Source of the DNA: Diogma glabrata
Lineage: Eukaryota; Arthropoda; Insecta; Diptera; Cylindrotomidae
Direction of reading: 5' to 3'
NCBI GenBank assembly: GCA_963693315.1
Contig: OY856188.1
Span: 162,646,002 to 162,710,001 of the forward strand
Length of the DNA stretch: 64,000 bases
A program made the position numbers and the translations under genes. The notes under the pieces are model-generated. The model searched no databases. It saw nothing but the letters and a program-made list of their open reading frames with translations, and was not told the origin of the DNA. Positions 1 to 64,000 of this stretch are shown here, in pieces; the first letter of the stretch is position 1; each line of letters starts with the position of its first letter.

Positions 1-955
1 CTGCAAGAAAAAACTGTGAAGCCATTGCTTTGACTAAGATATTGCGCAAACTGTATGTAGGTAGATATAAGGTTTTTTGATTATTTCGATAATGCGGGCA
101 AATGTGGTGGAAATATTTGTTTCGTGGGACGCTTCGTGGGTGAAATTTCTCCGTGGGACAACGCAATGAAATGTGTGACATTTCCACGCAGCGTGGGACG
201 TCTGGTCATTTTACTACCCATAAACGTGCGTAAATTTTTCATTTGATTCAAAATTGTACAATTATTGCGAGCTTTTTTTAAATCTATAAGAAAAACCTAC
301 CACAAAAAAATAATAGTTTCTCCCTCCCTGTGACTGTATAAAAAAAAAGAACAAAGATTGACGTTTAGGATACGTTTTGGATTTTATTATAACCAACCAA
401 ACATATAATTTTTGCTATTTTATAAATTAAAAATTATAGTCCATATAGCGATAAGAATTTGTCAGCAAGTTTTCATAACATACTTTGAAAATATTTACAT
501 AACTTAAATATTTGTTCGTCTCGCTAGAAAATATTGCTTGTCCATTATAAAACATTCACTATTATAAACTCACTGGAAATAACGCAAAAAATTTTAATTA
601 CTCTCGTAATTATTTTCATTCATTTTATAAAAATTAGCACAACTATCAAGAAAACTTTTGATATGTTATAGGATTTTACATTTTAGAATTGTTTTTAATT
701 TATTGTTTTTAAAAAAGTCTTGTAAAGTTTGTACAATATGATATAGATAAAAAACAAGGCTAAACAGTCAGGGTTCTCCAAATAAGTGGGGTATAATTAG
801 GTTGTGTTCTCCTACATGTACTTACTTTTAAGTTTATATAAATTACCAATGGCCAATAACAATTGAAATTTGAATGTTAAATACTGCACTATGAACTCTC
901 GAGGAACCCTATACTAATGAAATATTTTGTTTCCTATGGCTCAGACACAAATATC
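1..955. other. AT-rich stretch without a gene
   Basis: No open frame of useful length and no domain was recognised on either strand. The only local structure is a GC-richer cluster around 123-205 in which CGTGGGAC recurs (CGTGGGACGCTTCGTGGG, CCGTGGGACAACG, GCGTGGGACGTC). Its meaning is unknown. Confidence 0.6.
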
Positions 956-1078
956 TTATAAACAAAACACAATCGTTCTTCTAAAAGCGGTGATGCCGCG
1001 CACCTTATAGTACGATAGAGTTTTGTCAAAATACGCACCCACTGCGTTTTTGGAAGAACGATCGTGTTTTGTTTATAA
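956..1078. mobile_element. Small inverted-repeat element (MITE-like)
   Basis: The left end TTATAAACAAAACACAATCG and the right end, ending GTGTTTTGTTTATAA, are near-perfect inverted copies over about 32 bp, flanking an inner segment of about 60 bp. The arms end in AAAAGCG on the left and CGTTTTT on the right. There is no coding capacity. No convincing target duplication was found, so the superfamily is unknown. Confidence 0.6.
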
Positions 1079-1936
1079 AACTGATTCCATCAGAAGATTA
1101 GAAGCAATACGACCGCCTTTCGTATCGGTGGCGCTCTAGTCCTTGATACAAAGAACGATAACGGTTTGAATATTGCGGTGAACTGTACTTTAGTCGGACC
1201 AAAATAATATGTAACGTAATAATTATATTATCAGATATATTTCAATTAATAGTATGCGATAAAATTGGTATGTTAGTTAAGTAAATCTCCTAAAAATTAG
1301 ACGAATTTACAAAATAACAGTGCCATGAAATTTTTATAGTGTATAATTTTATCACGATTGGATGGATTTATTGAATCGATGTATTGATAGTATCAGATCC
1401 TTGGGGGGCCAATGTAACCCCCGCTGTATTCGAGTTTTTTTCGATACTGAAAATTTTGGCTATATAATGAGCCACTGTAGCCTTTTCATCCTCTATTATT
1501 CTATTACGTTTTGATGTTGTGGTTTGACATCTCTTCGTCTATTAGATTTTCAACTTTGTGATTGTGACTGCTTCGCGCGGTGATTGAGCTGTCAAACTGC
1601 ATCTATGCAGGAAAAATTACCTTCTGTATCTTTTTCCGGAGGAATTTCATTTCTTCTTGATTATTAAAAAAAAAGGAATTAATTTATGTGTTTAAATATT
1701 CTAATAAAAAAAAAAGAATTTAAATAAATGTCTGTATTGTGTTGTCAAAACTAGAGAAATTTAAGAAAAATTAGAATAAACAAAAAAATAGAATATACAT
1801 GTTTGTGCTGTGGTTTAACAAATTTTACATGAACCAAGGCGAGATACCTAAATTCAATGTGGATTCAAATTGAACCAGAAAAAAAACCAAAATGACCGCC
1901 GGGAATCAGAAACATTAAGATAAGTAATTCAATAAT
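1079..1936. other. Low-coding AT-rich stretch
   Basis: No gene or repeat unit was recognised. It includes a short GC-richer patch around 1400-1440 and A-tracts around 1665-1720. Confidence 0.5.
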
Positions 1937-2354
1937 TTTTGGTTATATGCTTTAGTGTGCAATGCCCGTTATATAGGACAATTTTTACATAATCTGTAAC
2001 ATTAGCCGTCGTGTGATGTAAATATAATTTATTCGTGGCAATTGATATAAAATAATTTGTATGTGTTAAGTATTAATAATAATTTTTGATCATGTCCGTT
2101 ATATAGCAAAATTTTTACATAATCTGTAACATTAGCCTTCGTGTGATATAAGTATAATCTATTCGTGTTAATTGATGTAAAATAATTTATGCGTGTTAAA
2201 TATTATTAATAATTTTTGGGTTACATGCTTTGGTGTGCAATGTCCGTTATATCGTAAAATTTTTACTAAACCTGTAACATTAGCAGTCGTGTGATATAAA
2301 TATAATTTATTCGTGGTAATTGTTATAAAATAATTTATACGTGTTAACTATTAA
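1937..2354. repeat. Three tandem units of about 130-145 bp
   Basis: Three direct units begin near 1937, 2083 and 2212. Each contains CCGTTATAT, then TTTTTAC, CTGTAACATTAGC, CGTGTGAT and TTATTCGTG, and ends ATTAATAATAA or a variant. The middle unit lacks about 15 bp near its start. They are diverged by a few per cent to about 15 per cent by eye. No reading frame crosses them. Confidence 0.8.
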
Positions 2355-2489
2355 CCTCGAGGGGGTGAATGAAAATTTTCTCGTGAAGGGCGAGAAGAGT
2401 ATTAAATAAACAGATCAGGCGAGTATTAAATAAACAGATCAACTTCAAATAAATTGCAATGGTTTCAAACTCGTTGGTTTTTACTTACT

Positions 2490-2700
2490 TTATGATTACC
2501 AATTTGTTCAACGGTTATAATTCCAAATTTGTTCAACGCTTATAATTACAAAGTTATTCAACAGTTATAATTACAAATTTGAGCAACGCTTATGTTTACG
2601 AATTTATTCAACGTTTATAATTACAAATTTATTCAACGCTTATAATTACAAATTTATTCACCATTTATAATTACAAGTTTGATCAACTCTGTTCCACTAT
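2490..2700. repeat. Minisatellite, unit about 24-27 bp
   Basis: Roughly eight degenerate copies of TTCAACGCTTATAATTACAA in direct orientation. Just upstream, GAGTATTAAATAAACAGATC occurs twice in a row (about 2397-2441). Confidence 0.8.
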
Positions 2701-3176
2701 TATTAATATCAAATATTGCGGCGTAATCTTCATCGTATTCCAATATATTTGCAAAACTTGTTCAACGATCATTTACACCAATTAATACAACGACTTTTCC
2801 GCCTACTCAACTATAATTACGAAGTGATTCGACGGTCAGCTACAGACATTAATATATGATATTTTCAACTTATCCAACGATCTGCAAATTTATTTCAACG
2901 AATATTGAGACCAACCATCACAATGAATTGACAACATGCTCAACTGTAATTGCGAATTGGTTCAACTATAATTTTTTTGAATATTGTTACAGGGTATTAA
3001 CCACGATTTCAACCATATTTACCAATTGATTCAACGTTTATTTACATAAATCAACCTATGATATTTTCAACTTATTCAACGATTTGCAAACTTAAATCCA
3101 CGACCATTTATACCAATTAATACAACGGATTTCCAACCTACTCAACTATAATTTTTTTTTGGAATATTGTTACACG
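2701..3176. repeat. Degenerate higher-order repeats built on TTCAAC
   Basis: The sequence continues the same TTCAAC/CAACGAT vocabulary in longer units. CACCAATTAATACAACGA...CCTACTCAACTATAAT occurs at about 2775-2818 and again, diverged, at about 3106-3152. GATATTTTCAACTTATCCAA occurs at about 2858 and 3059. It looks like an old expansion of the adjacent minisatellite. Confidence 0.55.
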
Positions 3177-3285
<109 letters not shown>

Positions 3286-3392
3286 CAGTGCTGATGGAAG
3301 GCTGATATAATCAGGATAGGAGGTCAGGCGGATATAATCATGGGGTGAGTGAATTTGATTTGTTTCTTTAATCCTTATGATAAAGGGGTGTG

Positions 3393-3680
3393 AATGAGTG
3401 TGTGTGTGTGTGTGTGTGGGCGTATGTGAGCGAACGTGCCGACCGTGGTTCTTTCGTAGAAGGGGGTCGCCAGAGTCTCATTTTCGCACTTGTATTTGTT
3501 TCCATTTCTGATCTATTTTGAAAATTGCGTACATTTCTGCATTTGTGCTGAAGCAGCAGGTTTATACTATCTCCTACTCACGATGATTGAGACTAAGTCG
3601 AACGGCAATACAACAAGTCTAGGTACGCATCCTGCTAAGCCCCTCCCATTATCATCTTGAGAGGCACTTCATTACATGGT
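3393..3680. repeat. Dispersed repeat with TG tract, copy 1
   Basis: A (TG)n tract is followed by GTGGTTCTTTCG...GGGGGTCGCCAGAGTCT, then TTGTGCTGAAGCAGCAGG. A second copy lies at 5690-6020. No coding sense is seen; it is probably a fragment of an unclassified mobile element. Confidence 0.5.
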
Positions 3681-3688
3681 AACCGCCT

Positions 3689-3739
3689 GCCAGACACCCT
3701 TAAGCTTTAACAAATTGATAAAGTTTAAGAGTGTCTGGC
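3689..3739. repeat. 21-bp hairpin
   Basis: GCCAGACACCCTTAAGCTTT and TAAAGTTTAAGAGTGTCTGG are inverted around a short loop with two mismatches in 21 pairs. A third partial copy, GTGTCTGGCAATGGG, follows near 3761. Confidence 0.6.
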
Positions 3740-4249
3740 CGGGGGTTGCCACGATAGTAAGTGTCTGGCAATGGGTGAGGTGACTTCTAATACTATCCCG
3801 AAGAATATATAAAAAAATTACCTTTTATACTTTCACGAAACTTTGGAGGCCCCTCTGTTACCTGCTTCCTGCCAAAGCCACCATGATCCAAACTTCATAT
3901 GTCGCTTATCGTTCCTACCTGAGTAGAGGGTATGCGCAGAGAAACTTTCACCTTTCATAAAATAACGAAGGTCTGGCCATCGCGGGCTCTTGGTCTATAT
4001 GTATTGGAATTTTATCATCTTCACTAAATATGTTATCGGTTTAGAATTGTATGTAATACATGTTTCTAAAATTAAGTGAGGACTTAATACTTGTAACTTG
4101 ATACTTGATAAAATCGATTATATCGATTTAAAGCTCACAAAATTACGAGACTGAAATCGCATAAATTCTATACAAAGAAGCATAGCTTATGTATGATTAA
4201 ACATGGATGACAATCATGATAAATAAAAAAATTAAAAATGGTGGCAGTT

Positions 4250-4400
4250 AGCCGATAGTAATTTGCAAACGGCAACAATGTGCATTAATACCAATGAATT
4301 TGCTTAGCTTTCCGCAGAAAGATTTGTAAAATTTAAACTTGTTGATCTATGGGTGTGACAACCACGCTATGCTATGCGATATGCTATTGGCATATGAATG
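4250..4400. mobile_element. Short Helitron-associated repeat fragment
   Basis: CAACAATGTGCATTAATACC and GATCTATGGGTGTGACAACC match the non-coding repeat that lies beside Helitron helicase remains at about 13481-13580. The 3' part then diverges. It is called Helitron-like only by this association. Confidence 0.4.
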
Positions 4401-5689
4401 CTATTTTGACAACTATTTGGTTTAAATTGTGAGGTTAGTGTGTGTAGTTAGCGGTTTATCGTTCTGACTTGTTTCTCATTTATTCTACTAAAACGATCCA
4501 AATACTACTAATACGATATCAATTGATTGCGATTGCCAATGAAATTTTCACTTCTGCCGTGCGGTCGTAAGCACACTCTCTGTTTTTTTTAATACTTACA
4601 ATATCCGTGATCATAAACCGGTTATTATTACATCAAGTTTCACCAACATTATCACCTTCACGAGTGCTGAATATTAGAAATACTTTTGGAACATCTACAG
4701 TTACAGTAATTGTCACCAAGTTTTTTTTATAATAACCATTTGGCAAACTGGCTGTCATCCTGAATGCAGAATTCCTCGATTTATGAACATAATGATGATG
4801 CATGAGTAGTGGAGCTTTGGGTGCGGGATCTGGACCAGCTATGGGGTGAGTCATTGCATTAGTTCCTTTATTATATGTAAACGTAAGTGTGTGTAGGTAT
4901 GGATGTGCGCGTGAGTGTATGTACGTGGGTTTATGTGCTTGGGGGTGCGTATGTGGGACGTGGAAATTTCTTTAGCTTATTTTGTTACACCGAGTCTGGC
5001 GTTATTGACCAGTGGAAAATGTATAAAAGTTTTGGAGTATGTACAACTTAAATAAAAGAATTTCAATTCGTAGAACAATATTTTTTTCTTTATTTCTTCT
5101 GAAGTTAATACAGTGAAATTTTGTGAGAAGTGAGGAGTAAACTTATATTATAAGCATTTATTGTTTTAGCATTGATTTGGAAATCATTCAAAGTTGTTGA
5201 AATGATTTATCGGCTCTCCAATGTTGATAATTTTTTTTTGTATTGACTGGGAAAGACCCAAATATTTATGAACATTCACAATTAAAGGTTGAAAGATTTA
5301 ATTTAGGTACATCATCAATGTTTTTCAGTGCCCGACCAGTTACATCGTATGATAGTGTATCACCATGGCGTACTTACTTTATAGCAAATGAGGCAGGAGC
5401 TGACTACCAAATGAAAAATTAGTTTATACTTACAAATATTATTAGCCTGTAGGTGTATGCTAATATTTGGATGTGAAAAGGACATCTTTAGATTTTAACT
5501 TTGAAATTGCGCGTTCAAATTCGAATGTACAGTGCTATTATATTAAATAATTGTTGATGGGATCTGAACAACAAACCTATACCTTGCTTACACCTATTAA
5601 CCTACGTACCTATTATGATAATCCAGTCTCATCACTACAAAAATCAACTTTCTTTGCACTACTGCTTACGTACGCGCTTTTTCTGTATA
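4401..5689. other. No gene seen
   Basis: AT-rich sequence with a TG-rich tract around 4885-4960 (GTGTGTGTAGG, GTGGGTTTATGTG) resembling the lead-in of the dispersed repeats at 3393 and 5690. Short open frames here are low-complexity or unsupported. Confidence 0.5.
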
Positions 5690-6020
5690 TGTATGCGTGA
5701 TTGTATGGGGGTATGGATGATGGTGTGTATGTATGTATGCGTGAGTTTATGGGGGTAGGTATGATGCTGTGTATGTGTATGTGTGTGCGTTTGTGTGTAT
5801 GTTTGTGAGAGTGAATACGTTTTGATATGAAGAAGGGTGGACGGGGTGATCGCGGTTCTTTCACATTCGGGGGTCACCAGAGTCTGTCTTTTTCACTTGC
5901 CTCTCCGTTTAATCCGTTGTTTATCAAAAGATACGCGTACATTACTGATATTTGTGTTGGAGTAGCAGGTATTCTGTGTTCGACCCCACTTACTGAAGCC
6001 AGTTTGGGGCTATATAAATA
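5690..6020. repeat. Dispersed repeat with TG tract, copy 2
   Basis: A TG/TATG-rich tract (5690-5815) is followed by CGCGGTTCTTTCAC...GGGGGTCACCAGAGTCT and a GTTGGAGTAGCAGG block, matching 3393-3680. An inverted scrap of the core, GAGACTCTGGCGATG, lies at about 6238. Confidence 0.5.
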
Positions 6021-6239
6021 TCGCTAGGTGCGCGGCCTGCTATGTCATTTCATTGGCTTATCAATGAAACAAACTCTCCATTAAAAATTGGCGCTCAACG
6101 TGGAGCTTCTCTAAGGGCTATCACAGTCATGTGGTACTCTGGAGAAGTCCCTCTATAATTCAAAATCACTTCGAAAAATTTTTTTTAAAGATTTTTCTTC
6201 AAATTTATATTTTGTTCCATCAATACAATATTTTGGAGA

Positions 6240-6735
6240 CTCTGGCGATGTGGAAGCGACGTAATACTTCAAATACGCAGGAGCGATGATAATCTGAGGT
6301 TTTGTGTCCCCACGTCTCCAGCAAAACCTCTCCTTTTGTTTTTCTATTAACGCAAGGGTGAGAGTAATTCTTACGAATTATTCTCAATGGGCCTTACAAA
6401 CCCACCGACCCTAGATACGGATGGGTTTCCTGATGGTACGGGGAATGCCAGAGGTGACCGGCCTAGAATGATGTAAAATGGCGTATACGCCAATTACATT
6501 CGGCCTGGTCATCTGGCTAGGCTCTGGGTTCGCTGTGGCATCAGGATCCTCATCCGGGCTAACAACTCCATAAAGTTAGAGTCCCATCCCTGGAGTGTTA
6601 GCATCCTATGGCCTGAGTTGTCCAGTTCTCAGCGGATGATACTGGGGAACGTCTTCCAAGGCAGTTTGATCAACTGCTGAGGGAAGAGTTCGCTCAGCCT
6701 TCATGCCGTGGGTCAACTGGATTAATTAATTAACT
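6240..6735. other. GC-richer segment of unknown origin
   Basis: This ~500-bp block has clearly higher GC content than its surroundings and ends in an ATTAATTAATTAAC tail at about 6720-6735, suggesting the 3' end of a retroelement. Both strands carry many stops. It includes CCCACCGACCCTAGATACGG and GGCGTATACGCC. I do not recognise the family. Confidence 0.35.
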
Positions 6736-6805
6736 AATTTTTGCATGATAGGTTAAATTTTTTTTAATTTTGGGATTTTCCTTGCCGTACCAGTGGATTT
6801 GTTAC

Positions 6806-7120
6806 TTTTTTTTTTTTAATAAAAAGTGTTGTGTAGTAGGAATTACAACATGTGTCACAACAACACATAGATACCTTTTAAGACTCAGGTCCCACAACAA
6901 CATGCGTCTTGAGGTATAGGTGGACGCTTTTTTTAAAGCTTTGTGGATTGAAGGCACTCGAGACTATTGATTCGGGCATAGCATTCCATTTGTACAATGT
7001 ACGTACAAAGAAATCCCTTTGCTGCTCGATTTTTCTGTGTCTGCCTATACCGGTAGCAGTACACCACGTAGTTTTTGTTTGTTTGTTCCGGGATTCTCAG
7101 ATTCGCCCGGTAGATTGAAT
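6806..7120 (-). mobile_element. 5'-truncated LINE 3' end (family Y)
   Basis: On the minus strand this is the 3' end of the LINE also present at 22154-22710 and 44532-45220. The poly(A) tail appears as a T-run at 6806-6817. The 3' UTR mark is GTGTCACAACAACACATAGA. The C-terminal coding sequence is frameshifted, with remnants reading like MQRDFF...WNALP...FNPQ.FKKSV in the better copies. Homology fades beyond about 7025. Confidence 0.75.
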
Positions 7121-7137
7121 CTGAGACTTATTACACA

Positions 7138-7675
7138 ACTCCACCGTCTACAATAGTGTAGCTTACTCGTTTTCTCTAGAAATTTCACATTATCATTATT
7201 TATAGTATTCTTAAGGATCAGTAAGAATTATTTTGAACTCCACCGTCTGCCATAGTGTAGTTTAATTGTTTTTTCTCAGCCCTTCATTTCTGTGTCTGTT
7301 TAGTCCCTAGGTAAAAATATTATTAGGTATAGATAAGAAAAATTTTTTTTTGATAAACTTGGCAATCATCCCGAGATTTGTTTTCCGATTTTTTTATTTT
7401 AACACTTCAATTGTTGATGGGAACCTAAATTTAATTCATTTTGGGAACACAAGATAATATTGAAAGAGAAACCTATTCTGTTCAAAACAAATGACAATAA
7501 GAATTGGTAGGCATTGTCTGGTGGATTGTTTTGTTTTCAACGATAATAAAATCCTCTGAAAATTTCAAATTTGGGTTGTTTAAATTAATATAAAAAAAAT
7601 TGTCTCGTACTCCATCGTCTTCCATAGTTTAGTTTAATAGTTTTCTCTCCACCCATCAATTTTCGGTTACTGTCC
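7138..7675. repeat. Sixty-bp motif repeated three times
   Basis: CTCCACCGTCTACAATAGTG...TTTTCTCT recurs at about 7139, 7231 and 7612 with substitutions (CTGCCATAGTGTAG, CTTCCATAGTTTAG). The spacing is irregular, so this is a dispersed rather than a tandem repeat. No function is apparent. Confidence 0.5.
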
Positions 7676-7855
7676 TTCCTGTTCCGGAAAAGCGAAATTT
7701 CACTGTGGTATTGCACATCTGATTAAACTTTCTATTAACATGTCAACAACTAATCCACTCCATGTCTCTGACATGGCCAATCGCTGTGCGGTGTGCCCGG
7801 GAGAAATTGTTCCTGCAGATGCAAAAATTCTAACTCGCATTATAAAGCATTATAA

Positions 7856-8086
7856 AAATTAAGAACTAATAACTCTTGTTTTTATTTCGCAAATATGTTT
7901 TTTATTTTTATTTTCTAAAAATTTTTGCTCAATGCATTTCGGCTTACGCCATTATCAAGAGCGATTCAAAAAGTTAATCGCTCTTGATAATGGCGTAAGC
8001 CGAAATGCATTGAGCAAAAATTTTTAGAAAATAAAAGTAAAAAACATATTTGCGAAATAAAAACAAGAGTTATTAGTTTTTAATTT
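7856..8086. mobile_element. Foldback MITE with ~110-bp arms
   Basis: The left arm (7856-7966) and right arm (7976-8086) are almost perfect inverted copies separated by nine bases (CAAAAAGTT). The arm tips are AAATTAAGAACTAATAACTC and the inner ends read GGCTTACGCC...AGCGATT. The block TTTTTGC..AATGCATTTCGG in the arm also occurs in the foldback element at 29909-30337. There is no coding capacity. Confidence 0.85.
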
Positions 8087-8370
8087 ATATTAAAATGTTT
8101 CGCCAAGTGCCGACAGTCGACACAATTGAATTTAATAAAAGCATTTTTTTATAATAATAAACCAAATAAAACTTTGTATAATTTATAAAATGTGAAAAAT
8201 TTTAGATGGCAAATTTCTTCGATGAAAATGATGCCGATTCATTTTTTTTGTTTTCTAAAACAATGAAACTTTCATTAACAAGTGCATTCGGATATAATAA
8301 CACAGCGACGTAATTTAACGATATCACAGATGCTGACTAAATGCGTGGAATTCGGTTTTTGCATCACAAG

Positions 8371-9205
8371 CAGTGTTGCAAAACGTTACGCGTAACGTAA
8401 CGTCAAAACGAAATAAAGAAATTAAGTAGCGTTATTAGTAATAATTATTTTCGTAAAGTTTTAAAAATTCATTTGCGTGTCAATAACGTAAAACGTTAAG
8501 ATAACGTAAATATTTTATTTCGATTTGGATCATTTTGCAAATATTGGTTGTATAAAATCCGACTTATCTGCCCTTTTTCAATTTATGTGAACGTTTTAAC
8601 TAGAGATTTTGGTAGTTCTACAATTTTTTGATATTTGTGACAAAATAATGAGCATTTTATATAACATAAGGAAATATAGAGCAATTTCACGGAGATTCAA
8701 CAACGTTTAGACTTGACCCCTCTTAATTTTGATTATTTTTGTTTATAGATAGTCTTTTATAAATAATAAATACAAGTTCTTTTAGAATTTTTTTTTCGAC
8801 TAGGGTCTTCACAGGGTGCCCCTCAATTTTTTGTTATTTTGTGATGTGAGCGCATTTTGACGAGCGATTGTAGAAAAACTACTCAATCGATTTTCATAAA
8901 TGATATGTCGTTGAATAAGTATTAGAACAAAGTTTTTAAAAATATACACTGTTAATTTTTTGAAATAATTTTTAACGGTGTAACATAAGAAAAAAACGGT
9001 GTAACATAAGAAAAGATGGCACAACCTCTTTTTTTCCTTCTAAAATTCGTTGTGCATATGACTGTCGGGAATCAGTTTTTTTTGTTCTGAAGGAAAATTA
9101 TAGAAATGGCATTATAAACTAAGATATTTTTTTATATGTTAAATATCAAATATTTTATTATTAGATGAACTTTTTAAAATATTATAAAAATTATATATGT
9201 AGTAC
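8371..9205 (+). repeat. Left terminal inverted repeat of element A
   Basis: The outer part carries repeated AACGTAA/TTACG motifs (8385-8510). The inner part (from about 8700) pairs with 15541-16100, with landmarks TTGACCCCTC, GTGCCCCTCAATTTTTTG, CGACATATC in the paired strand, and two copies of GTGTAACATAAG at 8978 and 8999. Homology to the right arm is weak between about 8510 and 8690. Confidence 0.75.
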
Positions 9206-9725
9206 AATAAATAAAATAAATACAATTGTTAAAAATGATATACTTATTTTACAAACAGAAGTTTCTTTTGAATAGGAAAACACTTCTGCAATTATTTTCT
9301 TTGTATTAGATGGCATAAAAAAATTAGATGTTTATTTATCACTTTTAGTAATCACTTTTCACTCTTATAAAAAATTATTTGACAGTCTCGACTGCAAACA
9401 AAAAAGCCGAATAAATAACTAAATCTATTTCGGAACTTTTGACTGGAGAAGTATTATGTTATTATGGAATCATAGAGTAAAAGATTGTATTTTAACATTA
9501 CATTACAAATATTTTATTATTGAATAAACTTTTTAAAATATCATACAAATTATATATGTAGGTTAAAGAAAATAAATATAGTTATTAAAAATTATTTACT
9601 TATTTTACATTCAAAAGTTTCTTTTGAGTTGGAAAACATTTTTGCAATTATTGTCTTAGTATTTAATGGTACAAAAGAATGAAATTTTTGAGTTCCACTT
9701 ATAGTAATCGCATTTTTATATCTAT
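9150..9725. repeat. Direct duplication inside element A
   Basis: About 9153-9375 is repeated, diverged, at 9508-9725. Shared landmarks are ATTATATATGTAG, ACTTATTTTACA, AGTTTCTTTTGA and GCAATTATT. The first 100 bp of each unit also belong to the inner end of the terminal repeat, so the inner arm was duplicated before the LINE inserted. Confidence 0.65.
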
Positions 9726-9753
9726 TTTGTAATTTTTCTTTTGTTAATTGATA

Positions 9754-10770
9754 TTTTTTTTTTTTTTTTTTATTCAAAGTTAGGCATGTTTAGTGTTAAT
9801 TATAATAAATTATAAATTAACGTCTCTGAATATCCGAAGATACCATGCCAACTAGGGATAAGAATGGAATGCAAATTAGGATTCTCTGAGAAATTTATGA
9901 ACGTTAACTTTAAAGCCTTGAGGATTAAATTCATCAGGGAAAACCCAGGAAGGTAAGGCATTCCAAAGATGAGAGACTCTGTTGAAAAAGTCACGTTGGA
10001 AGGCTACAGTTCTACACCTAATTATTTGAACTGTAAAGGGATGCGCTGCTACGTTTGCTCTGGTGTGACGCGAAAGGTTTGCTGGTTTAGGTAAAATCGA
10101 TTTGATCTCTTCAGAAGCTCGTTCATCCATAATATATTTATAAAATATAGTCAAATCAGCAACATTTCTTCTGTGCTGCAAGGAATCAAGACCGTTAGTA
10201 AGACTTGGGTTACCAATGAGTTTAATAGCTCTACGCTGTACAGAATCAAGGCAGTTGAGACTACTCAAGTAAGCTCCACCCCATATGTGAGAACAGTATT
10301 CCATGCAGGGACGTATAAAAGATTTATAAACTAAAAGAAGTTGTTCGCTATCGAAAAACTTACGACATCGCCCCAAAAAACCTAACTTTTGAACAGCATT
10401 CTTAGTCAGATTAAAAATATGAGAATTCCACTTCATATTATTTTCAATCTCAACTCCTAGAAGTCTGACAGACTCATTCTCTAAAAGATTTTTGGGGCCA
10501 AACGTTAATGGAAAAGGATTGGGTGTCGTTATCCTAGAAAAATGACAAACCTGTGTTTTGCTTGTATTGAATTCAACACTGTTAGCAATACCCCAATCCA
10601 TAATTGTTTTAAGATCAGTGTTAAGGGAATCTATCAATTTTGACCTACACTCACTAAGCGCTAAGGGTGTATATAATTTAGGTGCTTCATGAGACGCATG
10701 AAGCGTGCTATCATCAGCAAAACTATGTATAGGATGAACCGTTGAGTGCAACAAATCATTAATACACTGA
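9754..10770 (-). mobile_element. 5'-truncated CR1/Jockey-like LINE (family X)
   Basis: Reads from about 10770 to an 18-base T-run (the poly(A) tail) at 9754-9771. It holds the last part of the reverse transcriptase ORF plus a short 3' UTR of about 100 bp unlike that of family Y. The truncation lies inside the reverse transcriptase palm. Confidence 0.85.
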
Positions 10771-10779
10771 GAAAAAAAC
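9876..10779 (-). pseudogene. Reverse transcriptase C-terminal part (LINE X)
   Basis: An open frame of about 300 codons is recognised as the 3' half of a CR1/Jockey-type LINE reverse transcriptase. It begins at CINDLLH, just before catalytic motif C (FADDS), and runs through the thumb-like region (VRLLGVEIENNMKW, KLGFLGRCRKFF) to the typical tail (FIRPCMEYCSHIWGGA, LDSVQRRAIKLIG, LDSLQHRRNVADL, WNALPSWVFPDEFN). It ends at a natural stop at 9876. The endonuclease and motifs A and B are absent because the copy is 5'-truncated. The frame upstream of CINDLL is flanking sequence, not protein. The long intact frame suggests a fairly recent insertion. It is not functional. Confidence 0.85.
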
Positions 10780-12032
10780 CAAAATGAAATCAAAAAAAAA
10801 CATTTTAATTCAAAAATAAATATATATGAAATCATACTAAACGTGGAAATTGTAGATTCAAAAAATTAATTTTTGATTTTAAATATCTATTTTTAAAAAA
10901 TATTTAAAGTAACTCAATTTGAAAATAAAACTGCACAGTTTTAAAATAAAAACGTATCATTTATATTTCTTAAACTGATTTTAAATGGGACATTTTTGAT
11001 TTCTGTAAAAATTTCTGCGGCATGCATTCGTTTTTATACTTATATTTTCAAAAAATAAGAACATCAAAATCGTTTTGTTTTAAATATATTTATATTATTT
11101 TTATATATTACAAAATAAATTATTATAAATTTTAGTAATAAAATTATTTCAATATATTATTAAATAGAAATAACACATAATGCAAAATCAGTTAAACTTT
11201 TAGAACCCAGCTCTTACTTCTTAGAACCCAGTGAGTGCTCCAACTGTATTTTTCTATTTTATTAGAAGGTATTTTAGTTGAAAATGTTGATGTGTTTGGA
11301 AAAACAAATCCTCTAATATCAAAATTTTTTCCTCTAACTCTAACTTTTCCTCTATTGTGACAATGCTGCTTGAAACCAAATCCACAAAAAATGGCACCAA
11401 TGATGTTTAGGTTAAAATTTGATTGAGTTCCCAAAAATGTTAATAATACGCCGCAGACTTCACTGAATAATCTCAATAATTAAGGAAAGAATAGTTACAA
11501 ATTTATTGAAAAGCGTCTTAATAATAACCTTTGAGAAAAAGAACTTGCTTCCACTCTTTCAATAACTTTTTTAATATTTAATAGAGGGATATCTGGGGGG
11601 GGGGGATAAATGAGGTTTAAATGACAAATTACTTTTAAATTATATTATTTTCACAAAAGCTAATTTTCTCCAAAACTAATGTAAATTGGCACCATCGATA
11701 ACACAATATTAAATTTTATGTCTTGGACTGTCAAAGAGTAAAGTATCATTTTAAAATCAACAAGATCAAATTTTGTTGTAAAATGTAAATTTTTAATTCA
11801 ATGGTTTTTTGGACAAATTTTTTAACTTAAGTTGGATCGTTTTCAATTTAAGGTGTTACACTATTGAATATAAGAGAAACACTTTAATTACAAAATTAAA
11901 TATTTTAGTTTTAAAATTTTCTACTTTAACTGCCGAAAATAGTTTTCAATCAAAACAATTTCAATATTGATTTTAAAATTTTTACGTTAGATTATTTAAA
12001 ACCGTAAGTTTTTTAATTTAAACATGATCTGA
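10771..12032. other. Interior of element A without a recognised gene
   Basis: AT-rich sequence. A minus-strand frame at 11192-11476 (94 codons, ending WVLRSKSWVLKV) resembles nothing I know. A nine-base G run lies near 11597. Confidence 0.4.
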
Positions 12033-14036
12033 TTAGATTATAAAGTGTGCTTTTTTTCTCAGTGTATAGATAAGAGATAGATAGATATCATTTTTATCGG
12101 CGTATCCAAAGTTCATGGTAGATTCCCATTTTAAAGCCCATTCGAAAAGTTTTTTTGGTGTGTCAATAATATCTCTGCTTCCCATACTATAACGGTGTGC
12201 AGCACGCTTCAGTGTACCACCAATCCCATCGTAAGATCCCTTTCCATGGCTGGTAGCATGAAAAATGCCATTCTGCATCAACCTAAAAGTCTTTTTTATG
12301 GTGGCATAAGTTAATTAAGTTATGTTTATTTTTGTATTGAGAAGGTGCACCGTCGTTGTTATAAATTATTTTCCTAATATTAGAATTTATATGCGTTCTG
12401 ATGAATTCAATAAGTTTTGTAATGAAAAGATCTACTGTAGTACTGTTGTGATCGTTTATATCTGGAATGAGTATAAAACTTCGGTGCTGTATATATTCAC
12501 TTGTGGCACTTTTAAAATAAATGACAAATGGATAAATAGTAGTTTGTGAATTATTATAATAATAGTCTTGAATCGCATCCTGAATTATGAAGCCGTAGTT
12601 TTCAGAAAAATCCCCTTGAACGAAGCCCTCTCCTGGTTCTAATTTTTTTTTCCTCAATGAATGTAGATTGCTGTTTTGCTATAAAGTTGTGTGGTATCAA
12701 AATTTGTAAACGGTAAATAAATTTTTTCATAAATTCTTCTACAGTTTCTATTAAAGTATCCAAATTGCATCGATCAGTGGTATTCCGTTGTTGATATTTG
12801 ACTTGAAGGATTCCTTTAACGTCAAAATCATTTAGTAATCTTTCTTCTAGTTGTTGAAGCTTTTTTGAGCATTCATTGCACTTTAAAGCATGACAATCTT
12901 CTGTTAATTCACCACATAAAACAAAGTCAATTATTGTTTTATAATTCTGGAAAGCAGCATCAGTAATCCAAGACATCTTAGAGTAAAGAATCCAATCCCG
13001 GGTACCCGTTACCCGGGTACCCGGGAAACCCGCAATTTTTCCAGCACCGAAAACCGGTTCTGAAATCAGTCCAATACTCGGTTTTTCGATTCTATATTTT
13101 TTAAATAAATTTTTATTCATTCATTAAAAAAACAACACAAGCAAATGTAACAAATAACAAAAACAACGTTTTATCTTTTTATCCTATCAAGAAGACTAGC
13201 TCTACACAGATTTTTATGCTTAAAAGGGTATATTCCATGCTTAAATTACGTTGATTTTCAACCGTGAATAAGCCAGGTGTATTATCGATCTATCTATCTT
13301 CTATCTATATTTATAAAATTGAAAGTATGTGTGTTTGTCCTTTATGCATTAATACACCATTCATCCGATCATCATGAAACTTTGGGAAGTTGTTGTGTAC
13401 CCTTGCGCATAGGTAACTGGCAATTTTTTTTTTTAAACGGAACCCCAGGACCAATTTGCCAATTTTAATTGGAACCCCAGGACCGGTAACAATGCATTAA
13501 TACCAATGAATTTAATATATGTTCGGGAACATATGTAATATTCAAAATTTTGGATCTATGGGTGTGACAACCCCGCGTACTTTAGTACCTGCTATTGGTA
13601 AATCAGTTAACGTGAGATATCGTAAACCACTGGCAATGTTAGATGTCACTTATATAAGGGGATAAGTGATATTTTAGTTGTGCTGGCGGATTTCAATCCA
13701 CGATAGCACCCTTAGTTTTAGTTATGGAATATTCTTTGTTTGACATGCTTCTAAGGTTTTGATGGACTAAGGTTTTAATGGAATTTTTAATTTTTTTATA
13801 TTTTTTTAAAGAATGGACTTTTGTGCTTGCTCGAAGAAATGAGCCTAATTTTAGCTTTGTTCCTGCAAATTTAAAAAAAAATGTGTTTTATTTTTGTTTC
13901 CTCAATCCTATCATGAAATATTGCCCTATGTCGTACATTTAACATTATTATGTGAAAGGATTTGTTATTTAGTTTTCCATTCTTTAAGAAGAATATAAAA
14001 AACAAAAAAAAATTGCGTTCATCAACGTCTTAAAAG

Positions 14037-14110
14037 CATGATGTTGTAGAACCTAGGTCTGAAAAGGTTTTTATGTGTTGTTGTGACACATATTGTGATT
14101 CCAAATATTT
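14037..14110 (+). mobile_element. LINE family Y 3' UTR scrap
   Basis: GATGTTGTAGAACCTAGGTC and TTATGTGTTGTTGTGACACA match, in plus orientation, the 3' UTR of the family Y LINEs at 22154-22710 and 44532-45220. Only about 70 bp remain. Confidence 0.55.
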
Positions 14111-14154
14111 TAAAATTGCACAAATTTTTTTTAAATTTTCGGTGAAAAAGATGA

Positions 14155-14472
14155 TGAACAATGCCATTAAAGCTACGATTTTAAATGCAAAATTCGAAGG
14201 GGAAGATGTAGTGTTGTCACGTATTCCAATGATCCCAACAGATATGGTATTTGAATTCAAACGTTTAGTTTCCAGTGCAACTCGCATTTGCAATGACGAT
14301 CAACAAAGCACAAGGACAGTTACTGCAAGTATGTGGACTAGATTTGGAGAATCCGTGCTTCTCACATGCACAACTGTATGTGGTTGACGCGTTAGGAAAA
14401 CCTTCTGATTTATTCGTGTATGCGCTAGACGTAATAACAAAAATTATGGTGTACTCACAAATATTTGAATAA
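14155..14472 (+). pseudogene. Helitron PIF1-like helicase, C-terminal end
   Basis: The translated frame gives FEGEDVVLSRIPMIPTDM and FEFKRL, then after a frameshift near 14270 [27 protein letters not shown] and [10 protein letters not shown]. These are the closing motifs of the superfamily 1 (PIF1-like) helicase of Helitron Rep/Hel proteins, where TINKAQGQ and the final LYVA/SR region belong to helicase motifs V-VI. The usual SR following LYVA is lost here ([10 protein letters not shown]). It is a dead fragment of about 105 residues of a protein normally well over 1000 residues long. Confidence 0.85.
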
Positions 14473-14769
14473 ATAAATAGAATTAAAAAGAGATTTTGAA
14501 ATTTTTTCCATATTAAAATAAATAGGTTGCAATAAAAATGACACAATGTAAATTGAATATTTTCATAACGAGTTTTCCTTATGAGAAAGCGGCAATATGC
14601 GATGGGCATAATGTTAAATAAAAAAAACTTTTACACTTTTGGCGTAAAAAATAAAATTTTGAAAGATTTTGTGAGTGATGAAGATCATCAACAGAAAACG
14701 ATGACATTTTTCAGAAATACATTATAGAAGAATTTGGTAAAGAAATTCAATTAATGATTGATGTAGACA

Positions 14770-14990
14770 CGATGGAACAGGCTTTATCATATGCTAGAAC
14801 GTTTTTATAAAGTAAAAAACAGCATTTTAAAATCCTTAATCGATCTCAATTCAACAATTTCGTTTGAAGAACATAAATGGGAGATGATTAATATTTTGGT
14901 GACAACGCGTGCACCTATAAAGTTAGCTGCGGAGCACTATGTCGCAGTGATGCAACATTAATATCAGCTGATGCAACCATGAAGGCATGA
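14770..14990 (+). pseudogene. hAT transposase fragment
   Basis: The frame starting RWNRLYHMLERFYKVKNSI and continuing EEHKWEMINIL and TTRAPIKLA matches the part of hAT transposases that begins with the conserved T.RWNS motif. A shift then gives LCRSDATLISADATMKA, also typical. In-frame stops and at least one frameshift make it non-functional. It is the only transposase trace of element C and lies in the expected place inside its ends. Confidence 0.7.
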
Positions 14991-15540
14991 TCGATAATTT
15001 GGGCAGCAATGGCAAGTTAGAAGCCAAACTCGAATGAATTTATTTCTCATTGGATTTATCAAAAATTTTTTGTTGCATAAAAGGATTTAAAAAAAAATTA
15101 AAAGGTTTTCCTAAATTATAATGTGATTTTTTGTTAAATAAAATGGATTTAAAAAAATTAAATCGTTTTTCTAAATTATAATGATTTTTTAATAGTTTTA
15201 ATTTAAACATTTTCAGAACCGGGTCCAGAACCGGGTACCCGGGTTTCAAAAAATCTAGCTCCGAAAAACCGGTTCTAAAAAATGCTTCGGTTCTGGATAC
15301 TCTATCTTAGAGTGTTGAATCATTAGTTTTATATTTTGATTTATGGTACACACCTACACATTATGAGCTCCTTGGAATAATTTTATACATTCTTGTGGTC
15401 GAAGGGACGTGAATTTAGTAAATCCTATTTTCACATCAGGAAACTTATTTTTAAACTCCACATAAGCTTCATTTAATGTACATAGCAATAAGCGCTTTTG
15501 TGGATTTATGCTGATATTGCTCATATGTTCTTTATTGTAC

Positions 15541-16258
15541 GTATATAATTTTTATAACATTTTAAAAAGTTCATTCAATAATAAAATATTTGATATTTAA
15601 CATAAAAAAAAATCTCTTAGTTTATAACGCCATTTTTAAACTTTTCCTTCAGAACAAAAAAAAACTGGTTCCCGACAGTCATATGCACAACGAATTTTAT
15701 CTTTAAAACAAAAAATAGCGCGTATCCTAAACTTTCACAAGTGATATAAAATAAGCTTCAATTGAGTTTAAAAAAAAAAAGAGGCTGTGCCATCTTTTCT
15801 TATGTTACACCGTTTTATTCTTATGTTACACCGTTAAAAATTATTTCAAAAAATTAATTGTGTATATTTTTAAAAACTTTGTTCTAATACCTATTCAACG
15901 ACATATCATTTATGAAAATCGATTGAGTAATTTTTCTACAATCGCTCGTCAAAATGCACTCACATCACAAAATAACAAAAAATTGAGGGGCACCCTGTGA
16001 AGACCCCTGGTCGAAAAAAAAAAATTCTAAAAGAACTTGTATTTATTATTTATGAAAGACTATCTATAAACAAAAAATTATCAAAATTAAAAGGGGTCAA
16101 GGCAAAATTTACCAAAAATTTGCTGAACTTGCGTGAAATTAGTCTATAATATTTTTGTGTTCCATAACGAAATAACTTACCGCCAGTACCGCCATAAATA
16201 TAATGCTATAAAAACGAAACGCATAACGTTACGGTTTTTTTTTCGTTTTGCAACACTG
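15541..16258 (-). repeat. Right terminal inverted repeat of element A
   Basis: Pairs with 8371-9205. It has two copies of CTTATGTTACACC (15799 and 15820), CGACATATCATTTATGAAAA and GAGGGGCACCCTGTGAAGAC, and ends CGTTTTGCAACACTG. The left arm has the same pair of motifs in inverse orientation. Confidence 0.75.
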
Positions 16259-16266
16259 ATCATAAG

Positions 16267-16440
16267 GCCAAATAAATCCAAATCATGTTGTATCTGTTTC
16301 CAAATTCGAACTTATTTGCTAAGGCTGCCAAAATGACCGAAAAAATCCAAACTATGTCGTAACTGTTTCCAAATTACTTATTGCCTAAGACTGCATTCAT
16401 TTGCTTCCCAACATTTGCGACTGGTTTTAAAATTTGATAA
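16267..16440. repeat. Two diverged direct units of about 55 bp
   Basis: CCAAATCATGTTGTATCTG...TTTGCTAAGGCTGC is followed by CCAAACTATGTCGTAACTG...TTGCCTAAGACTGC. No gene is seen. Confidence 0.4.
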
Positions 16441-16504
16441 AGGTTCTCAGCCTTTTTTTATCAAGTTCATGTTAAGGATCTGGTAAAAACTTTTAATATT
16501 TGAA

Positions 16505-16800
16505 ATCGGATCCATCATGTCTCAATCATATTCTTTCCATTCTGGTTTACACGTCAACCGGTTTGTGCAAACATTCAAACTGTTAAAATCAGTTACTGTC
16601 ATAGTGACAGAATGCAGAGGGATTTTTTGTACATCGTACAAACGGAATGCTTTGCTGGAACAATAGTCTCGGGGGCGTCCAACCCCCAAAAGTTTAAAGA
16701 AAGCGTTCGTCAACATCTCAGAGCGCATGTAGTTGTAGAACCTACGTCTCAAAAAGTATCTATGTCTTGTTGTGACATATATTGTAAATGCTTTAACAGA
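16505..16800 (+). pseudogene. LINE family Y reverse transcriptase tail, degenerate
   Basis: In plus orientation the sequence reads, with a frame change, PFWFTRQPVCANIQTVKI, CHSDRMQRDFL and ASNPQKFKESVRQHLRAHVV, followed by the family Y 3' UTR (TGTCTTGTTGTGACATA). It corresponds to the last ~80 residues of the LINE protein in the 44618-45208 copy. It is 5'-truncated and lacks a clear poly(A). Confidence 0.7.
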
Positions 16801-17284
16801 ACACTTTTTATTAGAAAATTAATGTAATGGAAAATATTTTGTCAAGTCAATGAGATGAAATGTATAACCTAATTTTGCAAATCTCGCACCGAATCTATAA
16901 GCTTCTTTTCAGAATTAGGATGTTCCTTTTGATTCACAGTAATGGCATATATTTGCCACTTTTTTATTTAGAAACTATACGAATTGCAAGTGCTTCTCCA
17001 TCAAACGTTTGTCGGTAATCGAATACCAGATCCACCAGCACTTTTATATCAATATTTTGACATGTGATTACTTTTGTGATTACTAATGGCGTGTAAGGTG
17101 TAAATGTATTAAAAACGATAAAATACGACATTATACAACCGTTCTATTAGAAAGCAAATAAGCAACATTGCTATATTTAAAAAAACAATTTGTGTTTAAA
17201 ACATTGTTTTTTTTTTGAAAAAAATAAAACAATCTGTTTTGAACATTGTTTTAAACAGTGGGTCTGTTCCCTGTTCCCGGCTCT

Positions 17285-17845
17285 GCCTATAAGTATATAA
17301 TATTTTCTTCGATCGCCATTTTTAGGCGCACCAATAATCATAATAATATTTTTTTCGACCGCCATTGCTAAGCGCACCTAAAATTACTAATAATTTCTTC
17401 GATCACCATTGTTAGGCGCATCTATAAGCAAATATTATTTTCTTCGATCACCTATGTTAGGCGCACCTATAATTAATAATATTTTCTTTCATCGTCATTG
17501 TTAAGCGCACCTACAATGAGAATAATATTTCTTCGATCGCCATTGTTATAGGCGGCAGGCGCACCTAAAATTAACAATATTTTCTTCGATCGCCATTGTT
17601 AGGCGCACCTGAAATTAATAATATTTTCTTCGGTCACCATTGTTAGGCGCACCTATAATCATAATAATATTTTCTTCGATCGTTATTGCTAGGCGCACCA
17701 AAAAACTCTAACACTTTCTTCGATCACCATTGTTAGGCGCACCTATAATCATTACAATATTTTCTTCGATCGCCATTGTTAGGCGCACCTATAATAATAT
17801 GATATTTCTTCGATCGCCATTGCTAGGCGCAACTAAAATTAATAC
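17285..17845. repeat. Minisatellite, about 12 units of ~45 bp
   Basis: The consensus is roughly AATATTTTCTTCGATCGCCATTGTTAGGCGCACCTATAATCATAAT (quoted in pieces: TTCTTCGATCGCCATTG, then TTAGGCGCACCTATAAT). Units are contiguous and vary by substitution and small indels; one unit near 17550 has an extra ATAGGCGGC. No spacers or genes are associated. Confidence 0.92.
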
Positions 17846-18084
17846 AGTCTGCTAGTCAAACTGATCATTTTTTGGACAATACTGGGATAAGTGGTGGGTC
17901 CTCCGGAACACTTGTTTATTGTGTCATCATTTTTCAATGTTTGTTGGGAGTGAATGAATTTTGATGACACTTTGGAAAAAGATGCAAATATGTATGGCAA
18001 GAAGCTGATCAGTTTTTGAGCGATAATGAACAGAGTGGTGTGGGATCCCCTGAGCACCTGTTTTTTGAAAGCCACCTGTTTTTT
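17846..18084. other. Unassigned segment with a weak internal duplication
   Basis: ACTGATCATTTTTTGGACAA...GGTGGGTCCTCCGGAACACT and GCTGATCAGTTTTTGAGCGA...GGTGTGGGATCCCCTGAGCA are parallel blocks about 145 bp apart. No coding sense is evident. Confidence 0.35.
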
Positions 18085-18142
18085 TAGTAAAATTCAAGCT
18101 TTTTCCAAAATTCCAAAACTATTGCAAATATTATAACTATAT

Positions 18143-18771
18143 TGTAATAAACTTCGTCCAGAATGGGATAATTTAATTTACTCATAAATAACCAATACAT
18201 TCTGCTTTCCACATTCAGACTATGGCAAAGATGAATTAAAAGTTAACTCCTTTTAACTAATACATTTTGCATAAATTAATTAAATATGAGTTCGCTAATG
18301 TTTACATTTATGCAAGTATGAATGAAAATAGGTGTGGCCTATTGTTTCTAGAAAATACACTGGAAACAAACTGAGTAGTAGAAGTTTCTGCTTATTTGTT
18401 TTTGGATATAAATAAGCGAACAAAATATCAGATAATCAGTTTTAATTTTGCAATTAAAAGTGTTTATAAATATTCGCAAGTATAAGGAATAATCGGTGGT
18501 ACTTGAGCCTGGGTACTAATAGTGAAAGAATTTGAACTTAGTGGAATAGTAAATACAGATTTTACGATTCCGAATATTAATGATTCAAATTGTGGAAAAG
18601 CGGTGAAGTTTATCGTACATAAATTGGAGACCCTGGAATTTATTGTAATTAAAATCGGAAGCTGTTGTAATTAGTTGACAAATAAAGTTTGAGATTCTGT
18701 TAACCAAAGATCCGTCTTTTTACTGTCGTATTTGCTCAATAATCGAAAAGAACCAACGCAGAGTCGTTACA
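18143..18771 (+). repeat. 5' LTR of the gypsy element
   Basis: 629 bp, starting TGTAATAAACTTCG and ending GAGTCGTTACA with a 5-bp inverted TGTAA/TTACA. It contains a TATA box, an initiator and an AATAAA at 18681-18686. Confidence 0.93.
18407..18441 (+). promoter_or_regulatory. LTR core promoter (TATA + initiator)
   Basis: TATAAATA at 18407-18414 is followed 31 bases on by ATCAGTT, whose TCAGT (18436-18440) is the insect initiator consensus. This spacing is typical for insect RNA polymerase II promoters and would place the U3/R border near 18438. The same pair is intact in the 3' LTR near 21838-21872. Confidence 0.7.
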
Positions 18772-18772
18772 G

Positions 18773-18790
18773 TGGTGTCAGAAGTGGGAT
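18773..18790 (+). other. Primer-binding site
   Basis: TGGTGTCAGAAGTGGGAT starts one base after the 5' LTR, in the expected place and with the TGG expected of a tRNA 3' CCA end. I do not assign the tRNA. Confidence 0.75.
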
Positions 18791-18800
18791 TATTGAAACA

Positions 18801-20660
18801 ATGGTCAAGACATTAAATATTAGTGATCTCAGCCAGACCCAGCTGAAGGACGAGTTGAGAAAAAGGAATGCTCCAATCCATGGAACGAAAGCAGAACTTG
18901 CATTCCGGCTGCGTAAAGTTTTAGAAGAAGCAGGTGAAAACACAGACGTCATAGAAATAGAGCCGGAAGAAGCTCCGGCTGCCCCAGCAATTGATCCGAT
19001 GATGGCGTTGATGAAAGAAATGATGGCACAGCAGCAACAACAACTTGCTGATATGATGGCCAAACAAGGAAACAATCTGATGGCCCGACAAGAGAAACTG
19101 GCAGCAGAACAAAAATTAGATCAACAACAACTACGTGAAGTAATCGAGTCACGTATATCCAGTGCGGAGGTTAAAATCAACAATATGGAAAGGGAGCTGC
19201 GGAAAGTTACCGAAGAACATGAAGAGAAATTACGCAAACTTTCAAGTGAATTCCGCCAAGAAATAGCACAAGGGAAGTCAGGTAACATGATCAATCCATC
19301 AACTACTTCAGCCCCAGCTAGAGTGAAAACACCCGCATTTGATGGATCTACATCGTATCAGATATTTAAGATGCAATTTGAGATAGCAATAACTGGGGTT
19401 GATCACCAGCAAAAAGCAAACGCGCTTATATTGGCATTGAAGGGACCTGCTGCTGAAATTTTGCAGACACTATCAGCGACAGAGCGTGATTACAGCAAGA
19501 TAATGGAGGCTTTAGAAGTAAGATATGGGGAAAGTCATATACAAGCTCTCCATTGCATGCACCTCAAAACACGAAAACAAGGAGTCAGCAAAACTTTGCA
19601 AGAATTAGAGGCTGACATTGTGAGACTGGTAAATGTGTCATATCCGAACTATAACGCTGAACATCGAGATGAGCTGGCAGCTGATACATTTATCAATGCT
19701 CTTCGAGATGTACAAATGAGAAATCAGCTGTATATAAGCGGGAAGAAATTACCTGCGGAAGTCTTAGCATTGGCCCTGCAAATGGAAGCCGGAAAAAAAG
19801 CGCTTGGCTCAGATAGAGTACGTAAGATTGAAGTTGCTGAAGAGCCACTAAAAGCAGCGCTTGATGAAGTGATCATGCGTGTCAAAAGTTTGGAAGATAA
19901 GCCTGAACGAAATCAACGAAGAAGATCTAGCAGAGTAAGATGCTGGAATTGTAGGCAGTTAGGGCACATCAGACGTGAATGCAAAACACTAGTATCAGCA
20001 AAAGAAGGAGTAGTTCCAGGCCGGTTGATGAACCTTTCAAACAAGCAAGTGGATGTCGAAAAGGAAGGAGATTGCCGCGTTGAACACCGGAAGAGAAGGA
20101 TACATTGTAACGCTGACGATCTTTCAAAAAGAGCCTGTATTGAGGAGCGCAAGTCATGTAGCAGAACTGTGAGAAATGAGGCAATGAAATTGAATCAAAT
20201 TAAGTTCCAAACTCTTGACGATTGGTGTACCGAAGCCATTAAAAGAGAGCAGCTAAAGGATCTAGCTATGGCTCTAATATTGAAATGGAAAACCGAGGGA
20301 AGGCGACCGGAGTGGAAAGAGGTAGCACCTTTAAGTACGGAGGTGAAATGCTACTGGGCGCAATGGGACTCACTATTGATGGACAACGGGATACTAAAAA
20401 GAAAATGGAAATCCGCTGATGGCAAGAAAGTGTTAGAACAACTGGTGTTGCCATCAAGTCGAGTAGAAGAGGTACTGGGAAAGCTGCATGGAAGTATTTC
20501 TGGAGGACACCTGGGAGTCAATAAAACCCTAGCCAAAGTAAGGGAGAGGTTTTATTGGGTAAGGTATCGAACAGACGTGGAGCAATGGTGTCGGCGATGC
20601 GATACTTGTGCGGCGAGCAAAGGACCAAAGACTAGAACCCGAGGAGAGATGCAACAGTAG
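18801..20660 (+). CDS. Gag fused to the start of integrase
   Basis: The likely start is ATG 18801 (MVKTLNIS), 29 bases after the LTR; an upstream in-frame ATG at 18732 is inside the LTR. The order is a SAP-like helix pair near residues 9-45 (LSQTQLKDELRKRNAP), a Q-rich coiled coil, a retrotransposon gag domain (PAFDGSTSYQIFKMQFE to ALALQMEAGKK), and a CCHC knuckle (CWNCRQLGHIRREC, 19941-19983). The frame then jumps within about 110 bp to the end of RNase H (HCNADDLSKRAC) and the integrase zinc domain (HGSISGGHLG...CDTC). Protease, RT and RNase H, normally about 2 kb, are deleted without shifting frame. A TAG at 20658-20660 separates this from the integrase core. Confidence 0.88.
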   Translation: MVKTLNISDLSQTQLKDELRKRNAPIHGTKAELAFRLRKVLEEAGENTDVIEIEPEEAPAAPAIDPMMALMKEMMAQQQQQLADMMAKQGNNLMARQEKLAAEQKLDQQQLREVIESRISSAEVKINNMERELRKVTEEHEEKLRKLSSEFRQEIAQGKSGNMINPSTTSAPARVKTPAFDGSTSYQIFKMQFEIAITGVDHQQKANALILALKGPAAEILQTLSATERDYSKIMEALEVRYGESHIQALHCMHLKTRKQGVSKTLQELEADIVRLVNVSYPNYNAEHRDELAADTFINALRDVQMRNQLYISGKKLPAEVLALALQMEAGKKALGSDRVRKIEVAEEPLKAALDEVIMRVKSLEDKPERNQRRRSSRVRCWNCRQLGHIRRECKTLVSAKEGVVPGRLMNLSNKQVDVEKEGDCRVEHRKRRIHCNADDLSKRACIEERKSCSRTVRNEAMKLNQIKFQTLDDWCTEAIKREQLKDLAMALILKWKTEGRRPEWKEVAPLSTEVKCYWAQWDSLLMDNGILKRKWKSADGKKVLEQLVLPSSRVEEVLGKLHGSISGGHLGVNKTLAKVRERFYWVRYRTDVEQWCRRCDTCAASKGPKTRTRGEMQQ

Positions 20661-20663
20661 AAT

Positions 20664-21560
20664 GTGGGCGCCCCAATGGAGAGAATTGCAATAGACATCG
20701 CGGGGCCATTTCCGGAAACGACAAAAGGGAACAAATACATCATGGTGGTCATTGATTACTTTACAAAATGGCCGGAAGCGTATGCGATACCGAGCCAGGA
20801 GGCAGTTACGGTAGCTGAAACATTAGTCAATGAATGGGTCTGCAGATATGGAACACCGCTCGAGTTGCATACCGACCAGGGAAGGAATTTCGAATCTCAA
20901 CTGATGGAAGAGCTGTGCAGAACACTCGACATTAGAAAAACACGAACTACACCTATGAACCCGCAATCGGATGGCATGGTAGAACGATTCAACCGTACCA
21001 TGGAAGAACATTTGTCAAAGGTAGTGGAAGCCAACCAAAGAAATTGGGACAAGGATCTTCCGTTATTCTTGATGGCCTATCGTAGCGCAGTGCACGATAC
21101 GACATGTGAAACGCCAGCGAATATCATGTTCGGAAGAGAACTACATCTTCCTAGTGACATCGAGTTCGGCATCCCTGGAGGTCTGGTATCTACGAAAACA
21201 GATTATGTGGGACAACTAAGGGAGAAGATGAATAAAATCCATCAACAGGTTCGAGACCACATTAAGATTGCCAGTGACAAAATGAAAACCAGGTACGACA
21301 TAAATGCAAATAGTGGCGGTTTTCAAGAAGGAGAATTGGCATGGCTATACAACCCCAGGAGAACTAAGGGAAGATCACCCAAGCTGCAGACAGATTGGGA
21401 AGGTCCATATAAAATAATCAAACGAACTAATGATGTTATCTACCGCATCCAAAAGGGACCCCGTACCAAGATGAAAGTGATACATCTGCAAAGGTTGGCA
21501 CCGTACCAAGGTAACAGTACCAATGCGATAGCTGATATTGTTCGGGACGAACAAAACTAA
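20664..21560 (+). pseudogene. Integrase catalytic core and C-terminal domain
   Basis: Continues the same frame after the TAG at 20658 (the codon is usually Tyr in relatives, so one base change may explain it). The catalytic D,D-35-E triad is complete: Asp in AIDIAGPFP (20694-20696), Asp in HTDQG (20874-20876) and Glu in MVERFNRT (20982-20984). The C-terminal GPY/F module is visible (WEGPYKI...VIYRIQ). It ends at TAA 21558-21560, just before the purine tract. Without readthrough, the core would have to start at an internal Met and would lack the zinc domain. It would insert element cDNA if made and if a relative supplied reverse transcriptase; that is inference. Confidence 0.9.
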
Positions 21561-21571
21561 ATGGAGGGCAA
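21561..21571 (+). other. Polypurine tract
   Basis: ATGGAGGGCAA lies directly before the 3' LTR, the usual place of the plus-strand primer. Confidence 0.7.
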
Positions 21572-22153
21572 TGTAATAAACTTCGTCCAGAATGGGTTAA
21601 TTTAATTTATTCATAAATAACCAATACATTCTGCTTTCCACATTCAGACTATGGCAAAGATGAATTAAAAGTTAACTCCTTTTAACTAATACATTTTGCA
21701 TAAATTAATTAAATATGAGTTCGCTAATGTTTACATTTATGCAAGTATGAATGAAAATAGGTGTGGCCTATTGTTTCTAGAAAATACACTGGAAACAAAA
21801 ACTTACTAGTAGAAGTTTCATGCTTATTTGTCTATGGATATAAATAAGCGAACAAAATATCAGATAATCAGTTTTAATTTTGCAATTAAAAGTGTTTATA
21901 AATATTCGCAAGTATAAGGAATAATCGGTGGTACTTGAGCCTGGGTACTAATAGTGAAAGAATTTGAACTTAGTGGAATAGTAAATACAGATTTTACGAT
22001 TCCGAATATTATTGATTCAAATTGTGGAAAAGCGGTGAAGTTTATCGTACATAAATTGGAAACCCTGGAATTTATTGTAATTAAAATCGGAAGCTGTTGT
22101 AATTAGTTGACAAATAATTCTGTTAACCAAAGATCCGTCTTTTTACTGTCGTA

Positions 22154-22710
22154 TTTTTTTTTTTTTTTTTTTTAATAAAATGTGTTGTGTAATAGGGTTT
22201 AGAATATGTGTCACAACAACACATAAATACCTTTTAAGACCTAGGTCTAGACCTGGGTCCCACAACAACTGGCGTTCTGAGGTGTAGATTAACGCTTTTT
22301 TTAAACATCTGTGGGTTGAAGCCACCTGAGACTAAGTGTTCCGGCAAACTATTCCATTTGTACGCAGTTCGGACAAAGAAGTCTCTCTGCGATCTGCCAG
22401 TATGACAGCGCGGGATCTTTACCGTTTCACTGGTTGCGGCAGCCGATTGCCGAGTGGAACGGGGGTAAGAATAAGTCTGAGGCATGATGCCGCTGATTTC
22501 ATCTGAGCACTGCTGATGACGATATTTGTAAAAAACAACGAGGTCAGCAACAGTGCGACGATGTTGTAGGGAATCAAGTTTTGATGTCAAAGTTCGATCA
22601 CCTACAATTCGTATAGCTCGCTTTTGAACAGAGTCCAAGAGGGCCAAGATGGAAACAGAGGCAGCACCCCAAACTTGACAGCAGTACTCCATACAGGGAC
22701 GAATATAGGA
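22154..22710 (-). mobile_element. 5'-truncated LINE (family Y) in the 3' LTR
   Basis: A T-run of 20 (22154-22173) marks the poly(A) tail. The LTR continues undisturbed on both sides (CTGTCGTATTT / ATTTGCTCAATAG), giving a target duplication of only about 3-4 bp. The 3' UTR carries GTGTCACAACAACACATAAA. Confidence 0.9.
22234..22707 (-). pseudogene. LINE Y reverse transcriptase tail
   Basis: About 157 codons are open, recognised by SYIRPCMEYCCQVWGAA, LLDSVQKRAIRIVGD, LDSLQHRRTVADLVVFYKY and YKWNSLPEHLVSGGFNPQ. This is the C-terminal region downstream of the catalytic palm in CR1/Jockey-like LINEs. The catalytic motifs are lost by 5' truncation. The first codons of the frame (MSK) come from the LTR. 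Confidence 0.85.
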
Positions 22711-22751
22711 TTTGCTCAATAGTCGAAAAGAACCAACGCGGAGTCGTTACA

Positions 22752-23344
22752 ATATCAAAAATTGAAACTTTTTTCAAAATTCCAAAAATTATAATAAAAT
22801 CAAAAATTTAAAATTTTTCAAAATACTGAAAATATTCCAAAAATTCTTACAAAATCAAAAATTGAAACATTTTCCAAAATTCTAAATATATATATATATA
22901 TATAAAATTCACAAATTCAAATATTCTATTTTTTATTTTCAAAATTCTAAAAATATTGCATAAATAATTACAAAATCAAAAATTAAAACTTTTTCCAAAA
23001 TATTGCAAAAATTATTACAAAGTCAAAAATACAAACTTTTTTCCAAATTCCAAAAATATTTCAAAAACTATAACAAATTCAAAAATTTCCATGTCCAATT
23101 TCATGTTCAATTACATTTACGTCATAAAAACAGCTAAATTTTTTATCCCCAAAAAATTGGCTAAAAAATAAATGAAATCATTTTTTGACATACTAAACAA
23201 TATTTTTTTGACAAACTCATAATGCAATAAAATTCTCAATAATAATAATATCATGTTCATTACATTTCATTTCATACAAATAACTAATTTTAATTTTTTC
23301 TAAGAAAATAAATGAAAATCATTCTTTTGACACATCTTGACATT
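22752..23344. repeat. B, C and D modules of E1
   Basis: B satellite units run to about 23080. The C block and one and a half D units follow (GACAAACTCATAATGCAATA, AATAATAATAATATCATG). No gene. A short (TA)n lies at about 22887-22902. Confidence 0.7.
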
Positions 23345-24575
23345 CACTCTAAAAACTCGACACTCTTACGTCTTTTTTTAAGTAATATTCCTCCTGCAGT
23401 TAAAAATTCCATCAAGAAGTTGTATTGTAATTATTTTACGTCAAAATACGTAAATATTAAACCTTTTGTTGTGATCTTACGACAAGAAGTGTAAAAATAC
23501 ATTCAAACTTTTAAATTTTGTAGATTTTGTTTTTTTACTCTTCCTGCGTTGTAAATTTACGAAAAATTATGTGCGAATAAATTACACGCTAGTCAAGAAT
23601 CAAAATACTTTAGAATCAGAACGTATTAATTGTTATACATCTTTCATAAGTTCTAATATTGGTAAATAAATTGTTTTTTAAATTATTAAGCATACACTTC
23701 CTTATGTTAAGCCACGAGAAATAGTTTTAGGAACCGACAACTACCTTTTTGTTTTACAGTTCGGAACAACTTTAGAGGAGATCAAAAATACATGCATCAT
23801 TCATAAACACACCATTGATAGCCATTATTAGTACGTTTGAATTCTAAATATATTTACAATTTTATTAATTATATTTATTTATTTTACAGAAACATCGATT
23901 CAAAATGATGGAGAAGAAACAGCATATATTTTTATTGAACGCGTTCTTGCCGCAGAACATACAGGAGACAACTAAATTCAATTAAAATTTAAAATTAAAT
24001 TTAGTAGGCAAAATTAACTCTAATATGTTATATCCAAAAAAGATACATATCTCAAACGATGGAATTCCTTATTAGATATTTTTTTAAACATTATTCTGAA
24101 AACGTGAGAGGTTCTAAAACACATATGAATAATTTTTCAAAAATTAATAATTTAATATTAAAATTAAGGGCAGCAGAAAAAATTTAATTTTTCTTATGCT
24201 TTATAATTTATTTTTGTAATTATAATTTTTAAATGAATTTTAAATATTTTATTTTTATGAAATAAAGTTTTATATTTTTGCAGTAAAAATATTTTCGTAT
24301 TTATTTCAAATACGCCTTTATTGAATAATTTACACGTTATTACATAATATGCACATAAATCGGTGTAAAATAATGTTGAAAAATACGTCTAAAGTTGTAA
24401 TTTTACAGTCAATGTTACACAAAATTAAGTTTAGTAATACACACTTAAGTGTATTTTAACTTACAACTAATTGCGTATTTTTTCTGAGTTTGAAGTTGAA
24501 AATTACCCTTATTATAAATGGTAACTGAATGCCTTCTATAATAAATGTAAATTTACACGATTTTTTTTTAGAGTG
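23345..24575. mobile_element. CACT-ended DNA element in a D unit
   Basis: The ends are CACTCTAAAAACTCG and, inverted at the right, CGATTTTTTTTTAGAGTG. A D unit is split between GACACATCTTGACATT and TTGTTTTTTTTACAAAC, consistent with a 2-bp TT duplication. Subterminal ACGTAA/TTTACG/TTACAC motifs recur on both sides (for example GTAAATTTACG at 23550 and GTAAATTTACACG at 24547), as seen in CACTA-type elements. The classification is tentative. Confidence 0.55.
23690..23975 (+). pseudogene. Coding scraps inside the CACT element
   Basis: A short open stretch reads PYVKPREIVLGTDNYLF and LQFGTTLEEIKNTC, ending at a stop near 23831. It is reminiscent of the EPVEI.LG motif of an uncharacterised invertebrate transposon protein, but 48 codons are too few for certainty. 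A second short frame after a TTTTACAG acceptor-like site (about 23890) reads NDGEETAYIFIERVLAAEH. No intact gene is present. Confidence 0.3.
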
Positions 24576-25001
24576 TTGTTTTTTTTACAAACTTATAATG
24601 CCATAGTTTTCTATAATTTTATATCATACAAATAATTAATTTTAGTTTTTCCAAAAAATTGGGTAAAAAAAAAAATAAAAATCTTTTTTTTGACACACTT
24701 GACAACATTTTTTGACAAACTTCTAATGCAATAATCTAGTTTTTTATCTCACATACCAATCCCGACCATCAATATTTCTCCACATTCTTTGTTCTTACTC
24801 ATTATCACTTAAAATGAAAGTTTTTTAAGCCAAAAATATGAAAATTTGCTATTTTTGACACACTTAATGATTTTTTGACATAGTTCCGGTACAGCTATTA
24901 AACACATCGTCCTTTCGGACCTGCTTATTGAGTATACGAATTTTTAGAAAAAAAAATTTTTGAAATCCCTCCAGGGTTTTCTAGACTTCGTAGGTAATGA
25001 C
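24576..25001. repeat. D unit and E block of E1
   Basis: D landmarks (TTTTTGACAAACTTCTAATG), then CATACCAATCCCGACCATCA, TTCCGGTACAGC and TTGAAATCCCTCCAGGG, matching 58020-58313 in E5. Interrupted by hAT at GTAATGAC. Confidence 0.75.
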
Positions 25002-25399
25002 TAGGGTTTCTAATCCGGATATCCGGATATCGAATTATCCGGATTATTCGACCATATTTTGACTATTCGATTATCCGGATACTTTTTTGCAACTATCCGA
25101 ATATTAAATAACCCTTTGTTTTGTAAAAACAAATAAATATTATGTTGCGTTGCAAAGTTTGTTAGTGCAGTGAAGTGACTATAAGTTTTAAAAATTTCTT
25201 TACAACTTTGTTGTTTTGAAAACTGTTAAAATATTCAATTTTTATGAAACACTTCGTGAATCTGCAATGTAAAGATATTTTACTATAATTTATTTAATGC
25301 TATATTAATTTTAAAAAAATAATGTTTTATAAACAATAAAATCTGAAGTGTTGGCTATTTTTTTAAAGTTTATGAGAGCTGTACTTCTAAATTATGATT

Positions 25400-25720
25400 C
25401 TGAGGAAATCACTAATGAAATTACTATTGAAAGTGAAGATGAAGAAAGTCTAAGTAGTGAAGTTTGTATAAGAAATCGTGACTGCAGAAAGTACTTGAGA
25501 ATGCTATTGCTTTAATTACTTATGTTGAGAAGCAGAATGAAGGAAGTTCCATATTGCTGAAAAAAGATTTCATTTATTTAAATAATTATAAAAAACGGAC
25601 GGGCAATTTAAATATTCTAAATCGCGTATTATTACCAATAAAACCGACACCGACTGCAACGGTGCATTTTCAATTGCTGGGATAAAAATTAGAACTCGAC
25701 TCAATTTCGAGACAATATAA
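25400..25720 (+). pseudogene. hAT transposase C-terminal remnant
   Basis: A frame near 25619 gives NRVLLPIKPTPTAT; after a frameshift the next frame gives AFSIAGIKIRTRLNFETI before a stop at about 25720. FSIAG...R..L..ET is the conserved end of the hAT dimerisation region. Upstream, acidic coding-like sequence (EVTNE-type, around 25400-25470) is too decayed to assign. The protein is dead. Confidence 0.7.
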
Positions 25721-25890
25721 TAATTAATTAATTAATGCAATAATTTTTCTAAAATATGCATTTTTATAAATGCATCAATAACTTAAATTAATGAAGTTAT
25801 TGATGCATTTATAAAAATGCATATTTTAGAAAAATTATTGCATTAATTAATTAATTATTACAATGTCTCGAAATTGAGTCGAGGTCTAAT
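25688..25890. repeat. Near-perfect palindrome including the transposase end
   Basis: Arms 25688-25784 and 25794-25890 are inverted copies around AAATTAATG. The left arm contains the last transposase codons (ATTAGAACTCGACTCAATTT), so the gene end was copied inversely within the element. Confidence 0.85.
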
Positions 25891-26153
25891 TTAAATCCTA
25901 ATTAAATTTATCAATATTTTTATTTTTTTATTATTTTTATGATTTGTTACTATTTTTGTTATTTTGTGACTATGTATAAAAATTAATTAATATAGATACA
26001 CGAAAAATATACATAAATGATTTAAATACCGCAAAGTAAAAAACATGTTTTATTTATTGTTTAATTATCCGGATATCCGGATTATCCGGATAATGTATTG
26101 TTTATGTATTCGATATCCGGATAATCAAATAAGTCGGATATTTAGAAACCCTA

Positions 26154-26330
26154 GTAATGACGGATGAACGGTCGGACGGCCGGCAGACAAACATACATTT
26201 TTTTGTTGCTTTCCTAGAATCAGTAGGTCCTAAAACGTGTAGATATACCAAAAAAAAGTGGGGGTAAGAATTTCACTTTTGGCTCATGAATTCAATACTT
26301 TGGTTTTTTCAAAACCGAAATAACATAAAG
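26154..26330. repeat. Right end of E1
   Basis: Continues the E block after the hAT insertion: ACGGTCGGACGGCCGGCAGA, GTCCTAAAACGTGTAG, AAGTGGGGGTAAGAATTTCA, then a degraded terminal CTTTGGTTTTTTCAAAACCG. Confidence 0.75.
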
Positions 26331-26886
26331 ATGTTAGGTTTAATAGCTTTGTTGATTGAAAATTTTGTATTGTAGCATAAAATTTTTATTAATTCTTTTT
26401 TGTCATGTTATTTTTATGTTGTGTATTAAAAATCTCTAGAAAACTACTAAATTTACATTTTTGATGCCAAATATTTCTTCGATAATAAAACACATTAAAA
26501 ATGTACGGTTAGAAGTGCCCTCTGCCAAAAACTTTTTCAATTACACAACAAAATGCGGTAAAAAAATATGAAAAAATGGTTAGTAATAAAACAAATTATT
26601 TGACGCCCGAAATTCTAACAAAGTGGATTTAAAGAAAATGATTTTGCATATTTTTTTTTTTGGCAAACATTTTACCATTCAACGAAGATTAAACTAAGAT
26701 GTCATGTCATTAATAAAATAACAAATCTTCATGAAACTTCTTAAACTTAATTTGAGCTTTAATTTATTTAAGTGAATCATGGCTTAGTTATTTTCTTTCA
26801 TTGGTATTTTTATTGTTTTTACTGATTTAACTTTACTCATGTTGTACATTGCCGGCCGTCAATTTTATTAAATTTCTTTTGTGGAT

Positions 26887-27946
26887 TATATGAGGAGGTC
26901 CACACCAAAACGTTACATTTCCATCATAAATGATTTTACACAATTTGAGAAAATGTGATTACACTATTAAAGTCTTAAGTAACCTCTATTTCACAAAGGG
27001 GAAAACCAATACTTGTTTAAGCATAAATAAATTAGGTCAGTCATAATTTGAATATTATGATTCCTAAGACATGCTAATTATATATATTTAAAAAAAATGT
27101 TACGTTTTGGTGCAACCAATTCGTAATGTAGCGTTTTGGTGAGACCATTTTAGAAATGTAACTTTTTGACTATGACCTACTGCTTCTATTACCATTGTAG
27201 AAAGAACGTTACTTTAAAATTATGACAAATGTCACTTTTTGATATGAATAGAAAAAGGGGTTTTAGAGATATTATTTATTTTAAAAGAAAAACTTAAATT
27301 CTAAGGACACGTTCTTCTTCGCAACAATCACAAATTTCCACAAGCTGATCAGTTTGGAACAGTTCAATTCCAGGAGTTGGTCGCTCTCCGTCCAGCAGCG
27401 TTGTAAAAGAATTCTAAGTCTTCAACATCTCTCCATGTCTCACCATACTGTTTCACCAGTAAATTAGTTATATATCTCTTTTTCTCGTTTGAAACTGTAT
27501 TCCCTAAGGCAATTGTGCGATCAACGTTATTTTATACAATTTGTTTTGATTGTTTTGCGAATTACTCGTTATGAAAGCTCTTCGTTAAGCGAGATTGTAC
27601 TGTGTGTTTTCGGAAAAGTTATTAACTACAAAGTAAATTATATTAAAAAAGAGTATTTTAAAATTGATTATTTATGGGCTTAGATAATGGCAAAGTATGT
27701 AAAAATATGGTAAAAAATATTACGATTTGTTGTGGCTAAGAGCATGTAATATTAGCTAGTAAAATGTTACCTTTTGGTGCAACTCGTCGATGTCATAGCG
27801 GTATTTTACGAAATTTAACGCATTTTGTTGCAATTTGAGTTGAATTTTCGATGTATTTCAGTACATATTTAGAACCGATCTACGTTCATAACTTTTTTTC
27901 TAAGAAAATTGGAAATGTTACGTTTTGGTGTGGACCTCCACATATA
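26887..27946. mobile_element. 1.06-kb TIR element with GTTACGTTTTGGTG motifs
   Basis: The left end TATATGAGGAGGTCCACACC is continued by AAAACGTTACATTTCC and is mirrored at 27911-27946 (GGAAATGTTACGTTTTGGTG, then TGGACCTCCACATATA). One mismatch in about 36 bp. The inner motif recurs in direct orientation near 27096, 27133 and 27768 (GTTACGTTTTGGTGC, GTAGCGTTTTGGTG, GTTACCTTTTGGTGC). Target duplication is unresolved (TA possible). Superfamily unknown. Confidence 0.7.
27295..27510 (-). pseudogene. Coding remnant in the 1.06-kb element, unrecognised
   Basis: On the minus strand a frame without an ATG reads NTVSNEKKRYITNLLVKQYG, then ETWRDVEDLEFFYNAAGR, and after a frameshift GERPTPGIELFQTDQLVEIC followed by DCCEEERVL. 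The composition and continuous sense look like real protein sequence. I do not recognise the family. It lies centrally in the TIR element, so it may be what is left of its transposase. Confidence 0.35.
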
Positions 27947-28261
27947 TAAATTTGTGAATTGATTTCCTTTTATAAAAATATAAACTGCTTGTGCATTGAT
28001 TAAAATTTGAATCATTTATGGAGTACGTTAACAATCTTAAATATATAATAACTAGCAGTTAAAGCGGTATCAGCAATTAAAAAATTATAAAATTAAATGT
28101 ATAATAAACTATTAAATAAAGGTTTACCAACCTTACTATTGTGTACTTTAATAAAATAGCTATTAGTTAAAGCTCTTTGTTGTGTTAATTGAACAATCAC
28201 GAAAACTGCAACGTTACAGTGCTTACTCATTACTGGATGGAGCGATCAATTTTTTATTTGT

Positions 28262-28775
28262 AAATTGTTTTTATTTTTGATCTACGGGTGTGACAACCCT
28301 GAGTACCCCAGTCCCTACTATTGAAATACGAGCTAACGTGAGATATCACATACCACTGGCAAAAGCAGTGAGATATCGCTAGCCAAGGTGTTATCTTAGG
28401 GGTTCTGGCGGATGAACTGTATTCAGTCAACGGTAGTACCCTCAATCTTAGCTATGGAGTATCCCTTGATGATGCCACATTATTGCTTATTCAAAAAAAT
28501 CGACCCTTCATAAAACACTATTTATGGGTTTTAATCATTGAGGAACGTACTGCATGATCACCGAATGTGTTACTAGCTAGATAATTGGCAACCAGATTTT
28601 AGCTTTGTTCCTGCAAATTGTTAATATAAATTTGCTGTTTACCTTTTATTTTATATTTATTTTTTCTCTCCTAGCATGGAATATTGGCTTATGTCATATT
28701 TTATATGTGATAGAATTTATTGTTTAGTTATCCCTTCTATAAATAAGTATAAAAAAAACAATTTTGCGTCCAATA
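28262..28775. mobile_element. Repeat shared with the Helitron remnant at 13.5 kb
   Basis: Matches about 13556-14020 along its length: GGTGTGACAACCCTGAGTAC, AACGTGAGATATC, CCACTGGCAA, CTGGCGGAT, TTTTAGCTTTGTTCCTGCAA and AATTTTGCGTCC. No coding content. Helitron assignment rests on the neighbourhood at 13.3-14.5 kb. Confidence 0.55.
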
Positions 28776-29465
28776 ATTATTATGATACAGCTCTAACTAA
28801 TATTTTATTAATGTAAACAATAATTAGGCTGATACAGCTTTAACTAATAGTTATTATATATTTAAGTTTATTAACGTACTGAATAAATGATTTAATCAAT
28901 GCACAATCAATTTATATTTTTATAAAAGAAAGCCAATCCACAAATTTATATTTAGATATGAAGGAGCAAAGTTATATTTTAAAATGTAATGCAAATCAAC
29001 AATAACTTGCTTTATATGTAAAGCAAATTTTAACCGTATGTACATGATTTAAGTGTATGTAGTTATAAAAAATAATAATTAGTGCATTGATCTGCATGTA
29101 ATTAATTAATAATAATAATAATTTAGTGTATATATTGTATATATACACTACACCTCACCCCCTACGAAAAAACTGAAGGTTTTCTTACAAAAATAACAAA
29201 TTATAAAATTAAATATAGAAATTGTTATTGTTATTATTAATTAATTTAATATTGAAAATTTTAGAACTTCTTAATTTACTTTCAATTAATTATGAATTCC
29301 TAATTAATATTATAGCTAAGTTTAACATAATTTATACTGAAATCTATTTTTTTCTATTACAAAAAATTTTTATTTTTAAACGATTAAAATAATTTTTTTT
29401 TTAATTTCATTTTATTTAAATTCAATTTTTTTTATTATTTCATTTATTTAACGAAAACAAAGTTA
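28776..29465. other. Very AT-rich, no gene
   Basis: A small direct repeat GATACAGCT..AACTAATA occurs at about 28783 and 28832. Otherwise only simple A/T tracts. Confidence 0.6.
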
Positions 29466-29467
29466 CT

Positions 29468-30890
29468 TCGGTCTGACATTCTCGAGAAAAAAGTGAAATT
29501 CTTACCCTCACTTTTTTTAGCATTTCTCGACGTTTTAGGATCTACATATGGGCAATATGGCTCCAAAACAGGAACTAAGCGTTTAAATAAAATAAAAATG
29601 ACCTGCGATTCTAGAAAAGCAAAAAAATTGATTTTGTTATAATTTTTGCAATATTTTTAGAATACTAGAAAAAGTTTCAATTTTTGATTTTGTTAATACT
29701 TTTACAACATTTTTAGAATTTTGGAAAAAATTTCAATTTTTAATTTTGACACAATTTTTGGATTATTTTTAGTATTTTGAAATGATTTTCGATTTTTAAT
29801 TTTGTAAGAATTTTCGGAATATTTTTAGAGTATTGAAAAAGTTTAAATTTTTGATTTTATTATAATTTTTGAAATATTTTTGAAATTGTGAAAAAGTTTG
29901 TTTATTTGTCATTAAGATTAATATTAATATACGATATTAAGTATTTTTTCTTTAAAATGAATTTTCAAACGTGGAGTCAGTTTAAGTTAAGTTATTAGTT
30001 ACACTAAAACAAATCAAAAAACACCTCCGATTATTGACTTCACAAGATTTTTATTTTCAAAAAACAAATTTAAAGATTTATTCATTTATTTTTTAAAAAA
30101 TTTTGCATTATGCATTTCGGAATTCTCCATCTTCAGCTGCTGTCGTTTTGCAAGAACGTTGCAAAAACGACAGCAGCTGAAGATGGAGAGTTCCGAAATG
30201 CATACTGCAAAATTTTTTAAAAAATAAATGAATAAATCTTTTAATTTGTTTTGTGTTTTTTGAAAATAAAAATCTTGTGAAGTCAATAATCCGAGGTGTT
30301 TTTTGATTTGTTTTAGTGTAACTAATAACTTAACTTTGTTTATTTGATTTTGTTATAATTTTTGCGAGATTTTTAGAATTTTGGGAAATTTTTTTGAATT
30401 TCAAATTTTTGTAATATTTTTAGAATTTTGGAAAAAGTTTCAATTTTGGATTTCATAATAATTTTTGGAATATTTTTAGAATTTTGAAAAAAGTGTATTT
30501 TTGATTTAGTTATCATTTTTGCAATATTTTTAGAATTTTGAAAAAAATGTGTTTTTGATTCAGTTATAATTTTTGCAATATTTTTAGAATTTTTGAAAAA
30601 GTTTCAATCTTTGATTTTGTAATAATTTATAGAATTTTGAAAAAAGTTAATTTTTTTTTATCATAATTTTTGGAATATTTTTGGAATTTTGAAAGAAATG
30701 TGAATTTAAGATTTTGTAATATTTTCTTGAAACGCTAAATAGAGAGGATTTTGAGTAGTTTTCTGACTGTATCATATTTTCACTAAATTATGTTAATTTA
30801 TGATGTTATAATTTTCCGGCAACGTATTGATATTTAGTGTAAGTTTCGTAATACATATCTAAACAGAGATAAAATAAATGTGTGAGCCTC
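29468..30890. mobile_element. Family E copy E2
   Basis: Begins with the family end TA|CTTCGGTCTGACATTC (29470), then AGTGAAATTCTTACCCTCAC and CTCGACGTTTTAGGATC. After a large internal deletion it runs directly into B satellite (29640-29900 and 30346-30720) and the A block (TTTTCCGGCAACGTATTGAT). The far end is missing. A foldback MITE sits in the B satellite. Confidence 0.75.
29909..30337. mobile_element. Foldback MITE with 9-bp target duplication
   Basis: Inverted arms at about 29984-30152 and 30168-30336 meet at TTGCAAGAACGTTGCAA. The host B unit GTTTATTTG is duplicated on both sides (29900-29908 and 30338-30346); 9-bp duplications are typical of Mutator-like elements. The left 75 bp outside the arm (TCATTAAGATTAATATT...) have no partner. 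The arm shares TTTTGC..TATGCATTTCGG with 7856-8086. Confidence 0.8.
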
Positions 30891-31283
30891 ATCCACATAA
30901 GCTCACGTTTGAAGTGAAACTTCTTTAAATGTAGATGTGGTTTGGACAAATATATAAACAATTTCACTGATATTTAGTGCTGTTTTTCATAAATGCTGGT
31001 AATGTTTTTAGTAAAAAAGTATGAATTGTTAATAACTTTTAGGTTATTATTTCCATCATTTATCAGTTTTTGGGGTCACTGATCTGCGAGGACGACTCCT
31101 TGTTGTTGATTTTATTTTATCCATTGTCGAACTTCAATAATAGGCCCATAGAATAATGGAAAAAGATATGGCTTACGTGTTGTTGTCGGTTACAGGTCAG
31201 AATTTTTTTTAATCTCAAGGAGAGGGTACTCACATAATGGACCTGCCGAGTCCACTCGCTAGGAACCTGGGGACTGGAGTTAT
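30891..31283. other. Unassigned segment
   Basis: A short minus-strand frame near 31078-31123 (MDKIKSTTRSRPRRSVTP) is basic but only 22 codons long. Another at 31117-31371 runs into the inverted repeat. Neither is recognised. Confidence 0.35.
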
Positions 31284-31891
31284 CCAACAAATTCGGCTGG
31301 AAATGTTTTTTTTGCTTCCTTGTAAGCGATATAACTCGTAAATGGTGCACTTTAAGATGCTGGTGACGCAAAACGTTCTTGTTCCTTAAATGTTTTTCTA
31401 TAACTTAAAGTAACAAATAAATAATTAAATACAAATAACAATTTGCAACAAATTTTTGTTGCAAACGATAAAAAACGAAACTAACTAAAAAACGATACTT
31501 TGAATTGAATTTAGTTATTTGCAAATATTTGTTTATAATATAATTGACCCCTTTATCTTGTAGCGAAAACCTCAACAAAAAATAAAAGTTTTGGTACGTT
31601 TCATTCGGCTTAATAGTTTTTGCACAATTCCATTTTGCACTTAATGTCTGAAAAAAAGTTGTTAACTTTGGGCAGGCCAGGCCGCAAGGTCTGAGTTTTT
31701 ATCTGATCGCAATCTGCTTGACAGCAATCGAAAGAATAAATGTTAGTTTTAATTAACAATTGTGTTGCCTATACCCATATTCAATATTAACAACAATTAC
31801 AGCGGTTCAAAAAACGGCGAAAATTCATTAGTTGCAAAATTAAATTTCTCAACGAAATTTCAACTTAACGAGATTTTTTTTTTAACGGCTT

Positions 31892-32512
31892 TCATGCTCC
31901 ATGTAGGAGCGTTGCCAAACTAATCAGCTTCGAATATTCACCACGGTCATTCACAACAGCGACATAATTACCATGGCAGCCGATTTTTTTAAGGTCATTT
32001 ATTACGTCCGCCTCCCATTGCAGTCGTGGTCCAATTCGCGATCGCCCACTCCCTGGGATACTAACGTACATTTTTCTAATCATTCCAGACTGTGAATCGG
32101 TTCGTAGAACATGCACAAACCAAGCAATCCTGTTGGAACGGATACAACCTATGATATCTGGACCCTCAAGAAGGTCTCTGATCTCAACGTTATATCGCGT
32201 TCTGTACTCTCCATCGTCTGTCTTAAGTGGACCAAATATGTAGCGTACGATCTTACGCTCAAATACAGATAAATGCGATTCGTCATTTTGTGTAAGTGTC
32301 CACGTTTGTGACCCATACATCACCACCGGTCTAATCAACGTCTTGTATAACTTGAGTTTGGTGTTAGTTGATACATACGGTGATCCAAGAAGAAGCCCGG
32401 AGTCAACTTTAAAAAACTTTGATATTTCGTTCTCTACTCGTACACAGCATTGATATTTCTTTACTGTCATTTTGCATAGTGACACCAGTTTACCAGGGAT
32501 TCTCATTGACAC
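31892..32512 (-). pseudogene. RTE reverse transcriptase end, YADD region deleted
   Basis: The open frame starts MSMRIPGKLVSLCKMTV (motif B region ends KVDSGLLLGSP) and then jumps to YVSTNTKLKLYKTLIRPVV, YGSQTWTLTQNDE, FERKIVRYIFGP and NRIAWFVHVLRTD. The segment that should carry motif C (YADD) and about 80-100 residues around it is missing, so the protein could not polymerise even if expressed. It ends at HGA just before the 3' tail. Confidence 0.85.
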
Positions 32513-33254
32513 CAGAGCAGACCATATCGTCTCTCGTTCGAGAGAGTCGTAGGCCTGTCTAAAATCAATGAAGAGTTAGTACACAGGTATGTTGAACTCT
32601 CGACACTTTTCCAAAATCATCCTTATCGAAAAAAGTGCATCCTCGGCTTAAGTGGTACCTCGGCCTTGCCGAAAGCCGCACCGATATTCTCCAAACAGTT
32701 GTTCAGCAAAAGGATTGATTTTGGCTAGCAAAATGTAGGAAAAAATCTTATATGCTGTGCAGAGTAGAGCAATTCCCCTGTAGTTTGCACATTGTAAGCG
32801 ATTACCTTTTTTATGGATTGGTATCAGCATAGCTGAGTTCCAGTCCTGTGGCATGGTTTTAGTTCACCAGATCATTTGAACAAGTTCAAACAATCTTAGA
32901 ATAGAGTTTCACCACCATGTACAATCATTTCGGATGTTATATCGTCGATACCAGGTGCTTTATTGCATTTTAATTTGACAGCGCCGCATCAAATTCCTCT
33001 TTGGTGGGTTTGCCGACATGTACCTTTGACGCACGAATAAGCTTTGCTCGTCGTCCGACTTGTTACTGGTCACTTAAGTTGAGAAGATTCTCAAAATAAG
33101 CGGCCCAAGTATCTAAAATATTTTTAAGGTCAATTTCTAGCTCCCCATCTTCGTTTTGAATAGCGATCGATCTAGTTTGAGGTCCTTTCTTTGAGGTTTT
33201 AACCTGTTGAAAGAAGTTACGCGATTGATGTTCCTTACTGAAGCTTTCAATCAC
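32513..33254 (-). pseudogene. RTE reverse transcriptase, N-terminal motifs
   Basis: Recognisable segments are MPQDWNSAMLIPIHKKGNR, CANYRGIALLCTAYKIFS and LFGEYRCGFRQGRGTT (32648-32854), followed by motif A, LFIDFRQAYDSLERE, near 32560, just after a TAA. The IDF...AYD Asp is present. Upstream, 33063-33254 (SRNFFQQVKTSKKGPQ, LDTWAAYFENLL) is the linker typical of RTE proteins. Broken by frame changes. Confidence 0.8.
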
Positions 33255-33475
33255 CTCACACTTTCTCTTCCACCATTCTCTCTTCGTTCGTCTACATAGC
33301 TTTGTAACGGCTTGTCTTTCCAGTTTATAGTTCTCCTTCGTGGACCTGGTATTGCGTCATTGCATGTCCTTGTAGACATTAAAGAAAGCAATCTCTTTTG
33401 TAGTGAATAGCGTTAAGACATGCCTGATCCATCCATGGCTTCTGGGAGTGGTTTTGAGGTCGTCCAAGTATTCCC

Positions 33476-34643
33476 TCAGCAGCGCTTAAGACAGCATCCT
33501 TTGAGTAAATACCATGACTTATCGACGTCTCCATTAATGGTTTCTGATTTTTCCAACGTTTCAGTAATGTGGTTTTGACATCTCACTTCTGTTTCAGCAT
33601 TCTTTAGTGATGAGATGTTAAAACGTTTCCGTTGATTTAATTTTGGAATGCCTGGATTTGGAAAGTGGAGCCTAATTTTAGCACATACAAGGAAGTGATC
33701 AGTTCCAATGTATGCACCTCTAAAGGATCGCACATCCAGAACACTCGAAAAGAAACATGCTGTTACCAGCACGTGATCAATTTGATAACGAGTGTTTCCA
33801 TTCGGTGAGACCCAAGTCTGCTTATGAATCGATCAATGCGGGAAGAACGTACTGGTAATTCTCAAATTATTTGATAATGCAAACTCAGTCATTCTCTCAC
33901 CATTATCATTTGAGTTCAAATGCAGGCTATTGGGACCCACCACATTTCCATAAGAGATATCTCTTCCAACTTGCCCATTAAAGTCACCAAGAACCATAAT
34001 GAAGTCACGTGTTGGTGTTTGTTTCATAACCTCTTCCAGTGCTATGTAGAAATTATCCTTCTCGTCGATGGTTTTAGCTTAAGTAGGTGCATGCACGGCA
34101 ATAAGGGAAATATGGTTGTATGTACCGCGTACCCTTAGATATAGCAGATCCTCTCATTGACCGGGATGAATTTCATCACGGCTTCTTGTATACGTGCACC
34201 CACAAAAAAACAGTTCCAAATTCTCTTCGAGAAGGATAACCACTACAGTATAGAGAGTGACTATCCAAATCTTGTTTTCCGATTATTGGTTGTCTAATTT
34301 CTTGCAGAGCTATGATATCCATCCATACCTCTCAGCCTCTGTTTCTCGACTTAAAAGAGCATTAGGAGCGCTCAGGCTGCGCACATTCCACGTTCCGATT
34401 GGGTAGTCTGGCCTTTTTCACGTCCAGGTAAAATTCTGTTGTTTTGTCCGGTTCTGTTATTCTTTCTCTGATTTCCAAATTTAACAAAATAGTTTTTTCC
34501 GGGGTTAGGGTGTTAACCTTAGGCCCAACCCAAATTGTCGTGAATGGGTCCGTTCTGCATCTTAAGGTTACCAGAAACAACTGATCCAAGACAGACGGCC
34601 GATCCCAGCCGCCCCTAACATGGAGAACAGACGCTTGGGTCAC
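33476..34643 (-). pseudogene. RTE endonuclease region
   Basis: Frame pieces give WDIIALQEIR-like sequence near 34300, LGDFNGQVGRDISYGN and NNLRITSTFFPH (33833-34027), and FRGAYIGTDHFLVCAKIRL (33476-33772). GDFN, the SNN.RI.T.F segment and the final TDH are hallmarks of apurinic-type endonucleases of RTE LINEs; TDH holds the catalytic His. The usual SDH is TDH here. Several frame changes and stops separate the pieces, so no active enzyme can be made. The N-terminal piece (34362-34643) reads WDRPSVLDQLFL and has no clear domain. Confidence 0.8.
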
Positions 34644-34915
34644 ATTGGTTTAAAGCCACCAATTTGCCGTGAATAAGCGTCATTGACTAAGCAGTCTTTT
34701 CCCTGCTTGTCTCCGATACACCAACCTAATTCTGGCGGCATTACCCAGGCAGCACGGCGTGGACGTCGAATTTCGGATTTCGTTAACTTAACGAGATGCG
34801 GTTTTAAAATTTGCAAAGTGGTTAGAAAACCAAAGATTTAAAAAAATAGACCTCTTTAACATGATTTGGGACCGAGTTATGACCCATTTTGCTTTTAAAA
34901 CCCCGATTGTGACCT

Positions 34916-35440
34916 TGATTTTGTATGAAATATATTAACAGGAAAGCTGAAAAGATGCTTTTGTGCTGAAAAGATGCTAGGTTTGTACCTACCGAGCACG
35001 CGATTGGCTACTCTGACTCCTGCTCATAACATACTCTATGAAAAAAGGAAACGTACTGTAGTATACAACAGACGTACGAAGTAGTACACGTAGCGAAGCG
35101 ATGTATAATGGAGCATTATTGTAATAAATTTAATGAAAAAGTAATTGAACTACTTATGTGTAATGCTCCTTATAGTCTAATTAATTACTTATTAAAATGT
35201 TATAGTAATTAAAGTATTAAATAGCTTATTGATTAAAAATTAATTGAATAATATTTTATTTTAAAACAATATAATACACAAATATTTTCATAATGTAAAA
35301 AATAAAAGCAAAATTTATTGTTTCCAGGGACCCGAAATAGAAAAAATTGTTTTTTCGGTAAAAAATCATGATTTATGCAATAAATGTTAATATAACAACA
35401 CAATAATAAACTTTTTGTTTAAAAATATTATTAAGTTATT
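34916..35440. other. Unpaired middle of the inverted-repeat element
   Basis: No gene. It contains GTACGAAGTAGTACACGTAG and AGCGAAGCG, a CG-richer patch in AT-rich DNA resembling the palindrome cores elsewhere, and a GGAGCATTA/TAATGCTCC inverted pair (about 35109 and 35160). Confidence 0.45.
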
Positions 35441-36149
35441 AAAAAAAAATGGGCTATCTCAGTCCCAGATCATGCTATAGAGGTCTATTTTTAAAATCTT
35501 CGGCTTTCTAACCACTTTGCAAATTTTAAGACCGCATCCGTTGAAAATTCGTTGAGAAATTTAATTTTGCAACTAAGAAATTTTTGCCGTTTTTTGAACC
35601 GCTGTAATTGTTGTTAATATTGAATATGGGTAAATGCAACACAGTTGTTAATAAAACCTGACATTTTACCCTTTCGACTGCCGTCAAGCAGATTGCGTTT
35701 AGATTAAAACTCAGACCTTGCGGCCTGGCCTGCCCAAAGTTAACAACTTTTTTTCAGACACTAAGTGCAAAATGGAATTGTGCAAAAACTATTAAGCCGA
35801 ATGAAACGTATCAAAACTTATATTTTTTGTTGAAATTTCAGCTACAAGATAGAGGGGTCAATTATATTATAAACAATTATTTGCAAGTAACTAAATTTAA
35901 TTGAAAAATATCGTTTTTTAGACATTTTTTCGCAGTTTTTCAAAAATTTTCCACAAAAAAATTTTTTTAATTTTTTTTCTAATTTAAGTTATAGAAAAAC
36001 ATTTAAGGAACAAGAACGTTCCATGTCACCAGCATCCTAAAGTGCACCATTTACGAGTTATATCGCTTACAAGGAAGCAAAAAAATATTTCCAGCCGAAT
36101 TTGTTGGTGTTACATCCTTCTTTGCTAGGATATAGGTATATATTACAAC

Positions 36150-36775
36150 TGTTATGACCCTTTTTAATAATTGTATTTCCCTTTTGTCTAAGGTTAGTTA
36201 ATTCTGTAATTGACACTTTTTAAAACACATGTATACATTTAATTCGGATAATTAATTCTTTATTTTTTTTTATAGTTATGATTTTAAATTAGGTAAAATC
36301 GAAAAACCTTTGGAACTGAACTTTATTTAATTTTTTTGTTTAACTTAAAACTAACAACGTTTGAAACTTTTCGGAAACTTATTTATTCACTTTTTCATAC
36401 TGAATCACTGCCTGATACTCACTATTTTCTGCCTGACTGATTTTAACTTTACTTAAGATTAAGACCACTTCAGTCCACTGCCAAAATATTACTCTTTTTT
36501 TAATATATCTAATAAATCTTTTTAATCAATCATTATTTGGAAGGGAATGTTGTAAACCATTTATTTCCCGTTATAATAAAAAAACAACCAACTAAAATTA
36601 ATAAAAACTATTAAACATAATTTGACTTAATTTAGAGGATTTCCCAATAAAAAAATTCACAAGTCAAGAAACTAAGTTCGTTCACATTTTTTATTATATT
36701 TATATTTTAAATATAATAAAAAATGAAACGCTGCAATTTTGACTTGTATTTAATTTTTTACATTGTGAAACCACA
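36150..36775 (-). repeat. LTR copy 1 (probable solo LTR)
   Basis: In minus orientation it begins TGTGGTTTCACAATG and ends GGGTCATAACA. It aligns with LTR copy 2 (49696-50272) through CAAGTCAAAATTG-type, AACGAACTTAGTTTCTTGAC and GGAAATCCTC landmarks. There is no adjacent internal sequence and no clear target duplication. Confidence 0.6.
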
Positions 36776-37165
36776 GACAATTTTTGTTACAAAATTCACT
36801 TTGAAATATTGTAAGTGAAATATCGATTGAAAGGTTTACAACACAAATAACTAATTTTATTATTTTCTAAAAAAATAAATAAAAATCATTCTTTTGACAC
36901 ACTTGACTTTATTTTTTGACAAACCTATAATGCCATAATTCTGTATATTAATAATAAAATTTCATGTCATACAAATAATTAGTTTAATTGGGTAAAAATA
37001 AATAAATCGAAGTAAAAGATTTCTTTTGACACACTTGACAACATTTTTTTGACAAACTTATAATTCCATAATTCTCAATAATAATAATAAAATTTCATAT
37101 CATACAGTATAATAATTAATTTTATTTTTTCTTCACAAAAATTGGGTAAAAAAATAAATGTATGG
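36776..37165. repeat. Family E fragment E3 (D units)
   Basis: Two to three D units: TTTTGACACACTTGAC, GACAAACTTATAATTCCATA, CTCAATAATAATAATAAAAT and TTGGGTAAAAAAATAAATG. No ends are preserved. Confidence 0.7.
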
Positions 37166-37204
37166 TCAAAAATAGAACAATTGTACCAATAGTAAAATAG
37201 CTAT

Positions 37205-37305
37205 TTATGTATTAAGGGCATAAAGTATGTCTTTTCCGAGGCGTTAGCCGAGAGAAACAATCACTCGAAAGCAAAAAAGATACTTTATGCCTGAATTGCA
37301 AACAA
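37205..37305. repeat. AT-armed palindrome with CG-rich core (1)
   Basis: Arms AAGGGCATAAAGTATGTCTT and AAGATACTTTATGCCT surround CCGAGGCGTTAGCCGAG and a second CTCG. Same design as the nodes at 38090, 38467, 39165, 41385, 41950, 47378 and 52150. Confidence 0.7.
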
Positions 37306-38079
37306 GATTTTTTGTACGAGTAAGATTCTGTATTATTTGCATAAATAAAAATACATATATTTACACGAAATAGTCAAATATTTTTTCGAAAATTATTTTA
37401 TCAAAGTAGTTTTTCGAAATAATAGTAATATAATAACTTTAGGCATTGTTATTTGAATTTTAGGCATTGTTATTTCACTTTTAGTATTGTTAGTTCAATA
37501 GGGAAAAAATGCCTGCTTTATGTATAATTTTTGAATCGCATTTTACGGTTTACTCGTACAAAAATTTAATTTTTATTTTCTGAAAGAATATTTTCTCAAA
37601 TTATTATTATATTAGTAACCTAATAGTAACATTTTTTTTAAATTATCTACCGAATTACATAACTTACATTTTCAATAAACTGAAATTAGATGCTAAATAT
37701 CTTCATACATTGTTTTGTTTTCTTTTAAAAATTTTTACGTAAATTGTAAAAGTAATTGTAAACGTATCAAAAACGAATCGTAAAACACATTTCACATCCT
37801 AGTTATCTTAAACTTAGCGCCCGTAAAATAAAAGCCCGTTGCTATATAAAACATTAGTGTATTTTTCTACTTTGCCGACCGTAAAATAATCGTCCGAAAA
37901 TAATCATAAAATTAGAACAAACAAATAAATTATTGTATGCTGTTTATAGAAAAAATAATGGCATGTTTAGTATAATTTTCAAAATGTCTAGCGAGTTTAA
38001 AAAATTCAAAAATTGATTTATACTACAATTAAGCTGTGAAATTGTGCGTAAAACGTTGTACATACACTCAGGCTCAAAG

Positions 38080-38165
38080 GAAGATTACGCCCTTGGTTCA
38101 ATAAAGCACTCGCTTCGCGTCGGGCTTCAATATGAACCGCAGGCGTAATCTTCTACTTTCAGCCC
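38080..38165. repeat. AT-armed palindrome with CG-rich core (2)
   Basis: GGAAGATTACGCCCTTGGTT...CTCGCTTCGCGTCGGG...GGCGTAATCTTC. An inverted copy lies at 38467-38565 and a direct copy at 41385-41475. Confidence 0.75.
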
Positions 38166-38313
38166 TCGATATGCAAATAACTATTCCGCACAATCGAATT
38201 GTAAAACACATTTTACATCCTAGTTATCGTGACTGAAAGTTGAACTTAACGCCCGTAAAATATAAGCCCGTTGCTATATAAAACATTAGTGTATTTTTCT
38301 ACTTTGCCGCCCG

Positions 38314-38400
38314 TAGGAATTGCAATCCCGGGATTTTTCGTATGACGAATCCCGGGATCTCGGATTCATCATGAAAAAAATCCCAGGGTTGCATTCCCTA
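38314..38400. mobile_element. 87-bp hAT MITE
   Basis: The ends are TAGGAATTGCAATCCCGGGA and, inverted, ATCCCAGGGTTGCATTCCCT+A. Perfect 8-bp duplications GCCGCCCG flank it (38306-38313 and 38401-38408). The parallel uninterrupted sequence TTTGCCGACCGTAAAATAAT is at about 37871. The inside is a second inverted pair (CCCGGGATTTTTCG / CGAATCCCGGGAT), leaving almost no loop. Confidence 0.9.
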
Positions 38401-38880
38401 GCCGCCCGTAAAATAATCGCCCGGAAAATAATCATAAAATTAAAACAAACAATAGATATTTAAATATCGAGGGCTGAAAGTAGAAGATTACGCCAGCGGT
38501 TCATATTGAAGCCCGACGCGAAGCGAGGTCTTTTATTGAACCAAGGGCGTAATCTTCCTTTCAGCCTGACTGTATGTACAACGTTTTACGCACAACTGCA
38601 CAACTTTATTGTAGTATAAATCAATTTTTGAGTTTTTTAAACTCGCTAGAAATTTTGAAAATTATGCTTAACATGCTATGATTTTCTCTATAAACTTCAT
38701 ACAATAATTTATTTGTTTGTTCTAGTTTTACGAATATTTTAAGGGTAATTATTTTACGGGCGGTAAAGTAAAAAAATATATTAATATTTCATATAGCAAC
38801 GGGATTTTATTTTTCCTACTCCTATCACAGTAAATTATAAATTACATCGCACTATCCATGACATGTAAATTGATTATTTC

Positions 38881-38972
38881 AAATAGCGTGCGGTAAGTAA
38901 AAAAAAAGCGTGCGGTAAGTAAAAAAAAGCGTGCGGTAATGGATTTTCATATATATATTACCGCACGCTTTT
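38881..38972. repeat. GCGTGCGGTAA triplet and hairpin
   Basis: GCGTGCGGTAAGTAAAAAA occurs three times in a row (about 38887, 38909, 38930), and the last copy pairs with ATTACCGCACGC at 38957 to make a hairpin. Confidence 0.8.
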
Positions 38973-39164
38973 AATAAAAAGAAAAATTTTTATTTAAAGA
39001 AAAATTTGATTTTTAAAAGTTAAATATTTCAATTCATTTTGACACAGAATAATGCAAAGCCTACCACAATTTGTAAACTATTTGCATTTAATTTATAATT
39101 AGTAGTTCATTTTTTCAAGTAATTATATGCGTTTGGGCATTAAAACAAAGTCGTAGGAAAAGTA

Positions 39165-39300
39165 TATAACAAATCTCGAGTTGTAAAGCATTTTCCATGC
39201 TCGTGAAGATACTGCACTCGACGCTACGCGTCTCGTGCGCAAAATTTTCCCTCGCATGTAAAATGCTATTTACAACTCTAGATATGTAATATACTTTGGG
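39165..39300. repeat. AT-armed palindrome with CG-rich core (3)
   Basis: Arms GTATATAACAAATCTCGAGT and its diverged inverse ending AGATATGTAATATAC; the middle reads GCACTCGACGCTACGCGTCT+CGTGC. A separate AT-armed hairpin with TTGTAAAGCATTTT/AAAATGCTATTTACAA lies within. Confidence 0.7.
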
Positions 39301-39310
39301 CAATTCCATG

Positions 39311-40804
39311 GTAACTTACGTTACATTTAGACCATTATTTCAAATTAAGAACTTTGGTAGAAACAAATATTATCATACAAATTTTATTTTTAAAGTGAAT
39401 TCTCATAATAATAATCATGAGCAAAAACATAAATATATAAATTGCGGTGTACTTATTTTTAAAAAAAATGAACAGCCAAAAATAATGTGGTAACTTACGT
39501 TACTAAAAAAGGTAATAGCTATATTTGCAATTGCCTTGAAGGTTAAAATTCTGTTCTATTAAAACAGTTCTCTGTTTGAGAGTATATATATAATTTCTTG
39601 ACATGTTTAGCAGTTTGTTTTAATAGGTTTGGAGATTTTATTTTAAAAACTACAATTTATAAAAATATTTAAATGGGTAACTTACGTTACAGTAACTTAC
39701 GTTACAAAATTCCCTTTGCAATTTTTTTTATAATTCTTAAATATAAAAAGTAATTAAGATAACTTTAATCAATAAAATAAAATTAAGCAAGTATAACATT
39801 GTTTTATTCAATCCAAAAACAATAATATAATGTAATTAATCATAATTGTACAGTAAAAATTGACTATTTAAACTTATAATGTCCTCTTTTATTGGCAAGT
39901 ACAGGTGGTTCAATTTTTTACCATGTTTTCCTTTTTATAAAAGATTTCATCTTTATTTTCTGGCCATTTTTTATATCTGATTTTCCTTTTTGTTTCTCAA
40001 AATCTTTAACTAAATAAACCCCCTCTGTTTCTTCTCCCTTTGTTCTTAAATGATGGACTAACTTAATCTTTTCAATGAGGGAAGTTTGTAAAAATGCTTT
40101 GGATAGATTGAGATTTTCGCTACGCATCTTAATATCAGCTGGGGTGATTTCTAGAACATTTATTTTAGATGGCTAGTCGTGTGCTGCAGAAACAAACTCA
40201 CTTGCATTGGTGACAATGTATTTTCGTTTTAGTACAGCATTTCGCACACTCCTTTTTATGGATCCACCAGTCCGATCAACAGGACCTTTGCCATATAAAG
40301 AGGCAAAATAATTCCAGGTTAACTTTTTTCAGTGGTGATGCTCAAGAACATGCTGAAGGCTGAAGCTATGTAACGATTTTTAAATTGGCTGCTTGGCCCA
40401 TCTGACCAAATATGTACATATTTTATTTCTTCAGGAAATTGTTTTAGTATGCAGTTTATGTAGGGTACTACGTTTCTTTGGAATGACTTAAATTGTCCGA
40501 AATCAATGCCATAGAGTGGTGCTTACCAGAATAACATGCTGACACGGCATATTAATTCTGAACAGAGGACTGGTACCTTTTAATTGGGTAGCTTACGTTG
40601 CAATCATATATTGGTAACTTACGTTACACATTTTGATTATTGCACAAAAAAACAAATAAGTAATATTTAAAAGAAAACTATTGCTGTCAGTTTAGTATAC
40701 ACCTATCAGTAAGAAAATCTGAAATGATTAACATTGTTTTTCTATATCTTATTTTCTAATAACACTGTTTACAAGTTTTAGTAACTTACGTTACATGTAA
40801 CAGT
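39311..40804. repeat. Seven copies of GTAACTTACGTTAC
   Basis: Copies lie at 39311, 39490, 39677, 39692, 40589 (GTAGCTTACGTTGC), 40615 and 40791, all in the same orientation and with irregular spacing, on both sides of the transposase-like pseudogene. The outer GTAAC/GTTAC of each copy is inverted. Clusters like this often bind a transposase near element ends; that is inference. Confidence 0.85.
39918..40560 (-). pseudogene. Transposase-like family, copy in element B
   Basis: Reading leftwards: FGQFKSFQRNVVPYINC, YVHIWSDGPSSQFKN, IASAFSMFLSI, then after a frameshift LTWNYFASLYGKGPVDRTGG, SIKRSVRNAV, and a further frame with LRTKGEETEGVYLVKDFEK to the end at 39918. SDG..SQ[FY]KN and GKG..D..GG..KR are shared with the gene of element A (12033-15556). 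The N-terminal half is missing. Stops and frameshifts make it inactive. Confidence 0.6.
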
Positions 40805-41949
40805 GTACTTTTGAAATGCATATAATTTAGTTAATTTAACTAGAAATCTTGTTTAAAAAGTGAACAATATTAACTTTAAGTGCAATAATCAATATTTATC
40901 GATTGTAACATTTATTTTAAATATAATAATGCAACTTACTACTGTTCAAAGTTTGATAATGTGATTCAGCAAAATCAAAACAAACTGATGCCAACTTCAA
41001 AGTGTTGCCAATGCTAAAAAACTAAATGCTTGAGAGAGAAATATTAAAAATATGAAACTTCTAATATTTCTAAACCAAATAATACGCAAAACAATCCCTT
41101 TACTGGATTTTGGTATTTTCACTGTTTTTCCCCACCGGCATGGAATGTCCCTATTACGGATATAAAGTTCAACTTCCAGCCACGATAACTAGGATGTAAA
41201 ATGTGTTTTACGATTCGTTTGTGCGTAAATAAATTATTGTATGAAGTTTATAGAGAAAATCATGGCATGTTGAGTATAATTTTCGAAATGTCTAGTGAGT
41301 TTAAAAAATTCAAAAATTGATCTATTCTGCAATTAAGTTGGGCAATTGTGCATAAAACGTTGTACATACACTCAGGCTCAAAGGAAGATTACGCCCTTGG
41401 TTCAATAAAAGCCCTCGCTTCGCGTCGGGCTTCAATATGTACCAGAGGCGTAATCTTCTACTTTCAGCCCTCGATATGTAAATAACTATTTTGCACGATC
41501 AGGCGATTTTGCATGTTTACTGATACGTAAATAAACATAGTAAGTTTCGTTTACAAATCACAGGTCGGTAAGTATTTACTTACAGATCATGCAAGCGGTA
41601 AGTAATTACTTACCGGTAAGAGCGACCCCAGGGTGTGAATAAAAACGATTTTTATTTAAATTATTATGTAGGGCAATTTACTAACTTTAAACTTTAAATA
41701 ATATTCTTTTAAAAATATTGCAATTAAAAGATTTAGAAGCAATTTACTTTGAAAAAATATTCGATGAAAGTTAGTTTTGCAACAAAAAACCTATAGAATA
41801 ATGATGAAACGCAGAGCTTACTATTTTGAAATGAAATTTTAAAAAATTTTCTGTAAAATATTAAAACTTTGAAATGAATTTTATTATTTAAATAATTTTA
41901 ATTGGATTTCTATGATCGTGGAAAAAATATAATAAGCATTTTGGGTATT

Positions 41950-42040
41950 AAGAGTATTACCGATTTCGGATATATTAGAGATCTCGACTACGTCTCGATC
42001 TCAAAACATATATCCTCAATCAGTAAAACACTCTTAGACT
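41950..42040. repeat. AT-armed palindrome with CG-rich core (4)
   Basis: TAAGAGTATTACCGATTTCG...GAGATCTCGACTACGTCTCG...ATCAGTAAAACACTCTTA. The core ATCTCGACTACGTCTCGAT is itself nearly palindromic. Confidence 0.7.
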
Positions 42041-42048
42041 GCGTTCCA

Positions 42049-42511
42049 ATTGATGCTAAATTGTACTAAACGTGTTATATCAATTTAGTCAAGTATTTTA
42101 TTTGACTAAGTTTAAATCAATATTTTGTTTCTAAATAATTTGGCAGAAATTCATACGTTAAACAATATCTGACAACTTGATTATATTAATTTGAATTAAA
42201 ATTCGGTAATTTTGTAAAACTAAATTTAGATTTAGAAGTTTAGTACAATTTAGCAGCTAATTGGAACCCAGTCTTAGACTGCGTTCCAATTCATGCTAAA
42301 TTGTACTAAACGTGCTAAGTCAATTTAGTCAATTTTTATTTGACTAAATCAATATTTTGTTTCTAAATGATTGTAAATAAATTGCTGTTTTTATCAACAT
42401 CGGACAACTAAATCACATAAATTCAAATTAAAATTGGACGATTTTGATAAATCAAATTTAGATTTAGTAGTTTAGTACAATTTAGCAGTTAATTGGAATG
42501 GAACCCAGTGT
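42049..42511. mobile_element. Two tandem copies of a ~230-bp MITE
   Basis: Each copy runs from ACTGCGTTCCAATT to its inverse ending AATTGGAACCCAGT, with ~35-bp terminal repeats (GCTAAATTGTACTAAAC). Copy 1 is 42050-42272 and copy 2 about 42278-42511. CTTAG precedes each copy, consistent with a 5-bp duplication or with insertion of one copy at the edge of the other. Confidence 0.75.
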
Positions 42512-42540
42512 TACTGCCCTTTATACTTAAATAACTATAT

Positions 42541-43889
42541 GTTAGTTTCTTAAGAAACACAATTGTGTTAAATTTTGTTTTTACATTTGTTGTTAAAGTG
42601 TCATATTGAGTTTTGTTAATAAATGGTTTAGCAAGACAACTAAAAAAAATATTAACATTGACCTTGTTATGGTTTTTTATTGTAAAATATGTTTGATCTA
42701 ATTAAAACTAAATAACCTAGATTATCTCTATATTCATATGTTATAGAATTTTCATTTTACAGATATTTGGACCTTGCGAGGGTTTAAAATTAAATTGAAA
42801 AATCTACTCCCAATACTTTAATTTTCTAAGGAGTTTTGCTTTTGCTTGGTTTTTCTGAGAAATTCATTAGCAGATTTGTTGGGAAACTGAGAATCTAGCT
42901 TCATCTAGTTATTTCTTATAACCTGGCTCTTGGTCACAACTTATTTACCTCTATAATTTTTTCTTAATAGCAAACATATAGTATTTATGGTAAGATTATG
43001 GTAAGTTTAATTTACAAAACAAATATATGTATCCGTTGCAATTCCATTTAATTTAATCCTAAAATTTATGGTCTACTATTCTATTTACTTAAGTGTTTTA
43101 TGCTTAATCTATAAAAACTTACTTACTTGGTGTTAATAAACAAAATTATTTACTGGAAAACCAGTTAACTTAACTACTTTCGAATATTATATATTTTTTT
43201 CTACTACCCAACATAAAAAATCTACTTTCGATGTTTGTTCATCGAAAACTTCTTTTTCGTAACCGGTGATAAAAAAACCTATACGAATTACTTTCGTACC
43301 TAGTGACGAAAGTAATTTTTTAAAAACCATCTATTTTCTAATTTCTTAACTAGAATAAACCATCCTAGAATACCCGTTAAGACAATCAATTGATTAAATG
43401 AAATAATTTTGTTAGTGTTGATTTGTCTCTGTTTGGAGGATGACGTTAATTTATTTTTGAATTATTTACGGACAATTTACATTAAAATTGTATAAATAAT
43501 AATAGTTAAATATATAATATTCATATATTCTTTTTAAATAGTATGATAAAAAACAGTTGGTATAAGATTAAGATATTTTTAAAAAATATTATTAACAAAA
43601 ATGAAAAAAAAATATTTATTTTACGTAAAATAATTTAGGTTGTGTTAAAATATATCAAGAATTTACGTAACGTCATACCCATTCAAAAACTAAATCAAAA
43701 CTGATATTTTTATTTTAGAAATCTGAAATCTGAATTTGATTTTGTTTATGACAAAGTACAAACCGTCTTTAGTTATAAGCCTACTAGACACAAAATTCAA
43801 AAAACAATAAACCTTCAAAGATGTATTATTTAATGATTTTAAGAACTTTAGAGTAAATAGAATAATAATATAGGATTTTGTAGTGTAAA
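42541..43889. other. No gene seen
   Basis: AT-rich. A small hairpin ATTACTTTCGT/ACGAAAGTAAT lies near 43285-43315. Nothing else is assignable. Confidence 0.5.
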
Positions 43890-44531
43890 TAGAATATAAA
43901 AAAAAAAAAAAAAATAGAAAAAAAATAGAAAAAAAACTTGAAATATTTGAAAAAAAATTTTTTAAGAACGCTTTTCTTTACTTCATTGTTATGCAATCTG
44001 TAAAAAAAATTACTGAAAAGCAAAAAATAATTCCGAAACTCAAATAAATTTTCTAAAAACCTCTGTAAAAAAATTCAAAAATAAAAAAAAAAAAAAATAG
44101 AAAAAAAATATTCAAAAAAACTTGAAATATTTAAAAAAAAAAATTTTTTTAAGAAACGCTTTTCTTTACTTCATTGGTTTGCATACTGTAAAAAAATTAC
44201 TAAAAAGCAAAAAATAAAAATAATACCAAAACTCAAATAAATTTTCTAAAAACCTCTGTAAAAAGTTCAAAAATAAAAATAATTCCAAAACTCGAATAGA
44301 TTTTCCAAAAAATTCAAAATCGAGAAAATCTGACACATTCGTTAAAGAAAAGCATGGGACGCTAATCCTACACGCGAAACATTGACGGAATTGCGACTAC
44401 TATCAATTGTGATTCTAAATGAATGAAAAATAAAATAATTATATCATTGCACTACATCGTTGAAAGAAAGTATTCGAAAAATATACACAAAAAAATATAA
44501 TTCAAAATTCTTATATAAAAACCGCATGCTA

Positions 44532-45220
44532 TTTTTTTTTTTTTTTTTTTTTTTTTTAATAAGAAGTGTTGTGTAGTAGGAATTACAAAATGTGTCACAA
44601 CAACACATAGATACCTTTTAAGACGTAGGTCCCACAACAACATGCGTCTTGAGGTATAGGTGGACGCTTTTTTTAAATCTTTGTGGATTGAAAGCACTCG
44701 AGACTATTGATTCGGGCAAAGCATTCCATGTGTACGATGCACGCACAAAGAAATCTCTTTGCATTCTATTACTATGACAGTGAGTAATCTCGACAGTTCG
44801 ACCGCCCGCACACACCGATTGACGAGTAAGACGGGGAAAAACATATGTCTGAGGCATTATGGACCTGATTTCATCCGAGCACTGCTGGTGACGATATTTA
44901 TAAAAAACACCGAGATCAGCAACAGTGCGACGATGTTGCAGGGAATCAAGACCTAATGTTAAATCTCGATCACCAACAATTCGTATAGCTCGCTTTTGAA
45001 CAGAGTCCAAAAGAGCCAGGATAGTAACAGATGCAGCGCCCCAAACTTGACAACAATACTCCATACAGGAACGAATATAGGACTTATAAATGTGGAGTAA
45101 TTGATGCGAAGTAAAATATTTTTTACATCTATTGAGGAGGCCGAGTTTTCTTGACGCGCTCTTTGCCATGGCCATTATATGATCGTTCCAGAGTCGATTT
45201 ATTGACAACGTTAGATCCTA
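44532..45220 (-). mobile_element. 5'-truncated LINE family Y in the loop
   Basis: The tail is a T-run of 26 (44532-44557). The 3' UTR mark GTGTCACAACAACACATAGA is present. The 5' border lies near 45220. The intact long tail and frame suggest a recent insertion. Confidence 0.9.
44618..45208 (-). pseudogene. LINE Y reverse transcriptase C-terminal part
   Basis: An open frame of 196 codons starts just downstream of the catalytic palm: RLWNDHIMAMAKSASRKLGL, YKSYIRSCMEYCCQVWGAA, LLDSVQKRAIRIVGDRDL, LDSLQHRRTVADLGVFYKY, MQRDFFVRASYTWNALPE, AFNPQRFKKSVHLYL. It is the best-preserved family Y copy here and serves as the reference for those at 6806, 14037, 16505 and 22154. Catalytic motifs are absent because of 5' truncation. 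Confidence 0.88.
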
Positions 45221-45822
45221 AACATGATGCTTTGAGATGCTGCTAGTCACAAAATGATAGAAAGTAAATAGTAGTGATATAGTAGTCGCAATTCCGTCAA
45301 TGTTTCGCGTGTAGGATTAGCGTCCCACGCTTTTCTTTAACGAATGTGTCAGATTTTCTCGATTTTGAATTTTTTGGAAAATCTATTCGAGTTTTGGAAT
45401 TATTTTTAGTTTTGAATTTTTTGCAGAGGTTTTTAGAAAATTTATTTGAGTTTTGGAATTATTTTTATTTTTTGCTTTTTAGTAATTTTTTTACAGCATG
45501 CAAACCAATGAAGCAAAGAAAAGCGTTTCTTAAAAAAATTTTTTTTTTAAATATTTCAAGTTGTTTTGAATATTTTTTTTCTATTTTTTTTTTTTATTTT
45601 TGAATTTTTTTACAGAGGTTTTTAGAAAATTTATTTGAGTTTCGGAATTATTTTTTGCTTTTCAGTATTTTTTTTTACAGTTTGCATAACAATGAAGTAA
45701 AGAAAAGCGTTTCTTAAAAAATTTTTTTTCAAATATTTCAAGTTTTTTTGAAATTTTTTTTCTATTTTTTTTTTTTTTTATTTTTAATTTTTAGTCATCA
45801 ACGCCTTGAACAGTCGGAAATT

Positions 45823-46748
45823 CTATTTTGTCACGTTCTTATAAGAATTCAACACATTTTCAGCATAGAATTTAACCTTTGTTAATTTATTTTCCTTGAT
45901 GCCACGATGCATGGATAATGCGTGAACTACTGCCGATAGACACATATTCCGATATATTTTCCGCATTTTCATTAGGACCTTCAGTATATTCATTACTTGG
46001 GCCATGATTTGATAGTCGAATCAAATCACGTTCATCAAGGTGTGCATTTTCATCAATATCAATGTCTCGGTACAATTGGTTATTTGATTTAAGCCATTCT
46101 ATAGCTGTGATTAATTTAGTTCTGGAAACAGTGTAGTCTCGAGCAGAATTTGCATTTTCTAAGCGTTCCGTTACTACTATAATATCAACATCCAAGGTTG
46201 ATCGAGGTAGGAACGAAGGAAGCTTTGAAATGACGTCAAAAATGTTTAAGGCAAAAAGGATTGCTTGGCCTTTAAATCCGTAGTGCCCGTACAATCCAGA
46301 AAACTTGACTATTTTAAGAAAAGGGTGAATCCAGTACAAAAGACATTGTTCAGCTTGAGAACGTGCCTGAATTTCTGGTGGAATGTGCCTGGGTCTAAAT
46401 GGTTCCAGTAAGCTTTAGCAGGTAGAGTTGTTTTGTTACTTCTTTTAAGTGTGACTTGCAGCGGTGACAAACTGTAAGGCGAACTTTATATTTTAATTCA
46501 GGCAGCATCCAATCTGGAGGTCGGATTAGAATCTGGTAGCTTGTCACTTGCTTGAGATAGCACTGTTTCGTAAAAATATCACATACTTTGTCTGCAAAAG
46601 TGTTAACTTCAGCCTCAAAATCGTCGTAACAACAATTTTGAGCTGTGGTAGTAAGCTGATTTCTCCCTTCATCTAGATTTTCTTCTTGACGTTCTGCTTC
46701 TTTACGTGCGCGTCGCGTTGATATGCGTTTAATTTTGATAACATACAA
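45823..46748 (-). pseudogene. Helitron Rep/Hel N-terminal region (DUF6570-like)
   Basis: Two minus-strand frames are joined by one frameshift near 46395. The first (46748-46395) is a charged N-terminal piece with ILIRPPDWMLPELKYKVRLT and a CHRCKSH pair. The second (to 45887) reads FRPRHIPPEIQARSQAEQC, LYWIHPFLKIVKFSGLYGHY, GFKGQAILFALNIFDVISKL, IIVVTERLENANSARDYTV and AIEWLKSNNQLYRDI. The IP.E...L...E......P......L.G.YG..G....F..D......LP pattern and the AL.WL..NN.LY.D segment are those of the DUF6570 region preceding the HUH nuclease in Helitron Rep/Hel proteins. Rep and helicase domains are absent. Confidence 0.7.
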
Positions 46749-47377
46749 ATGCTGGCCGAAATCGGCGAAAATTTTTGAAATTAATTGTTTATTTATCGAG
46801 AAAATACCTAATTTATGAACGTAAAATGCATAATTCTGTATAGTTTATCTATCGATCTTTATGTTGTGCAAATTTCAAGTCGCTACGTTAAGTAGATCGA
46901 GAGAATTTGAATATTTCCGATGAAAATCGATTTTTTTTATTTAAACAACGAATAAACAATTGAAATTGTTAGTTAATATGATATTCGTGTATTGTCATCG
47001 GATATACGTATGCCTGCAGAGATTCATTCATTTTCATTGAATATAAGGCAGTCAAATTAACGTTACAAGATTTGATCCAATAGTGTGAAGTAAAGAAAAG
47101 CGTTTAATATAACATCATGAATAACTATATGTATGGATATGTAAAAAATTAACGAAAAAACAATAAGGCTTGTAATTAAAGACAGCTATGTCTTTGACAT
47201 AAAAATTGGATAATTTATTCATATTGAGTCATCTATTTTTTAATAGCAGAAATATAAATACACATATACAATTTTAATTTGTAACAGTGTATGTTTTAAA
47301 AAATGAATTGTATGTAATTATAAATGAAAATGTTTAAAAATTAATAATAATTTTTAAAAAAGTAGTAGAAAAAGTAC
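46749..47377. other. No gene seen
   Basis: AT-rich. GAAGTAAAGAAAAGCGTTT at about 47090 repeats a landmark of the 43.9-45.8 kb arms, suggesting that the Helitron piece separates parts of that element. Confidence 0.4.
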
Positions 47378-47500
47378 AGTCTTCTACTCGCCGAAAATCA
47401 TATTTTGAATCTCGCAACCATTTCCAACCTCGGCTATCGCCTCGGCTGGTAAACTGTCCTCTCGTTTCAAAATATGCTGTTTTCGGCATCGTTGAAGAAT
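47378..47500. repeat. AT-armed palindrome with CG-rich core (5)
   Basis: CTTCTACTCGCCGAAAATCA..TATTTTGAATCTCG is mirrored by CTCTCGTTTCAAAATATGCT..GTTTTCGGCATCGTTGAAG. The core is CCTCGGCTATCGCCTCGG. Confidence 0.75.
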
Positions 47501-47696
47501 ATACTATTATAATAACTTTTTTAACTTTTTTGAAGTGAAACTTCTAATGCGACTTCCAACAATGTTGCGTTAAAAACCTTTAACGCTTCTTTTTTTCATA
47601 TAACTTTATGATATTTAAACAATAACCTGACATCTGACAATATCAGGAGGCTTCTATCAGGAGTCTTCTATCAAAAAAACCCATTTTCAACTTATT

Positions 47697-47879
47697 TTGA
47701 TAGAAGACTCATTTTCTTATCATTTTAAGTTGAAATATTTTAAACGAGAAAAAAATGCAGTTTTTGCAAGAAATATTGAAAAAATAGAACTCAAACATTT
47801 CGTATCTTACTTTAGTTATCATAATCCCATTGTAAATGTTATAGATTTGGATATTTCTCCCCTCGAAAATGATAATTAA
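47697..47879 (+). pseudogene. Repeated coding-like segment, copy 1
   Basis: The frame reads FKLKYFKREKNAVFARNIEK, then IELKHFVSYFSYHNPIV and NVIDLDISPLENDN. It is repeated with few changes at about 48530-48703 (IEKLELKHFVSYFSYHNP...). I do not recognise it. Conservation may only reflect the youth of the repeat. Confidence 0.3.
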
Positions 47880-48529
47880 GAGATGCGATCAATTGTTAAT
47901 TGTACGCAATGTTAAAAAAGTTTGTCTTAAAGAATATGAACAGTATGAGTTCACTAATAATTAATGACTTTTAAAAGAATGTAATATGTTTTTATTTCCA
48001 CATTACGAAGTTTCACTTCTTCCGCGCGGAGGGACTCCACACACAACTTTTTTTGAAGTGAAACTTCTAATGCGACTTCCAACAATGCTGTGTTAAAATG
48101 TTGCGTTAAAAACGTTTAACGCTTCTTTTTGAAGTAAAACTTCTAATGCGACTTCCAAAAAATGTTGCGTTAAAAACATTTAACGCTTCTTTTTTTTACA
48201 TAACTTTATGATATTTAAACAATAACCTGACATCTGACAACATCAGGAGTCTTCTATCAAAAAAACCCATTTGCAACTTATTTTGATAGACGACTCCTGA
48301 TAGAAGACTTATTTTCTTATTTTATATAACTTTATGATATTTAAACAATAACCTGACATCTGATAATATCAGGAGTCTTCTATCAGGAGTCTTCTTATTT
48401 CATAGAACTTTATGATATTTAAACAATAAACCTGACATCTGACAGTATCAGGAGTCTTCTATCAGGAGTCTTCTATAAAAAAAACCCATTTTCAACTTAT
48501 TTTGATAGAAGACTCCTGATAGAAGACTC

Positions 48530-48703
48530 ATTTTCTTATCATTTTAAGACAAGTTGAAATATTTTAAACGAGAAAAAAATGCAGTTTTTGCAAGAAATAT
48601 TGAAAAATTAGAACTCAAACATTTCGTATCTTACTTTAGTTATCATAATCCCATTGTAAATGTTATAGATTTGGATATTTCTCCACTCGAAAATGATATT
48701 TAA
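48530..48703 (+). pseudogene. Repeated coding-like segment, copy 2
   Basis: The second copy of the 47697-47879 segment, with the start altered by an extra ACAAG and the end reading SPLENDI before a stop. Most differences are single bases. Confidence 0.3.
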
Positions 48704-49340
48704 AAGATGCGATCGATTGTGAATTGTAAGCAATGTTAATAAAGTTTCTCTTACAGAATATGAACAGTATGAGTTCACTAATAATTAATGACTTTTAAAA
48801 GAATGTAATATGTTTTTATTTCCACATTACGAAGTTTCACTTCTTCCGCGCGGAGGGACTCCACGCACAACTTTTTTCATAAAACTTTATGATATTTAAA
48901 CAATAACCTGACATCTGACATGACATTAAAATGGCATCGTTTCTGACAATGTTAACAAAATATCAAATTAGAGACAATGGAAAAATTTTTAGTTGGAAAT
49001 GTCAGATGCAAGTGATTTATGATTTAAATTGAATTTTTAAATAATTTTAATTAATGACTTTTAAAAGAATGTAATATGTTTTTTGGAGATTCTGTATTGA
49101 TGTATTGTTACCGGCAATCAATAGGGAGGATATATTGTATTATCAATAGGGAGGGTTGTGACATGACATAATGTGACATGACATAATCATTTGTGTATAT
49201 ATTTATAAGGAAATTCGTTGACCGTGTTTTTTTTTAAATAATTTTAATTAATGACTTTTAAAAGAATGTAATATGTATTTATTTCCACATTACGAAGTTT
49301 CACTTCTTCCGCGCGGAGGGACTCCACGCACAATTTTTTT

Positions 49341-49695
49341 CTTTAAACCTTAATCCTATTAGATGTTAAATTAATACCCAATTTAAGCTTCCAGAATTTA
49401 TGAATCTATAATTTTATTCGTTTATTCCTTCCGTTTTTTCAGTTAGAAATGCTTTTAATTAAGAATGCTGTAATCCCGTACTTAAGGCTGCGATGCATGT
49501 TTTGCTTACGATTTTTATTTGATTTAGACACTATGCCAACAAAACTTGTTTGTTTTAATAAGAGTAGTTTTTCTTTGCTTCTTCTTAAGAAAAGCGTATC
49601 GTTTATCAAATTTGCCTATTCTTCGTTTTTATAGGAGTTTTTATTTACAGTGTTTTTCTTATTAATGTTATTATTATCCTATCGGCTGCGCCAAA
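49341..49695 (-). other. Possible retrotransposon leader, otherwise empty
   Basis: In minus orientation this follows LTR copy 2 and its primer-binding site. No gag frame is seen. The border with the GAAGTGAAACTTC array is near 49341. Confidence 0.35.
49678..49693 (-). other. Primer-binding site next to LTR copy 2
   Basis: On the minus strand TGGCGCAGCCGATAGG lies two bases after the LTR end (CATAACA). TGGCGCAG...GGTAGG-type sites are usual in insect gypsy-group elements. This fixes the minus orientation. Confidence 0.65.
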
Positions 49696-50305
49696 TGTTA
49701 TGTCCCTTTGTCAAGGGTTTAATAAATTTAATCAATTAAAAAACATTGTTTTTTATTTTTGAATATTCAACTGTTTTATTTTAACACTTTATCGATTTTT
49801 CATTGAACAAAACCAAATTCAACTCTTATTTATTCTTAAAAACTCTAAAACTTATTTCCTTTGTAGGTCCTAATAATCATACATCTGAGTTTCACATCTG
49901 AGTTCCACTTAAACTTATCTGAGTTTCACTTGAACTTATTCTAACTTTACTGTTCCGTCTGCTTCATCTGACTTTTTCTACTCAACTTCAAAAACTATAA
50001 ACTGAAATAATTTCTTCCAGTCAATTATTATTTGTAGGGGAAATGTTGAAAACCGTTGTTTCTCGTTATCAAACAAACCAACCAATTAAAAATTAATAAA
50101 AATAATTTAAAGCATTGACCTATGATTAAAAATGGGGATTTCCCCAATATAAAAATTTATACAAGTCAAGAAACTAAGTTCGTTCATATATTCTTTATAT
50201 TTATTTTTTAAATATAAAAAATATGCAACAATGCATTTTGACTTGTATTTAATTTTTATATTGTGAAACCACCTTAGATTATAAAATACACAGGATAAGT
50301 AATAT

Positions 50306-50817
50306 TAGCTGCATTTCTTGACGCATGATCTGATCTTGTTTCATGAAACGACACAAAAATGCAATAATGGGTGAGTTCGGTTGGTATAATAATTGCCTAA
50401 AAGTGCTACTCAAAATTACATTGAAATATTATTTTGGTACTACTCAAAATTATATTCTCTTTTTTTATATGTGATTAATTTTGTTTTTACATACCTTTAA
50501 ATTCAATTTTTCAAACTATTTTGGTGAACATCCCAAATAATTTTGTGTGAACAAACTTTTTAAATTAAATTTATTAGTTTTTTATTTATAATTTTTAATT
50601 ATATTAGTTTTGGATGCGTTCGGTTCTTAAACTTTCTTTTTTTTTATTATACCAATTACGAAATACAAAATATTTTTTCACCTACATTTTCAAACATGAA
50701 CTAATATTTAGATCATGATTTGTGATCCAAAAAAAAGTTGGATCACAATTTGCATGTAAAATTTAAACGAAATTTAAGCGTGTGATCTGGTCACACGGTT
50801 TCATGAAATGCAGCTAT
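50306..50817. mobile_element. MITE at the left edge of element T
   Basis: AGCTGCATTTCTTGA at the left pairs with TTTCATGAAATGCAGCT at the right, flanked by ATT on both sides. A second inner pair is TTGGTATAATAATTG / TTATTATACCAATTA. About 510 bp, no gene. A 3-bp duplication is possible. Confidence 0.55.
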
Positions 50818-51078
50818 TGTTTTAAGTTGACGTTTTTCTTAAAACATAAAGTAGTGTGCGAATTTAACGTGATAGTATTTGTATTGAAAAGACACAGTAG
50901 CCTAGATATTTAAATATCATTAAGGTTTTCCGTATCTTGACCGAACATGCCTACGAAATAACATACTTATGTAGATGTTTTGTATTTAACATATTTGCCG
51001 CAAAATTTGATCGCAAAATGCTCAAACTTATTTACTTTTATTTTATTTTTCTCAAAAGTATTTCGATTTAAATAAAAC

Positions 51079-52289
51079 TGACAATTCAACTCACTAAATA
51101 AAGTTTTGGTAAGGTCCAATAAAAACCGCTTCATTTACTATTTTTTAACAAATCAAAATTAATTATATCGATTATTTTTCTCTGGTGGGAAGGAACAGCG
51201 AATTATAGTGACTATTTTCGGCCTACTTAATATATTAATTTAAAACTAGAGATATTGAGATGATTTTTTTTTCTTAATGAGATAATTTTTTTTTATTTAT
51301 AATTTTGTTTAAAAGATAATTATTAGTTTCTAAATAAAATTTTTTCTACAAATTATTCAATAATACAAAATTATGTAAAAATGCAATTTGTAATTAATAA
51401 AAATGTCCGTTTTCATTCATAAATGATTGCATGTTTATGTTTATTTGTCAAAAATAAATTACAAATTTATAACATTTATGCGCCTACTAAGATGAAATAA
51501 TATTTAATTTTGTTAGAAGAAAAAATGACAACAAAGTATTATGTTGTATGAAATAATGTTACTATTTCTGTTCGTTAAATTGTCTGCTAAATACAACTCG
51601 TCGCCAAATTATTAATCGATTATTTTTCAACATTACACCACGCATGTCATTTGAGGTTACCTCAAATGACATTCGTAATAATGATTATGAAAAATAATCG
51701 ACTATTATTTGACGACTCGTGATATTATATATGACAATTCAACTCACTAAATAAAGTTTCGATAAGGTCCAATAAAAACGCTTCATTTACTATTTTTTAA
51801 CAAAACTAAACGAATTGTTTCGATTATTTTTCTCTGGTGGGAAGGAACAGCGAATATTTTCGAATATTTTCGGCCTACTTAATATATTAATTTAAAACAA
51901 AAATTCACATACAAAATTATGCGAAAATGCAATTTGTAAATAGTAAAAATGTCCGTTTTCATTCATAAATGATTGCATGTTTATGTTTATTTGTCAAAAA
52001 TAAATTACAAATTTACAACATTTATGCGTCTACTAAGATGAAATAATATTTTATCATGTATGATTATGTTGTATGAAATAATGTTACTATTTCTGTTCGT
52101 TAAATTGTCTGCTAAATACAACTCGTCACCAAATTACTAGTCGATTATTTTTCAACATTACCACTTATGCCATTTGAGGTTAAAAATTTCCCTCGTGCGC
52201 TACGCGCACTCGGGGCCTCATATGACATTCGTAATAATGATTATGAAAAATAATCGACTATTATTTGACGACTCGTGATATTATATATG
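51079..52289. repeat. Tandem duplication, period about 653 bp
   Basis: Both units start TGACAATTCAACTCACTAAA (51079 and 51732) and share CTCTGGTGGGAAGGAACAGC, TTCATTCATAAATGATTGCA, ATAATGTTACTATTTCTG and the ATAATCGA palindrome, ending GACGACTCGTGATATTATAT. Unit 2 lacks about 120 bp in the middle but has a CG-rich insertion in its palindrome. Confidence 0.88.
52150..52245. repeat. AT-armed palindrome with CG-rich core (6)
   Basis: In unit 2 of the duplication the palindrome centre reads CCCTCGTGCGCTACGCGCAC..TCGGGG (52190-52215). The matching unit 1 palindrome (51630-51705) has the short centre TTTGAGGTTACCTCAAATG instead. Confidence 0.85.
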
Positions 52290-52924
52290 AAAATTTGATC
52301 CTAAGTAAAATTTTATCATGTATGCTTTGGTTTTGTTTTCATTTAAAGTTTAAACTAAAGTGAAATGGATATTCTTTGCTGATTTACTGTGTCTGGTTTT
52401 GTTTTAATTTAGAATGAAATTAAAATAAAATATATATATAATAGAATTTTTTTTCCAGCGAATTTTTGACAGATAGGACGCAGCAAGAGATAAAAGATGA
52501 AACAAAAAGTAAAACAGAGATGTATTATTATTTTGGGATAAATTTGTTTTCAAAACAATTATATTAGTTAAATTTCTACTTCTAGTTCGTACCATTTTTT
52601 TGCTGTGACATTTGTTTCCATAGGCGTCGTTATTTTTATTATAACTATTTTTAATTATCAAAATTTTGTTATATTTCCTACAAAATCATTAATATTTTTA
52701 CTAGTTTTTGGGTTTCTATCATAATTGGTTGAATTTCAATAGTAATTTATAAATTTTATGCCTTTTTTTTTTCATTTCAATGGGACCCCAATAGGTTTTT
52801 TTAATATTTTAATCGAGACACTGAATGTGGAAACAATATGCGCATGTGCAAACAATATGCGCATAACAAACAAATTTCGTGTTCGCTGGCACACACGCAC
52901 ACAGACAGACAGATATGATACATT

Positions 52925-53255
52925 AAAAAAAACAACTAAAAAAAACTAAAATATTATTCAAAAAAAAAAATATTATTCAAAAAAAAAAAATTATTCACAA
53001 GAAAAAAATATAATACAAAAAAAAAATATCGTTCAAAAAAATAAGCAAAAAAAAACATATTGTTCAAAAAATAAATAAAAAAAATATTATTCAAAAAAAA
53101 ATTATTATTCAAAAAGTATAAGAACGTATAATCGGCGATTTTTCTTAGTTTTCTTAGTCAAAAAAATAAAAAAAAAATATTCAAAAAAAAAAATATTATC
53201 CAAAAAGAAAAAAAAATATTATTCAAAAAAAATATTATTCAAAAAACTAATAATT
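52925..53255. repeat. A-rich low-complexity block
   Basis: Many imperfect copies of AAAATATTATTCAAAAAAA. It is preceded by CACACACGCACACAGACAGA and followed by GGTACCCGCACGGCGATTTC, phrases often seen at the edges of insect non-autonomous elements. Confidence 0.75.
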
Positions 53256-55020
53256 ATTAATTACTAGAAGGTACCCGCACGGCGATTTCCGTGCTTCCCA
53301 GATAAAGTGGTTGAAAACTGTTTTTTTTTTTGAGTAAATTCTCCTATAGTTTTTTTTAATGTCATTTAATTTATCTTATTTTATTAGTAATATGTATATA
53401 AAAAGTTTGAAAAAAATGTAATAGTATCATTTTACAGTCAGCAAAAGCCATTAAGTAAATGTCTCTAAAGCTATAGATAAATTTACATATTAAATGTATC
53501 TTAAAATCAAAACACATTTGACAGACAAATAATAATTAAATAATTTTTATAAATGTAGATGTCAAAAGATTAAGGTTAGAAAAAAGTTAAAATTTTATTT
53601 CAAAGATTTAATTCAAATAATTCAATGTGTCACGAACAATTAGGTGAGCGTAAATATATTTGTTTATTGGATGTCACAATTGTCAATTACTTACTCCGAA
53701 ACCACCGTACTCGTCATACAAAATAGGTACACTGGTTCATTGCTATTGGTTTAGCATCCTATTTCATGTAGACTTATAATCATTTATCAATCCAGAAATT
53801 TTGCTGTTCTGAAGAGGGTCGTATTGCAATTTGCAAATATATTTTATCGATTGTCTGCAATACTCTACTACATTGATGCGCATATATGCCGGCCGGCTAA
53901 AGAATACCACAATTTTTAGTGAATATTTTCGTTTAACGGGTTTTATCGCTTTATGGTCATCGTCTTATTTCGACATTCCTTCCCACAACTTAAAACAAAA
54001 ATTGGAAAAAATAATAATAAGACTAATTTCATTTGTAAATTCAGACTTATATATTATTATTAAAACAGTCAAATCACACCATTTGTTAACATATTTGCAT
54101 ATATTTTATAGATCCCTTGCAATAACAATAATAGTTTTGAAAGTAATGGAGAAGCATATTTCACTCAATAAGTAAAACACTTTAAACCTGTAGCTTTGAT
54201 ATTGTTCATAATCTTTTTCTTCGGTACTAAGGTTCCAATGCAAATTCTTGGTTAATCATTGTTTCGAAGAAGAGGAAAAGAAACGTCAATTTCCAATTTT
54301 TGGAACATGGGAGGGCAGTTCTGCTAATGCAAGCAGGTTTGTTTAATCATAAATAAACAATGCTTAAATGTATCGTATTGGTGCTAATGCATAGAAATAT
54401 GTACATATTTTATATAATTGCAAACCATAAGAACATATTTGTTGTAAATTAGAAATATGTATTTGTTAAAAAATAATTTTACATAATTTTCATATAAATG
54501 TACATATTTGTTTGTCATATTATACATTAACTATTCCTTTTAATGATAATTCCGAAAAGTGAAAAAAAAATTGATCAAAGATAACTAAGCGAATAATGTT
54601 TTATTATTATAAAATATGATTGATTTAGTAATTTCGTCTTTATTACCATACAGCATAAGGTTGATTTACTAATTTCGTCTTTATTACCTTACAGCATAAA
54701 GGTTAAAATATAAATTAAACAAGCGTGACGCGGTTTCTCGATTAACACCCCATCAAAATATTTACAACGAGCGCAAAGAAGTATAACTTCAAAATTCTAC
54801 TACACATATATATTGTTTTGCAGTTACTTCTTTCGGGCAATAGAAGAATAATAATATATATTTTTTTCTATAAATGGAAACAGATAAAAATGCTGCATGG
54901 GATCCTGTAGTTTTGTGTTTATTTTTACAGGAGCTTTTCTTTTGTAGAAATTATTTTCAATATAAAATTTGAATTTAAAAGATAGTTTCAATTGTTTTTA
55001 TATTTTTATAGTGTACATAC
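53256..55020. other. Right part of element T, no recognised gene
   Basis: A plus-strand frame at 53831-54175 (114 codons, AGRLKNTTIFSEYFRLTGF) matches no family known to me and has ordinary AT-rich composition. TTGATTTACTAATTTCGTCT is nearly duplicated at 54621 and 54661. Confidence 0.4.
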
Positions 55021-55069
55021 ACAAAATATTACTTATCCTGTATATTTTATAATCTAAGGAAACCACATA

Positions 55070-56496
55070 CAATTTTGAGTTTAATGAAATCAAATTTCAA
55101 AAATATGGAGGGGCTGAAATCTCACAGTTCTGAGATATCAAGACTTCGGTCTGGGTAAAGGATTTTGATATAGTTTTCGGCAAAAAACTTTCACGAGGAC
55201 ATGGTTTTTAGTTTTGGGCAGCGATGTATATCAAACATAACTCTTTGTTAAAGTACAAGTATTTTTTATATCTGTTTAAAAATTTATTACAAAACTAACA
55301 CGAAACATCAATACGTTGCCGGAAAATTATAATCAAAATTCCAAAAATATTGTTAAATTAAATAAAATCAAACTTTTTCAAAATTCCAAAAATATTCTAG
55401 AAATTAGAATGAAATCAAATATTTAAACTTTTTCTAAATTCCGATAATATGCCAAAAATTCTTAAAAATTCTAACTTTTCCAAAATTCTAAAAATATTGC
55501 AAAAATTATTACAAAATCAAATATTAAAACTTTTTTTTAAAATTCCAAAAATTATAATAAAATTAAAAATTAAAAATTTTTCAAAATTCTAAAAATATTC
55601 CAAAAATTCTTACAAAATCAAAAATTAAAACTTTTTCCGAAATTCCAAAAATATTGCAAAAATTATTACAAAATCAAAAATACAAACTTTTTCAAAATTC
55701 CAAAAATATTTCAAAAACTATAACAAATTCAAAAATGTCCATGTTCAATTTCATTTTCAATTACATTTACGTCATAAAAACAGCTACATTTTTTTCCCAA
55801 AAAAAATGGCTAAAAAATAAATGAAATCATTTTTTGACACACTTGACAACATTTTTTTGACAAACTTATAATGGCATAATTCTCAATAATAATAATAAAA
55901 TTTCATTTCGAGCAAATAATTTTATTTTTTCCAAAAAATTGGGTAAAAATTAAATAAAAATCTCTCTTTTGACACACTTGACAACATTTGACATTTTGAC
56001 AAACTTATAATGCCATAATTCTCAATAATAATAATAAAATTTCAATTCAAACAAACAATTTTATTTTTTTCCAAAAAGTTGGGTAAAAAAATAAATAAAC
56101 ATCTTTCTTTTGACACACTTGACAACATTTTTTTGACAAACTTATAATGCCATAATTCTCAATAATAATAATAAAACCGAAGTAGTTTCATTTCAAACAA
56201 ACAATTTTTTTTTCCAAAAAATTGGGTAAGAAAATAAATAAAAATCTTTCTTTTGACACACTTGACAACATTTTTTTGACAAACTTATAATGCCATAATT
56301 CTCAATAATAATAATAAAACCGAAGTAGTTTCATTTCAAACAAACAATTTTTTTTTCCAAAAAATTGGGTAAAAAAATAAATAAAAATCTTTCTTTTGAC
56401 ACATTTGACAACATTTTTTTGACAAACTTATAATGCCATAAATCTCAATAATAATAATAAAATTTCATTTCCAACAAACAATTAATTTTATTTTAC
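55070..56496. mobile_element. Family E copy E4 (A, B, C and D modules)
   Basis: The A block (55110-55340: GAGGGGCTGAAATCTCACAG, GGACATGGTTTTTAGTTTTG, AACACGAAACATCAATACGT), the B satellite (55340-55735), the C block, then five D units of ~137 bp (from about 55820) with TTTTGACACACTTGACAACA and CTCAATAATAATAATAAAA. It lies inverted to copy E5 and stops exactly where E5 begins. Its own ends are missing. Confidence 0.85.
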
Positions 56497-58486
56497 TTCG
56501 GTCTGAAAGACCTAAGTATTACATTCATGAGCTCAAAGTGAAATTCTTACCCCCACTTTTTTTGACATTTCTCGACGTTTTAGGACCTCCTGATTCTAAA
56601 AAAGCAAAAAAAAAAAATGTATGTCTGTCTGCCGGCCGGCCGTCATTACCTACGCTGCAGGGAAAACCGCTGGAGGGATTTCAAAAATTTTTTTTTCTAA
56701 AAATAGGTATACTCAAGGGACAGGTCCGAAAGGACGCTGTTTTCGATAACTGTACCGGAAGTGTGTCAAAAAAATCATTATGTGTGTCAAAAATACCAAA
56801 TTTTCATATTTTTGGCTTAAAAAACGTTCATTTTAAGTGATTACGAGTAGGAACATTAAATTTGGAGAAATCTTGATGGTCGGGATTGGTATGTGAGATC
56901 AAAAACTAGATTATTGCATTATAAGTTTGTCAAAACAATGTTGTCAAGTGTGTCAAAAGATTTTTATTTAGTATTTTACCTAATTTTTTGCAAAAAAAAT
57001 AAAAGTGTTTGTTTGAAATGAAATTTTATTATTATTATTGAGAATTATGGCATTATAAGTTTGTCAAAAAATGTTGTCAAGTGTGTCAAAAGAAAGGTTT
57101 TATTTATTTTTTACCCAATTTTTTTTGAAAAAAATAAAATTAATAGTTCGTATGACATGATATATTATTATTATTATTATTATTGAGAATTATGGCATTA
57201 TAAGTTTGTCAAAAAATAATGTCAAGTGTGTCAAAAATGATTTCATTTATTTTTTTAGCCAATTTTTTGGGAAAAAAAATGTAGCTGTTTTTATGACGTA
57301 AATGTAATTTAAAATGAGATTGGACATGGAAATTTTTGAATTTGTTATAGTTTTTGAAATATTTTTGGAATTTTGAAGAAGTTTGTATTTTTGATTTTGT
57401 AATAATTTTTGCAATATTTTTAGAATTTCGGCAAAAGTTTTAATTTTTGATTTTGTAAGAATTTTTGAAATATTTTTAGAATTTTGAAAAATTTTTAATT
57501 TTGATATTATTATAATTTTTGGAATTTTGAAAAAAGTTTCAATTTATGATTTTGTAATAATTTTTCCAATATGTTTAGAATTTTGGAAAAAGTTTGTATT
57601 TTTAAGAATTTTTGAAATATTATTGGAATTTAGAAAATATTTAAATATTTGATTTTATTCTAATATTTGGAATATTTTTGGCATTTTGAAAAAGTTTGAT
57701 TTTATTTAATTTAACAATATTTTTGGAATTTTGATTATAATTTTCCGGAAGCGTATTGATGTTTCGTGTTAGTTTTGTAAGAAATTTTTAAACAGAGATA
57801 AAAAATACTTGTACTTTAACAAAGAGTTATGTTTGATGTACATCGCTGCCCAAAACTAAAAACCATGTCCTCATAAAAGTTTTTTGCCGAAAACTATATC
57901 AAAATCCTTAACCCAGACCGAAGTCTTGATATCTCAGAGCTTGAGATTTCAGCCCCTCCATATTTTTTCCAAAAAATTAGGTAAAAAATAAATAAAAATT
58001 TTTCTTTTGACACACTTGACAACATTTTTTTGACAAACTTATAATGCAATAATGTAGTTTTTGATCTCACATACCAATCCCGACCATCAAGATTCCCCCA
58101 AATTTAATGTTCCTACTCGTAATCACTTAAAATGAACGTTTTTTAAGCCAAAAATATGAAAATTTGCTATTTTTGACACACATAATGATTTTTTCGACAC
58201 ACTTCCGGTACAGTTATCGAACACAGCGTCCTTTCGGACCTGTGTCTTGTGAATACCTATTTTTAGAAAAAAAAATTTTTGAAATACCTCCAGCCGTTTT
58301 CCCTGCAGTGTAGGTAATGACGGCGGCCGGCCGACAGACAGACATACATTTTTTTTTTTTGCTTTTTTAGAATCAGGAGGTCCTAAAACGTCGAGAAATG
58401 TCAAAAAAAGTGGGGATAAAAATTTCACTTTGAGCTCATGAATGTAATACTTAGGTCTTTCAGACCGAAGTAATATTACTTTAAAT
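56497..58486. mobile_element. Family E copy E5, complete 2-kb element
   Basis: The ends are CTTCGGTCTGAAAGACCTAA and its inverse, both flanked by TA, as expected for a TA target duplication. The terminal E blocks (56497-56950 and 57985-58486) are inverted copies of about 450-500 bp. The interior holds D, C, B and A modules inverted relative to E4. It appears to have inserted into the D array of E4. Confidence 0.88.
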
Positions 58487-60349
58487 TCAATAAAATTAGA
58501 TGCGTTTTAAAAGGTTTACAACAATAACATTGTATAGTTTTAAATACTGCTTTCCAATACCTATTCAACGACATAACACTTATGAAAAAATTGACATTAG
58601 CAAATTAAATCTAAAACGCCAATTTCAAGATAATAGCAAATTATAAATAATAGAATCTACTACATACAGCAAGAAGAAAACTTAATCAACAACGACAGAG
58701 GCCCAGTTTCCAGTTTCCACTATTTAATATTAGAAAATAAAAGCACGAGCGTCATGGTAGAAATAACCGCATTGTTAAATTTAACTTAACGGGTGATCAA
58801 ATGACTAGTTAAATTTGCTCCTTCGGTGAAATTTAACTCGAGATTTTTTGGTGCGAACAAAACCAATTTTGTAATTAAACTTGGGTTAGAGTTAACCAAG
58901 GTTTAACTTTGTGTGGAGAAATTGGGAATTAGATTAATTTTTCATTAATTAGTTTTTTAAAGTTTTTGGGAAAATACCTATTTCATAATGTTCAATTTTT
59001 GTCACCTTCCGTAACCCGTTTATAAACATTTTATTCCTTTGATTTTATTTCTGTTATTATATGTACTGTTTAAATACTATAATTTAGTTTTATTGCCATG
59101 AATAAAAATTTATGTATTGTCATTTATTAGGTTTAAAAACTATGTTAATTCTTTAGTAAGCTTAGTTTAGAAACAATTATCCCAGAGGAAGGACTCTTAA
59201 ATTTCGAAAATATTAGGATATTTTAAATAAAATTTTTGAAGTGTATAAGACGAATTGTTTTAATCTATTATCAATTATGAATATCGAATGAGTAGTTCGT
59301 ATACAATCGCTCGTCAAATTGAACTTTACGTGATAAACTATCAACGTGCAAAGTGGACGAAAAAAAAACTATTTTTATTTACTTATGTATGAATCCGGCA
59401 TAATATCAGGTTTTTTTACATGTACATTGTACAATTTCGAATTTAAAAAATATTGTAGCAGCAAATTAAATTTGATTTACATACATAGATATTTATATAT
59501 TTCAAACATTGAATAAATATCTAAGGAAGAGTACCTAGACATTTTGAGTGAAGCATCTAATTTTTAGTATTGGTGAAGTTTGATAGTGTTTGCATTCTAG
59601 CTGGGTGGTTCTGTTTACAATTTGCATATTTATAGTCTAAGAGCCAGTGACCGGCAGACTTACGGTATTTTAACAAACTCCATATTGATGCTAGGTATAG
59701 TTTTTCACCTGCCGTAGTTGAAATGGGTATTCACTATCCCCGCCGATGGTTCCTTTTGGCGTGTCCGCAAGTTAAAAAACGTAAAAATTGACTTCAAAAA
59801 CGTGATTTCAGCATGTCTGCCGTTTTAATATCTTAGAGTATACAATCTGTTTTTATTAAAAAATCCAATGGCAGACACCCAAAGAAAATAAACTATAGGG
59901 TATGATTGTTAAAATTTCTATTTTGGTTTTTTCTGCGCATGACGTCACGTAGTGAGTTGATTTATTTTCGTTTCAATGAAAAATATTAAGTCGAAAACGG
60001 TCATACATGCTTTATTTTATTTTGACAATAAAATATTTTGTTTTAAATAAAGGACAAAATTTTAATAAATTTATTTTTTTAAATACATGATATATTATGT
60101 AAATGGGAAAATATGTGAAAGCTATGTAAACTCGTATGAGAATGAGAGATATATAAAATCTGATTATTCTGATTATGAGAATACTTTTGATTTTTTAGAA
60201 ATTTTTATTATACATAATGATAATAAATTAAAATAGTAATAATATGGTTTATTTAAAGGGTTTAAAGTAAATTGACCAGAAATATAATTTAATGGACCTT
60301 ATTTAATTTTCTTTTTATGGTTGTCATGTCCAAAATTGTTTCATTTAAG
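58487..60349. other. Mostly unassigned AT-rich DNA
   Basis: CCTATTCAACGACATAACAC (about 58559) and TACAATCGCTCGTCAAATTG (about 59301) are diverged pieces of the element A terminal repeat, now about 700 bp apart, so a later insertion may lie between them. GTTAAATTTAACTTAAC..TTTAACT palindromic text occurs near 58772-58850. No gene. Confidence 0.4.
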
Positions 60350-60787
60350 TCGTTCATTCGAAAGTATACATTGTAAACCTGAAGAAAATGGTTTTAGTTT
60401 TCTCATCGCAGTCTACATCTTTCAAAAGGTCTATTAAATTTTTTGAATCATTTTTTCTTATAAGCAATAAAATGTTATTCACGTCGTTTGATTAAATATT
60501 GCTTCAAGTTGCTCCATCTTTAGCTTCAGCTGTGGTATATGTTTTAAGGCATCCTTCTGTAAGATAGTTATTCCAAGTACAACATTTATCATGAGAATGA
60601 TCAATTACTAAACTTGAAACTTTCAATGTAAATAATAGGTAGCCTACCAAATATTCCAGACCATCGTACTTCAATGGTTGAATATATTCAGATGCAGGTC
60701 TTATATTTTCGAATGCATTTGTTGTAATTGTTCTTAAACAAATGCTTTTTGCTAGCTTGTTCAGATCAGGGGTGTCATCTGTTTAGG
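60350..60787 (-). pseudogene. Coding remnant, possibly THAP9/P-element-like
   Basis: A minus-strand frame without an ATG (60787-60504) reads DTPDLNKLAKSICLRTITTN, AFENIRPASEYIQPLKYDG, LEYLVGYLLFTLK and CCTWNNYLTEGCLKTYTTAE, then a stop. After a frame change it continues NILLLIRKNDSKNLIDLLKD and TKTIFFRFTMYTFE to about 60360. The composition is clearly protein-like. The YLVGYL...TW...L..G.L and the final KTI.FRFTMYTF remind me of C-terminal regions of P-element/THAP9-type transposases, but this is weak. Confidence 0.35.
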
Positions 60788-60890
60788 TATTACTCTTAAA
60801 CGATATGCCCTCTTCATATCAGAATGATTCGAGCAAATTATTCCTTTTATATAGGAGGAAAGGAATTTCGCACCGAAAGGTGTTACAACC

Positions 60891-62699
60891 CGAATCGAAA
60901 GGTGTTACAACCTGCCGGCCGTCACAAGCGACGAAATCTAGAAAACCGCTGAACGGATTTCCAAAATATTTTTGTTTCTAAAAATAAGTTTACTCAATGG
61001 AAAGAGCTGAAAGGACGATGTGTTCGATGACTGTACCGGAAGTGTGTCAAAAAAATCGTCAAGTGTGTCAAAACAAGGAAATTTGCATATTTTCGGCTTA
61101 AAAAACGTTCATTTTAAGTGATTCCGGATATAAACATTGAATTTGAAGAAATCTTGATGGTCTGGATTGGTATGTGATACCAAAAACTAGATTATTGCAC
61201 TAGAAGTTTGTCAAAAAAATGTTGTCAAGTGTGTCAAAAGAAAGATTTTTATTTATTTTTTACCTAATTTTTTGGAAAAAAATAAAATTAATAATTTTTA
61301 TGACCTGAAATTTTATTATTATTATTGAGAATTATGGCATTATAAGTTTGTCAAAAAAATGTTGTCAAGTATGTCAAAAAAATTAACTGTTTGTATTACG
61401 AAAATGTGGCATGGAAAATTTTTGAACTTGAAGCTAGCGCCTCGATTCGCAAACGCCACATACGTCCGAAAACCTTAGCTTTACGTCCTAGCATCATAAT
61501 GTAGTATTAATGGAGGGGCAGAAATTTCAAACTCTGAGATATCAAGAATTCGGTTTTGGTTAAGGATTTTGATATAGTTTTCGACATAAAACTTTTATGA
61601 GGACATTGTTTTTATTTTTGGGAAACGATGTATATCAAACAAACCTCTTTGTTAAAGTGCATGTTTTTTTTATCTCTGTTTAGAAATTTATTACGAAACT
61701 AACACGAAAAATTAATACGTTGCCGGAAAATCATAACAGATCATAAATTAACATAATTTAGTGAAAAGATAATACAATCAGCAAACTACTCAAAAACCTC
61801 TCCATTTAGCGTTTCGAGAAAATATTACAAAATCACAAATTCATATTTCTTTCAAGATTCCAATAATATTGTAAAAATTAATTAAAATCAAACTTTTTTA
61901 AAAATTCTAAAAATATTCCAAAAATTGAAATAAAATCAAATATTTAAACTTTTTCTAAATTCTAATAATATTCCAAAAATTCTTAACAATTCAAAAATTG
62001 AAACTTTTTCCAAAATTCTACAAATATTGCAAAAATTATAACAATATCAAAAATTAAAACTTTTTCAAAAAATTTTAAAAATATTGCAAAAATTATTACA
62101 AAATCAAAATATACAAACTTTTTTCAAAATTCAAAAAATATTCCAAAATCTATAACAAGTTGAAAAATTTTCCATGCCACATTTTCGTAATACAACTAGT
62201 TAATTTTTTTGATATACTTGACAACATTTTTTTGACAAACTTATAATGCCATAATTCTCAATAATAATAATAAAATTTCATGTCATACAAATAATTTATT
62301 TTAGTTTTTTCCGAAAAATTGGGTAAAAAAATAAATAAAAATCTTTCTTTTGACACACTTGACAACATTTTTTTGACAAACTTCTAATGCAATAATCTAG
62401 TTTTTGGTATCACATACCAATCCAGACCATCAAGATTTCTTCAAATTCAATGTTTATATCCGGAATCACTTAAAATGAACGTTTTTTAAGCCAAAAATAT
62501 GCAAATTTCCTTGTTTTGACACACTTGACAATTTTTTGACACACTTCCGGTACAGTCATCGAACACATCGTCCTTTCAGCTCTTTCCATTGAGTAAACTT
62601 ATTTTTAGAAACAAAAATTTTTTGGAAATCCGTTCAGCGGTTTTCTAGATTTCGTCGCTTGTGACGGCTGGCCGGCAGGTTGTAACACCTTTCGATTCG
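60891..62699. mobile_element. Family E copy E6 with different ends
   Basis: The ends are CGAATCGAAAGGTGTTACAA..CCTGCCGGC and its inverse at 62671-62699. Inside, both arms carry E block and D units (TTCCGGTACAGTCATCGAAC, TTGACAAACTTATAATGCCA) and the centre holds A (61500-61760) and B (61850-62170). CTTCGGTCTG is absent, so the outer 100 bp differ from E5. GAAAGGTGTTACAACC is repeated directly at the left edge (60884 and 60897). Confidence 0.8.
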
Positions 62700-63189
62700 C
62701 CTGGCAGATACTTGTGCACCTCCAAATCGCCTGTCAATTTTTTTTTGTACTCTACAATAAGTGAGCTAAATCATATAAAAATTTCAAGCTTTACAGGAGG
62801 AAGTTTTTTTTTAAAATTTTTTTTACACTTTCAAACATATAGGGGATGATGACCTGCATAGCTGATGCCTGCCAGGTTGTGGTTTCCATACTTCACATTT
62901 CATGAACTATCACTAAAAAAAATTCTAGCCTTACAGGACGACCGTTACCCAAAAGGTTCACTAGCTCTTGGACTTATAGTAAACAAACCGCAGTAGGAAG
63001 TTTCATATCCGCCTTGTTATATCTTGAAATGCTCTAGGCACTACGCGGAAATGAAACACTTTCCCCTGGGTATGTAATGTATCATAAATTGACTTAACAT
63101 TTTTTCTTGAGCATTGGCACTGTTTGTTGACAAATATTGTAATTTTTAATCAATTCTCTGACGAATACTCAAACAAATCATTTTTAGCC
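62700..63189. other. No gene seen
   Basis: Slightly higher GC content than average. TTACAGGA.GA occurs at about 62794 and 62932 (CTTTACAGGAGGA, CCTTACAGGACGA). Nothing is assignable. Confidence 0.4.
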
Positions 63190-63379
63190 AGAAACCAAAA
63201 ACCAAATTTTGACGTTTAGAAATACCAAAACCGAAACCAAAACCAAGATTTACTATCTAGAAAAACCAAAACCGAAACCAAAACTAAAGCTCATTTGGCA
63301 AAGAGATAATTGGGCATTGAGATTTGAGGAAAACCAAAAACCAAACCATTAAAAATAATTTATGGTTTTGCAGCCCTGG
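63190..63379. mobile_element. Right end of a hAT-like element
   Basis: Degenerate AACCAAAACCGAAACC repeats (63190-63345) lead to GGTTTTGCAGCCCTG at 63379, the inverse of a hAT-type CAGGGCTGCAAAACC end. The matching left end was not found, so this is a truncated copy. Confidence 0.5.
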
Positions 63380-63474
63380 AAATAACCGTAAAAACAAAAA
63401 CAATTGCATACAATTTTTAAGTTGTTTCAGATGTTTCAGTGCAAATCGAACACGGCTCATGACGTATGATACAG

Positions 63475-63640
63475 AGCAGAGTGTCGAACCGGAACTGAAC
63501 CGTAAACCGAAAACCGTTATTAACCGAAATTTTGGGTTGAACCGTAACGTAACCGAAACCGTAATTTTTATATGTAATGAACCGTAACCGGAACGAAAAA
63601 ATCATTTTATTTACGGTTCATGTAAAACGGTTTGCAGTGA
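63475..63640. mobile_element. Second hAT-like end region
   Basis: AACCGTAAACCGAAAACCG, GTAACGTAACCGAAACCGTA and GAACCGTAACCGGAACG repeats, then AAACGGTTTGCAGTG near 63640, which inverted reads CACTGCAAACCG. Similar to subterminal repeats of hAT elements. No target duplication was found. Confidence 0.35.
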
Positions 63641-64000
63641 AAAAACAAAAACAATATTCTAACAAAAAGCTGCTCATATATTATGAGTAAAAGATTTTCA
63701 TTTTGCATGTAAAACTAGCTATAGGTACTACAATTTTGGTTTCTAGTCTATTCCAAAATTTATTACATTTTTTTAAAATACCATGAAACCATGCAGCAAA
63801 TTTTGAGAGTCATATTGAACGGTTTCATAAAAAAGAATTTAAAATTTTAAAATGTCTTAAAATATCAGCAAAAGCTTCATGTAAACGAAATCTGCATTCA
63901 AAGTTAAGCTCAAGTAGTGTAATGACGTTTACTCCAACGTTATTAGACATGAAATTTAAACCTCAAAATATTACGGTACTATGTCTGAAAAACTTCTTAC
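63641..64000. other. No gene seen
   Basis: AT-rich sequence up to the window end, with no repeat or coding sense recognised. Confidence 0.5.

Follow-up and report, generated by a model that had tools for sequence, protein, structure and literature searches.

Passages in PMC9587614 put the number of Repbase superfamilies with a DDD/E transposase at 20, and state that hAT transposases carry a C/DxxH motif located between D2 and the last of the catalytic residues. According to passages in PMC3706591 and PMC9587614, this motif also defines the P, MuDR, Kolobok and Dada superfamilies. With regard to duplications, passages in PMC12730594 describe 8-bp duplications as usual for hAT, 8-bp duplications for Zisupton, and duplications of 6 bp with ends reading TAYGG for fungal IS3EU families, and a passage in PMC9587614 gives a TTAA duplication for Kolobok. 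The window, which is the whole 64-kb stretch of DNA that was analyzed, was confirmed to contain two dead copies of a widespread but unannotated animal protein family, one of them within a TIR element. This family is probably a transposase group that has no name in the databases searched (Pfam and NCBIfam). We consider it highly probable that the two copies, referred to as A and B, are dead representatives of two lineages of one group of animal DNA transposons with a DDD transposase gene.

Comparison of TIRs, arms and flanks places element A, together with two nested insertions, at positions 8371–16258. The 15-bp sequence CAGTGTTGCAAAACG is present exactly at 8371–8385 on the plus strand and at 16244–16258 on the minus strand, and the element is flanked by ATCACAAG (8363–8370, plus strand) and ATCATAAG (16259–16266, plus strand), which are equal in 7 of 8 letters. 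The TIR ends and the 8-bp duplication that an earlier note on this DNA had assigned to element A were thus recovered. Agreement at 7 of 8 letters was seen for 0.154% of random 8-mer pairs from the window (200,000 draws). Long inverted arms lie at 8706–9218 (plus strand) and 15524–16107 (minus strand), and match each other in blocks of 334 nt at 95% and 179 nt at 90%. With up to 3 mismatches allowed, CAGTGTTGCAAAACG has four matches in the window, the other two carrying 3 mismatches, a number that by itself is not above chance (2.29 expected; four or more in 16 of 100 shuffles). What counts is therefore that the pair is exact and where it lies. An exact inverted 15-mer was also found in 12 of 300 block-pair draws, where blocks less than 3 kb apart were skipped yet still counted in the 300, and is therefore not rare alone in AT-rich DNA. 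A wide TIR scan of element A did not list the CAGTG pair among its six rows, as pairs from the long arms score as high or higher; what supports the CAGTG pair is its location at the outer edge. Neither the TIR nor the flank would be decisive alone; the case is made by their combination, as the 15-mer and the flanking repeat coincide at the outer edge of the long arms. The left part of A also contains a direct duplication (9106–9359 and 9464–9715, 78%) that extends into the 3' coding piece.

Pieces of the family's gene, all on the minus strand and in the residue order of the relatives, lie between the arms of this element, with its 15-bp TIRs and 8-bp flanking repeat. The most N-terminal piece found (15596–15300; tblastn with P0001 and P0007) is followed by a piece with the zinc cluster and linker (12982–12602; tblastn) and by two catalytic pieces, also located by tblastn, one containing D1 (GDFSENY) and D2 (DGAPSQYKN) at 12678–12283 and the other D3 (GKGSYDGIGG) at 12314–12033. 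A post-core piece is situated beyond insertion 2 at 9789–9592, with homology at 9753–9619 and an open frame continuing to 9592. There are two frame changes within 12033–12678. When the 209 listed relatives were used as tblastn queries (E≤1e-3), 206 matched 12045–13036, 71 matched 15201–15596 and 52 matched 9595–9783, in each case on the minus strand, and neither the first 50–84 residues nor the C-terminal beta domain was found in A by tblastn with relatives. The previously proposed range for A of 12033–15556 does contain gene pieces, but it is too narrow, since pieces reach 15596 on one side and 9753–9592 on the other. Of these pieces, the outermost on the 5' side extends into the right arm, and the outermost on the 3' side stops next to the left arm's inner duplicate.

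The A gene is interrupted by the two insertions. Insertion 1 (12985–15303, delimited by eye) is flanked by the ten letters ATCTTAGAGT, identical on both sides (12975–12984 and 15304–15313), and insertion 2 occupies 9790–12032 with approximate borders. By summation, and with the borders of insertion 2 being approximate, A without its insertions measures about 3.2–3.3 kb. Insertion 2 includes a piece of a reverse transcriptase on the minus strand (9876–10865; RVT_1, E 1.1e-4, 22.4 bits, under the cut-off of 29.6). The scanned pieces of insertion 1, presumably hAT-like and Helitron-like, had no match in Pfam at E≤0.01, and the ends of this insertion are rich in GGGTACCCG.

For copy B, tblastn identified a gene remnant at 39867–40581 on the minus strand that comprises D2 (SDGPSSQFKN), D3 (GKGPVD) and part of the C-terminus, and that is matched on this strand by 201 of the 209 listed relatives (E≤1e-3); the part with D1 was not found by tblastn. 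The proposal that B is a TIR element spanning 38451–41490 holds for the inverted arms, which are present at 38451–38714 (plus strand) and 41227–41490 (minus strand) and agree over 264 nt at 91%, but the ownership of these arms and any duplication are unsettled because a further arm copy lies at 37923–38195 in the other orientation, with similarity continuing past the proposed border of B. We rejected the pair 38467/41474, with TATTTAAATA and TATGTAAATA as the duplication, since the flank is near-palindromic and partly common to the third arm copy. The adjoining segment 37825–38813 is a near-palindrome of two arms (363 nt, 90%) that shares sequence with the right arm of B and resembles a foldback repeat. 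GCGTGCGGTAA is repeated, and also present as an inverted copy, at 38880–38970, in the interval from the left arm to the B gene.

A read-through query of A found 366 proteins at E≤1 from 648 candidates, of which the best 120, all with E≤9.3e-49, are listed, and a query of B found 89 proteins from 325 candidates, all of them listed (weakest E 2.5e-3). A protein search with a single 131-aa piece yielded one candidate and no match. We built alignment A1 from 60 rows, hand-picked from the best 120 of the 366 A relatives with a preference for long ones, and alignment A2 from 52 rows of the 89 B relatives. Compared directly, the A and B copies of the window are weakly similar (best tblastn E 0.007); the profiles of A1 and A2 match with probability 100 and E 3.3e-85 over 521 columns. 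Judged by these profiles, the A and B types are one superfamily, and the earlier statement that both elements code the same protein design is borne out, the gene pieces themselves being real by tblastn. In a quick tree of every third row of each alignment (20 A and 18 B), A and B rows separate with support 100, and the core piece from the window falls among the A rows on a long branch without starred support.

The listed relatives are filed under source names including Patiria, Bactrocera, Psylliodes, Cyphomyrmex, Diadema, Styela, Paramuricea, Bacillus rossius and Periplaneta, and one (P0043) is filed as a Proteobacteria MAG. Arthropod relatives thus exist, as the description of the family as common in arthropods implied, but a restriction to arthropods does not hold, Patiria, Diadema, Styela and Paramuricea also being named. 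The proteins are called 'uncharacterized', 'hypothetical', 'unnamed' or 'Cc8L18.2-like', with 'HTH psq-type' for one weak match (P0208). No relatives were detected in the viral contigs scanned, in plasmids searched with P0137, in phages searched with P0013 and with the L001 protein, or in genome contigs scanned with A1. The scan of genome contigs with A2 retrieved one relative, L001, which stands beside the B rows in the quick tree.

An RNase H-like core is predicted for the A type as well as for the B type by AlphaFold2 models of P0013 and P0137 together with VIA alignments. The catalytic places of this core carry a DDD triad in 54 of 60 A rows and in 48 of the 50 B rows with letters, the placement agrees with the secondary structure of the models, and the distance between D2 and D3 is 41 in 103 of 112 members. 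The predicted core and its triad are conserved in the family. From N- to C-terminus, the protein comprises a region rich in helices, a zinc cluster (CxCxxH followed by C-C-C-C), the RNase H-like core and a beta domain. With Foldseek, no match at E≤0.001 was obtained against the PDB, where Hermes appeared weakly at rank 21 (E 0.018), or against viral models, where the best row was a mavirus integrase (E 1.6e-3); a sequence profile search of the PDB gave no match up to E 10. The models support the view that these elements are DDD transposons with an integrase-like core. The earlier reading of the family as a DNA transposase is thereby well supported, namely by the predicted RNase H-like core, the conserved triad and the gene pieces inside element A.

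L001 is a 4,028-base contig that is filed in a bacterial MAG and is likely animal DNA. It is the only intact copy with flanking DNA that we examined, and contains an uninterrupted B-type gene of 690 aa at 967–3039. The earlier note had proposed to look for inverted repeats round intact copies. In this single case (n = 1) a scan for TIRs with a duplication gave nothing above chance (the observed score of 16 was equalled or exceeded in 44 of 60 mononucleotide shuffles), and the dead element A has them; with L001 not showing them and B unsettled, A is the only element in which the gene was found between TIRs. A TIR-like pair in L001 (724–741 and 3712–3729), with AATTGC near both ends, is too weak to claim.

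Short motifs recur on both sides of the gene in these elements. L001 has eight GTACGTCCAACAC-like sites, four on each side, with outward spacings of 21, 188 and 169 on the 3' side and of 14 and 177 on the 5' side, a series that omits a further inverted site at 725. The six exact copies of GTAACTTACGTTAC in the window all lie within 39311–40794, four on the 3' side of the B gene (39311–39705, plus strand) and two, with a seventh copy carrying two mismatches, on the 5' side of the remnant (40588–40794, plus strand); the outward spacings are 15, 187 and 179 (3') and 26 and 167 (5'). Element A has two copies of TCTTATGTTACACCGTT, 21 bp apart, in the left arm (8974–9011, minus strand) and an inverted copy of this pair in the right arm (15798–15835, plus strand); since one arm is a copy of the other, the two count as a single pair. 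CTTAYGTTACAC is shared by A and the B copy at 40614. The best repeated 8-mers reach 7 copies in the L001 flanks (largest shuffled maximum 6) and 7 in the B flanks (5), and in the A arms 4 copies, no excess over the shuffled sequences (mean of maxima 3.9). The best 12-mers of the A arms have 4 copies against a maximum of 3 in 200 shuffles, an excess that amounts to one pair only since each arm has a pair and the arms are mutual copies. In the window, TAACGTAA is enriched (12 versus 4.82 expected; 1 of 100 shuffles) and the related word TAACGTTA is not (2 versus 2.46 expected). The nine occurrences of GTAACGTAA comprise six in B, one in the left end of A and two elsewhere (1211 and 63544). These array comparisons are post hoc and cover three elements (A, B and L001); they suggest a pattern of a motif pair 14–26 bp apart with single copies 167–188 bp further out, and the flanking motifs are candidate binding sites for the transposase. 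We envisage that the N-terminal part would bind the short motifs near both ends and pair the ends, that the DDD core would cut the ends and join them to the target with a stagger of 8 bp, and that gap repair by the host would leave the 8-bp duplication.

The earlier description of the group as unnamed agrees with the database scans. Among 112 members (A1 and A2), no transposase match was found in Pfam at E≤0.1; the rows at this threshold belong to 15 and 19 families in two scans, with 1 to 3 members each. One of these, Tudor_4 (2 of 60 members, best E 0.0015), would be compatible with the domain at the C-terminus. T_Ag_DNA_bind and DUF723 rows from separate scans were dropped as they are under their cut-offs. 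The L001 protein matched no Pfam model at E≤0.01, four proteins gave nothing meaningful in NCBIfam (one irrelevant row, E 0.02, for 1 of the 4), and the window had no match in Rfam. Among the results listed from the openly licensed PMC papers, no description of the family was met.

A C/DxxH motif placed after D2 and before the last catalytic residue is seen in 2 of the 60 rows of A1 and in none of the 52 rows of A2, so the family is generally without the motif that hAT, P, MuDR, Kolobok and Dada carry according to the passages cited above. The ATCACAAG/ATCATAAG flanks of A differ from the TTAA given there for Kolobok, and the 8-bp duplication is a likeness to Zisupton as described there. In Pfam, 0 of the 112 members match a KDZ (Kyakuja, Dileera, Zisupton) model at E≤0.1, which would set the family apart from KDZ if the version scanned includes such models. 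Retroviral integrases (ASV, STLV) share the zinc-core-C-terminal order, but have E as the third residue and HHCC zinc ligands, whereas the present family has D and CxCxxH plus four C, and its gene lies in a DNA element with TIRs. IS21 IstA and Mos1 mariner have ends and duplications that differ from those of A, and the profile search of the PDB detected no sequence match to either. We would put at about even the chance that the family represents a new superfamily of animal cut-and-paste transposons, characterized by a DDD triad, the zinc-core-C-terminal order, a D2–D3 distance nearly fixed at 41, action on arrays of short motifs, and hAT-like ends.

It is possible, although we think it rather doubtful, that this is a real group to which Repbase has already given a name, under a superfamily with poor coverage in Pfam such as Novosib, Academ, Sola, Zator or IS3EU. 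To our knowledge, Pfam has no models for several transposase superfamilies, and if this is so the Pfam scans do not exclude them. Academ, Sola and Zator have duplication sizes other than 8 bp, which sets them apart. In favour of this explanation, Repbase counts 20 DDD/E superfamilies (passages in PMC9587614); against it, IS3EU is set apart by its description (6 bp and TAYGG ends, passages in PMC12730594), and no such group was met under the given name or the motif strings in the open papers searched.

The same ends could instead belong to a hAT element in which the gene is a passenger, an explanation that we regard as improbable. The CAGTG-like ends of A are ones that we take to be hAT-like, Hermes appears at rank 21 in Foldseek, and the 8-bp duplication (7 of 8 letters equal in A) is that usual for hAT (passages in PMC12730594). 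However, the gene pieces reach the right arm (15596, the arm starting at 15524) and the inner duplicate of the left arm (9592 versus 9574), no other transposase gene was seen in A outside insertion 1 by eye and by non-exhaustive scans, and the protein itself has the predicted transposase fold and triad. Moreover, Pfam holds hAT models, and no hAT match was obtained for the 112 members at E≤0.1, the D2–D3 distance of the family setting it further apart. Some relatives are annotated as ordinary uncharacterized proteins, as would be expected if the family consisted of host genes for proteins with an RNase H core and its dead copies had come to lie in repeats by chance, but this is very improbable in view of the TIR and flanking repeat round A, the presence of two lineages within one 64-kb window, and the uninterrupted gene with flanking arrays in L001.

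If the family is indeed a group of transposases, hundreds of database proteins would gain a likely function (of the 112 scanned, none has a convincing Pfam domain), and the repeat masking of animal genomes would improve. Passages in PMC4455052 indicate that Repbase classes non-autonomous elements by duplication size and terminal letters; with hAT-like ends, the gene-less offspring of the group would be filed as hAT, and gene-less CAGTG-ended elements with 8-bp duplications that are now assigned to hAT by their ends would need rechecking. The family also offers a predicted integrase-like DDD enzyme with candidate binding arrays that is directly testable. Elsewhere in the window, a relic of the A arm is present in two pieces, at 58588–58507 (80%) and 59344–59269 (79%), with other DNA between them.
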